This document shows, piece by piece, positions 1 through 39,947 of a DNA stretch of 39,947 nt. The stretch's first letter is position 1, and every line of letters begins with the position of its first letter. This stretch comes from an uncultured Clostridia bacterium. GTDB lineage: Bacteria; Bacillota; Clostridia; TANB77; CAG-508. The DNA is taken from positions 1 to 39,947 of the forward strand of contig CANRPX010000004.1 of the NCBI GenBank assembly GCA_947632605.1, given 5' to 3'. The notes below the pieces were generated by a model. It made no database searches, was not told where the DNA came from, and saw only the letters and a program-made list of their open reading frames with translations. The translations under genes were made by a program, and so were the position numbers.

Positions 1-147
1 ATTTGTATTTGTATTTGTGTTTCTATTTGTGTTTGTATTAGTATTAGTGTTTCTGTTTGTATTTGTGTTTGTGTTAGTATCTTTATTATTATTTGTGTTT
101 TCATTTCTGTTATCATTATCATTGTTATTTACATTTTCGTTTTTATC
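1..147 (-). repeat. Asn-Thr/Asn-Arg codon repeat (linker)
   Basis: Low-complexity coding repeat in the cohesin-like gene. On the - strand it is built from AAT/AAC and ACA/ACT codons with AGA interruptions about every 8 codons (24 nt), giving TNTNTNRN units. It runs off the left edge. Such tracts usually form flexible extracellular linkers and are prone to length change by slippage. Confidence 0.85.
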
Positions 148-792
148 ATCATCACCAGGATTTTGATCATCTGGTTCGCTAGGATTATCTGGTGTTACTG
201 GAGTTGATGAATCAGAAGTAATTGTTAAATTTATATTTTTTGATAAATCATCTGCAATTCTACCTTCTTCAACAGATGTTGAAAATAGTGTGAAGTTTGA
301 GAAAGATATTGCATTTTGTATTTGTCCTTCAGAAACATTTGATTTAACTTTGAAATCTATTTTTAATAATTCTGTATCTGAAGAAATACCATTTGCTAAA
401 TCAATTAGTATTTTAACATTGTTATTTCCTGATGGTTTAGCATTAAATACTACACATGCATTTGTATCAGAAACGTTTTTACCATCTGTAACATCTTCAA
501 CTTTTAATGTTTCAGATCCTATTTTTACATTACCATCTGCATCTTTTTGTATATTTTCTACTGTAATTGTTTCAAATATACTAGTATTATAATTTATATA
601 TCCTTCTATTGTTCCAACTTTTTTACCTTCACCTACATCTACTAATGATAGTGTTGCAGTAACAGTTTCTCCTTTTTTTACACTTGATTTAGAAACTGTT
701 GCTCCTATATTGGCACTAGCAGCATATACACTTGTACTTATTAACAGTATTGAAACTAATACTTGTAATAATATTAACTTACATTTTTTCAT
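1..792 (-). CDS. Secreted cohesin-like domain protein with Asn/Thr linker (3' part outside window)
   Basis: The reading frame opens at ATG 790-792 and stays open to base 1, giving 264 residues with no stop, so the C-terminus is missing. Residues 1-25 are a signal peptide (MKKC, then a hydrophobic core, ending SVYAA). Residues about 28-192 read as an all-beta, cohesin-like domain. It begins IGATVSKSSVKKGETVTATL, contains an EGYINYNTSIFE strand like the cohesin YDP region, and has LLKIDFKVKSNVSEG near its end, like the cohesin 'FKVKS..G' strand. From about residue 194 the chain is Pro/Asp-rich and then almost pure Asn-Thr/Asn-Arg repeats. A GAGGAG ribosome binding site precedes the start. The upstream neighbour on the same strand is a dockerin protein, which supports a cohesin call. 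The missing end could carry a sortase signal, a second domain or a membrane anchor. The fold assignment is by eye. Confidence 0.7.
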   Translation of the reverse strand, partial: MKKCKLILLQVLVSILLISTSVYAASANIGATVSKSSVKKGETVTATLSLVDVGEGKKVGTIEGYINYNTSIFETITVENIQKDADGNVKIGSETLKVEDVTDGKNVSDTNACVVFNAKPSGNNNVKILIDLANGISSDTELLKIDFKVKSNVSEGQIQNAISFSNFTLFSTSVEEGRIADDLSKNINLTITSDSSTPVTPDNPSEPDDQNPGDDDKNENVNNNDNDNRNENTNNNKDTNTNTNTNRNTNTNTNTNRNTNTNTN

Positions 793-826
793 AATATTTA
801 TTCTCCTCATTTGCTTATACAATATA

Positions 827-855
827 AGAATAACATTTATAAATTTAAAAATCAA
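827..855 (-). promoter_or_regulatory. Promoter of cohesin-like gene
   Basis: On the - strand, TTGATT (850-855) and TATTCT (827-832) are separated by 17 nt, with a TGT extended -10. It lies 35 nt upstream of the start codon, so the gene probably has its own promoter despite following the dockerin gene. Confidence 0.5.
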
Positions 856-886
856 TATTTTTTTACCATATTCGACTTTTATTTTA

Positions 887-924
887 TAGATAATTAGGCA
901 ACTTTTTTGTTACCTAATTATCTA
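887..924 (-). terminator. Stem-loop 3' of LRR-dockerin gene
   Basis: A 16-bp inverted repeat (887-902 with 909-924) around a 6-nt loop. In the - strand transcript it pairs fully, with one G-U wobble. It sits 10 nt after the stop codon at 934-936. It lacks a good U-tract after the stem on the - strand, so it may act as an RNA-stabilising end or a weak terminator. Confidence 0.5.
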
Positions 925-933
925 ATTGTTTTC

Positions 934-3900
934 TTATTTTACGAAGTTTAGATCATATCCACTTACTTCAGCTCTATGATATAATAATAGTTTTGAATCT
1001 AATACATCTACATGTCCATCTTCGTTTATATCTCCTGCAGCAAATTGTGCACCTTCAAGAACTTTTACTTCGGCTCTATGAGATTTTATTAATATTGAAT
1101 CTGATGCATCTGCATATCCATCTCCATTAATATCACCTTTTACTACTACTTGATATACTACAAGATCTCCGTTTTGATCTTTTATTACATTTCCATTTTG
1201 GTCTAAAACTTTTACATACATTCCTGTTTTCATATATCCTGTTGTTACTTCTTCTCCATCTTCTTCAGAAGTTACTTGTACTTTGTATGTTAATCCGTTT
1301 AATAAAACTTCTTTAAAGTCTTCAACTGGTGTTTTTGCCAATATCTCTGTTACATATTCTTCACCTTCAGTATATCCTAAGTTTTCTGTATTAACTGAAG
1401 GAACTTCTGGATCTACTGGTGTTGTATTAGTATTTGTATTTGGATCTACTGGTGGATTTTCTGTATTTGTATCTGGATCTACTGGTGTTGTATTAGTATT
1501 AGTATTTGTGTCTGGATCTACTGGTGGATTTTCTGTATTTGTATTTGTGTTTGTATCTGGATTTACTGGTAATTTCTCACCATCTACAACAGTATAATAA
1601 ATTGTTGCAGTTGTTCCTTCACCAACACATGTTGTAACTGGGCTATTGTCTCCTGTTTGTGCAATTACTACAACTGTTCCTACCTTATCTCCTGTTGTTC
1701 TTGTATTTAATGTTACATAACTTCCTTCGAATTCAACTCTACCTCTTTGGCTTGTCTCACCGAAAGATGTTCTTTCTGTATCTATTTTTTGTAATTGTGT
1801 AAATATTTTTGGTAATTCAACATTTATTGTTGTTGGATATTCGTTTATATTAATTGGTTCTCTAATTACCAATTCAATATTTTGATTTCTTAAATCTATA
1901 TCTACTGTGTCTTCTCTAGCTAAATAGTTAGCATAGTTTCCACCTGATATATAATCTAAGTATATTAATAAACTTTCTACATCTGAAATTTGGTTTCCAG
2001 ATAAGTTTAATTTTTCCATATTTTTAAATACAGATAAATATTGTTGTTCTGTAATATCTAATTTTCCAGAAAGTAAGTTGTTACTTAAATCTAATTCTTT
2101 TATATTAGGTAAATTTGTAAGTGCACTCATATCTGATATGAAGTTATATCCTAAATATAATCTTTTTAAGTTTTCCATTTTTGACCAATCAATATTATCT
2201 ACATCTGCAATATAACAATAACTTGCATCTAATGTATATAATGATTGTAATTCAGTTATTCTTTCAATATTATCTAAGTCTGCGTTATAAGAAACATTTA
2301 AATCTTTTAATCTTGGTAATTTAATATATTTATTTGTATCACCATTTAATAATTTTTTAGCTAAACTCATCATTTGGTTATATAACATTACTGAGTTAAG
2401 TTCGCTCTTATATACTTTTTCATTTACTTTTACTGTTTCGTATAAATCCATTGATTTAACTACTCCATTAGCTCTTTCTGTTCCAATTTTATCAAGTACT
2501 CTTGTTACATTTGCTCTCTTATCTGAATCTTGGTTAGTTTCTGATTTAGAAGCAGTTACTGCATTTTCTATTAATTCACTCTTAGTATAATTTGTTCTTT
2601 GACTTACTAAAGAATTTACTTCTTTATATTCATCTTTTCCTAAATATACTTTTACTTTATCAGATTCTTGTCCAAGAGATACATTTGTATAATCTTTGTT
2701 AGTATCTTCATATTTTCTGTATTCAGTATATAATTTGCTATATGAAGAACCTGTTTGAATTGATTTTAATACATCTTCTTCTAATGTTGCTGGTATTTCT
2801 TCTATTTCAAGTGCATTTATTCTCTTCTCTAAGTATTCTTCTTCATAACAATATCCTGTAGCTGTGTCTTCATTCATTCTTTTAATTAAGCAATAATTTG
2901 CCATTTCTGAATAAAGTCCTATTTCTCTAAATACTTTTAATAATTTTACAACTTCTGTTCTAGTTAAAGGTGTATCTTTTAAATATTCATCAAAATATTT
3001 TGCTACTGGTTTTTCTTCTTTTGAATCATCAAAAGAAATTCCAAATTGTGTTGAAAGTAAAGCTTTATCTAAATCTGATAGAGCACCTTCTGTTTCTAAT
3101 GTTTTTAAGAAATCAATTTGTCCTTGTAATAATCCTTTTGCAGAATCTGTAGATTCTTTTGTTTTATCTTCATAAGTTTTGTATTCATCATAAGTTTCAT
3201 AATTCATGTCTACACTTAATAATGAAGTTAATTTATATTCATTATTATATAGAAGATATAAATGAGCTAAATATGCATACATTGATTGTATACCTTCATT
3301 TACTTTTTCGATATTACCATCTACATGTCCTTCACTTGTTCCTTCATAACCTTCAATTAAATCTTTGTATCCTGGAACATATTCACCTTGCTCATTAGTA
3401 TATCCATAAATTTCATCTAATATTTTATTAACAGATGTAGCTTTATTATCTACTTCGTCTAAATATTTTTCTTTTGTTACATCAACATCTGCTGCATCAG
3501 CTAACAATGCAAGTACTCTTGTATATGCATCTGTAATAGCTTTTTCATTTTCTTTCATTTCTTTTCTAGCGTCTTCTGTTTCTTTAGTTACTTGAGATAA
3601 ATTTCCATAACTTCTTGTTTTTAAATATTCAACATATTTTTCAATTATTTGTGATTCCCAAAATGCTTTTTGTTCTTCCATACTATATAATGGATCAATA
3701 TCACTTAAGTAGTTATGAGAAACATTTAGTCTTGAACTTAAACCTACAAAATGTTCAATTCCTGATAAATCTCTTATTTGTTTATTGTTTAATATTAATG
3801 ATGTTATTTTGTTTGTTAATACTAAATCATTTATAACAAATGTTTTAGCATCATCATAAGCTTGTATATATAATGTAGTATTTGAGTCTTCTCCAACAAA

Positions 3901-5121
3901 TGCTATTCTATAACCAGCTTTACTTGTAAGTGTTCCTTGTGCATCTGGTGTAGAAATAACTGTTTCTTCGACTGTTGTACGTACAATATCTCCTAATACA
4001 TCAGTATCTTTATATCTATATAAAGTTTTTGTAGCATAATCATAAATATATTCTTTTTCTTTTGATTCTACATTAGTTAATACTCTATATGATTTACCTT
4101 GTATTTGTTTTTCTTCATAAGTAAATTCTTCATATATAATATTTCCTTTTGTATCTGTTTTAAATGGATAACTTGCAAGTTCAGGATTTTTTGTTTGTCC
4201 TGCTGTTAATTGTTCTTTTATAGCATAATATAAATTTGTATCCATTGTTGTAATTGCTTCAGATGATTTATCATATACTACAAAGTATAATGTAAATTTA
4301 CTTCCATTTAATATATTACTTGCAGCTTTGTTTGGATTACTTAAACTTGCTGCTTCTGTTGGATCATCATATATGTATATAACTACTTCTAACATACCAT
4401 AATATGGTGTTCCTTCTTCACTACTGATATTTACTTCTATTTGATATTCATCTTGTGATACATACATTGGTATACTATCTACACTTATATATGGTGCAAT
4501 AGAACTTGGAGTTTCTTTTACACTTCTTGTTGATTTCCAACATGATTTAATGTATCCAGCTAATTCTAATATTGTAGGTAAATTAAAATTAGCTTTTTCT
4601 GCATTGTCTGATTCTTCATCAGTATCAACATATACTGTTTGAACAGACATTACATTTTGACCACTAAGAATTACTGTTCCTTTTGTTCTTAGTGTATCAA
4701 TTAACCCTCTTATCTCACTAATATCATCTAATTTATTAGTAGATAAATCTAAGTAGTTTAAATTAGGTAAGTTATTTAAAACACCTAAATTACTACTTTT
4801 AGTTAAATTGTTTCCTGATAACTCTAAGTGTTCTAGTGATGAAAATGCATCAAGTCCTGTTAAATCTGAAATTGAACCTTCATTCAAGTTCAAAGTTTTA
4901 ATAGAGGCTTTTTGTGCTTCACTTAAAGTTAAGGTGTGAGTAACTTCTGTTGCTGTAACTTTAATTCCTTGAGTATCAAGGCTTGCTTTTACAGCTTTGT
5001 ACAAGTTACTGTTTAGTTGAATCTCTTCACCTTCTGCTGCGTTTACCACGAAAAGTGGCATAACGCAATTCAATAGCATAATCGTAATTAATGCAATTGA
5101 GATTAACATTTTCCTTTTCAT
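934..5121 (-). CDS. Secreted leucine-rich repeat protein with C-terminal type I dockerin
   Basis: This 1395-aa exported protein starts with a signal peptide (MKRKMLISIALITIMLLN, cleavage near VNAAEG, about residue 29). LRR blocks with the LxxLxLxxN pattern occur at about residues 70-150, 435-485 and 930-1060. A long Lys/Glu-rich, probably helical segment lies between them. Residues about 1095-1178 look beta-rich. A Pro/Asp/Asn/Thr linker covers about 1180-1240, followed by a small pre-dockerin module. The dockerin at about 1327-1395 has two calcium loops, DINGDGYADASD and DINEDGHVDVLD, each followed by a helix ending in HRAEV. The loops differ at positions 10-11 (AS versus VL). No catalytic domain is recognised. 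LRRs suggest protein or host-surface binding, and the dockerin predicts docking to a cohesin, perhaps that of the downstream gene. A GGGAGGA site 7 nt before ATG supports the start. Confidence 0.88.
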   Translation of the reverse strand: MKRKMLISIALITIMLLNCVMPLFVVNAAEGEEIQLNSNLYKAVKASLDTQGIKVTATEVTHTLTLSEAQKASIKTLNLNEGSISDLTGLDAFSSLEHLELSGNNLTKSSNLGVLNNLPNLNYLDLSTNKLDDISEIRGLIDTLRTKGTVILSGQNVMSVQTVYVDTDEESDNAEKANFNLPTILELAGYIKSCWKSTRSVKETPSSIAPYISVDSIPMYVSQDEYQIEVNISSEEGTPYYGMLEVVIYIYDDPTEAASLSNPNKAASNILNGSKFTLYFVVYDKSSEAITTMDTNLYYAIKEQLTAGQTKNPELASYPFKTDTKGNIIYEEFTYEEKQIQGKSYRVLTNVESKEKEYIYDYATKTLYRYKDTDVLGDIVRTTVEETVISTPDAQGTLTSKAGYRIAFVGEDSNTTLYIQAYDDAKTFVINDLVLTNKITSLILNNKQIRDLSGIEHFVGLSSRLNVSHNYLSDIDPLYSMEEQKAFWESQIIEKYVEYLKTRSYGNLSQVTKETEDARKEMKENEKAITDAYTRVLALLADAADVDVTKEKYLDEVDNKATSVNKILDEIYGYTNEQGEYVPGYKDLIEGYEGTSEGHVDGNIEKVNEGIQSMYAYLAHLYLLYNNEYKLTSLLSVDMNYETYDEYKTYEDKTKESTDSAKGLLQGQIDFLKTLETEGALSDLDKALLSTQFGISFDDSKEEKPVAKYFDEYLKDTPLTRTEVVKLLKVFREIGLYSEMANYCLIKRMNEDTATGYCYEEEYLEKRINALEIEEIPATLEEDVLKSIQTGSSYSKLYTEYRKYEDTNKDYTNVSLGQESDKVKVYLGKDEYKEVNSLVSQRTNYTKSELIENAVTASKSETNQDSDKRANVTRVLDKIGTERANGVVKSMDLYETVKVNEKVYKSELNSVMLYNQMMSLAKKLLNGDTNKYIKLPRLKDLNVSYNADLDNIERITELQSLYTLDASYCYIADVDNIDWSKMENLKRLYLGYNFISDMSALTNLPNIKELDLSNNLLSGKLDITEQQYLSVFKNMEKLNLSGNQISDVESLLIYLDYISGGNYANYLAREDTVDIDLRNQNIELVIREPININEYPTTINVELPKIFTQLQKIDTERTSFGETSQRGRVEFEGSYVTLNTRTTGDKVGTVVVIAQTGDNSPVTTCVGEGTTATIYYTVVDGEKLPVNPDTNTNTNTENPPVDPDTNTNTNTTPVDPDTNTENPPVDPNTNTNTTPVDPEVPSVNTENLGYTEGEEYVTEILAKTPVEDFKEVLLNGLTYKVQVTSEEDGEEVTTGYMKTGMYVKVLDQNGNVIKDQNGDLVVYQVVVKGDINGDGYADASDSILIKSHRAEVKVLEGAQFAAGDINEDGHVDVLDSKLLLYHRAEVSGYDLNFVK
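1417..1575 (-). repeat. Pro-Val-Asp-Pro/Asn-Thr linker repeat
   Basis: Imperfect coding repeats of about 30-50 nt give units such as PVDPDTNTNT and ENPPVDPNTNT in the LRR-dockerin protein. They match in style the linker of the adjacent cohesin-like protein, suggesting that both are displayed in the same extracellular setting. Confidence 0.85.
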
Positions 5122-5166
5122 AATAAATCCTCCCTGAAAATTTGATTAGATAATTTCATTAGTAAT

Positions 5167-5194
5167 ATGATAGCATTTTATTCTTTTTTTTCAA
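5167..5194 (-). promoter_or_regulatory. Promoter of LRR-dockerin gene
   Basis: On the - strand, TTGAAA (5189-5194), a 16-nt spacer and TATCAT (5167-5172), preceded by TGC as an extended -10. It is 46 nt upstream of the start codon in the 222-nt gap behind tatD. No other gene is seen in that gap. Confidence 0.6.
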
Positions 5195-5343
5195 TAGTAT
5201 ATTTTTTCAGGGTTTCCAGCTTCTGTAAAATTCTTTTACGGAAAATGTTTTCGAAGGTTTTACTTATCTTTTATTAAGTTTTTATTACTTTTTTAGGGAT
5301 TTTTTTAACTTTTCTTACGAAAATAGTCTATTCAGGAATTTTT

Positions 5344-6108
5344 TTACTTAATATTATATATATTTAGTGCATTTTTATAAGTCATATTTGCTACTTCTTC
5401 TAAAGAAATTTCTTTTATATCTGCAATTTTTTTAGCTACTAATTTTACATTACTTGGTGTATTTCTCTTCCCTCTAAAGGGCTCTGGAGATAAATATGGT
5501 GAATCAGTTTCTATTAATATTCTATCATTAGGCACCATTTTTACTGCCTCTTCTGATTTAGCATTTTTGAAAGTTATATTACCACTAAAAGATATATAAA
5601 ATCCTAATTTTAATCCTTCTTTAATAAGTTCCACATTTAAAGGACAACAATGAAATATACCTTTTTTATTTACATTATGTTCTTTTAAAATTTTTAGTGT
5701 ATCCATAACTGCTTCTCTAGTATGAATAACTATTGGTTTATCTAATTTATTAGCTATTTCAATTTGCTTTATAAATAGCTCTTTCTGTTTTTCTTTATTA
5801 TCTTTATTCCAATAATAATCTAAACCTATTTCTCCTATTGCAACAACTTTATCTTTTGTTGCAAGTTCTTCTATTTTACTTAAGTTTTGATTACTAAAAT
5901 CTTCTATATCATTTGGTGAAATTCCGCAAGTTGCATAAATAAAAGCCGTATTTTCGGATATTTCTATGGCATGTAAGCTTTGGCTTACATTGTATCCTAC
6001 ACATACGGTTTTTGTTATACCTTGCTCATAAATTGATTTTATTACTTCTTCTCTATCTTCCTCAAATTTCTCATCATTAAAATGAGAATGCGAATCGAAA
6101 AACTCCAT
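5344..6108 (-). CDS. tatD: TatD family metal-dependent hydrolase/DNase
   Basis: At 254 aa, the usual TatD length. It is a TIM-barrel amidohydrolase-type metalloenzyme; family members act as 3'-5' DNases. Visible metal ligands are H7 and H9 (DSHSH), E93 (GEIGLDYY), H129 (IVIHTR), H153 (FHCC) and D202 (ETDSPYL). The segment after H153 reads CCPLN rather than the common CFSGS, a variant worth noting but not inactivating by itself. The ATG directly abuts the acpS stop, and the AAGGAG ribosome binding site lies inside the end of acpS. Translational coupling and membership of the WG-repeat/unknown/acpS/tatD operon are likely. Confidence 0.93.
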   Translation of the reverse strand: MEFFDSHSHFNDEKFEEDREEVIKSIYEQGITKTVCVGYNVSQSLHAIEISENTAFIYATCGISPNDIEDFSNQNLSKIEELATKDKVVAIGEIGLDYYWNKDNKEKQKELFIKQIEIANKLDKPIVIHTREAVMDTLKILKEHNVNKKGIFHCCPLNVELIKEGLKLGFYISFSGNITFKNAKSEEAVKMVPNDRILIETDSPYLSPEPFRGKRNTPSNVKLVAKKIADIKEISLEEVANMTYKNALNIYNIK

Positions 6109-6480
6109 TTAATTCTCCTTATATATAGCTACTACATTTGCAATAGCATATTCTTTACAATGTGAAAGACTAACTTCTAATTCTTCTAAGTTTGGAATAC
6201 AAAAATTAAGTTTCATATCAGGCTTTCCATTTTCATCGTTTACAACTTCAAAATCTGTCCATAAATAATCAAAGTTAATATAATTACTTAGTGCTTTATA
6301 AGTTGCTTCTTTAGCTGCAAATCTTGCTGCATAACTTTGATATTTTTGACTTTTTTTTGATTCACAATATTTAATCTCTTTTTCTGTAAAAAGCCTTTTT
6401 AAAAACTTATCTCCATCTTTCTCAATATCTTTTTGTATTCTTTTAATTTCAATTATATCTGTTCCATTTGTTATTTTCAT
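6109..6480 (-). CDS. acpS: Holo-[acyl-carrier-protein] synthase
   Basis: This 123-aa enzyme transfers 4'-phosphopantetheine from CoA to the serine of apo-acyl carrier protein, activating it for fatty acid synthesis. The family signature is clear: GTDIIEIKRI near the N-terminus with D8 as a magnesium ligand, and RFAAKEATYKAL with E58 as the second ligand. Length is typical. It is separated by 4 nt from the upstream 424-aa gene and by 0 nt from tatD, so all are probably co-transcribed. Confidence 0.95.
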   Translation of the reverse strand: MKITNGTDIIEIKRIQKDIEKDGDKFLKRLFTEKEIKYCESKKSQKYQSYAARFAAKEATYKALSNYINFDYLWTDFEVVNDENGKPDMKLNFCIPNLEELEVSLSHCKEYAIANVVAIYKEN

Positions 6481-6484
6481 TATT

Positions 6485-7759
6485 CTACCTCGATAGCCAA
6501 AACATTAAGAAAATAATATTTATAGTGTTAAATATTAAAGAAAATATTAACAAAATAACTATTATAGAATAGTAATTGTTATTTTTTTCAATATTTAATT
6601 CTTTATAAATAACCTCATATTTGTTTTGTATTTCTGCATAAAGCTCGTCTAATTCTAAAGTTTGATTTAATGTTTTATAATACAATGCTCCTGTATCATC
6701 TAATGTTACTTCTTTATTCCATATTTTTCTAGTAAATTTTGTAAAACTCTCTCTCATCTTAACTATTACATCATATTGTCTAAAATCATTATTAAGTTTC
6801 ATTAAGAAAATCTTTTTATATAATGACAATATATAAAGATAGAAATATTGATTTTCATATTCATAAGGCAATTTAGTATAATTGTAAGTATCTATTCCTG
6901 AACATATTACATTTGAGCTTGTATTAGAAAGAGTAGTCTTTACATATTTTAATTTTTCAATAATATGCAAATTATGTTCTATATTTGCTTTATTAAAATC
7001 TGAATTATAGTTGCTAGGTAATACATTTGCGTAACGCAAAAAGTCATTTTCTATATTACTAAAACTTGATTTTTCACTCCAATTACTAGTTTCTACACAT
7101 ACATAAGAATATGTATAAAATTGCGAATTTATTACATCTTCAGTTGTGTTTGAATTTGTAGCATTTTTATTTTTTGCATTTACTCCTGTAATTTGATGAA
7201 TAAACTCTGAAATGTCTTTTATATCATTAAATGTGTCTGTTTGTATTTTTATATTTTCATAATCCTTTAATGAAGCAAATTCAGAATTTATACCTTTAAA
7301 TCTATAATTAAAATCTAATAAATCTGTAAATTTATTTGTGTTTTCTAAGTGTGTTTTCATAGTAAAAAAACATATACCGGTATTAAAGCATATAATTTCA
7401 ATACCTTCTATTTTAAAGAAAATTCCATCTTCTGTGCCAACTTTACCTTGTATATCTTGAGCAAAATCATAAGTGAAATAAGCTACTGTATTTTTAACAA
7501 TTTTTCTCTTTTTCTCTTCTGGTTTGCTATTATTAAAATCTTTTAAAATTTCTCCTCTTAGCTCAAAAGAAGGAAATAAAAATGATCTTATATTTGGTAA
7601 GAAAAAATTATATATATCTAAATCTTTTTCTTTTTCAAATACTTTATAAGAACACTTTTTATCTCTTAAAAGTTTCAATATATATTTATCATATTTCGTT
7701 TCATCAACAATATATGGATGTATGAAATAAGTATATTGATATTTTGTCATTAGTTCCAC
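6485..7759 (-). CDS. Unrecognised protein with C-terminal membrane segment
   Basis: I do not recognise this family. The frame gives 424 aa from a GTG at 7757-7759 (MELMTKYQYT), or 421 aa from the ATG at 7748-7750. Neither has a strong ribosome binding site, so the start is uncertain. The protein has no signal peptide. It is mixed alpha/beta, with a long helical stretch near residues 330-390 (FTKFTRKIWNKEV... LELDELYAEIQNKYEVIYKE), then about 25 hydrophobic residues to the C-terminus. This suggests a cytoplasmic body with a tail anchor, loosely like the layout of CorA- or RMD1/YagE-type proteins, but no diagnostic motif (for example GxN) is present. It lies 25 nt after the WG-repeat gene and 4 nt before acpS. 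Confidence 0.75.
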   Translation of the reverse strand: MELMTKYQYTYFIHPYIVDETKYDKYILKLLRDKKCSYKVFEKEKDLDIYNFFLPNIRSFLFPSFELRGEILKDFNNSKPEEKKRKIVKNTVAYFTYDFAQDIQGKVGTEDGIFFKIEGIEIICFNTGICFFTMKTHLENTNKFTDLLDFNYRFKGINSEFASLKDYENIKIQTDTFNDIKDISEFIHQITGVNAKNKNATNSNTTEDVINSQFYTYSYVCVETSNWSEKSSFSNIENDFLRYANVLPSNYNSDFNKANIEHNLHIIEKLKYVKTTLSNTSSNVICSGIDTYNYTKLPYEYENQYFYLYILSLYKKIFLMKLNNDFRQYDVIVKMRESFTKFTRKIWNKEVTLDDTGALYYKTLNQTLELDELYAEIQNKYEVIYKELNIEKNNNYYSIIVILLIFSLIFNTINIIFLMFWLSR

Positions 7760-7784
7760 AATTATTACCTACCCTTTTCTTATG

Positions 7785-9311
7785 TTACTTTGTATATGCT
7801 TTAAATGTTAAGTCATTATATCTATTCCATTCAGAAATAAAATCTATATATAAGTAATCATCAAGTTTTCTTGATGGTTTTACAACAACTGTACCATCAG
7901 ATTTTAATGCTCCCCATAATCCATCTTTTTGTACAGCACAATAACCAAAGCTATTTTGTTCTTTTGCATCATCATATATGCAATCTACTATTCTTTCTCC
8001 GTTTTTGTTTTCATAGCCATATTTTCCATTTTCTTTAACCAAAAACAAAGTATTTGTAGTTAGTATTTCTTTATTAGATTTTTCTTCAAATTTGAAATTA
8101 TAATATTTATAATTATCATCAACTCTTACTCTTAAATATCCATTTTCAAGATTTAATTCAGAGATTATTACTCCATTTAATGCAATATTGAAATTTCTAT
8201 CTATAACATCTGTTGTAAAATCTGTTTTTTCCGCTACTAAAAAATCTCCTGATTCTATATAATCTATTTTAGTGTAATTATAATCTATTACATTTTTTCC
8301 AGTATTATCTATGATTCCATATTTATTATCTAATTCAGTTATATAATGATCTGAAAAAGCAAATTTTATATCTTGATATTTTGTATCTATTACTTTTTCG
8401 CCTTTAGTATTAATAACTCCATATTTTCCATTTTGTGTTATTATAAAATTATCTAATTTAATTGCTTCTACACTATCAAAACCTTTATTTAAAATAACTT
8501 TTTTTGTAGAATCAATAATTTCTAAAGTTCCATTTTCATTAACAACATAATAATTGTTTCCTGTTACATTCTTTATATCATCATATTTTTCTTCTAAAGC
8601 TACTGTTTTGTCTGGTAAAATTATACCATATTTATTTTCAGAATTTTTTACAATGTATCCATTTTGATAGTCTTCTGAAAGAGTTGATATTTCCACATAT
8701 TTAGGTTCTATAAGCACTTCAGAAGTACTTGAATTAAATAATCCTTTTTTTCCATCTTTTTCTATTATAATACTATGTTCAATTCCTTCTAATGTATATA
8801 TATTATCATACTCAGCATCAACTACTTTTTTACCTTCAAAATCTATCAATCCGTATTTTCCGTTGTCTTCATACTTTAATACATTTTCATCGTACTTTAT
8901 ACTATTATCTATTTTATTTTCTAAAGCTTGTACTGTACTATATTCTGTTAATATATTTTCATTTTTTTCATTAACAACTTTTGTTTTATATGTTTCATTT
9001 TGATAATCTATATCATAAGTACATATAAATACAGGCTTCGTTTCATCAGGAATTACTATCATTTCATCATAATCTAGATTAATAATAATATTCCCTTTAT
9101 TATCTATTACTCCCCACTTGTTATTTTCATATACCGGTAGATACGTTGTAACTGTTGAAACATCTTTGTTTGTTTTTTGCTTAGGAGTAAATAAATTTTT
9201 TAAAGAAATTATTATGATGATAATAACTATAAAAACTATTATAGTTGCAAAAACTTTTTTTAAATTTAGCTTTTGTGTATTATCATATCTTCTTCCTCTA
9301 TTTCCTCTCAT
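7785..9311 (-). CDS. Membrane-anchored WG (beta-leucine-rich-like) repeat protein
   Basis: A 508-aa protein with a basic cytoplasmic start (MRGNRGRRYDN), one transmembrane helix at about residues 20-40, and an extracytoplasmic body of roughly nine WG-type repeats. Examples are NNKWGVIDNKGNIII, NGKYGVINTKGEKVIDTKY and DGLWGALKSDGTVVV; several degenerate to KYG or KKG. WG repeats are common in Clostridia and are thought to form beta-rich binding surfaces, but the function here is unknown. It is the first gene of a tight cluster with the unknown membrane protein, acpS and tatD. The ATG is preceded by a GGAGG site. Confidence 0.85.
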   Translation of the reverse strand: MRGNRGRRYDNTQKLNLKKVFATIIVFIVIIIIIISLKNLFTPKQKTNKDVSTVTTYLPVYENNKWGVIDNKGNIIINLDYDEMIVIPDETKPVFICTYDIDYQNETYKTKVVNEKNENILTEYSTVQALENKIDNSIKYDENVLKYEDNGKYGLIDFEGKKVVDAEYDNIYTLEGIEHSIIIEKDGKKGLFNSSTSEVLIEPKYVEISTLSEDYQNGYIVKNSENKYGIILPDKTVALEEKYDDIKNVTGNNYYVVNENGTLEIIDSTKKVILNKGFDSVEAIKLDNFIITQNGKYGVINTKGEKVIDTKYQDIKFAFSDHYITELDNKYGIIDNTGKNVIDYNYTKIDYIESGDFLVAEKTDFTTDVIDRNFNIALNGVIISELNLENGYLRVRVDDNYKYYNFKFEEKSNKEILTTNTLFLVKENGKYGYENKNGERIVDCIYDDAKEQNSFGYCAVQKDGLWGALKSDGTVVVKPSRKLDDYLYIDFISEWNRYNDLTFKAYTK

Positions 9312-9406
9312 TCAAACCTCCATAACATATTTGTCCAGTATTACATACATAATATATCATTTTAAGTTAAAAAATACAATATTATTTTACCCATTTTTAT
9401 CAAAAT

Positions 9407-9458
9407 AAAAAGTTGAATATTTGCGTAATTTTTAAAATTACATTATATTCAACTTTTT
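9407..9458 (-). terminator. Terminator of the rsmI cluster
   Basis: A 14-bp perfect stem (9407-9420 with 9445-9458), with a second nested stem in the loop (GTAATTTT/AAAATTAC). On the - strand it ends in CAACTTTTT just after the rsmI stop codon. It separates the rsmI cluster from the WG-repeat operon. Confidence 0.85.
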
Positions 9459-9462
9459 ATAG

Positions 9463-10296
9463 TTATTTATTTAAAAAATATTGATATATTTCGTTTTTGT
9501 TAACATTTCTGTCTTTTGCTATTTTTTTAATTATGTCTTTTTTCTCTAGTCCTTGTTTTTCATAAAATTCATAATGTTCTTCTAATGTTTGCCCATTCAT
9601 TTTTTCTTGATTAACATCTTGCTTAGACTTAAAGCTTCCTTCTATTAAAACAACAAATTCACCTTTTACTTCTTGAAGATTAGATAAAATAGTACTTACA
9701 TTACCTCTTGAAAACTCTTCATGTATTTTTGTAATTTCTCTTGCTAAAACTATTTTCCTATCTCCTAAAATTTTTAATATTTCTTCTAGTGTATTTTTTA
9801 ATTTATGTGGTGCTTCATATAATATTAAAGTTTTAGTTTCATATTTTATTTCTTCTAATTTTTCTCTTTTTTCTTTTTGATTTGCAGATAGAAATCCAAT
9901 AAAGCAGAATTCCCTTGTAGATAATCCAGATGATATTAAAGCATTAACAAATGCACATGCTCCTGGAATTGGAATTATTTCTATATTATTTTCAATTGCT
10001 GACTTTACAATTTCCTCACCTGGATCAGATATTCCAGGTGTTCCTGCATCTGATACAATTGCTATATTCTTTCCTTCTTGCAATTTCTCTATTAATAGTT
10101 TACTCTTCACTTTTTCATTTTCTTTGTAATAACTAATTAACGGTTTTGAAATTTGAAAATGGTTAAGTAATCCTAATGTATGTCTTGTATCTTCTGCAGC
10201 TATTATATCAACTTCTTTTAAGGTTCTTAATGCTCTTAATGTTATATCTTCTAAATTTCCAATTGGTGTTGCTACTAAATATAATTTTCCTGCCAT
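9463..10296 (-). CDS. rsmI: 16S rRNA (cytidine1402-2'-O)-methyltransferase
   Basis: This 277-aa tetrapyrrole-methylase-fold enzyme uses S-adenosylmethionine to methylate the 2'-O of C1402 in the ribosomal decoding centre. Diagnostic motifs are ATPIGNLEDIT (residues 9-19), AAEDTRHT and SDAGTPGISDPG (82-93). Length and order match RsmI/YraL proteins. It follows the trmN6-like gene by 12 nt, as in Bacillus-type yabB-rsmI arrangements, so the two are probably co-transcribed. Confidence 0.95.
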   Translation of the reverse strand: MAGKLYLVATPIGNLEDITLRALRTLKEVDIIAAEDTRHTLGLLNHFQISKPLISYYKENEKVKSKLLIEKLQEGKNIAIVSDAGTPGISDPGEEIVKSAIENNIEIIPIPGACAFVNALISSGLSTREFCFIGFLSANQKEKREKLEEIKYETKTLILYEAPHKLKNTLEEILKILGDRKIVLAREITKIHEEFSRGNVSTILSNLQEVKGEFVVLIEGSFKSKQDVNQEKMNGQTLEEHYEFYEKQGLEKKDIIKKIAKDRNVNKNEIYQYFLNK

Positions 10297-10308
10297 TTTT
10301 TCTCCTTC

Positions 10309-11043
10309 TTATATTTTATTATATATTTTTAAAATTTCTTCCGTATATTCACCATTTTCTTTATAGATTATAAGTGGCGATTCTATTTTTAAAAACTCTT
10401 TTGCATTTTTTACAGCTTTAATTAATATTAAATTTGGTTTATCATTCTGTTTTGAATGCACAAATCTAATATTCTTTGGTTCTAACTTGTTTTTTCTAAG
10501 AGTATATAAAACATCTACTAATCTTTCCGCCCTATGTACCATATAGAATTCGCCTTTATCTTTTAAAAGTAAATATGCTTGTTTCACAATATCTTCTAAT
10601 GTGCATTCTACTTCATGTCTAGATATAAGATTTATTTTTTCTTCACTTTTTAATCCTGTATTTTCTTTTTTATATGGTGGATTTGTAACTACTACATCAA
10701 ATGTATTTTTTTCTAAAACATCAAAAATATTTTTTACATTAATATTTAATATTTCAATTTTATCTTCTAAATTATTTAACTTTACACTTCTAGTTGCCAT
10801 TTCTGCAACATCTTTTTGTATTTCTATTCCGTAGATTTTGCTTAAATTTGTTTTCTCACATAGTAATAAAGAAATGATTCCAGTCCCTGTTCCTATATCT
10901 GCTACATAAGAACCATCTTTTATATTTTTTGCAAAGTCTGATAATAGTATACTGTCTATTCCAAAGCAAAATCCTTTTTTATTTTGAATGATTTTAAGTC
11001 CTTTATATTCTAAGTCATCTATTCTTTCATTTTCTTTTAACAT
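10309..11043 (-). CDS. tRNA1(Val) (adenine37-N6)-methyltransferase-like protein
   Basis: This 244-aa class I SAM-dependent methyltransferase has motif I at VADIGTGTGIISLL (residues 47-60), the acidic motif II at YGIEIQKD and the N6-adenine signature NPPY at 121-124. This matches the TrmN6/YfiC/YabB family, which in Firmicutes sits directly upstream of rsmI, as it does here. Substrate is inferred from family and neighbourhood. Some relatives instead methylate protein glutamine or other adenines, so the tRNA target is not proven. Confidence 0.88.
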   Translation of the reverse strand: MLKENERIDDLEYKGLKIIQNKKGFCFGIDSILLSDFAKNIKDGSYVADIGTGTGIISLLLCEKTNLSKIYGIEIQKDVAEMATRSVKLNNLEDKIEILNINVKNIFDVLEKNTFDVVVTNPPYKKENTGLKSEEKINLISRHEVECTLEDIVKQAYLLLKDKGEFYMVHRAERLVDVLYTLRKNKLEPKNIRFVHSKQNDKPNLILIKAVKNAKEFLKIESPLIIYKENGEYTEEILKIYNKI

Positions 11044-11101
11044 TTCTTCCCCCTATAACTACTTTATTTTAGCACCTTTTCATTAATTTATCAATTATTT
11101 A

Positions 11102-11647
11102 TTAAATATTATTTGTTAGAGCACTATTAACCATGTTTGTTTCTAAAGATGTATTTGAAGTACTTAAGTTGGAATTTTCATAAAACAAATCTCCATCTGA
11201 TAAAACAACAACATTTGTTACTTCTGTTAATTCTGTTAATGTTTTAAATATTGAATCAAAAAAAACACTTTTCTCTACATTTGATTCTTCTAATTCTTTA
11301 CTAAAGTTAACAGTAACACATCCATTTTTAAACTCAGTATTTAATAATGTTACATTATCTGGAATAATCTTATCAAAGTTAGTATTTTCTGGGCCACTAA
11401 TCAATAAATTTATAAGTTCATCATAAGGATTTTTAAGTAGTTCTTTTGAATCTATAAATCTGGTTTCTTTTGCTAGTTCTCCAGAATCTTTTTCTTTAAA
11501 ATATAATGTAACTATTGTTTTTCTTAATTCTATATCTTCTACTTCTGTTTCTGGTGTATACTCTGTTTCAACACTAACATTTGATACTATAAATATCCCT
11601 AATACAATAATTAAAATAATAATAGCTAAAATTATCCATTTCTGCAT
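11102..11647 (-). CDS. GerMN domain protein, membrane anchored
   Basis: A 181-aa protein with one N-terminal membrane helix (WIILAIIILIIVLGIFIVS) followed by a GerMN (sporulation/spore germination) domain. Characteristic segments are TIVTLYFKEKDSG, DELINLLISGPE, NVTLLNTEFKNGCVTVNFSKEL and TEVTNVVVLSDG. GerM in Bacillus functions in spore development, but single GerMN domains also occur in non-sporulating Firmicutes, so sporulation cannot be concluded. There is no lipobox cysteine. An AAAGGAGG site is well placed before ATG. The 58-nt gap to the trmN6-like gene holds no clear terminator. Confidence 0.85.
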   Translation of the reverse strand: MQKWIILAIIILIIVLGIFIVSNVSVETEYTPETEVEDIELRKTIVTLYFKEKDSGELAKETRFIDSKELLKNPYDELINLLISGPENTNFDKIIPDNVTLLNTEFKNGCVTVNFSKELEESNVEKSVFFDSIFKTLTELTEVTNVVVLSDGDLFYENSNLSTSNTSLETNMVNSALTNNI

Positions 11648-11753
11648 AGCTTTTCCTCCTTTGTAAATACTATTCTTATAATTGTTTTTTATTCATTAAA
11701 TAATTTTTATCTTGTTTTTAATACTAGATTTTCTTATTTTTATAATTATGTAA

Positions 11754-11782
11754 TTGACTATCTTTATAAATTATAGTATTAT
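11754..11782 (+). promoter_or_regulatory. Promoter of hemolysin III family gene
   Basis: TTGACT (11754-11759), a 17-nt spacer and TATTAT (11777-11782), 51 nt upstream of the ATG at 11834. The divergent gerMN start lies 107 nt away on the other side; no convincing promoter was found for it. Confidence 0.65.
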
Positions 11783-11833
11783 TATATATGTAGATTTTAA
11801 AAAATATTTTATCTATTATAGAAAGGATTGTTT

Positions 11834-12493
11834 ATGGCAAAAGTTAGGGATTTAGTTAGTGGATTAACACATTGTATAGGAGCTGGATTATCTTTAGCAG
11901 GTCTTGTAGTTTTAATTGTTTTTGCATCCATCTGGGGCGATGCATTTGATGTTGTATCTTTTACAATTTTTGGTCTTGGTCTTTTTTTAACATATCTTTT
12001 TAGTACTTTATATCATTGGCTAAACATAAGTGAGAAAGGACTAACAGTTTTTAGAAAATTTGATCATATAATGATTTATATTTTAATTGCTTCAAGCTAT
12101 ACTCCTGTTTGTCTTGGTCCTTTAAGAGGTCCTTGGGGTTGGAGTATATTCGGAGTAATTTGGGGACTTGCAATATTTGGAACAATTCTAACTGCTGTAT
12201 GGATAAAAGCACCAAGAATTCTTACTACAATTATTTATGTAATTATGGGATGGTTTGTTTTAATTGCTATATTACCTTTAATAAAAGTTTTTAAAGATGC
12301 TGGTCTTTTATATAGTGTATTTTGGCTTTTAATTGGTGGTATATTCTATACAATTGGTGGTATAATTTATGCTATAAAAAAGCCTCAGAAAAAGATTTTA
12401 GGATTTGGATTTCACGAAATTTTCCATGTTTTTGTAATGCTTGGAAGTGCTTGCCAATACTTCTTTATATTAATTTATGTTTTAAGAGTGTAA
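11834..12493 (+). CDS. Hemolysin III family (PAQR-type) membrane protein
   Basis: A 219-aa polytopic protein with about seven membrane helices. The family's conserved polar residues are present: H13 in the first helix region, STLYHW with H61, RKFDH (D77, H78) before SYTP, and the C-terminal HEIFHVFVMLGS. PAQR members bind zinc through such His/Asp residues; bacterial YqfA/YplQ homologues are linked to membrane homeostasis, and true haemolysis is unproven. An upstream in-frame TTG at 11828 also exists, but AAAGGA (11822-11827) fits ATG 11834 with 6-nt spacing, so that start is preferred. It is transcribed toward the origin, against most neighbours. Confidence 0.92.
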   Translation: MAKVRDLVSGLTHCIGAGLSLAGLVVLIVFASIWGDAFDVVSFTIFGLGLFLTYLFSTLYHWLNISEKGLTVFRKFDHIMIYILIASSYTPVCLGPLRGPWGWSIFGVIWGLAIFGTILTAVWIKAPRILTTIIYVIMGWFVLIAILPLIKVFKDAGLLYSVFWLLIGGIFYTIGGIIYAIKKPQKKILGFGFHEIFHVFVMLGSACQYFFILIYVLRV

Positions 12494-12513
12494 CAATTTT
12501 GTAACAAAAAAAG

Positions 12514-12570
12514 ATTCTCAATATTTTATTGTACCTTCTATGTATAGTAATTATATTGAGAATATTTTTA
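12514..12570 (+). terminator. Terminator after hemolysin III gene
   Basis: An 11-bp perfect inverted repeat (ATTCTCAATAT 12514-12524 with 12553-12563) with a 28-nt AT-rich loop, followed by ATTTTT. It begins 20 nt after the stop codon. The long loop makes it a weaker terminator than average. Confidence 0.65.
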
Positions 12571-12585
12571 TGCCAAATATAGACA

Positions 12586-12614
12586 TTGACAAAATAGGAC
12601 AAAAGATATAATAT
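12586..12614 (+). promoter_or_regulatory. Promoter of the activase-like gene
   Basis: A consensus -35 TTGACA (12586-12591), with TAATAT at 12609-12614 (17-nt spacer) overlapping a perfect TATAAT at 12607-12612 (15-nt spacer). It implies a leader of about 100 nt before the ATG at 12719. The leader shows only a weak AGGT/ACCT hairpin and no riboswitch that I recognise. Confidence 0.75.
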
Positions 12615-12718
12615 ACTAGATATTAGAGGAATTAATTATATAATTTTTTTATAAATAAATTAAGTTTATAGGTATCATATAAAAAACCTAAATATTATAT
12701 AGGAGAAATACTGTATAT

Positions 12719-15700
12719 ATGAAAGAAATATTACATGTTGGCTTAGATATTGGTTCAACTACCGTTAAAATTGTAATTTTAGATAAAGACTTAAATGTAG
12801 TTTATTCAAACTATGAAAGACATTTTTCAGATACAAAAACTACATTATATAATGTTTTAACAAAGCTTGTTAATGATTATCCAGACGTAGATTTTACAAT
12901 GTCTCTTACGGGTTCTGGTGCTTTAGATATTTCAAAAGCTTTAAACATTAATTTTATACAAGAAGTTATTTCTTGTAAATTAGCTGTTGAAAAAATAATA
13001 CCTCAAACAGATGTAGTAATTGAGCTTGGTGGAGAAGATGCAAAAATAATATATTTTGATAAATTTATAGAACAAAGAATGAATGGAACTTGTGCTGGTG
13101 GTACTGGTGCATTCTTAGACCAAATGGCTTCACTTTTAAATACAGATACAAATGGTTTAAACGAACTTGCAAAAACTTATGAAACAATATATCCTATTGC
13201 ATCTCGTTGTGGTGTTTTTGCAAAAACAGATATTCAGCCACTTTTAAATGAAGGTGCTAGAAAAGAAGATATTTCTGCTTCAATTTTTCAAGCTGTTGTA
13301 AATCAAACTATTAGTGGTTTAGCTTGTGGTAGACCTATAAAAGGAAAAGTTGCTTTCTTAGGTGGCCCTTTAAATTATTTACCAGAATTAAGAAAAAGAT
13401 TTATAGAAACTTTAAAACTAAAAGATGACGAAATAATTATTCCAGAAAATGCACATCTTTTAGTAGCAAATGGTGCAGCTTTAGTTTCTTTGGAAACAGA
13501 AAGTTTTTCAAGTAATTCTTTAAAGGAAAAATTGGAAGATTTTAAATCAGCAAAATTTACGGAAGGAAAAACCTTACCACCTCTTTTTGAAACAGAAAAA
13601 GATTATAAAGAATTTAAAGAAAGACACGATAAAGATAAAGTTAAAAAAGTAGATTTAAAAACTTATAAAGGTGATGCTTTTTTAGGAATAGATGCTGGAT
13701 CTACTACAACAAAATTGGTATTAATAGATAATGAAGGTTCTCTTCTTTATTCACTATATGGAAATAATAAAGGTAATCCATTAAAAAGTGTTATTTCTAT
13801 GCTTAAAGAACTATATAAAGAATTACCAAATGATGTTACAATTCGTTTTAGTGGTGTTACAGGCTATGGAGAAAAATTAATTCAAACAGCTTTAAATGTT
13901 GACTTAAACGAGATTGAAACAATTGCACATTACACTGCTGCTAAAAAATTCTTGCCTAATGTAAATAGTATTATAGACATTGGTGGACAAGATATGAAAT
14001 ACATAAAATTAAAAAATAATTCTATTGATAATATAATGCTAAATGAAGCTTGTTCTTCTGGTTGTGGTTCTTTTTTGGAAACTTTTGCAAAAAGCTTAGG
14101 TTTATCTATTAAAGAATTTGTAGATGAAGCTTTAAAATCAAAAGCTCCTGTTGATTTAGGTTCTAGATGTACAGTATTTATGAACTCTAAAATTAAGCAA
14201 GCGCAAAAAGAAGGCTATTCCGTAGGAGATATTTCTAGTGGACTTTCATATTCTATTATAAAAAATGCTATTCAAAAAGTTATGAAAGTTAGAGATGTAA
14301 GCACACTTGGAAAAAATATAGTTGTTCAAGGAGGTACTTTCTATAATGATGCTGTTCTTCGTAGCTTTGAATTAATAGTTGGAAGAAATGTTATAAGAAC
14401 AGATATTTCAGGACTAATGGGAGCTTATGGTGTTGCACTTCTTGCACAAGAACAATATAACAGCAATTTAGATATGACTTACAGATCTACTATTTTAAAA
14501 ACAGATGAATTAGATAATTTAAATATAAAAATTTCTCACGCTCGTTGTGGTGGATGTGAAAATAATTGTTTACTTACAATTAATACTTTTGAAAATGGTA
14601 AAAAATTCATATCTGGAAACAGATGTGAAAAAGGTGCTGGAAATCAATCTTCTGAGAAAAAAGATTTACCAAACATTTATAAATATAAATTTGAAAGATT
14701 ATTTGGATATGAACCTTTACCAGAAGATAAAGCAAAAAGAGGAACTATTGGTATTCCTAGAGTATTAAATATGTATGAAGATTATCCATTTTGGTTTACT
14801 TTCTTAACCAAATTAGGATTTAGAGTAATTATCTCTGAAAAAAGCAACAGAAAAACTTATGAAAAAGGTATGGAATCAATGCCATCAGAATCTGTTTGCT
14901 ATCCAGCAAAACTTGCACATGGACATATAATGAGTTTATTAAATCAAGGAATAAAAACTATTTTTTATCCTTGCATACCATATTCTAGAAAAGAATACGA
15001 ATCTTCTGATAATCATTATAACTGTCCAATTGTAATTTCATATTCTGAAGTTATAAAAAATAATATAGAAGAATTAAGAAATGATGATATAAAATACATA
15101 AATCCTTTCTTACCTATTGATAATATTAAAAATTTAGTAAAAGTTGTTTATGAATCTGATTGTTTCAAAGAATATAAATTTACTAAGAAAGAATTATTAG
15201 TAGCTGCTGAAGCCGCTGAAGCTGAATATCAAAAATATAAAGATGATGTTCGTAAAAAAGGTAAAGAAACTTTAAAATATATTAAAGATAACAACTTAAG
15301 AGGTATTGTTTTAGCAGGACGTCCATACCATGTAGATCCAGAAATTAATCATGGTATTGATACATTAATTACAAGTTTAGGTTTATGTGTATTATCAGAA
15401 GATAGTATTTGCGAACCAAAAAATGGAGTAAGTCATCGTCTTCGTGTTGTAGATCAATGGGTATTTCACTCTAGATTATATGCTGCCGCTGAATTTGTTG
15501 GAAAACATGATTTCTTAGAAATGGTGCAACTTAATTCTTTTGGTTGTGGTGTTGATGCAGTTACAACAGATCAAGTAGAAGAAATCTTAAAAAGCTATGA
15601 CAATATGTATACTCTTATAAAAATAGATGAAATAAATAATTTAGGTGCTATTCGTATTCGTATTCGTTCACTTCTTGCAAGTATGAACAAACGTATTGCT

Positions 15701-17086
15701 CAAAAACAAAAAGAAAAAGAAGAAGAAAAATTAGACTCACAAAAAGAAGATTTAGGAAATTATGAAGTAAAAAGAATTCCATTTACAAAAGAAATGAAAG
15801 AGCAAGGATATACAATTTTAATTCCTCAAATGATTCCTATTCATTTTGAATTAATAGAATCTGCAGTAAAAGATTTAGGATATAATGTTAAACTTTTAAG
15901 AGAATGTACTGAAAAAACAGTTGAAACTGGATTAAGATATGTTAATAATGATGCTTGTTATCCATCAATTCTTACAACAGGACAATTTATTGAAGCTCTT
16001 CAATCTGGAGAATATGATTTAAATAAAACTGCACTTATAATGTCTCAAACAGGTGGTGGTTGTAGAGCAACAAATTATATTGGATTTATAAGAAAAGCTT
16101 TAAAGGATGCTGGATTTGGAAATGTTCCAATTATTTCATTTAATGTTGTTGGTATGGAAAAAGCAACAGGATTTAAAATAACAGTTCCTATGGCAATTAA
16201 TCTAATTAAAGCAGTATTTTATGGTGATTTATTACAAAAGCTATTATTGAAAAATAGAGCTTATGAAGTACATGCTGGTGATTCACAAGCTATGTATGAA
16301 AAATGGCTTGAAAAATGTAAAAAACTTTGTTCAAAATCAACTTATAATCAATTCAAAAAAAGCATATATGAAATGGTTAATGATTTTGAATCAATTGAAG
16401 TTGATATGTCAAAACAAAAACCTAAAGTTGGAATTGTTGGAGAAATTTTAATAAAATATCATCCATTTGGAAATAATGAAGTAATTAAAGTTTTGGAAAA
16501 AGAAGGTGCTGAAGTAATTTCTCCAGACTTTATGGGATTTATAAAATTTATTGCTACACACAAAATCACTAACAATCGTTTATTAAATATAGATAAAGCA
16601 AAAGCAAGAATTTTTAGAGCTGTAATTGGAATAATAGAAATGTTAGAAAAAGATTTAAAGAAAGCATTAGCTACTTCTAAAAAAGGTTACTTACCACCTT
16701 GCGATATTTTTGAACTTGAAGAAAAAGTTAAAGATATTTTATCAATTGGTAACCAAACAGGTGAAGGCTGGTTCTTAACTGCTGAAATGGTAGAATATAT
16801 TGAAAACGACATTCCAAATATTGTTTGTGTTCAACCATTTGCATGTTTACCAAATCATGTTGTTGGAAAAGGTGTTATAAAATCAATTAGAGAAAAATAT
16901 CCTTATGCAAATATAACTCCAGTTGACTATGATCCAGGTGCTAGTGAAACAAATCAAACAAATAGAATTAAATTATTAACAACAGTTGCTAAAGACAATT
17001 TAAAGAAAAAACAAAAATCTCAAAAAGCAATTGAAATTGAAAATCTTTCTCATGAAGAAATTAAAGAAAAAATTAATAAGAAATAA
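12719..17086 (+). CDS. 2-hydroxyacyl-CoA dehydratase activase-related protein (two activase domains plus DUF2229/HgdB-like region)
   Basis: At 1455 aa, matching the large BadF/BadG/BcrA/BcrD-type fusion family common in anaerobes. Domain 1 (about 5-260) and domain 2 (about 320-590) are ASKHA ATPases, each with a DxGSTT phosphate loop (LDIGSTTVK, IDAGSTTTK). Cysteines for a [4Fe-4S] cluster occur as NGTCAGGTG (C125) with SRCGVF (C164), and CSSGCGS (C445, C449) with SRCTVF (C484). A Cys-rich link (CGGCENNC) precedes a DUF2229-like region from about residue 690 (GIPRVLNMYEDYPFW, SVCYPAK) and a second HgdB-like region from about 1035 (NNDACYPS). Activators of this family drive ATP-dependent electron injection into radical dehydratases. 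The partner and substrate here are unknown because no dehydratase genes adjoin it. AGGAG lies 13 nt before ATG, a long spacing. The gene is monocistronic and head-on to replication. Confidence 0.92.
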   Translation: MKEILHVGLDIGSTTVKIVILDKDLNVVYSNYERHFSDTKTTLYNVLTKLVNDYPDVDFTMSLTGSGALDISKALNINFIQEVISCKLAVEKIIPQTDVVIELGGEDAKIIYFDKFIEQRMNGTCAGGTGAFLDQMASLLNTDTNGLNELAKTYETIYPIASRCGVFAKTDIQPLLNEGARKEDISASIFQAVVNQTISGLACGRPIKGKVAFLGGPLNYLPELRKRFIETLKLKDDEIIIPENAHLLVANGAALVSLETESFSSNSLKEKLEDFKSAKFTEGKTLPPLFETEKDYKEFKERHDKDKVKKVDLKTYKGDAFLGIDAGSTTTKLVLIDNEGSLLYSLYGNNKGNPLKSVISMLKELYKELPNDVTIRFSGVTGYGEKLIQTALNVDLNEIETIAHYTAAKKFLPNVNSIIDIGGQDMKYIKLKNNSIDNIMLNEACSSGCGSFLETFAKSLGLSIKEFVDEALKSKAPVDLGSRCTVFMNSKIKQAQKEGYSVGDISSGLSYSIIKNAIQKVMKVRDVSTLGKNIVVQGGTFYNDAVLRSFELIVGRNVIRTDISGLMGAYGVALLAQEQYNSNLDMTYRSTILKTDELDNLNIKISHARCGGCENNCLLTINTFENGKKFISGNRCEKGAGNQSSEKKDLPNIYKYKFERLFGYEPLPEDKAKRGTIGIPRVLNMYEDYPFWFTFLTKLGFRVIISEKSNRKTYEKGMESMPSESVCYPAKLAHGHIMSLLNQGIKTIFYPCIPYSRKEYESSDNHYNCPIVISYSEVIKNNIEELRNDDIKYINPFLPIDNIKNLVKVVYESDCFKEYKFTKKELLVAAEAAEAEYQKYKDDVRKKGKETLKYIKDNNLRGIVLAGRPYHVDPEINHGIDTLITSLGLCVLSEDSICEPKNGVSHRLRVVDQWVFHSRLYAAAEFVGKHDFLEMVQLNSFGCGVDAVTTDQVEEILKSYDNMYTLIKIDEINNLGAIRIRIRSLLASMNKRIAQKQKEKEEEKLDSQKEDLGNYEVKRIPFTKEMKEQGYTILIPQMIPIHFELIESAVKDLGYNVKLLRECTEKTVETGLRYVNNDACYPSILTTGQFIEALQSGEYDLNKTALIMSQTGGGCRATNYIGFIRKALKDAGFGNVPIISFNVVGMEKATGFKITVPMAINLIKAVFYGDLLQKLLLKNRAYEVHAGDSQAMYEKWLEKCKKLCSKSTYNQFKKSIYEMVNDFESIEVDMSKQKPKVGIVGEILIKYHPFGNNEVIKVLEKEGAEVISPDFMGFIKFIATHKITNNRLLNIDKAKARIFRAVIGIIEMLEKDLKKALATSKKGYLPPCDIFELEEKVKDILSIGNQTGEGWFLTAEMVEYIENDIPNIVCVQPFACLPNHVVGKGVIKSIREKYPYANITPVDYDPGASETNQTNRIKLLTTVAKDNLKKKQKSQKAIEIENLSHEEIKEKINKK

Positions 17087-17095
17087 AAGTTTATT

Positions 17096-17146
17096 AAACG
17101 AGTTTTTAAAATCTCTAAAAATTGATTTTAAGAGCTCGTTTTTTTA
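17096..17146 (+). terminator. Terminator of the activase-like gene
   Basis: AAACGAG (17096-17102) pairs with CTCGTTT (17135-17141), with further inner pairing of TTTTAAAATC and GATTTTAA, and is followed by a T-run. It starts 10 nt after the stop codon. Confidence 0.85.
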
Positions 17147-17582
17147 TACTTCTTATTTTTTAAATTTCTTTCAAGCCTTTACTTTTTTTCTGTAAATTTT
17201 AACTTATTTTTGGGTAAAAATTTAACCTATTTTAGTTTACATTATATGGATTTTATAAAAGATTTTTATGTTTTTAAAATCTGTTTTTTTCTTCTTTCCC
17301 CAACTAAAAATCATTTATTTTATGGTTCAATTTTACTATTTGTTTTTTTGTCAATTTACTAAAGGCTTTTTACTAAAATCATTTTTTCACTTTTCTCAAA
17401 ATTTTTAATTTTTTTACCTGTTTTTATAAAATATCATTCTATGCACGTTATTTTTAGAATTTTGCCTTAAAACCCTAATATTTAAAGTATTTTAGCCTTT
17501 TTCTATATTAGTGCATATTTATTTTCAATTTTTAGATAAGAAAGATACATAGAAATGGTATATCATTATTTCATTTTCTGAA

Positions 17583-17619
17583 AAAAAGTAGTTTTTTTTC
17601 TTCAAAAAAACTACTTTTT
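17583..17619. terminator. Perfect bidirectional terminator-like hairpin
   Basis: A 16-bp perfect inverted repeat (17583-17598 with 17604-17619) of the form AAAAAGTAGTTTTTTT around a 5-nt loop. A/T tracts on both flanks make it terminator-like in either direction. No gene lies next to it now, so it probably marks the end of a lost - strand gene. Confidence 0.6.
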
Positions 17620-18107
17620 ATTATCTACCTTTTTCTTAAGTTTTAAGTTTACTTAAAACACATTTTACGAAAATAAATCATATCACTTTTTATACAAAAG
17701 TCACATAGCTCTATCTTTTGTTTCCCAAGTATTTTAGTTGTTTTTTATAAATTCTTAAATCAAAAGCATTTATTGTTGTTTAAAAGACAATTTATTAGTG
17801 ATTTTTTATCAAATTTTGAAAAATTTTTTCTCAAAATTTCTAATTTTTTTATAAAATTATACATCTGTTATAAGCACTTATTATATTAAAATATGTTCTC
17901 TATTTTGGTATCAACTTTTAAAATTTTATACAAATATAATTTTGATAACTTTATAAAACTTTCTTTTAACTGATCTATTATCTTTTAGATTTGCATATCT
18001 TATTATATAAACATTTTGTTTTGTACTTATATAAAAATGACCTCTGAAAATAAAATTTAAAGCGATTTAAAAATAAAGTAATGAAATTATATTATAAAAA
18101 ATTTATG

Positions 18108-18413
18108 TTACTTGTTATTCTTTTCTTTAGTTACCTTTCTTTCTTTATTATCTTTTACTTCTTTTTGAGATAAAGAAAAAGAACTATTATTGTTTTGTAT
18201 ATTATTTTCATTTTCTTGCATAGAATATTTAGTAGTAGTATTTCCATTATTGATATTTGTGTTTGAATTTTGTATACTATTATTAGAAGTATTATTGCTA
18301 ATGTTTGAATATTGTATTCTTTCATTTAAGGCTGATACTTCTTTTTTATTATAAATAACTTCAAAATTCTTGTTTAAATATTTAGTTATATATAAACACT
18401 TTTTATTTGATTT
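18108..18413 (-). pseudogene. Decayed ORF remnant, Asn/Ser-rich C-terminus
   Basis: An open frame of 101 codons on the - strand ends at TAA 18108-18110 and is preceded in frame by TGA (18414-18416), with no start codon or ribosome binding site. It reads ...YITKYLNKNFEVIYN, then an Asn/Ser/Thr-rich stretch (SNISNNTSNNSIQNSNTN), then a Lys/Glu-rich tail. An adjacent frame just upstream reads RKRFIDENQIKSVYI, which would join to it after a frameshift, and further upstream fragments such as DKSLEKFNSLIE are separated by stops. This is what a gene broken by frameshifts and stops looks like. Family not identified. Confidence 0.45.
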
Positions 18414-20377
18414 TCATCAATAAATCTTTTCCTAACTATTATAATTTACATTTTTTTGTATTCATAATTTATATGCTTCTTATTCTATTAAAGAATTAAA
18501 TTTCTCTAAACTTTTATCTTAATTAAATTTTTTATAAAATTTGACTTAAAATTTTTAATTTTTTTTATTAAAATTCTTTTTCTTGTTTTCCAATAATTTA
18601 CTTTTTTATTAATAATATTTGTTATAAGTTCTATCAAAATTTTTTATAAATTTGCAATTACTTTTTTTAGGTTTCTTTATCTAAAAAATTCTTCTTTTTA
18701 GTTTACTTTTTAACTATTTTTTTATTATCTATTGGGCTTATTTTTAGTTATTTTTCTTCTCGTTTTTGCTTATTTCCCATGCATTTTACTAAAAATTTCT
18801 TTATTTTTAAGTTTTAAAATTAATCACTTGTTTTTTTGTCAATTTACTTTTTAGGTTTTGAATTTCAAAATTTTACTTTTTCTCTTTTTCTTTAATTTTT
18901 TTCCATGTTTTTTATCTTTATTTGTATATCGATTCTTTTTTCCAATTGTTTATGTTTTTCCAGTAATACCAACATATTTGTAACTTTTTATCAGATTTTA
19001 ATGGTAATTTTGAATTTTCACATTAAAATTTACGATAAATTAAGGATACTTCTTTTAAGATTTTTTATTATTTTTTACTTTTAAAATTCTCTCTTTTTTG
19101 CCAATTTAAATCTTTAAATTTTATTTTAAATACATTTACATAATTTTAATATTTTTCTTTTGTTTTCTTCTTTAACTGTCTTCTCTATCTATTATTTCCA
19201 AAGTATAATCTTCTTTTTTATATACTTTTATCTATTTTTTGTTTATTAGACAATATTTTTCTGTGTTTTCTTTTGTTATTTTAAAACATTTGTTTTCTAT
19301 TTTTTCTCATTTTTTCTAATTTTTTTATATAAATTCTTGATACTTTTATATAATAAAATAGTCCTTTTATAATATAAAAAACTATCTACTTTTTTATATT
19401 CGTTATATAAAATCAGATCTATTTTTGTTATATTTTTTTATTTGCATCTTTTTATATTTTTATGCTCTCGCATATTTTATTTTTTAATCTTATTTTTCTT
19501 ATTGTAATTTTATATTTTCTTTTTTAAAAAAATTTTTATATAAAAAATTTTTCTCATTCATTTTTTATAATTTTTCTTTTTATAAATTTTCATCTCCAAA
19601 CTTTATTTTTATTTTTTACTTAATAAAGAAAAAATTTTTACTTAAATTTTCTTTTAAGTTAAATTTTTGTTTTTAAAAATTATATTTACACATTTTAAAT
19701 TTAATTTAATCCTTATATCATTTTTGAAAAAATTTTCCGTATCTTAAACTAAAAAAATTATCTTTCTTTTTTTGTGGTTTTGTGGATATCTTTTTTATCT
19801 AATTTTCGAAGTGTTTAAGTTGTCATAATCTTGATTTTAATTAAAACTTTTGCTTTATTTTTCCTTTCTAGACAATATATATCCCTTAGGCTACATCAAT
19901 TTTTAATATAAAAATTTTAAAACTTAAAAATCCTTGTTTTATTGACAACTAAAAAATTCAATTTTTATTTTTCATTTTTTCACTTTTCTTCTTTTTTTTA
20001 ATTTTTTATGTTGTTTTTTAGTTTTTTTTTTGTAATTTTTTTATCATTTTTTGGTATTTTTTATTTTTTTGGAAATTTTTTTATAAATTTTACAAATTTC
20101 AATCTATTTTTTTACTATTTTTAAGCCATTTTTTTGTATGCAAAATTTTTACAGTTTTAGTTACGTTAATATTGTATTATGTTTACTTTTAGTGCTCTAT
20201 TTTTGCTTTTAACTTACAACGTTATCCTTTTATTTCCGAACATTTATATCTATTTTTTCTTGTTTTAAAAATTTCGTTTATTTTATTTTGTCATTTTGTA
20301 TCTTTTTTGCTTCAATTGATGCATTTTTTTGAAACAAATTTTCTTCTTATTTTTAAAAAATCTCTTATTTTTGCAAT

Positions 20378-20405
20378 AAAAAAAAGATAGTATATAAATA
20401 CTACC
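20378..20405 (-). terminator. Terminator of tRNA-Ser(GCU)
   Basis: A 7-bp stem (20386-20392 with 20399-20405, one G-U wobble in the - strand RNA), followed on the - strand by a run of eight T. It lies 5 nt past the tRNA 3' end. Confidence 0.75.
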
Positions 20406-20410
20406 TTTTT

Positions 20411-20503
20411 TGGCGGAGATTGAGGGATTTGAACCCTCGCGGCCACTTACGCAACCCTAACGGTTTAGCAAACCATCCCCTTCAACCACTTGGGTAAATC
20501 TCC
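20411..20503 (-). tRNA. tRNA-Ser (anticodon GCU)
   Basis: A 93-nt cloverleaf on the - strand starting GGAGATT and ending in its encoded CCA. The acceptor stem pairs GGAGATT with AATCTCC. The anticodon loop is TT-GCT-AA within ATGGT/ACCGT, the T arm is GAGGG-TTCAAAT-CCCTC, and there is a long class II variable arm as expected for serine. It reads AGC/AGU codons. It lies 98 nt downstream of a second tRNA-Ser. Confidence 0.97.
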
Positions 20504-20565
20504 AAATGCTCTCTTAATAAAATTTTATTTATTTTGTCCTGTGGATATTTATATTAAAATAGGAA

Positions 20566-20599
20566 GCTCATAATTCTTTTTTATTTAGCTTCCTATTTT
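20566..20599 (-). terminator. Terminator between the two tRNA-Ser genes
   Basis: A 13-bp perfect stem (20566-20578 with 20587-20599) with an 8-nt T-rich loop, ending TATTTTAATA on the - strand and placed 2 nt past the upstream tRNA. The U-tract is short, so readthrough to the second tRNA is possible; no separate promoter was seen for that tRNA. Confidence 0.7.
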
Positions 20600-20601
20600 A
20601 G

Positions 20602-20693
<92 letters not shown>

Positions 20694-20719
20694 AAAGCTG
20701 TTTGATTAACAACACATAT

Positions 20720-20749
20720 ATATTAGCATATTTCCGTTATCTTTGTCAA
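20720..20749 (-). promoter_or_regulatory. tRNA-Ser promoter
   Basis: On the - strand, consensus TTGACA (20744-20749), an 18-nt spacer and TAATAT (20720-20725) with a TGC extended -10. It lies 26 nt before the tRNA-Ser(UGA) 5' end. Confidence 0.75.
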
Positions 20750-20903
20750 TAAAAAATCACTTTTTTGTATAAAAAAAGATTTCCACATACCACTTTTTCC
20801 ACTTTTTTTCTGTTGATTTTTAATTTTAAAACAACTTTATATTTTATAAAACACCTTATTTTACTGCTTTTTTATTTATTATTTTTCCTTTCTTTATGTT
20901 TTT

Positions 20904-20912
20904 TTATCCACA
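20904..20912 (+). promoter_or_regulatory. Isolated consensus DnaA box
   Basis: An exact TTATCCACA, 9 kb from the origin and just past the DUF4446 terminator. Nearby TTTCCACAT (about 20780) and TTTTCCACT are weaker matches. It may be a DnaA-titrating or accessory site, or chance. Confidence 0.4.
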
Positions 20913-20916
20913 ATAT

Positions 20917-20947
20917 AAAAAATATAGCTAATTTTTATTTAGCTATA
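20917..20947 (-). terminator. Terminator of the parA-parB-DUF4446 operon
   Basis: A 9-bp stem TATAGCTAA/TTAGCTATA (20923-20931 with 20939-20947), followed on the - strand by six T. It lies 28 nt after the DUF4446 stop. Confidence 0.85.
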
Positions 20948-20975
20948 CTTCTTTATCATAATCTAATCTTATTTT

Positions 20976-21491
20976 TTAAAATTTTCTATTCTTAGCTACA
21001 AAGTTTTTTGTTTGCTCTGCTATTTCTAATGCATACTTTTCTTCTTCTGATAATTGATATGTTGATACTCCACCTTTTATTGGTTTTGCATATATATTTG
21101 ATGATTCTGATCCATATAAACCATTTAATATAACTCCATTATCATTTCTATCAAGTAATGCAATAGCAAAGCTTAAATCACTTCCTACATCACGAAAAGC
21201 ATTATATCTAACTAGTCCTATTTTTTGTATACAAGATGCTATATCACTATCCAATTTTGTATAATATGCTTTTATTTCAGAATTATCTTTCTTTATTTCT
21301 TTTACATCTGCTAAATATTTCTTTAGCATTCCATCTAAATTAGAACCATTTCCTAATTTTTTCATAAACAAAAAATATTTTAAATATAAAAACACTATTA
21401 AAATAAGATTTAATACTAGTAGTATAAATAACGCAAAAACAAATTTTGATAAGTATACATCATCTTGTAATAATACTAAAAAGTTATCCAT
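20976..21491 (-). CDS. DUF4446 family membrane protein
   Basis: A 171-aa protein with one N-terminal membrane helix (residues about 15-40, FVFALFILLVLNLILIVFLYLKY). A conserved cytoplasmic domain follows, with LVRYNAFRDVGSDLSFAIALLDRNDNGVILNGLYGSESSNIYAKPI, typical of DUF4446. This family is regularly found directly downstream of parB in Clostridia, as here (13 nt after parB). Its function is unknown; the steady linkage suggests a role tied to chromosome partition or the cell envelope. Confidence 0.88.
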   Translation of the reverse strand: MDNFLVLLQDDVYLSKFVFALFILLVLNLILIVFLYLKYFLFMKKLGNGSNLDGMLKKYLADVKEIKKDNSEIKAYYTKLDSDIASCIQKIGLVRYNAFRDVGSDLSFAIALLDRNDNGVILNGLYGSESSNIYAKPIKGGVSTYQLSEEEKYALEIAEQTKNFVAKNRKF

Positions 21492-21504
21492 TTGATCACA
21501 TCCC

Positions 21505-22350
21505 TTATTTTATTAAACTCATAATTCTCTCTAAATCATCATTAGATGAGTATTGTATAATAATCTTTCCTTTTTTCTCTCCTGCATCTAATTTAACTTT
21601 TGTACCAAAAAATTCTTGAAATGTGTTTTCTATATCTCTATATATAGGCATATATTTTTCTTTGTTTTTTGCTGCTTTTTTTCTTGTTTTCATTCTTTTT
21701 TCAGCATCTCTAACAGAATCTCCTGATTCAATTATGTAATTTGCCATTTTAAATTGTTTTTCTGGATCTTCTATTGACATTAATGTTTTGCAATGTCCTT
21801 CTGTTAGTTTACCCTCTAATGCTAAATTTATTACTCTATCATCAAGATTTAATATTCTTACTGTATTTGCTATACTACTTCTACTTTTTCCTAACTTTTC
21901 AGCTACTTTTGCTTGAGTTAGATTGTATTCATCCATTAAAATTTTTATTCCTCTAGCCTTTTCTATTGGATTTAAATCTTCTCTTTGTATATTTTCAATT
22001 AATGAAATTTCTTGATTTCTTTGTTTATTATCATCTTTTATAATTGCTGGTATTTCTGTTAATCCTGCTTTTTTTGAAGCTCTCCATCTTCTTTCTCCTG
22101 CTATTATTTCATAATAGCCACTTTTTTTACTTACTATTATTGGTTGAATCACACCATATTCTTTTATTGAATTAGATAAATCTTCTATTGCTTCATCATC
22201 AAACATTTTTCTTGCTTGTGTCTTATTTGGCTCTATTTCGTTTATTTTTAATTTTTTTACGATATCTTCATCTGCAACAACTTCATCAAACATTTGTGAA
22301 CTAAATAAAGCATCTAATCCTTTTCCTAATCCTGTTTTTTTAGTAGTCAT
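21505..22350 (-). CDS. parB: Chromosome partitioning protein ParB (Spo0J)
   Basis: At 281 aa, this is a CTP-dependent clamp that loads at parS sites and spreads along DNA for origin segregation and SMC loading. The sequence shows the short N-terminal peptide KKTGLGKGLDALFS that stimulates ParA ATPase, the ParB/sulfiredoxin nucleotide-binding fold with IIAGERRWRASKKAGL, the ENIQREDLNPIEKA segment, a helix-turn-helix at TQAKVAEKLGKSRSSIANTVRIL, and a C-terminal dimerisation region. Its ATG starts 2 nt after the parA stop, suggesting translational coupling. Confidence 0.97.
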   Translation of the reverse strand: MTTKKTGLGKGLDALFSSQMFDEVVADEDIVKKLKINEIEPNKTQARKMFDDEAIEDLSNSIKEYGVIQPIIVSKKSGYYEIIAGERRWRASKKAGLTEIPAIIKDDNKQRNQEISLIENIQREDLNPIEKARGIKILMDEYNLTQAKVAEKLGKSRSSIANTVRILNLDDRVINLALEGKLTEGHCKTLMSIEDPEKQFKMANYIIESGDSVRDAEKRMKTRKKAAKNKEKYMPIYRDIENTFQEFFGTKVKLDAGEKKGKIIIQYSSNDDLERIMSLIK

Positions 22351-22352
22351 AA

Positions 22353-23144
22353 TTATTCTTCCTCACTTTCTTCTTTTTTTCGTAATTCTTCATTTCTAAT
22401 TACTTCTTTAGCAAGTTTTTCATAAGCTCTAGCACCTTTTGATTTTGCATCATATAAAGTAATTGGTAATCCATAACTAGGTGCTTCACTAAGTTTTATA
22501 TTTCTTGGAATAACAGTTTTATATACCTTTTCTCCAAAATATCTTTTAACTTCTTTAACAACCTGATTAGATAGATTTGTTCTAATATCATACATTGTAA
22601 GAACAGCTCCTTCTATTTCTAGGTCTTTATTAAGATGTTTTTTTACTAAATTAATTGTATTTAATAGTTGTCCTAATCCTTCCAAAGCAAAATATTCGCA
22701 TTGTACAGGAATTAAAACTGAATCTGAAGCTGTAAATGCATTTAAAGTTATTAATCCTAAAGATGGTGGACAATCTATTAATATATAATCATATTCATCT
22801 TTAATTTCATCGACTTTTTCTTTTAATCTTCTTTCTCTAGACATTTGAGAAACCAGTTCTACTTCTGCCCCAGCAAGATTCATATTAGAAGGACATACTT
22901 TTAAATTTTTTATACATGAATTCTGTAATGTAGCTTCTATGTTTACATCATTTATTAAAACATCATATAATGATGTTCCTGTTATTTTGTCTAATCCCAA
23001 ACCACTAGATGCATTACCTTGAGGATCTGCATCTATTAACATTACTTTTTTTCCTCTTTTTGCTAATATAGTTCCAACATTAATAGCTGTTGTAGTTTTT
23101 CCTACTCCACCTTTTTGATTAGCAATTGATATAACTCTTCCCAA
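22353..23144 (-). CDS. parA: Chromosome partitioning ATPase ParA (Soj)
   Basis: A 263-aa deviant Walker ATPase that binds DNA as an ATP dimer and works with ParB in origin segregation; in Bacillus, Soj also regulates DnaA. The deviant Walker A motif KGGVGKTT lies at residues 11-18, followed by DADPQGNASSGLG and DYILIDCPPSLG. The start is a TTG at 23142-23144: it has AGGAGG 8 nt upstream and opens directly into the conserved GRVISIANQKGG. It has its own promoter and is separated from rsmG by a terminator. Confidence 0.97.
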   Translation of the reverse strand: MGRVISIANQKGGVGKTTTAINVGTILAKRGKKVMLIDADPQGNASSGLGLDKITGTSLYDVLINDVNIEATLQNSCIKNLKVCPSNMNLAGAEVELVSQMSRERRLKEKVDEIKDEYDYILIDCPPSLGLITLNAFTASDSVLIPVQCEYFALEGLGQLLNTINLVKKHLNKDLEIEGAVLTMYDIRTNLSNQVVKEVKRYFGEKVYKTVIPRNIKLSEAPSYGLPITLYDAKSKGARAYEKLAKEVIRNEELRKKEESEEE

Positions 23145-23175
23145 AGTAAATTCCTCCTTTTATTTTTACGTTATT

Positions 23176-23204
23176 ATAATATAAAATTTTTTATAATATG
23201 TCAA
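23176..23204 (-). promoter_or_regulatory. parA-parB promoter
   Basis: On the - strand, a perfect -35 TTGACA (23199-23204), a 17-nt spacer and TATTAT (23176-23181), 32 nt upstream of the TTG start. Confidence 0.75.
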
Positions 23205-23228
23205 TTATATTTATAAAGTTTTTTCTGC

Positions 23229-23262
23229 ATAAAAAAAAGAATGTTCCACATAGAACATTCTT
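23229..23262 (-). terminator. rsmG terminator overlapping its stop codon
   Basis: A 10-bp perfect stem AAGAATGTTC/GAACATTCTT (23237-23246 with 23253-23262) with a 6-nt loop and eight T following on the - strand. The upstream arm shares its first two bases with the rsmG stop codon (23261-23263). The stem centre TGTTCCACATAGAACA also matches the parS consensus at 12 of 16 bases. Confidence 0.9.
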
Positions 23263-23977
23263 ATCTAATTGGCTCTTTCAAAGGCTTTCCGTTTCCTCTT
23301 GGAAATTTATTTGGAGTTTGTTTTATCTTTTCTATAATAATTAAATTTCTTTCATCTTCATTTATTTTTATAGTCTTAATTTCTTTTAGTCTTCCTCCTA
23401 ATATCTCTATTGCATTCTCTGCATCTTTTAATTCTTCTTTATAATTTGGCCCTTTCATACATATTGCAATTCCATTCAATTTTACAAATGGTAGCATATA
23501 TTCTAATATTGTTGAAATATTAGAAACCGCTCTTGTTAGAGAAACATCATACTTTTCCCTATATTCTTTTTTTATTGCTAAATCTTCTGCCCTTGTATGA
23601 ATTATTTCTAAATTATTTATATTTAATTTTTCTGATAAATCTCTAATTATATTTAGTTTCTTATTGATTGAATCTATTAATGTTACTTTATTATTTTCGT
23701 ACATTATTTTTAAAGGTATTCCTGGGAATCCTGCCCCTGTTCCTATATCAATTATTGAATTTTTTTCTTCTAAAAGTGGCATTATTGTAAGAGAATCTAA
23801 AAAATGTTTCACGATAAACATTTTTTCATCAGTAATTGCTGTAACATTTATTTTTTCATTCCAATCTAATACACCTTTCATGTATTCATATAGTAATTCC
23901 AATTTATTTTCTTTAAATTCAATATTATTTTTATTTGCTTCTTTTATAAAAAATTCTTTAAATTCTATAAAATTCAT
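23261..23977 (-). CDS. rsmG: 16S rRNA (guanine527-N7)-methyltransferase
   Basis: A 238-aa SAM-dependent methyltransferase (GidB) that modifies G527 of 16S rRNA; loss in many bacteria gives low-level streptomycin resistance. Motif I is IIDIGTGAGFPGIPLKI, preceded by the family segment NVTAITDEKMFIVKHFLDSL and followed by AVSNISTILEYMLPF. Position between mnmG and parA is the classical origin order. AAGGA precedes the ATG. A parS-like site lies within the coding sequence. Confidence 0.96.
   Translation of the reverse strand: MNFIEFKEFFIKEANKNNIEFKENKLELLYEYMKGVLDWNEKINVTAITDEKMFIVKHFLDSLTIMPLLEEKNSIIDIGTGAGFPGIPLKIMYENNKVTLIDSINKKLNIIRDLSEKLNINNLEIIHTRAEDLAIKKEYREKYDVSLTRAVSNISTILEYMLPFVKLNGIAICMKGPNYKEELKDAENAIEILGGRLKEIKTIKINEDERNLIIIEKIKQTPNKFPRGNGKPLKEPIR
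23805..23820. promoter_or_regulatory. parS-like site within rsmG
   Basis: TGTTTCACGATAAACA matches the Firmicutes parS consensus TGTTTCACGTGAAACA at 14 of 16 positions and retains the full left half-site. It is about 0.7 kb from parA and about 8 kb from the origin. Confidence 0.65.
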
Positions 23978-24010
23978 TTTAATTTTCCTTAAACACTTAA
24001 TTTTTATATT

Positions 24011-25903
24011 TTATACACTCTTTTTAGTGTCATTTTTCTTATTTTGCTCTAAGTATATTAATAAAACTGATATGTCTGCTGGAGAAACTCCTGAAATTCT
24101 TGAAGCTTGCCCTATTGAATAAGGTTTATATTTGTTTAATTTTTGTCTTGCTTCTAATCTAATTCCTTTTATTGTATTGTAATCTATATCTTCTGGTAAA
24201 TATTTTTTCTCTAATTTTTTAAAAGATTCAACTTGTTTTTTTTGCATTTCTATATAGCCTTCATATTTTACCATTATTTCTACTTCTTCAGTAACTTGTC
24301 TATCTAATACTGGTCTATCTTTATCTATTTTTTCTAAAGATTTATATGTAATTTCTGTTCTTTTTAAAAGTTCTGAAAGTTTCATTCCTGCTGTTATTTC
24401 AGTTGTTCCTTGTTCTTTTAAAAATTTATTTGTTTCTTTATTTGGCTTTACATTAGTTGTTTTTAATCTTTCAATTTCTTCTTCTATTAATCTCTTTTTT
24501 TCTAAAAATCTTTGATATCTTTCTTCAGAAATTAAACCAATTTCATGTCCTAATTCTGTTAATCTTAAATCAGCATTATCTTGTCTTAATAATAATCTGT
24601 ATTCTGCTCTAGAAGTCATCATTCTATATGGCTCAGCTGTACTTTTAGTTACAATATCATCTATTAATACGCCTATATATGCATCTGATCTATCTAATAT
24701 TACAGGATCTTTTCCTTTTATTTTTTGAGCTGCATTAATTCCAGCAATTAATCCTTGACATGCTGCTTCTTCATATCCTGATGTTCCATTTATTTGTCCT
24801 GCAAAAAACATACCATTAATTTTCTTTAATTCTAATGTACTTTTTAATTGAGAAGGTTCTATACAATCATATTCTATCGCATAAGCTGGTCTAGTAAATT
24901 CAGCATGCTCTAATCCTGGTAAAGTTCTATACATTTCTATTTGTACATCTTCTGGTAAAGAAGAACTCATTCCTTGTATATACATTTCATCAGTATCTAA
25001 TCCTATTGGCTCTACAAATATTTGATGTCTTTCTTTATCTGCAAATCTAACAACTTTGTCTTCTATTGAAGGGCAATATCTTGGCCCTGTTCCTTCAATT
25101 ACTCCTGAATACATTGGTGAACGATGTAGATTTTTTCTTATAATTTCATGTGTTTTTTCATTTGTATATGTAAGCCAACAAGGAACCTGTTCAATATTAG
25201 TCACTTTATCTTCAAATGAAAATGGTACTAAATCATTATCTCCCTCTTGTATTTCCATTTTTGAAAAATCTATACTATTCTTATTTATTCTTGCTGGTGT
25301 TCCAGTTTTAAATCTCTGTAATTCTATTCCTAATTTTTTAAGTGTTGATGATAATTTATTTGCAGCAGCAACCCCGTCAGGACCGCTTTCGTAAGATGTT
25401 TCTCCTATATATATTTTTCCTCTTAAATATGTTCCTGTTGCTAACACAACACAATCAACTTTGTATATAGCACCTAAATTTGTTTCTACTGATACAATTT
25501 TATTATTTTTTACTTTTATATCAACTATTTCTGCTTGTTTAATATATAAATTTTTTTGTTTTTCTAATGTGTGTTTCATTTCCATTTGATATCTTTTTCT
25601 ATCAGCTTGAGCACGTAATGAATGAACTGCTGGACCTTTTGAAGTATTTAACATTCTTAGTTGAATCATAGTTTTATCTATGTTCTTTCCCATTTCTCCA
25701 CCTAAGCTATCTATTTCTCTTACTAGATGACCTTTTGATGTTCCACCAATATGAGGATTACATGGCATGTTTGCTATACATTCTAAGCTTATAGAAAAAA
25801 GTAATGTTTTCATTCCTAATCTTGCTGCAGCTAAAGCAGCTTCACATCCAGCATGTCCTGCACCAATAACTGCTATATCATATTTTCCTGCATCATATTT
25901 CAT
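24011..25903 (-). CDS. mnmG: tRNA uridine-5-carboxymethylaminomethyl modification enzyme MnmG (GidA)
   Basis: A 630-aa FAD protein that forms a complex with MnmE to place the cmnm5 group on wobble U34 of tRNAs. The N-terminal dinucleotide fold has [18 protein letters not shown] (from residue 13), followed by [27 protein letters not shown]. Later markers are [60 protein letters not shown] and the C-terminal [27 protein letters not shown]. Length is normal. AAAGGAG lies before ATG. It is separated from mnmE by 64 nt that contain a parS-like site. Confidence 0.98.
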
Positions 25904-25949
25904 TATTATTCTCCTTTAAATTCGCTTTATATAAACGATTTTTACATTT

Positions 25950-25965
25950 TGTTTTTCGTGAAACA
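25950..25965. promoter_or_regulatory. parS-like site between mnmE and mnmG
   Basis: TGTTTTTCGTGAAACA matches the parS consensus at 14 of 16 positions, retaining a perfect right half-site CGTGAAACA. It sits 2 nt past the mnmE stop in a short intergenic gap. Confidence 0.65.
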
Positions 25966-25967
25966 TT

Positions 25968-27332
25968 TTATTTACCTAAACAAAATTTTGAAAAAATCTC
26001 TGCTATTACATCTTCAGTAACAGATTCTCCTGTTATCTTTCCAAGTTCTTCTATTATTTCTTTTAAATATGTTGATATTATATCTATTGGCATATTATTT
26101 AATATTGTTTCTTTTGCTTTTTCTAAATTCTTTTTTGAATTTATTATTATGTTTTTATGTCTTACATTACTTACAATTGCTTCCCCATCATTTGCAATTT
26201 CTTTTAATTTAAACATATTTGAAATTTCATTATAAAGTATATCTATTCCCTCTTTTGTTTTTGTAGATATCTCAACAATTGGTTTTCCAATTGTTTTTAT
26301 TTCTTTTATTTCTATTTCTTTATCTAAATCTATTTTATTTAATATTACTATTGCGTTTTTATCTTTTATTAGCTCTAAAATATCTCTGTCTTCTTTTGTT
26401 AGCTTTTTGTTTGAATCAAATATTGCAATTATAATATCGCTCTTTTTAGCTATTTCAATAGCCTTTTGAACTCCTATCTTTTCTACTTCATCATTTGCAT
26501 TTCTAATTCCTGCTGTATCTATTATTTTAAGTGGAATACCATCAATTGATATATATTCTTCTATACTATCTCTTGTTGTTCCTTCTATTTCTGTAACAAT
26601 TGCTCTTTCCTCATTTAAAATCACATTAAGTAATGAAGATTTTCCTGCATTTGGCCTACCTATTATCGCTGTACTTATTCCTTCTCTTAATATTTTTCCA
26701 TTATAAAAACTTTTTTCTAATGAATCAAGCAATTTTTCAACATCTTCTAAAACTGTTAGTATTCTTTTATTTGTAACCTCTTCTAAATCATATTCTGGAT
26801 AATCAATAGTTGCTTCAATATCTGACATTACATCTATTATTTTTTTTCTTATTTGCGTTATTTTTTCAGATAAATTACCTTTTAATTGTTCCATAGAAAC
26901 TTTTGCCTCTTTATCTGTTTTTGCATTTATAACATCTATAACAGCCTCTGCCTGAGATAAATCCATTCTTCCGTTTAAAAAAGCTCTTTTTGTAAATTCT
27001 CCTGGTTCTGCTAACATAGCACCATTTTTTATACATAAATCTAAAATTTCATTTATTATTACTATTCCACCATGAGAATTTATTTCACACATATTCTCTG
27101 TGGTATAGCTATTTGGAGCTTTAAAATAAGAAACTAAAACTTCATCTATTACTTTTTCATTATCTACTATATTTCCGTATTTTATAGAATATCCTTTTAT
27201 ATCTTCTATTTTTTTATGTTTTTTCTGTTTAAATATTTTTTCCAATATTTCAAAACAGTCTTCACCACTCATTCTAATTATTCCAATTCCACCTATTCCT
27301 GGTGCTGTTGAAATTGCTACAATAGTACTCAT
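25968..27332 (-). CDS. mnmE: tRNA modification GTPase MnmE (TrmE)
   Basis: This 454-aa G protein dimerises through its G domains and partners MnmG in U34 modification. It has an N-terminal tetrahydrofolate-binding domain (TIVAISTAPGIGGIGIIRMSG), a helical domain, and an inserted GTPase with G1 GRPNAGKS (225-232), G3 DTAGIR and G4 NKID. The essential C-terminal cysteine is present in FCLGK. The ATG at 27330-27332 is chosen over one 15 nt upstream because AAAGGAG (27338-27344) sits 5 nt before it and the upstream codons would encode that site. Confidence 0.97.
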   Translation of the reverse strand: MSTIVAISTAPGIGGIGIIRMSGEDCFEILEKIFKQKKHKKIEDIKGYSIKYGNIVDNEKVIDEVLVSYFKAPNSYTTENMCEINSHGGIVIINEILDLCIKNGAMLAEPGEFTKRAFLNGRMDLSQAEAVIDVINAKTDKEAKVSMEQLKGNLSEKITQIRKKIIDVMSDIEATIDYPEYDLEEVTNKRILTVLEDVEKLLDSLEKSFYNGKILREGISTAIIGRPNAGKSSLLNVILNEERAIVTEIEGTTRDSIEEYISIDGIPLKIIDTAGIRNANDEVEKIGVQKAIEIAKKSDIIIAIFDSNKKLTKEDRDILELIKDKNAIVILNKIDLDKEIEIKEIKTIGKPIVEISTKTKEGIDILYNEISNMFKLKEIANDGEAIVSNVRHKNIIINSKKNLEKAKETILNNMPIDIISTYLKEIIEELGKITGESVTEDVIAEIFSKFCLGK

Positions 27333-27377
27333 TTTAGCTCCTTTCATAATTTTAGTTTCTTTTAAAAATCAGCAATA

Positions 27378-27406
27378 ATTATATCATAGTCTACATAATT
27401 TGGCAA
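27378..27406 (-). promoter_or_regulatory. mnmE promoter
   Basis: On the - strand, TTGCCA (27401-27406), a 17-nt spacer and a perfect TATAAT (27378-27383), 46 nt upstream of the mnmE ATG and downstream of the jag terminator. Confidence 0.7.
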
Positions 27407-27435
27407 GAATATTATAATTTTACATATTTATAGAT

Positions 27436-27487
27436 ATAAAAAAGTCAAAGCAAGCATTAATAAAATAATTAATCCTCACTTTGACTT
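27436..27487 (-). terminator. Terminator of the rnpA-yidD-yidC-jag operon
   Basis: AAGTCAAAG/CTTTGACTT (27442-27450 with 27479-27487), with an inner ATTAAT/ATTAAT pairing, followed by six T on the - strand. It lies 17 nt after the jag stop codon. Confidence 0.9.
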
Positions 27488-27504
27488 CAGATTTTATTTT
27501 CTAT

Positions 27505-28200
27505 TTATTTTAAAGAAACAACTACTTTTCTATATGGCTCTTCTCCCACACTATGTGTTGTAACTTTATCATTTTCTTGTAATTTTGTATGAATTATTTT
27601 TCTTTCATAAGCAGACATTGGCTCTAAAGTTATTGGTTTTCTTGTTTTTATAACTGTTCCAGCTATTTTAACTGCTAAATTTTGTAAATCTTTTTCTCTT
27701 TTTTCTCTATATCCGCCTATATTAACAATTACTCTAACTTTTTCTTTGTTTGATTTAGAAGCTATGTTAGATACTATTGTTTGAATGCTATTTAAAACTT
27801 CTCCTCTATATCCTATTAAATATCCTGTATCTTCCCCATTTATATCTACTTTTATTACATTATCTTCTTCTGTTATAGTATATTCTAATTTATTAGGCAA
27901 TTTTTCAATAAATTCATCTAGAAATTTTTTAACTTGTTCCATTGCCTCTTTTATATCAACTGGTTCATGAGATTTTTTATGATCTTCTTTTTTCTTTTCT
28001 TTTTCTTCTTCTACATTTTCTTTTAATTTCATTTCTACTTTGACAACTCTTGGTGTTAAAATACTAAAAAAACTTCTTTTATCTTCTTGTTCTAATATTT
28101 TAATATCAACTTTACTTTTTGAAACATTTAATTCTTTTAAGCCTGCTTCTATTGCTTCTGTTGATGTTTTTCCTTCGAATATATATGTTTTTTGTTCCAT
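27505..28200 (-). CDS. jag: RNA-binding protein KhpB/Jag
   Basis: A 231-aa protein with an N-terminal Jag_N domain (about 1-50, YIFEGKTSTEAIEAGLKELNV), a charged Lys/Glu linker (about 70-85), a KH-like domain (VDINGEDTGYLIGYRGEVLNSIQTIVS) and a C-terminal R3H domain (ERKIIHTKLQENDKVTTHSVGEEPYRKVVV). It binds RNA and, in other Firmicutes, works with KhpA in envelope and elongation control. The start ATG is 1 nt after the yidC stop, and its GGAGG site is formed by the last yidC codons, so translation is coupled to the insertase. Confidence 0.95.
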   Translation of the reverse strand: MEQKTYIFEGKTSTEAIEAGLKELNVSKSKVDIKILEQEDKRSFFSILTPRVVKVEMKLKENVEEEKEKKKEDHKKSHEPVDIKEAMEQVKKFLDEFIEKLPNKLEYTITEEDNVIKVDINGEDTGYLIGYRGEVLNSIQTIVSNIASKSNKEKVRVIVNIGGYREKREKDLQNLAVKIAGTVIKTRKPITLEPMSAYERKIIHTKLQENDKVTTHSVGEEPYRKVVVSLK

Positions 28201-28201
28201 T

Positions 28202-29050
28202 TTAAACCTCCTCTTCTTCTTTTACAACTTTATTAATAATTAATCTCTCACATATCATAAGTAGATTACTAATAAACCAATATAACGCTAGTCCCAATGG
28301 AGCTATTAAAGCAATACTAACAGCCATAATAGGCATCATTATTGCCATTTGCTTATTCATTTCTTCCATAGCATCTTGATCTTTTTCTGTTTTTTCATTA
28401 TCTTTTTCTACTATTATTTCATCTTTTTTCTTATCTTTTTGAGTCATTTTCATTGTTATTTTAGTTGAAATAATAGATGTAAATATATATAAAACTGGTA
28501 TTACATAAACTTTCCAATTTGCATAATTTTTATAAGGAATATCACTTAAATCAAGTCCTAAAAAATTCATATTTATATTTACTTTATCATCTATTTGCCC
28601 TTTTTCTTTTATTATTGCAATTTCTGTATAAGTTGCTCTACTACCTTCTTGTTCTGTAATTTCTTTTGTATAAGTATTTAATAAATCTTTGTCAACCTGT
28701 TTCATATATGTTAATGGTTTACTAACTAAATAAAATACAGAAAGAATAATAATAAATTGAACAATTGAACTTAAACATCCACTAAAAGGACTCATATTTT
28801 CTCTTTTATATAAATCCATCATTTCTTGGCTTTGTCTTACTTGATCATTAGAATATTTTTCTTGTATTTCCTTAACTTTTACTTGAATTTTTGCTGTTTT
28901 TTTCATTGTTTTTTGTTGTTTTATTGAAATTGGTAGCATAATTAATTTTAATAAAATAGTAAAAATAATTATTGCTACACCATAATTATTTACAACATTA
29001 TAAATAATGTTTAATACATAACCAAATATATTTGCAAAAAAATTAAACAT
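28202..29050 (-). CDS. yidC: Membrane protein insertase YidC/OxaA
   Basis: A 282-aa YidC/Oxa1/Alb3 family insertase of the short Gram-positive type. A first membrane span near residues 5-40 is followed by LKLIMLPISIKQQKTMKKTAKIQ with the basic cytoplasmic loop, SPFSGCLSSIVQFIIILSVFYLVSKPL, then hydrophobic spans at about 175-195 and 235-265 ending in LALYWFISNLLMICERLII. There is no lipobox at the start, unlike SpoIIIJ of Bacillus. It is downstream of yidD and ends in an acidic EEEEV tail that encodes the jag ribosome binding site. Confidence 0.95.
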   Translation of the reverse strand: MFNFFANIFGYVLNIIYNVVNNYGVAIIIFTILLKLIMLPISIKQQKTMKKTAKIQVKVKEIQEKYSNDQVRQSQEMMDLYKRENMSPFSGCLSSIVQFIIILSVFYLVSKPLTYMKQVDKDLLNTYTKEITEQEGSRATYTEIAIIKEKGQIDDKVNINMNFLGLDLSDIPYKNYANWKVYVIPVLYIFTSIISTKITMKMTQKDKKKDEIIVEKDNEKTEKDQDAMEEMNKQMAIMMPIMAVSIALIAPLGLALYWFISNLLMICERLIINKVVKEEEEV

Positions 29051-29061
29051 ATTTTCCTCCC

Positions 29062-29271
29062 TTATTTTAATGGATCATATCCACCTTTTGAAAAAGGATT
29101 ACATTTTATTATTCTTTTTATTCCTTTAAAAGTCCCTTTTATCACGCCATATTTCTCTATTGCCTGCTTTGTATATTCTGAACACGTTGGTTCGTATTTA
29201 CAATTATTTCCAAGCCATGGAGATATATGTTTTTGATAAAAGCATATTAATGAAATAAATATTTTTCTCAT
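29062..29271 (-). CDS. yidD: Membrane protein insertion efficiency factor YidD
   Basis: A 69-aa member of the YidD/haemolytic-domain family, which supports YidC-dependent membrane insertion. It has the amphipathic start [18 protein letters not shown], the conserved cysteines [15 protein letters not shown], and the end [13 protein letters not shown]. The ATG starts 1 nt after the rnpA stop, in the standard rpmH-rnpA-yidD-yidC order. Confidence 0.96.
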
Positions 29272-29272
29272 A

Positions 29273-29617
29273 TTATTTTACCAAAACATTTGCTTTTTTT
29301 AAAATATTATTAAAATTTTTTTCTATATCTTTAAAAGATATTTCTTCTATATTTTTTTCTTTATTTATAACTATTAAAATGTTTATTCCCTTCTCTATTC
29401 TGCTTTCAAAGTTTTTGTAATTTTCTCTAATAAGTCTTTTTATTCTATTTCTTTTTACAGCTTTTCCCTGTTTTTTTGAAATAGCAATTCCTAATTTATT
29501 ATAATTTTTAGAGTTTTTATATATATACATATAAATAAAATCTCCATAATAAAATTTTCCTTTTGAAAAAAGATTTTTAAATTCATAATTTTTTTTAAGC
29601 ATTATAGTATTTTTCAT
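29273..29617 (-). CDS. rnpA: Ribonuclease P protein component
   Basis: A 114-aa basic protein that assists the RNase P RNA in maturing tRNA 5' ends. The signature [19 protein letters not shown] is intact, with [15 protein letters not shown] at the N-terminus. The frame extends 16 codons upstream to a TTG at 29663-29665, but AAGGAG (29629-29634) and homology place the start at ATG 29615-29617. A hairpin TTGAGTA/TACTCAA in the leader abuts that ribosome binding site. Confidence 0.93.
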
Positions 29618-29716
29618 AACTAATATTACTCCTTGAGTAGCTAGCTCTTCTGGAATTTTACTCAAAATAAATAATATTTAATTAATAAAATTTATATTAT
29701 TTTAATATTATTTATT

Positions 29717-29746
29717 ATTAAAAAAAGGGCGCTTTACTGCCCTTTT
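29717..29746 (-). terminator. rpmH terminator
   Basis: An 8-bp stem AAAAGGGC/GCCCTTTT (29723-29730 with 29739-29746) followed by further T on the - strand, 4 nt after the rpmH stop. Some readthrough into rnpA is likely, since no clear rnpA promoter was found. Confidence 0.85.
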
Positions 29747-29749
29747 AAA

Positions 29750-29884
29750 TTAAGCTGAGATTTTTTTTCTTCCTTTATTTCTTCTAGCTTTTAATACTTG
29801 TCTTCCTGCTCTTGTTTGCATTCTTTTTCTAAAACCATGTACTTTATTTCTTTGTCTCTTTTTTGGTTGATATGTTCTTTTCAT
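29750..29884 (-). CDS. rpmH: 50S ribosomal protein L34
   Basis: A 44-aa, very basic protein: [20 protein letters not shown], followed by [20 protein letters not shown]. This is the L34 signature and length. An AGGAGG site precedes ATG. It is the first - strand gene beside the origin, divergent from dnaA. Confidence 0.98.
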
Positions 29885-29968
29885 TTTGCACCTCCTAATT
29901 TATATATATTTTATTTTTATTCTATATTTTTGAATTAAATAATTTTTATTTATTCACAAGTAATTTAG

Positions 29969-29998
29969 ATTATACTATACAATATTAGAAAAAGTCAA
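29969..29998 (-). promoter_or_regulatory. rpmH promoter
   Basis: On the - strand, TTGACT (29993-29998), an 18-nt spacer and a perfect TATAAT (29969-29974). A DnaA box lies just downstream of the -10, in the early transcribed region. Confidence 0.8.
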
Positions 29999-30077
29999 GT
30001 AATTAATAAAATTTGTAACCTTTATTTCCCTAAATTTATAAAATTTTTATTTTTTAAATTTTTATAATAATTTTAAC

Positions 30078-30106
30078 TTGATATTTAAAAATATTTTTGA
30101 TATTAT
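30078..30106 (+). promoter_or_regulatory. dnaA promoter
   Basis: TTGATA (30078-30083), a 17-nt spacer and TATTAT (30101-30106). Three DnaA boxes lie between it and the dnaA start, consistent with DnaA autorepression. Confidence 0.7.
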
Positions 30107-30244
30107 ATGAACGTAATAAAAAAGGAATTTTAGGTTTTCCACAAATTATTTGTTTTTGTTTTAGTTGGGGAAGTAGAGATATACGGTTTTATGTGGACAA
30201 CCTTGTGGATAAAACATATATAGAAAGGATGGTTTTCTTTAAAA

Positions 30245-31591
30245 ATGTTTACTGATAAAAATGATTTACTTACAAAAGCAAAAGATCTTTTAAAAGAAGA
30301 AATGACAACCATTTCATATACAACTTGGATTAAAAATTTAGAAATCCAATCTATTAATGATAATAAAATTGTTTTAGTTGCTTTTTCTAAAATGCAAAAA
30401 GATGCTATTGAAACACGTTTATTTGACTTAGTTTGTAATACATTTAATTTTATTACTAACAAAAATTGTGAAATAGAAATAATAGAAAAAAATTCAAATA
30501 CAGAATCTAATTTTGAAGAGACTCAAGAAGTAAACTTTACTAATACAGAAAACTATTCTAATAGTTTTTTAAATCCAAAATATACTTTTGATAATTTTGT
30601 AATAGGGAATAATAATAAATTTGCTCAAGCAGCAGCTTATGCTGTTTCAGAAGCTCCAGCAACAGCTTATAATCCATTATTTATTTATGGAGGAGTTGGT
30701 CTTGGAAAAACACATTTAATGCATGCAATTGGAAATAAAATTATTCAAAAAAATCCTAATGCAAAAGTTTTATACGTAACTTCTGAAAACTTTATTAATG
30801 AATTAGTAAATTCAATTAAAGATGCAAATTATAAAAATGAATTATTTAGAAATAAATATAGAAATATTGATGTTTTATTAATAGATGATATTCAATTTAT
30901 AGCAGGGAAGAAGACAGGTCAAGAAGAATTTTTCCATACATTTAATGCCTTACATCAAAATGGAAAACAAATAATTATTTCTAGTGATAAACCACCTAGA
31001 GATATTCCTTTATTAGAAGAACGTTTAAAATCTAGATTTGAATGGGGAATACTTGCAGATATTTCAATGCCTGATTATGAAACTCGTTTAGCTATTCTTA
31101 GAAGAAAAGTTCAAGCAGATAAAATTTTAATAGATGATTATATTTTATCTGTTATTGCAACAAAAATAGATTCAAATATTAGAGAATTAGAAGGTGTTTT
31201 AAATAAAATTGTTGCATACGCTTCATTAACACATAGTGCTATAACAATAGAAATTGCCGAAAAATCAATAAATGATATTGTTCTTCAAAAAGAAAAAGTT
31301 ATTTCTTCAGATTACATACAAGAAGTAGTTGCTAAATATTTTAATATAGATAAAAAAGATTTAGTTTCTTCAAAAAAATCTAATGATATAGCTTATCCAA
31401 GACAAATAGCTATGTATTTATGCAGGACTGTTGGAGGAATGTCTTTTCCTAAAATAGGCTCTGATTTTGGAAATAGAGATCATACAACTGTTATGCATGC
31501 TGTAAATAAAATAGAAAAAGAAATAAAAGAAAAAACAAATACAAAATTAATTGTGGAAAGTGTGAAAAACATTATTCAAGACTCAAATTAA
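30245..31591 (+). CDS. dnaA: Chromosomal replication initiator protein DnaA
   Basis: A 448-aa AAA+ initiator that binds the flanking DnaA boxes and melts the origin. Domain I (about 1-75) contains TTISYTTWIKNLEI. A variable Asn/Glu-rich linker covers about 80-110. Walker A is GGVGLGKT (149-156), Walker B is LLIDDIQFI, and RLKSRFEWG carries the arginine region. Domain IV has AYPRQIAMYLCRTVGGMSFPKIG and the DNA-recognition GNRDHTTVMHAV. The likely site AAAGGA (30224-30229) is about 15 nt before ATG, a long spacing suggesting modest translation. Confidence 0.98.
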   Translation: MFTDKNDLLTKAKDLLKEEMTTISYTTWIKNLEIQSINDNKIVLVAFSKMQKDAIETRLFDLVCNTFNFITNKNCEIEIIEKNSNTESNFEETQEVNFTNTENYSNSFLNPKYTFDNFVIGNNNKFAQAAAYAVSEAPATAYNPLFIYGGVGLGKTHLMHAIGNKIIQKNPNAKVLYVTSENFINELVNSIKDANYKNELFRNKYRNIDVLLIDDIQFIAGKKTGQEEFFHTFNALHQNGKQIIISSDKPPRDIPLLEERLKSRFEWGILADISMPDYETRLAILRRKVQADKILIDDYILSVIATKIDSNIRELEGVLNKIVAYASLTHSAITIEIAEKSINDIVLQKEKVISSDYIQEVVAKYFNIDKKDLVSSKKSNDIAYPRQIAMYLCRTVGGMSFPKIGSDFGNRDHTTVMHAVNKIEKEIKEKTNTKLIVESVKNIIQDSN

Positions 31592-31691
31592 TTTATATTT
31601 AAATAAAAAATAAATAAAATAAAAATAATTGTTTTACAAACATATTTTTTACAAAAGATGTTCTATTAACTCTTACGGAATAGCTCAAAAG

Positions 31692-31856
31692 CTTTCCACA
31701 AATACTTGTGAAAAACTTGTATATTTTTTGTTAATAATTCATTATTCACAAATGATATTTAATAAAGTGGATAATATTAAAAAATATTCACAACTTTATT
31801 CACATAGTTTTTATTAGAAAAATAGGTAAGTTCAAGAGATTTCCACTAAATTCACA
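31692..31856. other. oriC: oriC, right DnaA-box cluster between dnaA and dnaN
   Basis: Seven DnaA-box-like 9-mers: CTTTCCACA (31692), TTTTTCACA on the - strand (31707-31715), TTATTCACA (31742-31750), TTATCCACT on the - strand (31766-31774), ATATTCACA (31784-31792), TTATTCACA (31796-31804) and AAATTCACA (31848-31856). Two match TTATNCACA exactly; the others differ by one or two bases. Box density and position identify the unwinding side of the origin. Confidence 0.88.
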
Positions 31857-31860
31857 ACAC

Positions 31861-31887
31861 CTAATACTAATACTACTATTAATATTA
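31861..31887 (+). other. Putative DnaA-trio unwinding element
   Basis: Nine consecutive in-register NTA triplets (CTA ATA CTA ATA CTA CTA TTA ATA TTA) begin 4 nt after the last DnaA box. The arrangement of box, short gap and triplet array matches the basal unwinding system described for Bacillus subtilis oriC, where DnaA filaments grip one strand through repeating trinucleotides. Confidence 0.75.
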
Positions 31888-31907
31888 TTTTATAGAAGGA
31901 GAAAAAA

Positions 31908-33023
31908 ATGAAAGTTATTTGTGAAAAAGAAAAAATTTTAAAAGGAATTAACTCTGTTATAAATGGAGTTGCTTCAAAAACAACAATGCCTGTATTAGAA
32001 GGTATTCTTATTCAAACAAATGATAATGAATTAAAATTAACTTCTTATGATTTAGAAATTGGAATAGAATATATAGTTGAAGCAACTATAAAAGAACATG
32101 GAAGTACAGTTGTAAATGCTACAATGTTTAGTGAAATAATTAGAAGATTACCATCATCTGATATAAAATTAAATATAAATGAAAATAATTTATTAGAAAT
32201 AGAATGTGAAGGATCTTTATATAAATTAGCAACAATGAATCCTGATGAATTTCCAGAATTACCAAAAATAAATATAGATAATTCAATAGAAATAGATCAA
32301 ACAATATTAAAAAATATGATAAGAAAAACAATATTTGCTGTAAGTACAGAAGAAAATAGACCAATTTTTACAGGATGTTTATTTGAAGTAGAACAAAATA
32401 AATTAAATGTAGTTGCAGTAGATGGTTATAGATTAGCAATTAAAAGTAGTAATTTAAATAGTAATGTAAATGATTTTAGTTGTGTTATTCCAGGAAAAAC
32501 ATTAAATGAAGTAAATAAAATTGTTGCAGATTCTTTTGATTCAATAAAAATTGGAATAGCAAAAAATCAAGCACTATTTGAAATGGAAAATTGTAAAATT
32601 GTAACAAGATTATTAGATGGAGAATTCTTAAAATATGCAAACACAATTCCACAAAACTGGGAAACAAGAATAAGAGTAGATAAAAATAATATTCAAAATT
32701 GTTTTGAAAGAATTTCATTAATTTCTGCATCATCAATAGAAAAAGAAAAGAAATATCCTGTTAAAATAAATATAGAAGTAGGAAAAGTAACAATTTCTTG
32801 TGCAAATCAAACAGGAGATGCAAAAGAAGAAATTTACGTAGAAACAGAAGGAAAAGAATTAGAAATAGGATTTAATCCAAAATTTTTCTTAGATGCATTA
32901 AAAGCAATAGATGATGAAGAAGTTTATATAGAATTTGGAACAAATAGATCACCTTGTATAATTAAACCAATAGAAGATGGAGATTATATTTATATGATAC
33001 TACCAATAAAAATGAAAGATTAA
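31908..33023 (+). CDS. dnaN: DNA polymerase III beta subunit (sliding clamp)
   Basis: A 371-aa ring-forming processivity clamp that tethers polymerase and other partners to DNA. It shows the three-domain clamp pattern: VASKTTMPVLEGILIQT in domain 1, FAVSTEENRPIFTGCLFEV and VAVDGYRLAI in domain 2, and GFNPKFFLDALKAI with the closing YMILPIKM in domain 3. AGAAGGAG precedes the ATG right after the unwinding element. Confidence 0.98.
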   Translation: MKVICEKEKILKGINSVINGVASKTTMPVLEGILIQTNDNELKLTSYDLEIGIEYIVEATIKEHGSTVVNATMFSEIIRRLPSSDIKLNINENNLLEIECEGSLYKLATMNPDEFPELPKINIDNSIEIDQTILKNMIRKTIFAVSTEENRPIFTGCLFEVEQNKLNVVAVDGYRLAIKSSNLNSNVNDFSCVIPGKTLNEVNKIVADSFDSIKIGIAKNQALFEMENCKIVTRLLDGEFLKYANTIPQNWETRIRVDKNNIQNCFERISLISASSIEKEKKYPVKINIEVGKVTISCANQTGDAKEEIYVETEGKELEIGFNPKFFLDALKAIDDEEVYIEFGTNRSPCIIKPIEDGDYIYMILPIKMKD

Positions 33024-33027
33024 AAGA

Positions 33028-33064
33028 GGGAGGATATATTAGTAATTCTAATATAGAAAATAAA
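33028..33064 (+). promoter_or_regulatory. Shine-Dalgarno separated from ATG by a hairpin
   Basis: GGGAGG (33028-33033) is 31 nt from the ATG at 33065, too far for normal use. A perfect 8-bp hairpin TATATTAG/CTAATATA (33035-33042 with 33048-33055) lies between. Folding it would leave an effective spacing of about 10 nt, as in known structured-spacer sites. An in-frame ATT at 33038 is an alternative non-standard start. Confidence 0.55.
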
Positions 33065-33286
33065 ATGCCAGAAATTATACAAAAAATATATGATAAATTA
33101 ACAGATTTATATATGAAATTTATAAAAAAATGTGATGAAATATCAGAAAAATTATATGAACAAACAGGAACAAAAATAAATATAGCATTAATAATAGGAA
33201 TAATATTATTTGTTTTCTTTGTATTTATTTTTGTAAAAGCAATATTAGGTATTGTATGGCAAAAACTAAGTAGTGGAGATTATTAA
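33065..33286 (+). CDS. Small single-span membrane protein, unidentified
   Basis: A 73-aa protein. Residues 1-38 are an amphipathic, charged helix region (MPEIIQKIYDKLTDLYMKFI...); residues about 39-61 form one transmembrane helix (INIALIIGIILFVFFVFIFVKAI); a short tail follows. I do not recognise the family. It occupies the place between dnaN and recF where Bacillus has the S4-domain gene rlbA (yaaA), but shares none of its features. Its codon use matches its neighbours. The likely start relies on the hairpin-spaced ribosome binding site described for 33028-33064. Confidence 0.7.
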   Translation: MPEIIQKIYDKLTDLYMKFIKKCDEISEKLYEQTGTKINIALIIGIILFVFFVFIFVKAILGIVWQKLSSGDY

Positions 33287-33294
33287 AATAGAAA

Positions 33295-36309
<3,015 letters not shown>

Positions 36310-36331
36310 AATTTAATAAATAAAACAAAAG

Positions 36332-36363
36332 AAAGCCATAAAGAATTCACTTTATGGCTTTTA
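36332..36363 (+). terminator. gyrB terminator
   Basis: A 12-bp perfect stem AAAGCCATAAAG/CTTTATGGCTTT (36332-36343 with 36350-36361) with a 6-nt loop and trailing TT, 22 nt after the gyrB stop codon. Confidence 0.88.
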
Positions 36364-36911
36364 TTATTATAAAACTTATATTAGCTTTCAGCTAAGACTA
36401 ATATACATATTATTTTAACCTGTTATATATTACTATATAAGCAAGCCTGATAACACATATATTAATCAGTTGCTAGACTACTAATCCACTTCAAATAGCC
36501 ATCTTCGTCCATAAAGGATTATAAACAACCACTTAAAAATAAAAGAGTAATCATAACTTCAAATATATTACATATTTTTCAAATCCTTTATTAAAAAATA
36601 TAAAAAGAACTATCAAACACATAATATATTCTTTGTGACCAACATAATTTACTAGAAGGCTTTTCTTCCAATAAATTACATCTTTACTCGAAATAATTAC
36701 CACTAATTTTATTTAATAAAAATTAATAATAATTACTTCTTAAGTTAGGCTAATATAAATTTTATAATAATATTATAAGCAAAAAAAATAAAAATATTTA
36801 TGAAATAAATGGAAAAAATGTTAAATAATATAAATTTGCTTATAAAAATTTTAATTAAATATATTAATAATATCTTAATAATTTCTCTATTTTTTCTTAA
36901 TAAAAATTTGT
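36364..36911. other. About 550-nt gap with structured segments, no gene seen
   Basis: No credible reading frame on either strand. Two stem-loops stand out: TATATTAG/CTAATATA (36377-36384 with 36398-36405), with a nested TTAGCT/AGCTAA, and AGCAA..CTGAT/ATCAG-TTGCT (36440-36451 with 36465-36474, 2-nt bulge). The stretch from about 36440 to 36700 is richer in C than its surroundings. It could be a small RNA or the remains of a gene; no known RNA family is recognised. Confidence 0.5.
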
Positions 36912-36917
36912 TATAAT
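36908..36917 (+). promoter_or_regulatory. Extended -10 promoter of the two-component operon
   Basis: TTTGTTATAAT, with a perfect TATAAT (36912-36917) and an upstream TG, but no good -35. It lies 38 nt upstream of the response-regulator ATG. Confidence 0.55.
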
Positions 36918-36955
36918 ATTAGCAAAAATAGTAATATTAAAATCAGGAGGTTTTA

Positions 36956-37654
36956 ATGTATAATATTTTAGTTTGTGATGATGATAAAGAAATAGTAAAA
37001 GCTATTGAAATTTACTTAAATAAAGAAGGATATAATGTAATAAAAGCTTTTGATGGAGAAGAAGCATTAAAAGTTTTAAAAAATAATACAATACATTTAA
37101 TAATTTTAGATATAATGATGCCTAAAAAAGATGGAATTGAAACTTTAAATGAAATTAGAAAAGATAAATCTATTCCAGTTATAATGTTATCTGCAAAATC
37201 TGAAGATGAAGATAAAATAAATGGATTAAATTTAGGAGCAGATGATTATATTACAAAACCATTTAATCCACTAGAATTAATTGCTAGAGTAAATTCTGGA
37301 ATTAGAAGATATACAAAACTTGGAAATTTTGAAACAAATGAAAATAAAAATGTTTTTAAAACAGGAGAACTTATAATTGATGATAATTTGAAAACTGTTA
37401 AAGTTGATGAACAAGAAGTAAAATTGACACCAACAGAATATAATATTTTAAAATTTTTAACAAAAAATAAAGGAAAAGTTTATTCAATTGAACAAATATA
37501 TGAAAATGTTTGGGAAGATGAAGCATATGCCGCTGAAAATATAATTGCAGTGCATATAAGACATATTAGAGAAAAAATAGAAATAAATCCAAAAGAACCA
37601 AAATATTTAAAAGTTATATGGGGAATAGGATATAAAATAGAAAATTTAGATTAA
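36956..37654 (+). CDS. OmpR/PhoB-family response regulator
   Basis: A 232-aa protein with a receiver domain at about 1-115: acidic pocket CDDD (8-10), phospho-acceptor D52 in LIILDIMMPKKDG, and K101 in ITKPFN. A C-terminal winged helix (about 135-230) carries KLTPTEYNILKFLTKNKGKVYSIEQIYENVW and the recognition segment NIIAVHIRHIREKIE. It should bind DNA when phosphorylated by the adjacent kinase. AGGAGG lies 5 nt before ATG. The kinase gene begins 41 nt downstream, so the pair is one operon. The signal and targets are not visible. Confidence 0.95.
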   Translation: MYNILVCDDDKEIVKAIEIYLNKEGYNVIKAFDGEEALKVLKNNTIHLIILDIMMPKKDGIETLNEIRKDKSIPVIMLSAKSEDEDKINGLNLGADDYITKPFNPLELIARVNSGIRRYTKLGNFETNENKNVFKTGELIIDDNLKTVKVDEQEVKLTPTEYNILKFLTKNKGKVYSIEQIYENVWEDEAYAAENIIAVHIRHIREKIEINPKEPKYLKVIWGIGYKIENLD

Positions 37655-37695
37655 ATAAATTTAATTTTATTAAAAAATAAAAGAGGGATTTTAAA

Positions 37696-39864
37696 ATGAA
37701 AGAAAGTAAAATTTTAAAAATTGCCAGTTACATATTACTTCCAATATTTATTTTAATTATTTTTTTAAGTTGTTTTTTGGAAGTTGGAAAAGAAAGTATG
37801 CAAGATAAACAGCGATTTAGAGAAGATGAATTTTTTAAAACGGATGATTTTTTATCAGCTTATATGTATATGTTGTCAGATCAAACAAAAAATCTAATTT
37901 ATCAAAATAGTATATATTCTAGTATAAAAGATGGAGATATAAGAATATGCTATAACGTTGTAGATAAGCCAGATTGCTCATTTTCATATTTTGATAATGT
38001 AACTGTAAAAAATAAATATTTTTTAATTCTTTATAAAAATTTAGCATTAACAAATGTTGAATTAACAGAAAACACAAATACAATTGAAGAAATTAAAAAT
38101 TTTATACAAAATAATGATAAAAAAGTTAATATTGTAAATGGAATTGTAGAATCAGATAATGAAATATTTTCAAATAAAGCAATTAAATATTGGGAATTAT
38201 TTAATATAAATTATTATTCAATAACAGAGGGAGGACAGCACAAAGAGAATGTTGTTGCAGAAAACATTGAAAATGATTATGAAGCAGAAATATCAGAAGA
38301 TAGTTCAATAATGATAGAAGAAGTGCCAGATACAAGGGAATATTTTAGTACAACAATTAATGATTTTCAAATATATAGTTCTTATAAAGAAGAAGTAATA
38401 TATAATTCTTCAGAAAAATTATTTGAAAAGTTTGTAGAAGAATTAGGAAAATATGAAAACATATTATATACTTTAACACCAGTATCAGTAATAGGAGCAG
38501 TTTTACTTTTAGTATATTTAATTATTTCAATAGGTCATACAAAAAATAAAGAAGAAATAGATTTAAATGATATAGATAAAATACCACTTGAAATTGTACT
38601 TTTAATAGGTGGAATAATATATGGAATAATGATTGGCATTATGTTTTTAGTTATTCCAAACCTTAATATTAGTCATTATGTTTTTGCAGTAAATTTATTT
38701 TTTGCAATATATTTTTCAAGTTATATTATAGGTATGGTAATGGCTGTAACAATCATAAAAAGAATAAAATCAAGAACTTTTGCAAAAAGCAGTATTATTT
38801 TAAAAATTTGTATAAAATGTATTAATCTTATAAAAAAATTATTTAAAAAATTTATTCAAATGATATTAAATTTAAAAGAAGCTTTACCAAAAACATGGAA
38901 ATTAGTTTTATTATTAGCGGGATATGTTTTAATTTGGTTTATATTAATTTTAATGTTTGAAGAATTTGGATTTTTCTTAGGACTTTTTTTAGGAGCATTT
39001 ATCTTATATAAAATTTTACTTGAAATAAGAAGTTTTCAAAAAATAGAAGAACATTTAAAAGCAATGTATGAGGGAGACAATTTAAAGAAATTAGATGAAA
39101 AAGAATTTACAAAAGAATTTGAAAATATAGTTAAATATATAAATGATATTTCAAAAGGTTTTGAAAATGCAATTCAAGAAGGAATAAAATCTGAAAGATT
39201 AAAAACAGAACTTATTACAAATGTTTCACATGATATAAAAACACCACTTACATCTATTATAAATTATGTAGATTTAATAAAAAAAGAAAATATTGATAAT
39301 GAAAAAATTAAAGAATATATAGAAGTTTTAGATAATAAATCTCAAAGATTAAAAAAATTAACAGAAGATTTAGTTGAAGCATCAAAAGCATCCTCTGGAA
39401 ATGTAAAATTAAACATTGAAAAAATAGATATTTGTGAATTAATTAAACAATCAACAGGAGAATTTGAAGATAAATTTAAAAATAAGAATTTAGATGTAAT
39501 ATTAAATATTCCAGAAGAAGAAATTTATATAAATGCAGATAATAGATATATGTATAGAATTATTGAAAATTTATTTACAAATATTGCAAAATATGCATTA
39601 GATTCATCTAGAGTTTATATAGATATTACAAAAAATGAAGAAAAAACAAAAATAGAAATAAAAAATATTTCAAAAGAAAAATTAAATATATCAGCAGATG
39701 AATTAATGCAAAGATTTGTAAGAGGAGATAAAGCAAGGTCAACAGAAGGAAGCGGACTTGGAATATCAATTTCAAAAAGCTTAACAGAACTTCAAAAAGG
39801 AAAATTTAATTTAGTTGTAGATGGAGATTTATTTAAAGTTGAATTAGAATTTAAAACTTTATAA
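37696..39864 (+). CDS. Large multi-span sensor histidine kinase
   Basis: A 722-aa partner of the preceding regulator. One membrane helix (about 8-28) precedes an extracytoplasmic sensor of about 230 residues without a recognised fold. About five or six membrane spans follow (about 258-440). Then come a HAMP-like linker, the HisKA dimerisation domain with H512 in NVSHDIKTPLTSIINY, and an HATPase. In the HATPase the N box is IENLFTNIAKYAL and the F/G2 region FVRGDKARSTEGSGLGISIS is clear, but the usual DxGxG G1 box is replaced by KNISKEKLN. This variant occurs in a Firmicutes kinase group, so activity is still likely. AGAGGGA precedes ATG. Confidence 0.93.
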   Translation: MKESKILKIASYILLPIFILIIFLSCFLEVGKESMQDKQRFREDEFFKTDDFLSAYMYMLSDQTKNLIYQNSIYSSIKDGDIRICYNVVDKPDCSFSYFDNVTVKNKYFLILYKNLALTNVELTENTNTIEEIKNFIQNNDKKVNIVNGIVESDNEIFSNKAIKYWELFNINYYSITEGGQHKENVVAENIENDYEAEISEDSSIMIEEVPDTREYFSTTINDFQIYSSYKEEVIYNSSEKLFEKFVEELGKYENILYTLTPVSVIGAVLLLVYLIISIGHTKNKEEIDLNDIDKIPLEIVLLIGGIIYGIMIGIMFLVIPNLNISHYVFAVNLFFAIYFSSYIIGMVMAVTIIKRIKSRTFAKSSIILKICIKCINLIKKLFKKFIQMILNLKEALPKTWKLVLLLAGYVLIWFILILMFEEFGFFLGLFLGAFILYKILLEIRSFQKIEEHLKAMYEGDNLKKLDEKEFTKEFENIVKYINDISKGFENAIQEGIKSERLKTELITNVSHDIKTPLTSIINYVDLIKKENIDNEKIKEYIEVLDNKSQRLKKLTEDLVEASKASSGNVKLNIEKIDICELIKQSTGEFEDKFKNKNLDVILNIPEEEIYINADNRYMYRIIENLFTNIAKYALDSSRVYIDITKNEEKTKIEIKNISKEKLNISADELMQRFVRGDKARSTEGSGLGISISKSLTELQKGKFNLVVDGDLFKVELEFKTL

Positions 39865-39871
39865 AAAAATC

Positions 39872-39900
39872 TTGACTTATAAAAAATTCTGTTGTAATAT
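39872..39900 (+). promoter_or_regulatory. Strong promoter at right edge
   Basis: TTGACT (39872-39877), a 17-nt spacer and TAATAT (39895-39900), 7 nt after the kinase stop codon. It would start transcription only some 8-15 nt before a terminator-like hairpin. Confidence 0.65.
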
Positions 39901-39914
39901 AGTTATCAATCAAA

Positions 39915-39947
39915 GGGGCACTTTATTTTTAAAGTGCTCTTATTTTT
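39915..39947 (+). terminator. Terminator-like hairpin at right edge
   Basis: GCACTTTA/TAAAGTGC (39918-39925 with 39930-39937), extendable to 11 bp with G-U pairs, loop TTTT, followed by TCTTATTTTT to the window end. It may terminate the kinase operon, or attenuate a gene beyond the edge driven by the promoter just upstream. Confidence 0.7.

Follow-up and report, generated by a model that had tools for sequence, protein, structure and literature searches.

Tandem dockerin and cohesin genes at a contig end

The window, by which we mean the whole 39,947-nucleotide stretch of DNA analysed here, begins with two genes in tandem on the minus strand, a dockerin gene followed by a cohesin gene, as the first-pass annotation had reported. 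The features of the pair, in the direction of transcription, are listed below.

934..5121, minus strand: dockerin-bearing cargo gene, the upstream member of the pair (open reading frame of 1395 aa)
1141..1380, minus strand: X-module, residues ~1248–1327, upstream of the dockerin
985..1140, minus strand: type I dockerin, residues 1328–1379, with two Ca-binding loops
887..924, minus strand: RNA stem-loop with a 16-bp stem, directly 3' of the dockerin stop codon and without a T-run
803..808, minus strand: Shine-Dalgarno sequence GAGGAG of the cohesin gene, read from the sequence
1..792, minus strand: single-cohesin partner gene, the downstream member of the pair (ATG at 792, open at base 1)
214..720, minus strand: cohesin domain (PF00963, AlphaFold2, Foldseek)
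1..213, minus strand: Asn/Thr-rich spacer, seen in the sequence and its tandem repeats and expected to lead into an LPxTG-type sorting signal past the contig end

The cargo gene encodes, in order, a signal peptide, internalin-type leucine-rich repeat (LRR) patches, a helical middle, a Pro/Asn/Thr linker, the X-module and the dockerin. The LRR architecture described at first pass is real, with LRR_4 scoring 79.4 bits in a Pfam scan, LRR_4/LRR_8 repeats (the mark of internalin-type LRR proteins) present, and an internalin match in a PDB sequence search (4fmz, E 2.7e-12). The repeats, however, form three patches (residues ~70–150, 430–470 and 935–1060) separated by non-LRR, partly helical sequence, rather than one continuous array, and the X-module had been overlooked. 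The internalin-type LRRs suggest that the cargo may have a ligand-binding, adhesin-like role. No C-terminal anchor motif or transmembrane segment was found in the protein.

The X-module aligns with the pre-dockerin segments of the genome's two other paired cargo proteins, and it folds together with the dockerin in an AlphaFold2 model (pLDDT 89.3). The dockerin is indeed a complete two-loop type I domain: Dockerin_1 (PF00404) scores 29.0 bits (cut-off 22.9) over residues 1328–1379, both Ca loops are complete, and Foldseek aligned the type I dockerin 2ccl_B to the X-dockerin model with an rmsd of 1.1 Å (TM 0.91 over the target; E 3e-3, a modest value because the dockerin makes up just 60 residues of the model). 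Loop positions 10–11 read AS in one loop and VL in the other, as originally annotated. Both recognition helices of this dockerin, however, terminate in HRAEV; of the two, the second varies less across the dockerin class (mean entropy 0.92 vs 1.32 bits). Many type I dockerins have a dual binding mode, with two equivalent faces; the helix-2 conservation seen here leans toward a single mode, as first proposed, without proving it.

The domain first described as cohesin-like proved to be a genuine cohesin. With the Asn/Thr tail left off, PF00963 was matched at 44.7 bits (cut-off 24.1, E 2e-11); a Pfam scan of the full-length ORF, tail included, reported no cohesin, presumably because of the low-complexity tail. 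The structure prediction that had been suggested as a check gave a confident model (AlphaFold2, pLDDT 94.1) and no unrelated sandwich: its best PDB matches in Foldseek are cohesins, headed by the C. perfringens cohesin 2vo8 (E 9.7e-7), and these leading structures reach TM ~0.5–0.6 over the query, with integrin and pilin domains ranking lower. The C-terminus of the protein is missing because base 1 of the window is also base 1 of its contig (C4), and the assembly probably broke at the repeats that code for Asn/Thr. Complete homologues carry an LPxTG-like end, including the nearest one (94% identical over the aligned stretch), which ends in LPKTG, and the window protein very likely does the same.

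The stem-loop between the two genes is strong (–20.8 kcal/mol, z –9.7, with none of 200 shuffles as stable). We considered a terminator at this position and rejected it, since no T-run follows the stem-loop and a terminator scan was empty there.

Elsewhere in the window, positions 17087–20410 hold 3.3 kb without an ORF of at least 60 aa. This stretch is T-rich, with a G+C content of 14–20%, and lies beside two tRNA-Ser genes. From the sizes and order of the ORFs only, parA/parB and dnaA appear to be nearby, which would place it in the replication origin region.

Cargoes and anchors in the genome and its relatives

A genome-wide count, proposed along with the first-pass annotation, gave four proteins with a dockerin and five with a single cohesin in 1.55 Mb (32 contigs), arranged so that three dockerin genes are each followed by a cohesin gene. 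The four dockerin proteins are the LRR protein of the window, a papain-like C1 protease with a lectin-like domain (contig C7), a transglutaminase-like protein (C11) and an SH3-domain protein (C3), and the first three of these have a single-cohesin gene directly downstream. The cohesin partner on C7 ends in VPYTG and that on C11 in LPKTG, each followed by a membrane segment. The SH3 protein (L157:4391-6184 (-)) has a degenerate second Ca loop; no cohesin was found at its locus, and elsewhere in the genome there were weak matches to known cohesins only. The transglutaminase-like protein (L010:3455-7051 (+)) carries an internal cohesin in addition to its C-terminal dockerin and could be an adaptor able to chain cargoes. 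The fifth cohesin (contig C19, L011:4547-6204 (-)) belongs to an LPKTG protein encoded beside its own sortase gene, without a dockerin partner; this arrangement recurs in five relatives (L161, L162, L163, L177, L179). The genome has ten sortases.

No multi-cohesin scaffoldin was found in the genome, the five cohesin proteins having one cohesin each, and there was no GH5 in the genome and no cellulase in the window. The first-pass statement that no carbohydrate enzyme accompanies the pair holds for the genome's four dockerin proteins, among which we found no CAZyme. It does not extend to the relatives, where dockerins also occur on NPCBM/F5-8C and DUF4874-DUF4832 proteins, cargoes that were not found in this genome.

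We searched 56 related genomes with Pfam (36 of the same genus, 20 of the same order), which yielded at least 143 dockerins and at least 149 cohesins after split hits were merged. For at least 57 of these dockerins, spread over 33 of the 56 genomes, the next gene on the same strand encodes a single-cohesin protein; the dockerin always comes first, and 125–382 bp separate the modules. Arithmetic from the dockerin and cohesin counts predicts ~0.1 such pairs by chance; four further dockerin–cohesin pairs lie beyond these. By cargo, 58 pairs (including that on C11) divide into 22 LRR, 14 transglutaminase, 12 papain, six SH3 and four others. Each of the 19 LRR-dockerin loci detected in named public genomes is immediately followed by a cohesin ORF; the genomes are MAGs labelled Clostridia, whose isolate names suggest an origin in the guts of sheep, deer and other animals.

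Among the complete cohesin partners, an LPxTG-like motif followed by a transmembrane segment ends all 20 of the LRR class, all 12 of the papain class and all 13 of the transglutaminase class, while the six SH3-class partners have a membrane segment only. None of the dockerin proteins examined carries a C-terminal anchor.

The pairing is not strictly exclusive. Papain-class cohesins occur without a papain-dockerin gene beside them in ten genomes (L165-L170, L172-L175), mostly adjoining what appears, in a by-eye comparison, to be the same minus-strand neighbour that precedes the papain gene here. Together with the SH3 dockerin that lacks an adjacent cohesin in this genome, these run counter to an obligate pairing. 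In relatives, dockerins also occur on glycan-related proteins. Several relatives encode large unlinked NPCBM/F5-8C proteins whose dockerins have recognition helices of the transglutaminase class, and in one (genome G001) the LRR-class X-dockerin of a DUF4874-DUF4832 protein (L192:9944-12271 (+)) is 58% identical to that of the window. A class is therefore more aptly described as an address that may be open to more than one cargo.

Class matching, probable recombination and the intergenic stem

Trees of the X-dockerins and of the cohesins both resolve one clade per cargo class, except that the transglutaminase class requires an additional change in the cohesin tree, and the classes have their own typical recognition helices (LLLYHRAEV; LLLHYNE; LKLHYIE; LQRHILEI). 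Mean identity within a class across species is 0.47 for cohesins and 0.49 for X-dockerins, against 0.20 and 0.25, respectively, between classes inside one genome. With three tandem modules, each having its own dockerin and cohesin class, the classes are probably addressed separately within one cell, as far as sequence can indicate.

Distances among LRR-class cohesins track those among the matching X-dockerins more closely than the cargo body accounts for (partial r 0.42, 2 of 2000 permutations); in the papain (181 of 2000) and transglutaminase (462 of 2000) classes there is little or no such correlation. The LRR value is partly due to a shared recombination tract, and we do not rely on this mirror-tree result. 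Compared with the closest relative (genome G017, locus L092), DNA identity is 91–97% over the dockerin, spacer and cohesin (window 1–1300) and mostly 66–89% over the rest of the cargo gene. Because identity is high even in the non-coding spacer, it is likely that recombination moved both contact halves together, in a tract covering both contact modules.

A strong stem was found at the equivalent site in 17 of 22 LRR-class loci, in none of 13 transglutaminase-class loci and, as a borderline case, in one papain-class locus, a survey that is rough in that it used 20 mononucleotide shuffles per locus. In C. cellulolyticum, stem-loops between cellulosome genes are reported to set transcript stoichiometry (PMC4423207, PMC10311766). 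By analogy, the LRR-class stem-loop probably causes cargo and anchor to be made in different amounts.

A proposed surface-docking module, its rivals and its known counterparts

We propose that the two genes form a bicistronic surface-docking module in which the LRR cargo is held on the cell wall through predicted binding to the adjacently encoded, sortase-anchored cohesin, a reading to which we assign a probability of roughly 80%. The LRR protein would be exported without an anchor of its own, and its C-terminal X-dockerin would dock onto the single cohesin in the product of the adjacent gene, a protein that sortase would link to the cell wall through its LPxTG-like signal. Both genes would be co-transcribed, with the stem-loop of the LRR class tuning the ratio of cargo to anchor. 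We infer covalent anchoring of the window copy, binding, class specificity, co-transcription and expression control. The earlier suggestion of a non-cellulosomal surface complex stands in that the window has no cellulase, the gene pairing is conserved and the relatives' cohesin partners bear a wall anchor; the contact between cohesin and dockerin that it assumed is a predicted one. A broader proposal, which we put forward tentatively and at a little under even odds, is that throughout this genus of gut Clostridia with small genomes several non-crossing cohesin–dockerin codes per cell make up a general addressing system, placing a binder, a protease and a cross-linking-type enzyme on separate sortase-bound sockets without a scaffoldin; the cohesin–dockerin pair would then serve surface display in general and not the building of enzyme complexes.

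The likeliest alternative is that the classes do not have separate addresses, promiscuous binding among a cell's dockerins and wall-anchored cohesins producing a mixed mini-scaffold with the transglutaminase protein as adaptor. That protein's combination of internal cohesin and C-terminal dockerin would suit such a role, as would the additional LPxTG cohesin that comes with a sortase of its own but lacks a partnering dockerin, here and in relatives, and the appearance of transglutaminase-class helices on other cargoes. Yet recognition helices differ sharply between classes, a genome's cohesins are only ~20% identical from one class to another, and the two trees group their members by class, so that we regard promiscuous binding as unlikely. 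Less probable still is a reduced cellulosome that has lost its enzymes. Ruminococcal cellulosomes do include parts of all these kinds (cohesin, dockerin, X-module, sortase-anchored single cohesin), and dockerins on LRR, transglutaminase and peptidase proteins are known from R. flavefaciens as well (PMC2930009); a remnant is nevertheless hard to reconcile with a genome lacking both a multi-cohesin scaffoldin and GH5, or with four cargo classes that are kept across dozens of species and are not decaying. A search for GH48 was empty in all 56 genomes and is weak evidence on this point, since the control gave no match either.

It is also conceivable, though we consider it very improbable, that the cohesin-like and dockerin-like domains do not bind each other at all, the cohesin being a plain beta-sandwich spacer or binding another ligand and the adjacency reflecting shared regulation. 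Cohesin-fold domains do exist outside cellulosomes, integrin and pilin domains appear among the lower Foldseek ranks, and some cohesins stand alone; but without an interaction it would be difficult to account for dockerin genes preceding cohesin genes in four unrelated cargo classes, for the complementary anchoring and for trees that match class by class.

The proposed module falls outside the definition of a cellulosome, having one cohesin per protein and no cellulase cargo. Cohesin–dockerin pairs are familiar chiefly for holding cellulosomes together and, more recently, amylosomes and mucinolysomes. The recurrence of the tandem layout with varied cargoes and no cellulase suggests that a docking device of cellulose degraders is used here to pin individual surface proteins. 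If true, conserved dedicated cargo–anchor pairs in uncultured gut Clostridia would make cohesin–dockerin binding a means of surface attachment for non-carbohydrate proteins, and the sequence-distinct natural pairs of one cell would provide a ready set for testing specificity determinants and for orthogonal protein display.

In the open-access literature, the scope of our search, we found no prior description of such gene pairs beyond CttA–ScaE of R. flavefaciens. CttA is likewise a non-catalytic, substrate-binding X-dockerin protein whose gene adjoins that of a wall-bound single cohesin with a sortase-like signal; in the sca cluster of strain 007C, cttA and scaE lie ~300 bp apart (PMC3672088 Table 1; PMC3573020). 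ScaE, however, also anchors the whole cellulosome (ScaB) and sits in a scaffoldin cluster, and its partner cargo is cellulose-binding, whereas the pairs described here have no scaffoldin, an LRR cargo in the window, and several unlinked counterparts with different cargoes in one genome. R. flavefaciens FD-1 has more than 200 dockerin proteins in its genome and shared scaffoldins, in contrast to the four dockerins in total, three with an adjoining cohesin gene, seen here. The same non-carbohydrate dockerin cargoes (LRR, transglutaminase, peptidase) nonetheless occur in both (PMC2930009). The Limousia mucinolysome also belongs to a gut bacterium, serves a use other than cellulose and has a single cohesin on an LPxTG anchor (cSca5) (PMC12997984), but it relies on multi-cohesin scaffoldins, mucin-degrading CAZymes and one shared anchor, where we see one anchor per cargo class. 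The glycosidases of Clostridium perfringens resemble the present pairs in being linked pairwise by cohesin and dockerin without a scaffoldin, although what is linked there is one enzyme to another, not an exported cargo to a wall anchor. Set against these systems, and as judged from sequence, the pairs described here are dedicated, repeated cargo–anchor pairs without a scaffoldin.
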